From Mycobacterium sp. (lineage in GTDB: Bacteria; Actinomycetota; Actinomycetes; Mycobacteriales; Mycobacteriaceae): a stretch of DNA of 13,047 bases. Of this stretch, positions 1 through 13,047 are shown one piece after another. The position numbers and the translations under genes are program-made. Below the pieces are notes generated by a model. The model ran no database searches, was not told the origin of the DNA, and saw nothing but the letters and a program-made list of their open reading frames with translations. Location: positions 1 to 13,047 of the forward strand of contig JAOPWF010000144.1 in assembly GCA_025965815.1 (NCBI GenBank), given 5' to 3'. The stretch's first letter is position 1, and every line of letters starts with the position of its first letter.

Positions 1-278
1 AACGCCGCGGAGAAATACAGCATCGTGTCACCGAGCTGGGTGTGCGTATGCAACAACGGCGATCGACCGGACCGCTTCTCCAGCCATTCGCCCGCATCGG
101 TCGTCAGCGGCGTCAGGAGCGCGGTGACCGCGGCTAGCGCGAGCACCAGCCATACCAGCCGCTGACGTGCCGCTGGCCATAGCGCGCAGACGGTCGCGAG
201 AATCGCGGTCAGCGGGGCCAGGACCACGATGAAATGCACAAGCAGAACGTGGGCGGGGAGCCCGTTGAACGTCGACAA
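1..278 (-). CDS. DUF2231-type membrane protein, partial (C-terminus outside window)
   Basis: About 92 N-terminal codons are visible; the gene runs off the left edge. The TTG start at 278 is chosen because AGGAG lies six bases upstream and the resulting N-terminus (FNGLPAHVLLVHF) matches the usual start of DUF2231 membrane proteins. Two hydrophobic stretches are visible, about residues 11-34 and 41-58. A loop follows with DAGEWLEKR and a His-rich segment HTHTQLGD (residues 77-84), where another membrane segment begins. His10, His15, Glu64, His77 and His79 lie near membrane borders, an arrangement that could bind metal or heme, but that is inference. The function of the family is not established. 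It lies 54 bases downstream of the ferredoxin gene, on the same strand, with its own ribosome binding site, so it may be the last gene of the redox operon. Confidence 0.75.
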   Translation of the reverse strand, partial: MSTFNGLPAHVLLVHFIVVLAPLTAILATVCALWPAARQRLVWLVLALAAVTALLTPLTTDAGEWLEKRSGRSPLLHTHTQLGDTMLYFSAA

Positions 279-332
279 TTGTCGCTCCTCGAACGATAGC
301 GGGGATGCAGCTAAGACCGAACCAACTACCAC

Positions 333-608
333 CTACTGAAAAGTTACTGCCTCTCTGTCCCTCGAGGCGCGTCCGGTCGCGTCCGTGACCAGCGAGAGGG
401 CGAGGCGGGGGCATCGGTCGACGGCATTACGTGCGTCTGACTGTGTCGACGGGGGTATGCGCGGTTCGCGGGAACCGTCACGGGTGACGGGATATCCCCA
501 GTCGTCGCGGGTGAGCAGGCGCGGCAGCAGCTCGGTGCACAGCCCGCGGCCATCGCATCGCGTCCAATCGATGTGTAGGCGCGACGGCAGTGCGGGTGTT
601 GCTTTCAC
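333..608 (-). CDS. Small ferredoxin, probably [3Fe-4S] type
   Basis: A 91-residue soluble protein of the short actinobacterial ferredoxin family, which carries single electrons in the cytosol. The visible ligands are Cys18 and Cys24 in CDGRGLC and Cys66 in a CP motif (DRCPRLAL). There are no other cysteines, so a three-ligand [3Fe-4S] cluster is expected, as in ferredoxins that serve cytochromes P450. The middle segment LLTRDDWGYPV is the usual linker of this family. The GTG start at 608 overlaps the TGA of the upstream NuoF-like gene as GTGA, so the two are probably translationally coupled. Context suggests it accepts electrons from the NuoF-like protein and passes them on, perhaps to the membrane cytochrome. 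The tail after residue 76 is short, charged and unremarkable. Confidence 0.88.
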   Translation of the reverse strand: MKATPALPSRLHIDWTRCDGRGLCTELLPRLLTRDDWGYPVTRDGSREPRIPPSTQSDARNAVDRCPRLALSLVTDATGRASRDREAVTFQ

Positions 609-1879
609 GTCAGTCTCGCGTCGCGGCGGAGGTCGTAGTGTGCAGCGCCGCGAGCCGTGATCAGCAGGGCGTCGCAGCGGCCGTGGCAGTGGTGAGCGAT
701 GTCGGTGGCGAACACGTCGAGTGCACTGCGGATCAGGCGCGCAGTTCCGTCGGGGTGGCGACACGAGCCGCGGCCGTCGATGAGATCTAGCATCCGGTGT
801 ATCTCGCCGAGGAGAGGGTCATCGACTCGGCTGTAGGCAAGCTCGTCGAGCAGCTGGGCCAGTCGCGGGAGGCCGTTGAGGCACGGGCCGCATTGGCCGG
901 CGCTTTCGTCGGCGAGGTAGGCGGCGATGTCTGCGGTGCGTGCGAGTCCGCACTCGTGGACGCCGAGTGCATGGATGACGCCGGCGCCCGGACTCGCCCC
1001 GACCCGCGTAAGGGAGGCCCGACAGAGCCGACTGCCGGTGAACCTGGCCGCGGGGATCCAATTGCCGTGGTAGCCGCCAACCAGGACTGCGCGCAGTGCG
1101 CGGGGGTTGGTGGCACCGTTGAGTCCGATCAGGTCCGTTAGCAGAGTTCCGGTCGGCACCTCGGCGACGCTGGGTTTGTTCATCGCACCCGACAGGGTGA
1201 CGAGCATGGTGCCGGGTTCGGCCTGGTCGCCGATTGAACGGAACCAGCGCGGGCCATATCGGGCGATCAACGCGATATGGGCGAGTGTTTCGACATTGTT
1301 GACCAGTGTGGGTCGTCCCCGCACCCCGGATATCGTGGTGAGGACGGTGCGGTCGCGGGGCAGCGCCGGGCCGCCTTCGATCCGCCTGACGACCGCCGAT
1401 TCTTCCCCGGCGACGAAGGTGTCGGGAGCCTCGACGACGGTGACCGGGCGCCGAACCCAGCCCGCCGTGTGACGCTCGTCGAGGGCATCTTTGACCGTCG
1501 GGACGGCGCGCGATGGGACATAAATGAACACCTTGTCGGCCCCTACCGCGTCCGCCGCGAGGCAGAGTCCGTCGAGAATCAGGTGCGGGGCGCGGGCGAG
1601 CAGGACCGCATCCTTGTGGCTCAGGGGTTCGCCTTCGGCGCCGTTGCCGATGACGACCGATTTATTCCCGGTTATTGACGCGATTTTGCGGGCGGCGGAA
1701 AAGCCGGCGCCTCCCCGCCCGGTCAGTCCGGCCTGCTCGAGCGATGTCATCAACGTTTGTCCGTCGGGTTCGGGCAGGGCGCCGAACCGGCGCTGATGTT
1801 GGGTCAAGGTCGGGCCGTCGGCGCTGAACAAGCGATGGGCGGTCGGCGCATGCGGGGCGGCGTGTCTCGGCGTGATCAT
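605..1879 (-). CDS. NuoF-like NADH dehydrogenase (FMN / SLBB / Fe-S domains)
   Basis: A 424-residue protein related to subunit F of complex I, the NADH-oxidising flavoprotein. GRGGAGF (54-60) is the nucleotide/FMN glycine loop. NGAEGEP (79-85), GEESAVVRRIEGG (158-170) and PTLVNNVETLA (190-200) are hallmark NuoF segments. An SLBB domain follows at about 225-275, and a helical Fe-S domain at about 315-390. The Fe-S motif reads SAGQCGPC with Cys330 and Cys333, and Cys373 follows 40 residues later. The family pattern S-C-G-x-C-x-x-C has one more Cys, replaced here by Ala327. Two extra cysteines (398, 402) sit in HHCHGRC near the C-terminus. The ATG at 1879 overlaps the upstream stop as ATGA. There are no partner NuoE or NuoG genes, so it is a stand-alone diaphorase, probably feeding the ferredoxin encoded next. 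Confidence 0.9.
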   Translation of the reverse strand: MITPRHAAPHAPTAHRLFSADGPTLTQHQRRFGALPEPDGQTLMTSLEQAGLTGRGGAGFSAARKIASITGNKSVVIGNGAEGEPLSHKDAVLLARAPHLILDGLCLAADAVGADKVFIYVPSRAVPTVKDALDERHTAGWVRRPVTVVEAPDTFVAGEESAVVRRIEGGPALPRDRTVLTTISGVRGRPTLVNNVETLAHIALIARYGPRWFRSIGDQAEPGTMLVTLSGAMNKPSVAEVPTGTLLTDLIGLNGATNPRALRAVLVGGYHGNWIPAARFTGSRLCRASLTRVGASPGAGVIHALGVHECGLARTADIAAYLADESAGQCGPCLNGLPRLAQLLDELAYSRVDDPLLGEIHRMLDLIDGRGSCRHPDGTARLIRSALDVFATDIAHHCHGRCDALLITARGAAHYDLRRDARLT

Positions 1880-2436
1880 CGCCGCACCGGAATGCGGACG
1901 TCGCGGTATTCGGTGTAGCCGGCGCGCAGCCGCCACGTGAGTGCGGCGGCCACGGTCAGCGCGCAGGACCCGGCGAACAGCAGGAACCACCAGCGGGTCA
2001 CGCCCGTGCCGTTCCCGAGGGCGTGGGCGAAAGCGATCGGCCACAACGCGTAAGTGGCCCCGTGCACGATCCGAAAAACCCGCACCCCAATCCGATGACG
2101 AAGAACGCTGGTAACAATCACAGCGGCGAGCAGATCGAACGCGAGAGTCCCCAACCCCAGCCACAGGGATCGGTAGGCGCCGAGGAACGGCACGACCCAG
2201 TCGACGAGCCGCAACTGGGCGTAGGGGTCGGCGAGCAGCGTCACCACATGCAACATCACCAGCACAACCCCGGCCAGCGCGGCGAAGCGATGGACATCCG
2301 CGACGGCGAACCTCGGCAGCGACAACATCGGGCGACCCGACCGCGTTGCGATCCCCAACGCGAGCGACAGTGTCAGAAAGGCGAGCGCCGTGATCCCGGT
2401 ACCGCGGCCCAACGCCCACAAGGCCTCGTCAGTCAC
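1876..2436 (-). CDS. Ferric-reductase-like diheme transmembrane protein
   Basis: A 186-residue integral membrane protein of the ferric reductase-like domain family (related to MsrQ, FRE and NOX membrane cores). About five or six hydrophobic segments are visible, roughly at 14-32, 50-68, 78-90, 92-112, 124-142 and 148-168. Two histidine pairs stand out: His49/His63 (spacing 14) and His125/His138 (spacing 13), fitting bis-His ligation of two b hemes across the membrane. It has no FAD/NAD domain of its own, unlike eukaryotic ferric reductases, so electrons must come from a partner. The NuoF-like protein or the ferredoxin encoded downstream are obvious candidates. The GTG at 2436 overlaps the apbE stop (GTGA) and fixes the start. 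The electron acceptor outside is unknown. Confidence 0.88.
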   Translation of the reverse strand: MTDEALWALGRGTGITALAFLTLSLALGIATRSGRPMLSLPRFAVADVHRFAALAGVVLVMLHVVTLLADPYAQLRLVDWVVPFLGAYRSLWLGLGTLAFDLLAAVIVTSVLRHRIGVRVFRIVHGATYALWPIAFAHALGNGTGVTRWWFLLFAGSCALTVAAALTWRLRAGYTEYRDVRIPVRR

Positions 2437-3386
2437 CGATGCCTGCCCGGGTCTGAGGCGGGCCAGCCGCCAACGGTGTAAACCACGCGGTCGCTGTCCA
2501 CCAATCGTGCCGGAACGCCAAGGGTCCGTAACCAATTGAGGGCCCGACGTCCGCGGATGATGGCGGCTGTACTGATGGTGTTGGCATCGACACAGGTGCC
2601 TGCGGCGACGGTCACGGTTCGCCATACCGGGTCAGCCGCCAGGCCCGAACGCGGGTCGAGAATGTGGTGCACGAGATCGCCGCCCTTTCGCCATCGCCGG
2701 TGAACGGTGCTCGACGTGGCCAGTCCCGCCCCAGCCGGCATCGCGACCGAACATGCGGGATCCTCGGCGCTGTCGCGGACCAGCACCTGCCAGCCGCCCT
2801 CGGGTGCAGGCCCGGCGGTCGCGATGTCCCCGCCCAGGTTGACCAGCACCCCGCTCCCGGTCGCGTCGACGACGCGGCGTGCGCAGCGATCGGCGGCGAG
2901 TGCTTTCGCCGTGGCACCGAGATCGAGCAGAACCCCGGCGGGGACGGTGAGCGTACGACCGTCGAGGGTGATCATCGACCACGTCGCCGGCACCGTGATG
3001 GACGAAGCCATCAGCGGAGCCTCGTCAAGCTCGGAGAAGTCGCGATCGTATCCGAGGGCAACCACCGCGGCGCCGATCGTAGGGTCCACATCACCACCGG
3101 TGCGGCGCGCTGCCGTCAGAGCAACGCCGATCATCTCCGCAAGCAAGTCACTCACCACGGTCGGCTGCCCCGCCGATCGCGCGAGCGCACACACCTCCGA
3201 ATCGGACCGAAAGCGTGACGCCGCAGCCTCCACAGCATCCAGTTCGGCCTCAACTTCCGCGCGCGCGACGCCCGACGAGCGGGGATCGGTGACCACGACC
3301 TCCATGCTCGTGCTCCACCGCGCCCATTCGATCGCCGCGGTCGCCGGGGCAGTGGCGCCGGACTCGACAGCGGCCGCGATGCTCAC
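2433..3386 (-). CDS. apbE: FAD:protein FMN transferase (ApbE family)
   Basis: A 317-residue ApbE-family enzyme, which uses FAD to attach FMN to a Thr or Ser of a target protein. Family landmarks in order are SRFRSDSEVCAL (58-69), DVDPTIGAAV (99-108), LLDLGATAKALAAD (153-166), VLVNLGGDIATAG (180-192), VHHILDPRSG (239-248, Mg-site and active-site loop) and CVDANTISTAA (265-275, the second acidic metal-site segment). No Sec signal peptide or lipobox is visible, unlike many periplasmic ApbE proteins, so it may act in the cytosol. The GTG at 3386 overlaps the TGA of the upstream gene, which supports this start. The operon contains no recognisable FMN-binding domain protein, the usual target, so its substrate is open. 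Confidence 0.92.
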   Translation of the reverse strand: MSIAAAVESGATAPATAAIEWARWSTSMEVVVTDPRSSGVARAEVEAELDAVEAAASRFRSDSEVCALARSAGQPTVVSDLLAEMIGVALTAARRTGGDVDPTIGAAVVALGYDRDFSELDEAPLMASSITVPATWSMITLDGRTLTVPAGVLLDLGATAKALAADRCARRVVDATGSGVLVNLGGDIATAGPAPEGGWQVLVRDSAEDPACSVAMPAGAGLATSSTVHRRWRKGGDLVHHILDPRSGLAADPVWRTVTVAAGTCVDANTISTAAIIRGRRALNWLRTLGVPARLVDSDRVVYTVGGWPASDPGRHR

Positions 3387-3724
3387 GAGCCGCGGGACCT
3401 TGTGTGAGACGAGCCCGATCCCGGCATCAGCCCAGGGGAATAGTTCGGAGCCATCGACGTCGTCGGTGTTAGGGGCGAGTGCCGCTGGACAGTCGAGCTG
3501 GGGCCGGCGACGGCGGGCGCCGGTGCCGTAAGCGTAGCGGGGGGCGAGCCCTGCTCACCGGTGCCGCCGGCGCTGGTGACGTCGAGAGTGGCGTCCGTCG
3601 ATTGCTCCTTGACAGTGTCGGCGTAGGCGAGGGCGGAGGCACCCGCGACACCGGCGATGCCGATACCGACCAGCGCCCACGATGCGGCGGCTGCGCGGCG
3701 GAATCCCGCACTCGGTGAGTCCAT
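3383..3724 (-). CDS. Short membrane-anchored Ala/Pro/Ser/Thr-rich protein, first gene of redox operon
   Basis: A 113-residue protein not recognised as a named family. Arg9-Arg10 precede one hydrophobic segment (about 12-35, Ala/Gly-rich, ending ASALAYAD), so it is either a signal peptide or a membrane anchor with the tail outside. The rest is low complexity: Thr/Ser/Gly-rich to residue 60, then Pro/Ser/Thr-rich. The C-terminus is basic (HTRSRGS). In comparable ferric reductase-ApbE clusters this position is often held by a small FMN-binding protein. Here no FMN-binding domain is present; only loosely motif-like stretches (STDAT 42-46, SAGGTG 51-56) occur. The ATG at 3724 is preferred for its position before the hydrophobic segment. 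No clear ribosome binding site precedes it. Its stop overlaps the apbE start. Confidence 0.65.
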   Translation of the reverse strand: MDSPSAGFRRAAAASWALVGIGIAGVAGASALAYADTVKEQSTDATLDVTSAGGTGEQGSPPATLTAPAPAVAGPSSTVQRHSPLTPTTSMAPNYSPGLMPGSGSSHTRSRGS

Positions 3725-3745
3725 GGCAACCGATGGTGGCCGCTG

Positions 3746-3767
3746 TTTCTTAGAGCGTTCGAAGAAA
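3746..3767. promoter_or_regulatory. Near-palindrome in the divergent intergenic gap, candidate operator
   Basis: The arms TTTCTT (3746-3751) and AAGAAA (3762-3767) are exact reverse complements, and several of the ten central bases are also symmetric (GA.CG.TC). It lies in the 42-base gap between the redox operon and the response regulator gene, and abuts the proposed regulator start at 3767. It would suit a dimeric regulator, possibly the adjacent OmpR-type protein, controlling both directions. OmpR-type boxes are more often direct repeats, so this assignment is an inference. Confidence 0.4.
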
Positions 3768-4465
3768 TGGCGTGGCACGCTCGTTGGGTGGCCCATCGTG
3801 ACGCGGCAGCGACATTGCTGCTTGTCGAAGATGACCGTGTGCTCAGCGCGATGCTGACCGAACTGTTTACCGGCGAGGGATATGTCGTCGATGTTGCCTT
3901 CGACGGTCAGCAGGGATTGCACCTCGGTCTTACTGGGAGCTACGACGCCGCGGTCATCGATCGTGGTCTGCCGGTGATGGACGGTTCCGAACTTGTCGTT
4001 CTGCTGCGGTCGAAGGGGGTGACTACCCCGGTGCTGCTCCTTACTGCGCGAGGGTCCGTGGCCGATCGCGTCGACGGCCTCGATGCCGGGGCCCAGGACT
4101 ACTTGGTGAAACCGTTCGAGGTGCCTGAACTTCTCGCCCGGGTGCGGTCGCTGGTCCGCCGGCCCGGTGGCGGTTCAGCTCTGCGGGTGGGCGGGTTGTG
4201 CTTGAACCGGATGACCCGCACCGTCGGTGGCACTGCGTTGGGGGGTGAGCAGGTGGAGCTGTCTGAGCGGGAAGCCGCTTTGCTGGCCGTTCTGATGAGC
4301 GCGCCGCGACGGGTCTTCACTCGCGGCCAGTTGCTCGCCTCGGCGTTCGGCGGTGCCGACTCAGCGGGTGCGGTGGACACCTACGTGCACTACCTGCGTC
4401 GCAAGCTCGGCAGGGACATTGTGCGGACGATCCATGGAACCGGCTACCGTCTTGGACTCGAATGA
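3767..4465 (+). CDS. OmpR/PhoB-family response regulator
   Basis: A 232-residue two-component response regulator. The receiver domain (about 16-130) has the acidic pocket EDD (21-23), the phospho-acceptor Asp65 in VIDRGLPVMDG, the switch Thr93 in LLTARG and the conserved Lys115 in LVKPF. A winged-helix DNA-binding domain follows (about 137-231), ending in the typical IHGTGYRLG. The start is uncertain. ATG at 3767 gives about 15 residues before the LLLVEDD strand, longer than usual, and has no convincing ribosome binding site. GTG at 3788 and TTG at 3815 are alternatives in the same frame. Its stop overlaps the histidine kinase start as ATGA. It is divergent from the redox operon at 42 bases, so that operon is its most likely target along with its own gene. 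Confidence 0.93.
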   Translation: MAWHARWVAHRDAAATLLLVEDDRVLSAMLTELFTGEGYVVDVAFDGQQGLHLGLTGSYDAAVIDRGLPVMDGSELVVLLRSKGVTTPVLLLTARGSVADRVDGLDAGAQDYLVKPFEVPELLARVRSLVRRPGGGSALRVGGLCLNRMTRTVGGTALGGEQVELSEREAALLAVLMSAPRRVFTRGQLLASAFGGADSAGAVDTYVHYLRRKLGRDIVRTIHGTGYRLGLE

Positions 4466-5718
4466 CGCCTCGCCCTCCGGCAAGTGATATCGCCGCGGTT
4501 CATCGGGCCGGCAGAGCAGCCGCGGTGCAGGCCTCCGTTGCACTGGCCGCGGTGCTGCTCGTGGTGGGCGCGGTAATTTTCGCTGTCGACGTGCACGTGC
4601 AAAATCAGCAGATCACCGCGCAACTGGTCTCGGTGACATCCACCGCCGACGACGTCACCGATCCGCCGCCGGGGATGGTTCTGGCGCTGCGCGATAAAGC
4701 GGGCAATGTGTCGGTCGGCGCGCACCCGTCGATGACCACTCACATGCTCGGGGGGCCCACTGGATTCTCCGATGTCCGCGTCGGAGATCAGCATTACCGC
4801 GCCCTGGTGGCAGACAACAGCCACGGCCGCGTCGTCGCGCTCCTCGACCTCCAGCCCTATGAAACCGGCCGGAGCCGCCTGCTGGTATCCCTAGGGGCTG
4901 CTGAGCTGGCCGGCATCCTGGCTTCGATCGCGGTGGTCGTCTCGCTGACGCGCCGATCGATCCGGCCACTGTCTCAGGCGTTGGCCCTGCAACGTCAGTT
5001 CGTCGCCGACGCGTCCCACGAACTCCGGGCACCCCTGACCGTGCTGAATACTCGCGCGCAACTCATCGCTCGCCGTTTCGATCATGGCGACGCACACGAG
5101 GCTAAAAACCACATCGACGCCCTGATCTCCGACACCCGGACACTCGGCGATGTCATCGACGACCTGCTCGCCTCGGCGTCAATGGCCACAGACACTGCAC
5201 CAATCGATCGGATCGAGGTGTCTGCTCTCGCCCATGCGGTTCGCGAGACCATGTCCGAGCACGCCCAAACTGCAGGCGTGACGCTTAAGGCCGAACGGGA
5301 TAAGGGCAGGGCTGCAACGGATTTCGTGGTCCTCGGCTCGGCGGCGGCGCTGCGCCGAGCCATCACTTCGCTCGTGGATAATGCCCTGTCCCACGAACAC
5401 TCAGGTGGAACGATCACGATCAGAGTCGGCCGCCGCTCCGGCACCGTTGTCGTGGACGTGCGGGACGACGGAGTGGGAGTCGATCCCGCCGCGGTGGCAA
5501 CACTGTTCACACGTTTCTCGCACGGCGACCACCACACCGCCACGGCAGGTCGACGACGCTACGGTATCGGCCTCGCCCTGGTTCGCGAGATCGCCCACGC
5601 CCACCACGGCGATATTCAGGTATCGCAGACACCTGGCGGCGGAGCGACGTTCACACTCACCATCCCCGCCGCGCACCCACTAGGCCCTCATGATCCGGGT
5701 GGCCACACCCGTCCTTGA
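4462..5718 (+). CDS. Membrane sensor histidine kinase
   Basis: A 418-residue sensor kinase, the cognate partner of the overlapping response regulator. There is a first membrane segment at about 23-43, an extracytoplasmic loop of about 100 residues (44-138) with no recognised domain, and a second membrane segment at about 141-162. The dimerisation/H-box follows with FVADASHELRAPLTVL and phospho-His186. The ATPase core has an N-box around Asn307 (SLVDNALSHE), G1 box RDDGVGVD (334-341) and G2 box YGIGLAL (367-373). A full HAMP domain is not obvious; only a short basic linker (TRRSIRP) separates the membrane from the H-box. The sensory loop has no cysteine and only scattered His residues, so no ligand can be read from it. 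The tail after residue 402 is His/Pro/Gly-rich. Confidence 0.93.
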   Translation: MTPRPPASDIAAVHRAGRAAAVQASVALAAVLLVVGAVIFAVDVHVQNQQITAQLVSVTSTADDVTDPPPGMVLALRDKAGNVSVGAHPSMTTHMLGGPTGFSDVRVGDQHYRALVADNSHGRVVALLDLQPYETGRSRLLVSLGAAELAGILASIAVVVSLTRRSIRPLSQALALQRQFVADASHELRAPLTVLNTRAQLIARRFDHGDAHEAKNHIDALISDTRTLGDVIDDLLASASMATDTAPIDRIEVSALAHAVRETMSEHAQTAGVTLKAERDKGRAATDFVVLGSAAALRRAITSLVDNALSHEHSGGTITIRVGRRSGTVVVDVRDDGVGVDPAAVATLFTRFSHGDHHTATAGRRRYGIGLALVREIAHAHHGDIQVSQTPGGGATFTLTIPAAHPLGPHDPGGHTRP

Positions 5719-5754
5719 TCGGTATCCACCTCGAGGCGCGGCTCACCATCACCG

Positions 5755-5769
5755 CCCCCCGGACGGGGG
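5755..5769 (+). terminator. GC hairpin after the histidine kinase, weak terminator candidate
   Basis: CCCCC (5756-5760), loop GGAC, then GGGGG (5765-5769), starting 37 bases after the kinase stop. There is no T-tract, which is common for mycobacterial terminators, so this is only suggestive. It would separate the two-component operon from the DUF1918 gene. Confidence 0.3.
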
Positions 5770-5771
5770 AA

Positions 5772-5791
5772 CCGGGACTTTCGGCTAGACC
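5772..5791 (+). promoter_or_regulatory. DosR-like half-box upstream of the DUF1918 gene
   Basis: CCGGGACTTTCGGCTAGA matches the left half of the DosR box consensus TTSGGGACTWWAGTCCCSAA. By hand alignment about 13 of 20 positions agree; the GGGACTT core is exact and the right half is poor. It lies about 75-95 bases before the gene's start. The DUF1918 gene Rv0569 of M. tuberculosis belongs to the DosR dormancy regulon, which raises the prior for a real site. Confidence 0.4.
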
Positions 5792-5866
5792 AACAGTGGC
5801 ATGCCCTTCCCAAGAGTGGCAGGCGCGCGCACGATGGGAAACGGAGGCGAAGGAAAGGAGTGGGTG

Positions 5867-6136
5867 ATGAAGGCCGAGGTAGGCGACTGGTTGGTGATTA
5901 AGGGCACGACAGTGGAGCGACCCGATCAGCGTGGGGTGATCACCGAGGTGCGTTCGGCGGACGGCTCGCCGCCATACATGGTGCGATGGCTCACCACCGG
6001 CCATGTGGCAACTGTATTTCCCGGCGCGGATGCCGTCGTCGTCACGTCCGCGGAGCAGGAGGCGGCGGACAATCGGGCGCGGTCCCGGTCCGCGTCGGTG
6101 GAGACCGCGATCGCGCACCACAGCAAGAGCGAGTAA
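5867..6136 (+). CDS. DUF1918 small protein (Rv0569-like)
   Basis: An 89-residue protein that is essentially one DUF1918 domain. The N-terminal SH3-like segment MKAEVGDWLVIKG, the central RGVITEVRSADGSPPYMVRW (21-41) and FPGADAVVVTSAEQ (51-64) are close to M. tuberculosis Rv0569 and Rv2302 as remembered. The fold suggests a small binding module; the molecular role is not established, though Rv0569 is induced under hypoxia through DosR. The ATG at 5867 is preceded by AAAGGAG six bases upstream, which decides it over an upstream in-frame ATG at 5801. The tail (RARSRSASVETAIAHHSKSE) is polar and probably helical. It is a single gene, on the same strand as the kinase but 148 bases away. Confidence 0.9.
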   Translation: MKAEVGDWLVIKGTTVERPDQRGVITEVRSADGSPPYMVRWLTTGHVATVFPGADAVVVTSAEQEAADNRARSRSASVETAIAHHSKSE

Positions 6137-6215
6137 GTGCGCAACTGATCCTGCCCGGCTTCGAGGCTATGAACTCACCCCGTTGTTGCCATGCCCGATG
6201 CGGGTGACCTGCGGA
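6137..6215. other. Short spacer without gene
   Basis: Between the DUF1918 stop and the stop of the minus-strand cyclase-like remnant. The genes converge here. Only a very short CCCG-ATG-CGGG stem is visible (about 6194-6204); nothing else was found. Confidence 0.5.
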
Positions 6216-6860
6216 CTACCCAAATTGCGGGTCGGTTTGATCCATTGCGGCCCGGGCACGCGCCAGTTCCGGCAGCGAACTGTCGGCGGGGATGTGGCTG
6301 GCCGCGTCGGTGAGCGCTGCCCGGGCGGGTCGCCCCCGGAGTTCGTAGTCGTCGAGCGCGGCGCGGAGTTCGAAGAGTGTTGCACCTTGGCGGTGGGCGA
6401 GCTCGAGGGCGGCGCCAACGTCGGCCCGGCGACCGGCTGGGTCGGTGTGGGTGTGGGCGCGTAGCCGTAGCAGTTCGGCGTCGTAGAAGCACATCCCGGT
6501 GTCGCGGGCCAGCGCCAGTCCGGTGTCCAGGCGGGCCTGCTCGGGTTGGCCGACGGCAATCAACAGCCGCCCGAGGACGGCGTCGTATGAGGTGACATAC
6601 ATGAGCAGCTCGAACGTGCGCCAGGTGTCGACGAGCGTGGTAATGGTCGCGATGTGCGCCGACAAGGCGGCCGGGTCGAGGTCGTGGGCGGCGAGTGCGG
6701 CCAGGGCGCCGACGGTGGCCTGCCAGGTGGCCCCGTAGCTCAGTGACGGTGTCGTAGATGGTGGTGGTTGGTAGGCGTGGGTGCCGTCGGGGCTGAACCC
6801 GACCGGTGAACAGGCATCCGTCGATGAGCGGCACGGTGGTGACGGTGTGGTCCGGCTTGA
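6216..6860 (-). pseudogene. 3' remnant of a cyclase/STAND-type ATPase regulator (TPR region)
   Basis: The open frame on the minus strand ends in TAG at 6216-6218 and is bounded upstream by an in-frame TGA at 6861-6863. The last roughly 165 residues (from YGATWQATVGALAAL onward) read like the C-terminal TPR/helical part of the large mycobacterial proteins that join an adenylate-cyclase or LuxR-type module to an AAA ATPase. Examples are FELLMYVTSYDAVLGRLL, CFYDAELLRLRAHTHTDP and GATLFELRAALDDYELRG. The cyclase catalytic domain, the ATPase (no Walker A) and the rest of the TPRs are missing, and no start with a ribosome binding site is present. Upstream of about 6745 the reading is Pro/Ser/Thr-rich and unlike the family. 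It is best read as a decayed gene end. A short TTG-initiated product from 6665 cannot be excluded. Confidence 0.6.
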
Positions 6861-6905
6861 TCACGGAAAGCGGGTATCAATGGCGCGCTTATCCGGAACG
6901 GATCG

Positions 6906-6934
6906 TTGCCGTTACTCGTCGTAGGTCGTATGAA
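6906..6934 (+). promoter_or_regulatory. Sigma70-type promoter for the EspC-like/NlpC block
   Basis: TTGCCG (6906-6911), a 17-base spacer, then TATGAA (6929-6934). The start of transcription would fall near 6941, a few bases before the ATG at 6950, so the first transcript would be leaderless or nearly so. It lies just after the end of the decayed minus-strand gene. Confidence 0.45.
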
Positions 6935-6949
6935 GCGTTCACCGATGTC

Positions 6950-7140
6950 ATGCGCGCCTTCGGCGCCGCCAGCTCAGCGCCGGCGGCCGACCTGTCCTCC
7001 GCGGCGGCGACGCTGTCTGGGGGTGTCGCTTCGGCCCAGCCGGCCGACACCACTGCGGGGCTTCGGCCGCGGCCTATGACGATGCCGACCGCGGCGTCGG
7101 CGGCGCGCTGACCATGTCGGCCGCGGGTGTGGTGGCGTAG
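6950..7140 (+). pseudogene. EspC-like type VII secretion-associated gene, apparently frameshifted
   Basis: Starting at ATG 6950, one frame gives MRAFGAASSAPAADLSSAAA and continues to about 7057. It then stops making sense, while the next frame reads ASAAAYDDADRGVGGALTMS to a TAG at 7138-7140. Joining the two at the GGGG run (7057-7060, as if one G were missing) gives one Ala-rich helical protein of about 64 residues. It has the AxxYxxxD-like ending seen in EspC-like/WXG100-type ESX substrates. It is shorter than the roughly 100 residues usual for such proteins, so it may also carry a deletion, or its true N-terminus may be lost. It ends 2 bases before the NlpC/P60 gene, which also has a WXG-like N-terminus, so a former ESX-linked pair is plausible. 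The family call is from pattern only. Confidence 0.38.
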
Positions 7141-7142
7141 CG

Positions 7143-8243
7143 GTGCCCAGTGCCTTGGTCGCGGCGTTGGCCGCGCCGATCCGCGAGGTGCAGGCGATGG
7201 TCGGTCCCGGATGGTCCGCGGACCCCACCGCCGATCCGGCGGGGGTGTTGGGCGGTGTGCGCGACGCGCTTGCCGACGTGTCCGCGGCTTCCATCAGGGC
7301 ATGGATTGTGACCGGCGAACACTGGTCGGGCGCGGGAGCCGATGGCGCGGCCGATTTCGTGGCGTCCACCGCCGCCGCCGCGGACGAGTTGGCTATGCGC
7401 GCCGACGCGCTGGGCGCGAGCACCGAGACCGCGGCGGCGGCGGTGGCGCGGGCCAGCACGCAGTTGCGGTCCATCGTGGAGCGTTTCGAGGCCCGCGCGG
7501 CCGCACTGGAGCCGCACCTGGACTCCCCCGGCACCGCGGAAGAACTCCTGCACGAGGCCCAACGAGCCCTCACCGAGGCCATCGGCGTGGTCGACGAGCT
7601 GAGGGCGGAACTCGACGGACAGGCGGGCGCGCTGACAGGTCCGACGACACCGGCCCCGCCCATGCCGACCGTGCCATCCGGGTTCGCCCCGACGCCCGCG
7701 ATGGGGTCGGGCCTTGGCGGCGCCGCGCCGATGAGCCCCGTCCCGGCCCCCGGCGGAATGCTCGGGTCCGGCTCGGGGCTCGGCGACGTCGCGGCGTTCT
7801 CGACCCCCGAGGCGACCGTGCCGCTGATGGACCCCGCCACCTTCGGTGACGGCGTGGCCGTCCGGCTGCCCGACGGCAGCACCGTCATGGCACCGAACGC
7901 GGTGGCCGCCAGCGCCGTTCGCCACGCGCTGACCCAGTTGGGGGTGCCCTACGTGTGGGGCGGCACCACACCCGGTGTCGGCCTGGACTGCAGCGGCCTC
8001 ACCCAATGGGCCTATCACGAGGCCGGGTTGAACATTCCGCGGCTGGCCCAGGAACAGGATGTCGGCGTGCCGGTCGACCGCGGCTCGCTGCTGCCCGGCG
8101 ACCTCGCGGTGTGGGACGGCCACGTCGCGATGATCGTCGGCAACGGCACGATGGTCGAAGCCGGCGACCCGGTGCAGCTGTCGCCGGTGCGCACCACCAA
8201 TATCGGGCAGGGCTTCCATGGGTTCTACCGTCCCACGGCATGA
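7143..8243 (+). CDS. NlpC/P60 cell-wall peptidase with helical WXG-like N-terminus
   Basis: A 366-residue protein. The N-terminal half (about 1-160) is Ala-rich and helical with a WSG turn (GEHWSGAGADGA, 58-69), like the WXG-bearing N-termini of mycobacterial T7SS-associated proteins (DUF4226-like). A Pro/Gly/Ser-rich linker spans about 165-220. The C-terminal NlpC/P60 domain (about 253-364) has PYVWGG (269-274), catalytic Cys283 in LDCSGLTQWAY, His327 in WDGHVAMIVG and Glu339 as likely third residue. Such domains cut D-Glu/mDAP bonds in peptidoglycan. There is no Sec signal peptide, so export through an ESX system is the likely route. The GTG start at 7143 follows the preceding stop by 2 bases; no strong ribosome binding site is seen. 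The overall plan recalls M. tuberculosis Rv0024-type P60 proteins. Confidence 0.88.
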   Translation: MPSALVAALAAPIREVQAMVGPGWSADPTADPAGVLGGVRDALADVSAASIRAWIVTGEHWSGAGADGAADFVASTAAAADELAMRADALGASTETAAAAVARASTQLRSIVERFEARAAALEPHLDSPGTAEELLHEAQRALTEAIGVVDELRAELDGQAGALTGPTTPAPPMPTVPSGFAPTPAMGSGLGGAAPMSPVPAPGGMLGSGSGLGDVAAFSTPEATVPLMDPATFGDGVAVRLPDGSTVMAPNAVAASAVRHALTQLGVPYVWGGTTPGVGLDCSGLTQWAYHEAGLNIPRLAQEQDVGVPVDRGSLLPGDLAVWDGHVAMIVGNGTMVEAGDPVQLSPVRTTNIGQGFHGFYRPTA

Positions 8244-8274
8244 GCCCGGCGGGCAGGGAGTCCGAGTATCGAAT

Positions 8275-8412
8275 GTGTCCGGGACACTGCGGGTCTGGGT
8301 GTCGGAATGCGGCCTGCCGGTGCGGGTGCAGATCGCGCCGTCACTACTGACCCGCGGCTCGGACGTCCTCGCCCGCGAGATCGTGCGGCTGTGCCGGGAT
8401 GCGTTGCGGTGA
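8275..8412 (+). CDS. Small 45-residue protein upstream of YbaB-like gene
   Basis: A GTG start at 8275, 31 bases after the NlpC stop, with GGGAG at 8256-8260 as a distant ribosome binding site. The product has an amphipathic beta start (TLRVWVSECGLPVRVQIAP) followed by a helix (GSDVLAREIVRLCRDALR). That is the strand-helix layout seen at the beginning or end of YbaB-like and EspL-like mycobacterial proteins. Its stop overlaps the start of the next gene as GTGA, so the two are probably made together and could form a complex or be a split version of one protein. A longer reading from ATG 8218 would overlap the NlpC gene and is less likely. The function is unknown. Confidence 0.6.
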   Translation: MSGTLRVWVSECGLPVRVQIAPSLLTRGSDVLAREIVRLCRDALR

Positions 8413-8723
8413 TCTTCACCGCGTTGGCCCGCGAGTTCGACGAAACCATGCTGCGCGCGAGGGCCTGCGCGGCGCGGCTGGGTGAGACGGCGGAGCAACT
8501 GGACCGGTTGCGCGGCCGGGCCCGCTCGCCGCGAGGCGATGCCGAAGCCGTCGTCGACGGCCGGGGAATCCTCGTGGAGCTGGAGCTGGCCGCGTCGGTC
8601 GCCCGATTACCGGCGGAGGCCGTCGCCGACCTGATCGTCACCACCGTCGCGGCGGCCGCAGAAGACGCGAGAGGGCGGCGGCAACGGATCCTCGACGAGC
8701 TGCCCGGGGGTCTGTCCGAATAG
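8409..8723 (+). CDS. YbaB/EbfC-like small protein
   Basis: A 104-residue protein. Residues 8-38 form a charged helix (REFDETMLRARACAARLGET and on), and the centre reads DAEAVVDGRGILVELELA (44-61). The last part is a second helix beginning LPAEAVADLIVTTVAAAAEDA (68-88). Helix, a strand pair with a DGRG turn, then helix with the PAE.VADLIV signature is the YbaB/EbfC nucleoid-associated fold, also used by the ESX-1 chaperone-like EspL. Given the neighbouring ESX-like genes, a chaperone or accessory role is at least as likely as DNA binding. The GTG at 8409 overlaps the preceding stop. The end is charged and short. Confidence 0.7.
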   Translation: MIFTALAREFDETMLRARACAARLGETAEQLDRLRGRARSPRGDAEAVVDGRGILVELELAASVARLPAEAVADLIVTTVAAAAEDARGRRQRILDELPGGLSE

Positions 8724-8741
8724 ACCGTCAGGCCGCGTCGT

Positions 8742-8754
8742 TAGGCTGTGCCGC
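8742..8754 (+). promoter_or_regulatory. Leaderless promoter of the Rv3311-like gene
   Basis: TAGGCT (8742-8747) matches the mycobacterial -10 TANNNT. Seven bases separate it from ATG 8755, which would then be the first base of the transcript. No ribosome binding site precedes the ATG, in agreement with leaderless translation. Confidence 0.6.
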
Positions 8755-10080
8755 ATGGCTGCTGAGATCGTGCCGATTCGGCTCGGATTGACCAAGGGTG
8801 ACCTGTACACATTGTGGGCGCCGCGCTGGCGTGATGCCGGCGACGAGTGGGAGGCGTTCCTGGGCAAGGACGAGGATCTCTACGCGTTCGAGTCGGTCGC
8901 TGACCTGGTCACCTTTGTCCGCACCGACACCGATAACGACCTGACCGACCATCCGGCATGGGAAGCGCTCACCGAGGCGTCGGCGCATCGGCTGGACCCC
9001 CCGGACGACCGGCAGTACGACCTCATCGGGGTTCAGGAACTGGCTGCCGAGAAGCCGACCGAAGAATCGGTGAACACCCTGCACCGCACGTTGGCGATCG
9101 TCTCGGCCATCGGCTCGGTGTGCGAGCTGCCCGCCGTGACCAAGTTCTTCAACGGCAATCCCATGCTCGGGTCGCTGGGCGGCGGCGCCGAGACGTTCAG
9201 CGGCCGCACCGGCAACAAGCGCTGGCTGGAGATCGAGGCATTGATCGCCAAGAGCTGGGACAACATCGTCGACGCCATCGACGAGATCGTCAGCACCCCC
9301 GATGTGGACGCCGGGGTGTCGGAAAAGGTCCAGGCCGAACTGCTCGAGCCCCCGGAGGACGAGACCGACGAGGCCGACACTGAGGAGACCGACGAGGCGG
9401 CGACCGGCCGGCACGGACGGCACGAGGCGGCCAGCCGAGACGAACGCGACGACGACGCCGAAGACGAAGCCGAAGCCGACGAAGAAGACGACGAACTCGT
9501 CGCTCGGGCCGGCGGGCTCGTTCTGGGCACTGACGAGGACTTCTGGGCCAAGGTCGGCATCGATCCGGTCCGGATGATGACGGGCGCCGGCACCTTTTAC
9601 ACGCTGCGCTGCTATCTCGACAACGCGCCGATTTTTCTGGGTCGAAACGGCCGCATCAGCGTGTTCAGTTCCGAGCGTGCGCTGGCCCGGTACCTGGCCG
9701 ACGAGCACGACCATGACCTGTCCGACCTGAGCACCTACGACGACATCCGGACCGCCGCCACCGACGGTTCCCTCGAGATCGACATCACCGAGGACAACGT
9801 CTACGTGCTGACCGGGCTGTCCGACGACATCGCCGACGGGCCGGACGCGGTGGACCGCGACCAGCTCGAGCTGGCCGTCGAACTGCTGCGCGACGTCGGC
9901 GAATACTCCGAGGACGACACCGTCGAAAAGGCACTTAACGAGCGACGTCCGCTGGGCCGACTGGTCGGCTACGTGCTGGAATCCGGCTCGGTCGCCAGTC
10001 CCGCCGCGCCGTATGCCGCGGCCGCCGAGCAGTGGTCCGATCTGGAGCAGTTCGTCGAGTCGCGACTGCGCCGCGAGTAG
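8755..10080 (+). CDS. Rv3311-like conserved hypothetical protein, acidic, with internal duplication
   Basis: A 441-residue soluble acidic protein recognised as the homologue of M. tuberculosis Rv3311 by sequence feel and by its position before add-deoA. No catalytic motif is visible. A disordered, very acidic stretch (about 198-248, runs of Glu/Asp with a short GRHGRHEA break) links two halves. The first half (14-75: KGDLYTLWAP, FLGKDEDLYAFESVADLV, TDNDLTD) and the second (277-335: GAGTFYTLRC, FLGRNGRISVFSSERALARY, HDHDLSD) share the same order of motifs, suggesting a duplicated module. A helical region (95-190) and a C-terminal helix (370-440) complete it. The ATG at 8755 is set by the leaderless promoter. 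The gene converges on the VOC gene with a 2-base gap. The role is unknown. Confidence 0.9.
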   Translation: MAAEIVPIRLGLTKGDLYTLWAPRWRDAGDEWEAFLGKDEDLYAFESVADLVTFVRTDTDNDLTDHPAWEALTEASAHRLDPPDDRQYDLIGVQELAAEKPTEESVNTLHRTLAIVSAIGSVCELPAVTKFFNGNPMLGSLGGGAETFSGRTGNKRWLEIEALIAKSWDNIVDAIDEIVSTPDVDAGVSEKVQAELLEPPEDETDEADTEETDEAATGRHGRHEAASRDERDDDAEDEAEADEEDDELVARAGGLVLGTDEDFWAKVGIDPVRMMTGAGTFYTLRCYLDNAPIFLGRNGRISVFSSERALARYLADEHDHDLSDLSTYDDIRTAATDGSLEIDITEDNVYVLTGLSDDIADGPDAVDRDQLELAVELLRDVGEYSEDDTVEKALNERRPLGRLVGYVLESGSVASPAAPYAAAAEQWSDLEQFVESRLRRE

Positions 10081-10082
10081 CG

Positions 10083-10523
10083 CTACAGGTCGGTCGCGCG
10101 CTCGTGTCGCGGCTGGTAGAGGCCCAGCTCGCCGCCGCCGGGGAGCCGGATCGCGGTGAGCAGGCCCCATCCCGCGTCGGTAACCGCGGTGCAGGTCACA
10201 CCCTTCTCGGCCAGCCAGTCGATGGCGGCGTCAAGGTCGTCACACATCAGGTACATCTCCTGTGACTCCTCGCCGTCGGTTGGATGCACCCCAACCTCGG
10301 CCGGCGGGAGTTTGAAGATGAGCCAACCGTCCCGATCGGCATCGCCGTCGGTGTCGGCAGTCACATCGGGATCGACGTCGGCGTCGCCATTCGGATTGAT
10401 ATTGGCATCCGCATCGGAAGTCGGATCGACCTCGACGTACGGGAACTGCAGGACGTCACGGAAGAGCGCCCGGTCCGCTTTCGCGTTCCGGCTGTACACC
10501 ATCATGTGACTGCCGGTGATCAC
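10083..10523 (-). CDS. VOC-fold (glyoxalase-like) protein with Asp/Asn repeat insert
   Basis: A 146-residue single-module VOC/glyoxalase-family protein. Visible family segments are SRNAKADRALFRDVLQFPYV (11-30), GWLIFKLPPAEVGVHPTDG (66-84), EMYLMCDDLDAAIDWLAEKG (89-108) and a C-terminal LPGGGELGLYQPRH (127-140). VOC dimers bind metal or small ligands. His80, Glu89 and Glu132 are possible ligands, but the reaction cannot be told. Between the first two segments, where relatives go almost directly to the GWLIF strand, sits an insert of about 33 residues (33-65) with Asp or Asn at nearly every second position. The GTG at 10523 is chosen because the minus-strand hexamer TAGTGT lies exactly seven bases upstream, giving a leaderless start. 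ATG at 10505 or 10502 are alternatives. Confidence 0.85.
   Translation of the reverse strand: MITGSHMMVYSRNAKADRALFRDVLQFPYVEVDPTSDADANINPNGDADVDPDVTADTDGDADRDGWLIFKLPPAEVGVHPTDGEESQEMYLMCDDLDAAIDWLAEKGVTCTAVTDAGWGLLTAIRLPGGGELGLYQPRHERATDL
10329..10427 (-). repeat. Degenerate hexanucleotide repeat coding for (Asp-X)n inside the VOC gene
   Basis: It encodes residues 33-65. Asp or Asn occurs at 15 of the 17 odd positions (DADANINPNGDADVDPDV and similar), so the DNA has a GAY-NNN period of six. The repeat units have diverged at third positions, so it is not a fresh slippage product. Length is a multiple of three and the frame is kept. Confidence 0.7.
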
Positions 10524-10536
10524 ACCATCCACACTA
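10524..10536 (-). promoter_or_regulatory. Leaderless promoter of the VOC gene
   Basis: On the minus strand TAGTGT (10536-10531) is followed by seven bases and then the GTG at 10523. This is the same geometry as the Rv3311-like promoter and decides the GTG over the downstream ATGs. Confidence 0.55.
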
Positions 10537-10570
10537 CGTTGGGCCTGAGCGATGAATCCGGGACTTCGCG

Positions 10571-10604
10571 ATGGTCTGCATCTCTGACCATGCAGGCTCA
10601 GACC
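10571..10604 (+). promoter_or_regulatory. Inverted repeats in the leader of the hydrolase gene
   Basis: ATGGTC (10571-10576) pairs with GACCAT (10586-10591). GGTCTG (10573-10578) can instead pair with CAGACC (10599-10604), helped by GCAT/ATGC inside. The two pairings exclude each other. The second ends 2 bases before the GGAGG ribosome binding site (10606-10610). It could be an operator or a leader RNA structure. Confidence 0.35.
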
Positions 10605-10615
10605 CGGAGGCCCCG

Positions 10616-11524
10616 ATGACCACAGCGCAAAACGTCGCAACCCACTCGATCCCCGTGCCGGGGGCGCGCCTGCACTACGAGGTTCGCGGATCCGGAGCGC
10701 TGGTGCTGGTGGTGGGGTCGCCGATGGGCACAGCGGACTTCGCGCCGCTGGCCGACGCGCTGGCCGCCGGAGCCGCCGGGCCGGCTACATCGGGCTTCAG
10801 CCACACCGTCGTCACCTACGACCCGCGCGGCTACGGGGGCAGCCCGCTGCAGGATCCCGCGCAGGAGTCCACAGCCGAACTGCGTGCCGACGATGTCGCG
10901 GCGATCCTGGACGACCTCGGCGCTGATTCCGCCGACGTTTTCGGCTCCAGCGGCGGCGCGGTGACCGGCCTGGCGCTGGTCGCCCGTCATCCCGGCCGGG
11001 TACGCACCCTCGTCGCGCACGAACCTCCGCTGCTGGAGCTGCTCGCCGACGCCGACCAGCAGCGGGCCGGGACCGAGGAGATCATCGACACGTTCCACGC
11101 CGACGGGCTTCCGGCCGCGTGGATGAAGTTCATGATCAACGCCGGATTCGACCTGACGCCGCCGGCCGACGGTGTGGATCGGCGGCCAGGAGCGGAGCGA
11201 CCAGGGGTACCTGAAGACAAGAGCGGCGCGCCGGTGCCCGACGAGCCCTCCCAGCAGGATCTCGCGGAGGCCGTCCGGTTCTTCGACCACGACCTGCGTG
11301 ACACCACCCGCTATCTGCCCGACGTCGCCTCGCTGCGCAGCGGCATCACCCGGGTGGTGGTCGGTATCGGCGCCGACTCCGGCCACCTGGTCACCCACCG
11401 GACCTCGACGGCGCTGGCCGACCTGCTCGGCAGCCGACCGGTCGAATTCCCCGGCGACCACGGCGGGTTCCTCGGCGCCCCGGCCGAATTCGCCGACGTG
11501 CTGTCGCGGGTCCTGACGGGTTGA
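10616..11524 (+). CDS. Alpha/beta hydrolase
   Basis: A 302-residue cytosolic alpha/beta-hydrolase fold protein, relatives of which act as esterases or C-C/C-Cl hydrolases; the substrate is unknown. The oxyanion-side motif GSPMG (34-38) follows the first strands, then VTYDPRGYGGS (66-76). The nucleophile elbow is GSSGG with Ser112. Asp254 (IGADSGH) is the likely acid and His282 (GDHGGFLG) the base. The lid region (about 150-225) carries a polar, low-complexity stretch DGVDRRPGAERPGVPEDK (185-202) that looks inserted. The ATG at 10616 has GGAGG five bases upstream. The neighbouring M. tuberculosis gene Rv3312c is also annotated as a hydrolase but, from memory, lies in the opposite orientation. 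It ends 1 base from the add stop, so the two genes converge. Confidence 0.9.
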   Translation: MTTAQNVATHSIPVPGARLHYEVRGSGALVLVVGSPMGTADFAPLADALAAGAAGPATSGFSHTVVTYDPRGYGGSPLQDPAQESTAELRADDVAAILDDLGADSADVFGSSGGAVTGLALVARHPGRVRTLVAHEPPLLELLADADQQRAGTEEIIDTFHADGLPAAWMKFMINAGFDLTPPADGVDRRPGAERPGVPEDKSGAPVPDEPSQQDLAEAVRFFDHDLRDTTRYLPDVASLRSGITRVVVGIGADSGHLVTHRTSTALADLLGSRPVEFPGDHGGFLGAPAEFADVLSRVLTG

Positions 11525-11525
11525 G

Positions 11526-12614
11526 TTACCCGATCAGCACCGCGAACCGCGGCTTGATCACCTCGTCGATCAACGCCAACCGCTCGTCGAAATGGATGAA
11601 CGCCGACTTCATCGCGTTGATGGTGAAGCGCTCCAGGTCGCTCCAGCCGTAGCCGAACGCGTCCACGAGTCGCAGCATCTCCTGGCTCATGGTGGTGTCG
11701 CTCATCAACCGGTTGTCGGTGTTGACGGTGACCCGGAATCGAAGGCGCGCCAGCATGTCGAACGGATGCTCGGCAATGCTCTTGACAGCACCGGTCTGCA
11801 CATTGGAACTGGGACACATCTCGAACGGAATGCGCTTGTCGCGCAGCAGCGCTGCCAGCCTGCCGAGGTGCGCGGTTCCGTCCGGGGCGAACTCAATGTC
11901 GTCGGCGATACGCACGCCGTGGCCCAGCCGGTCGGCGCCGCAGAACGCGATCGCCTCATGGATGGACGGCAGGCCGAACGCTTCACCGGCGTGAATCGTG
12001 AAGCGGGCGTTGTTGCTTCGCATGTACTCGAACGCGTCCAGGTGCCGGGTGGGCGGATAGCCCGCCTCGGCACCGGCGATGTCGAAGCCGACCACACCCT
12101 TGTCGCGGAACCGGATGGCCAGCTCGGCGATCTCCCGGGACCGTGCGGCGTGCCGCATCGCGGTCACCAGACAGCGCACCTTGATGGTGCGTCCCCCGCT
12201 CGCCGCCGCCTTCTCACCGTCGGCGAACCCGGCGAGTACCGCGTCGACCACCTCGTCGAGCGACAGTCCCCGGTCGATGTGCAGTTCGGGGGCGAAGCGC
12301 ACCTCGGCGTAGACGACCGAGTCGGCGGCCAGATCCTCCGCGCACTCGAACGCGACCCGGTGCAGTGCCTCCGGCGTCTGCATCACCCCGACGGTGTGGG
12401 CGAACGGCTCCAGGTAGCGCACCAGGGAGCCGCTGTGCGCCGCGGTGCGAAACCAGGTCGCCAGCGTGTCCGCACCGGTGGCGGGGAGGTCCTCATAGCC
12501 GGTGTCTTCGGCCAACTCCAGCACGGTGGCCGGCCGCAGCCCGCCGTCGAGGTGGTCGTGCAGCAGCGCCTTGGGTGCCCGCGTGATCGTGTCCAGGCCC
12601 AGTGGTGTGGTCAT
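11526..12614 (-). CDS. add: Adenosine deaminase
   Basis: A 362-residue enzyme converting (deoxy)adenosine to (deoxy)inosine in purine salvage, of usual length for bacterial ADA. The Zn ligands are His19 and His21 (LLHDHLDGG), His208 (HAGE, with catalytic Glu211) and Asp300 ([10 protein letters not shown]). The catalytic His232 lies in [18 protein letters not shown] (267-275) and [11 protein letters not shown] (330-340) are further family segments. NTDN in place of the common NTDD is the form seen in actinobacterial ADA. The ATG at 12614 overlaps the deoA stop as ATGA, so add is translated coupled to deoA as in M. tuberculosis Rv3314c-Rv3313c. Both supply free bases and sugars from nucleosides. 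Confidence 0.97.
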
Positions 12615-13047
12615 GACACGATCCGATCGATGATCAACGGGCGCTCCGGTGGCGCCGAGTCGCCGACGCTCCACCCGCCGTCCAGCTCGGCCATGGCGGA
12701 TCCGAATCGCTCGGCAGTGTCGGTGTACAGAGTGAACAGCGGCTCACCGGCCGCGACCGGTTCACCGGGGCGCCGATGGATGCGCACGCCGGAGCCGAAC
12801 TGCACCCGCTGACCCGGCACCGAGCGGCCCGCGCCGAGCCGCCATACCGTCAGTCCCACCGCCATTGCGTCGATATCGCCCATCGTGCCACTGCGCGGGG
12901 CGGTGACGGTCTCGGTGTGTGCACCGAGCGGCAGCGGCACCGACAGGTCGCCGCCCTGCACCGCCACCAGCTCGCGGAACCGGTCCATCGCCGTCCCGTC
13001 GCGCAGCGTGTCCGCCGGGTCGCGGGCATCCACACCGGCGGCGCCGA
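12611..13047 (-). CDS. deoA: Thymidine phosphorylase, C-terminal part (N-terminus outside window)
   Basis: The last 145 or so residues of a pyrimidine-nucleoside phosphorylase, which splits thymidine to thymine and deoxyribose-1-phosphate. The fragment starts in the last part of the catalytic domain ([21 protein letters not shown]). It then shows the C-terminal lipoyl-like domain: [41 protein letters not shown] and [13 protein letters not shown] are classic segments of this family in correct order. The active-site residues lie outside the window. Its stop is within the add start (ATGA). No internal stop or frameshift is seen. Confidence 0.95.

Follow-up and report, generated by a model that had tools for sequence, protein, structure and literature searches.

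A small protein without a recognised domain as the probable flavin carrier of an ApbE-ferric reductase operon in Mycobacterium and other Actinomycetota

Introduction

The compact redox operon of an apparently environmental Mycobacterium sp. analyzed here, within a stretch of 13,047 nucleotides (the window), is likely to encode a route that moves electrons in one direction across the membrane; its outer carrier would be a domainless flavoprotein, the small protein encoded upstream of apbE. This small protein is probably the substrate of the adjacent ApbE, with the flavin on the last residue of a floppy tail. With slightly less assurance, the usual operon partner of ApbE and the ferric-reductase-like membrane protein (FRD) in the Actinomycetota can be proposed as a novel type of ApbE substrate: a flavin tag that occurs naturally at a C-terminus and would be flavinylated by a cytosolic ApbE on its terminal Ser and then exported as a pocketless swinging or released arm. 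Both proposals draw on sequence, namely on the genes and their conserved association, four invariant His in FRD, a conserved tail end, an ApbE without a hydrophobic N-terminus, N-in/C-out charges, and the absence of four known target families. A flavin carrier of this kind seems common in actinobacteria, and no description of one with so simple a tail was found in the literature. The small protein is the new part, since the plan combining MsrQ-like, ApbE, and NuoF-like proteins is already known from a published survey (PMC8238504).

Results

The operon and its neighborhood

The five operon genes lie on the minus strand, and the ORF coordinates bear out the four consecutive 4-base overlaps described in an earlier note on this DNA (3383-3386, 2433-2436, 1876-1879, and 605-608). 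These overlaps are a sign of translational coupling, and not of the fixed stoichiometry that the earlier note had read into them. The features of the region are the following:

3..332, minus strand: DUF2231 membrane protein, truncated at the end of the contig
333-608, minus strand: single-cluster ferredoxin (Fer4_15), 91 aa
605-1879, minus strand: NuoF-like NADH diaphorase, 424 aa, with a 51K FMN domain and a 4Fe-4S domain whose first Cys ligand is replaced by Ala
1876-2436, minus strand: FRD, 186 aa, with four invariant His and two predicted b hemes
2433-3386, minus strand: ApbE-family FAD:protein FMN transferase, 317 aa, lacking a hydrophobic N-terminus
3383-3724, minus strand: small protein, 113 aa, with an Arg-containing start, one hydrophobic helix, and a Ser/Thr/Pro/Ala-rich tail; proposed FMN carrier
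3383..3406, minus strand: codons of the conserved C-terminal heptapeptide HTRSRGS and stop, with the final Ser as putative FMN acceptor
3767..4465, plus strand: OmpR-type response regulator, operon neighbor
4462..5718, plus strand: histidine kinase paired with the response regulator, operon neighbor

The conserved neighborhood is wider than the five genes: among the seven one-locus genus copies (window included), the response regulator and histidine kinase pair adjoins the operon in all seven and DUF2231 in five.

The gene order is far beyond chance, and four of the genes recur together in the Actinomycetota. The genes for ApbE, FRD, the NuoF-like protein, and ferredoxin share a strand in 29 of the 40 order loci and in 12 of the 40 taken from the rest of the phylum (regions hand-picked from match lists, the phylum list being longer than the 40 chosen), as well as in 18 of 25 named loci, 19 of which are from Mycobacterium or Mycolicibacterium and all of which derive from a scan with a single window protein as query. 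Among the phylum loci, 36 of 40 have ApbE next to FRD. A search for the gene order in other genomes, suggested beforehand as a check with rare co-occurrence as the damaging outcome, revealed no such rarity: each of the 12 genus genomes with an FRD carries all five genes, arranged as one block in six, as two blocks in five, and with the small gene apart in one. The five genomes with two blocks split the set into small-FRD-NuoF and ApbE-Fer groups at separate loci, and the notion that the genes are chance neighbors was rejected because split and relocated copies keep the gene set. Furthermore, apbE is present in 12/12 genus genomes with the system vs. 0/10 without it, the latter hand-picked among genomes without an FRD match. 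Weak matches to the small protein (E about 0.004) appear in two genus genomes without FRD, in frames with stops.

Redox components and ApbE

FRD matches Ferric_reduct (PF01794) above the Pfam cut-off (5.9e-9), and its H49, H63, H125, and H138 are invariant in 26/26 aligned FRDs, a pattern that fits its earlier designation as a diheme cytochrome with predicted hemes. Its membrane part shows a weak profile match (E 0.0035 to 0.0045) to the FAD-binding FR-type domain protein of PDB 8qta/8qt6/8qq7, which we take to be a bacterial NADPH oxidase; in contrast to that protein, the window FRD lacks a fused FAD/NAD domain, and a separate NuoF-like donor is encoded. This donor matches Complex1_51K (2.1e-30) and NADH_4Fe-4S (PF10589, 1.5e-14) in Pfam and shares an FMN/NADH fold and an Fe-S region with NuoF/51-kDa subunit of complex I, HydB, and NfnB, but it scores 198 bits against a NuoF equivalog cut-off of 559, the first Cys of its Fe-S motif is Ala in 26/26 aligned sequences, and its partner is FRD. 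Together with the NqrB/RnfD result given below, this score lends sequence support to the earlier suggestion of an NADH-to-outside route distinct from complex I, Rnf, and Nqr. The ferredoxin matches Fer4_15 (4.3e-12).

ApbE matches PF02424 (2.9e-47). By Kyte-Doolittle window, a hydrophobic N-terminus was found in none of 65 operon ApbEs, window included, and at 47 of the 65 loci the apbE start and the small-gene stop overlap by 1-4 bases. Asn269, near the C-terminal DALxT, is conserved in at least 90% of the 24 operon ApbEs aligned; solved ApbEs have Asp at this position, presumably as a Mg ligand. The His preceding the DPRSG stretch (H241) is invariant in 24/24 aligned ApbEs and corresponds to what we take to be the catalytic residue of ApbE FMN transferases. 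A catalytic role for the conserved ApbE His is also given in a review (PMC12052999).

The conserved end of the small protein

The small protein has no match in a Pfam search. In its counterparts, a linker rich in Ser, Thr, Pro, and Ala connects an N-terminal hydrophobic helix to an extreme C-terminus that resembles the seven-residue ApbE target motif and in most cases reads [S/T]-x-[G/A]-S, with no residue beyond. According to PMC12052999, FMN joins the last residue of this motif, D-x-x-[S/T]-G-A-[S/T], in which Asp matters little, Gly to Ala cuts flavinylation to about 50%, and Thr is favored over Ser.

The frequency of this end was assessed in ORFs upstream of apbE chosen without regard to the motif. 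Of 92 loci, 19 were set aside (17 without apbE beside FRD; L070 and L081, cut by contig ends), and 65 proteins were chosen from the remaining 73, eight loci having no ORF that passed the helix/linker filter (L031, L076, L080, L082, L086, L174, L178, and L181). The pattern [ST]x[GAS][ST] forms the protein end in 50 of the 65 (77%), lies at most six residues from the end in five further cases, and is missing at or near the end in 10; the last residue is Ser in 57. The possibility that the ends mirror a Ser/Gly-rich linker alone was rejected, as the pattern occupies only 7.9% of the internal positions in these tails (266 of 3380). Among control gene ends the pattern appears in 15 of 1026, a set of gene calls made from the fetched loci, and not a proteome, with a simple codon-usage script. 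The pattern was first applied to genus and order loci, ahead of fetching the phylum loci, where it was then found at the end in 20 of 33. Two of the ten proteins without it belong to loci (L101 and L102) that carry a small gene ending in VATSGGS downstream of ferredoxin. The other eight come from phylum loci and show no match; among them, the ORFs of L162, L164, and L166 end in a Cys loop. L168 has a Cys loop too, its pattern being counted only as near the end, and L086 has a small ORF whose end is without the motif. Tail-type ORFs seen by eye at L076 (TGGT), L174 (SSNGS), and L181 (SRSS) stand outside the 65 counted.

Among 108 database homologues of the window small protein, 104 end in G-[S/T] (99 Ser, 5 Thr), with Gly at -2 in all 104 and Ser at -4 in 102 (Ala in two). 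The restriction of the last residue to Ser/Thr and the fixed Gly/Ser spacing constitute the pattern expected if the last hydroxyl is the FMN acceptor. The canonical motif is nevertheless not reproduced: its Gly position is Arg or His in all 104 intact mycobacterial-type homologues, and the window end, HTRSRGS, has Arg at the motif Gly, Gly at the motif Ala, and His at the motif Asp. The L075 small protein, ending in DASSGAS, is an exact fit, and most relatives fit partly. In the named loci, an upstream ORF ending in GS is present in 21 of 25, the four without such an end being L200, which is cut by a contig end, L211, L221, and L223. One of the named loci, L222 of Williamsia maris DSM 44693, encodes a tail that finishes in HAQTSGS. 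A truncated FMN_bind protein was rejected as the origin of the small protein, given that its 108 relatives have no Pfam domain and a conserved tail end. The charge pattern, with positive charge ahead of the helix, predicts an N-in/C-out orientation in 64 of the 65 small proteins, and Arg-Arg precedes the helix in 56.

Other candidate targets

FMN_bind (PF04205) is absent from the operon and was not found in 22/22 genus genomes, including G000 (about 81% complete); DUF2271, DUF3570, and NqrB/RnfD (PF03116) were not found in 16/16 genomes with ApbE. The search thus covered four of the known ApbE target families, which also include Flavodoxin_4- and FMN_red-type proteins. No conserved ApbE motif was found in the aligned stretches of FRD, the NuoF-like protein, and ApbE. 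At locus L082, an FMN_bind protein with VSGAT and, by eye, an N-terminal hydrophobic stretch occupies the place of the small gene, and the same genome holds a second operon copy with a small protein ending in SSGGS. The conserved tail end, the tracking of apbE with the system, the absence of known targets, and the L082 swap together suggest that a flavin carrier was probably overlooked in the earlier note. Its statement that no FMN-binding subunit is present is correct for the FMN_bind domain and probably wrong for the operon, which looks complete once the small protein is regarded as a probable ApbE substrate.

Discussion

From this gene content we infer flavinylation, tail disorder, electron direction, timing, and acceptor as follows. 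NADH would be oxidized by the NuoF-like protein, whose Fe-S center would pass electrons through ferredoxin to the two FRD hemes and hence across the membrane to FMN esterified to the C-terminal Ser of the small protein. The latter may be anchored or exported with its C-terminus outside, its floppy tail acting as a swinging arm toward an outside acceptor (iron, quinone, or another protein). ApbE would probably add FMN in the cytosol, because it shows no apparent signal for export and is encoded by a gene overlapping the small gene; with a cytosolic ApbE and an outside tail, flavinylation would have to precede export. The Arg-Arg ahead of the helix suggests that export is perhaps by Tat.

The small protein might instead go unflavinylated, its tail serving as a docking or recognition tag for FRD, ApbE, or the cell wall while ApbE modifies another protein or processes FAD/FMN. 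This alternative, which we regard as unlikely, would accommodate the deviation of mycobacterial ends from the canonical motif, the 10/65 upstream ORFs without the pattern, and the Asn at a conserved Asp in operon ApbEs, but none of the four target families searched was found, and the aligned FRD, NuoF-like, and ApbE proteins have no conserved motif. The replacement of the small gene by an FMN_bind protein in L082 and the presence of only Ser or Thr as last residue in 104/108 homologues also argue against it.

It appears distinctly improbable that a flavinylated tail remains on the cytosolic side, where it would relay electrons to the inner heme from the NuoF-like protein and ferredoxin, with FRD then delivering them outside without a flavin. 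The lack of a hydrophobic N-terminus in all 65 ApbEs and the frequent overlap of apbE with the small gene agree with such an arrangement, but the charges before the helix predict the opposite orientation, long linkers of Ser/Thr/Pro are a typical feature of exported regions, and the FMN_bind protein that replaces the small protein has, by eye, its own N-terminal hydrophobic stretch. A further alternative combines the earlier view, a self-contained NADH reductase lacking a flavin carrier, with an ApbE whose target is some unrelated protein. An operon devoid of FMN_bind domains is in keeping with this alternative; we consider it very improbable, as ApbE tracks the small and FRD genes across the genus even when unlinked, and the four known target families were not found.

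An outer flavin carrier of the tail kind, the reading preferred here, can be set against several described systems. In the survey by Meheust et al. (2021; PMC8238504), NuoF-like genes are reported in 31 MsrQ-like/ApbE clusters. Like the window, such clusters contain ApbE, an FRD/MsrQ-type heme membrane protein, and a PF10589 NuoF-like donor. The window differs from them in that the FMN_bind protein gives way to a small protein that has a C-terminal motif but no domain, in an ApbE that apparently lacks a signal peptide, and in a ferredoxin as part of the set; genes without a signal peptide were dropped from that survey. Engineered flavin tags, as described in PMC12052999 (citing Tong et al., 2021), demonstrate that seven residues are enough to make a peptide an ApbE target, most effectively at a terminus, but they are man-made canonical motifs, whereas the ends considered here, such as HASSGGS and HTRSRGS, belong to natural tails. 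Flavinylated FMN_red proteins (PMC11334425) also carry the motif on a C-terminal extension, theirs being unstructured, but that extension serves a folded flavin-binding domain, while Pfam finds no domain here.

If the proposal holds, domain searches would miss a target that is merely a domainless tail, and such targets could account for genomes of Actinomycetota with apbE and no target; in the 2021 survey set, genomes with apbE but no recognized target made up 17%, and then 4% (670 genomes) after two new targets. It would also mean that a covalent flavin can carry electrons without a protein pocket, that flavinylation can come before export, and that there is a natural equivalent of the engineered flavin tag, and environmental mycobacteria and their relatives would gain a testable NADH-driven outside electron route.

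Related loci

VIT1, reported for 153 MsrQ-like clusters in PMC8238504, likewise adjoins two copies of the present system (L083 and L098). The FRDs of the f15 family (L092-L094 and L097) were considered as tail-bearing fusions and rejected, since they have long charged extensions ending in VDGAYWAGLRGEAK or similar; with these extensions and no apbE in the fetched stretch, they point to a different system. By eye, the FRDs of L096 and L041 adjoin apparent FAD/NAD oxidoreductases.

The operon and its distribution

The five genes with four consecutive 4-base overlaps that the earlier note placed at 333–3724 are borne out, all on the minus strand. In order, they encode a small protein of 113 residues, a member of the FAD:protein FMN transferase family (ApbE), a ferric-reductase-like membrane protein (FRD), a NuoF-like protein and a ferredoxin (Fer). 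A Pfam search of the operon proteins gave no match for the small protein. The annotated features are:

3–332, minus strand: DUF2231 membrane protein, truncated at the contig end, after the ferredoxin gene
Within 333–3724, minus strand: ApbE, Ferric_reduct, Complex1_51K with NADH_4Fe-4S, and Fer4_15 (Pfam)
7143–8243, plus strand: NlpC/P60 hydrolase with a long N-terminal part
8755–10080, plus strand: 441-aa ORF with an Asp/Glu-rich middle and no Pfam match at 0.001
11526–13033, minus strand: adenosine deaminase and the C-terminal part of pyrimidine nucleoside phosphorylase, which are genes of ordinary nucleoside salvage

The window is one entire 13-kb contig of a 5.66-Mb assembly in 877 contigs, rated 81% complete. 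Response regulator and histidine kinase genes lie divergently upstream of the operon, and a DUF2231 gene also follows the ferredoxin gene in four operon relatives.

FRD is present in 12 of 98 genomes of the genus and 64 of 150 of the order (E ≤ 1e-5); across the phylum, a profile search found it in 74 of 396 genomes (E ≤ 1e-10). The small protein was matched in 12 of 60 genus genomes (E ≤ 0.01); ten good matches all fall in FRD genomes, and the other two, from genomes that lack FRD, are weak (E ~0.004) and fall in stop-containing frames. ApbE occurs in 12/12 genus genomes with FRD, versus 0/10 hand-picked genomes without it. ApbE, FRD, NuoF-like and Fer genes share a strand at 29/40 order loci, 12/40 phylum loci and 18 of 25 named FRD-related loci (49–77% identity; 19 Mycobacterium or Mycolicibacterium, two Rhodococcus, two Williamsia, one Nocardia and one uncultured actinobacterium), and the ApbE–FRD pair alone is found at 36/40 phylum loci. 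The set is split in five of the 12 FRD genomes of the genus, with small, FRD and NuoF-like genes at one site and ApbE elsewhere, followed by a ferredoxin gene that was recognised by eye. One genus genome (G093) has an operon without the small gene and an intact copy on another contig, 89% identical to that of G053; at 7250–7420 of one of its loci (L031), the start of the small gene is apparently joined in frame to apbE. At four further loci (L092–L094 and L097), FRD bears a long charged C-terminal extension and adjoins NuoF-like/ferredoxin genes, and no apbE was found within the fetched stretch; this is a related but different system.

A small protein with a conserved C-terminal end

We propose that the small protein would carry FMN on the last serine of its C-terminal tail, which in the window ends in HTRSRGS. 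Genus homologues end in HVTVSRGS, ITRSRGS and similar, and none of the 108 sequences in its relative set (itself included) has a Pfam domain; source names, where present, read hypothetical protein or TonB. The end is Gly-Ser in 99 of these and Gly-Thr in five, an exchange predicted by a hydroxyl acceptor role for the last residue, while the remaining four are short or divergent across the whole end. Among the 104, position −3 is Arg in 68 and His in 36, and position −4 is Ser in 102 and Ala in two. An ORF ending in GS occupies the small-gene place at 21 of the 25 named loci, including SGGS in one Mycobacterium and HAQTSGS in both Williamsia.

In other families, the protein encoded upstream of apbE has an unrelated linker on a shared build, consisting of an Arg-rich start, a hydrophobic helix and a Ser/Thr/Pro/Ala linker, with ends such as HASSGGS, DASSGAS, DAGTGGS, AHVGSGGS and AHTGSGAS. 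The end pattern [ST]x[GAS][ST] was in use before the phylum loci were fetched; these were viewed before ORF choice, which in all sets relied on helix, charge and composition alone. Among 73 loci with apbE beside FRD and sufficient DNA, 65 have a qualifying upstream ORF (genus 6/7, order 26/30, rest of phylum 33/36). The exact pattern closes 50 of the 65 (genus 6, order 24, phylum 20), lies within six residues of the end in five more and is missing in ten; Ser is the last residue in 57. As background, the pattern matches 266 of 3380 internal four-letter stretches of the same tails, and 15 of the 1026 remaining gene calls at these loci end with it. The exceptions comprise two loci (L101, L102) with doubtful upstream ORFs and a small gene ending in VATSGGS downstream of ferredoxin, three (L162, L164, L166) whose ORF closes with a short Cys loop, and five (L170, L171, L180, L183, L187) with a terminal Ser outside the pattern; L168 also has a Cys loop and counts as near in a purely literal sense. 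In these four Cys-loop proteins, a short loop between two cysteines, e.g., CYTSPSGNVTCY, replaces the Ser tail and is possibly another kind of tail. In L174, L194 and L198, the tail contains a basic, beta-like stretch after the helix, e.g., VVVRRIIERRVV, which is perhaps an FRD-binding strand.

The minimal ApbE motif is given in a 2025 review as the seven residues D-x-x-[S/T]-G-A-[S/T], with FMN on the last one, Thr favoured over Ser, minor effects of Asp loss, yields down to ~50% upon Gly or Ala changes, and a terminus as the best place for a flavin tag (PMC12052999, part of the text). The small-protein ends resemble such a terminal tag; they fit the motif well in many relatives and less well in mycobacteria, which have Arg or His in place of Gly.

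Other candidate ApbE targets

A search of 22 genus genomes gave no FMN_bind match, and four of ten other order genomes had none either. DUF2271, DUF3570 and NqrB/RnfD, whose searches gave matches in control genomes, were not found in the 12 genus genomes with FRD or in the four order genomes without an FMN_bind match. Within the operon, alignments of 26 FRDs, 26 NuoF-like proteins and 24 ApbEs showed no conserved ApbE motif in the stretches covered; [ST]G[AG][ST] occurs in zero, four and three rows, respectively, with at most two at any one column. At one locus (L082), the expected small-gene place is occupied by an FMN_bind protein (VSGAT) with a hydrophobic stretch at its N-terminus followed by a Pro-rich linker, and the same genome has a second operon copy (L083) with a small SSGGS protein. 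This replacement beside a second copy hints that the two proteins do the same job, and is the best single clue to it.

Predicted topology and export

The small proteins carry a higher charge ahead of the helix than behind it in 64 of 65 cases, with one tie, pointing to an N-in, C-out arrangement; the tails are 28 to 161 residues long (median 74). A hydrophobic start of ApbE is absent in 65/65, and the ApbE start overlaps the small-gene stop by 1–4 bases in 47/65. If both the C-out tail and an ApbE without a hydrophobic start are right, the flavin would be attached in the cytosol and the tail exported afterwards. Arg-Arg lies within 15 residues before the helix in 56/65, from which export by Tat might be guessed. 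The 2021 survey excluded genes lacking both a signal peptide and a lipidation site (PMC8238504, part of the text), a filter that may explain why the tail-type class went unseen. In the full-text literature, with subscription journals and preprints mostly outside scope, and in the available parts of PMC8238504, PMC11334425 and PMC12052999, we found neither a domainless protein flavinylated at its C-terminus nor a mycobacterial occurrence of the operon described. The plan of FRD, ApbE and NuoF-like protein is already known; the putative small-protein carrier is, as far as found, new.

Proposed electron path

Four histidines of FRD are invariant in 26/26 aligned sequences, a pattern known in the FRD superfamily for two b hemes. 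Related material appears in PMC11334425 (part of the text). The NuoF-like protein is similar to 51-kDa subunits and to HydB and NfnB. In 26/26 aligned sequences (605–1879 on the minus strand of the window and 25 relatives), Ala replaces the first Fe-S Cys, so that the protein may hold a three-Cys cluster, and an invariant Cys-x-His-Pro-Asp-Gly surrounds the last Cys. VIT1-type transporter genes follow two operon copies (L083, L098) and a hemerythrin lies near another (L072), neighbours that offer at most a hint that the electron acceptor may be iron or oxygen.
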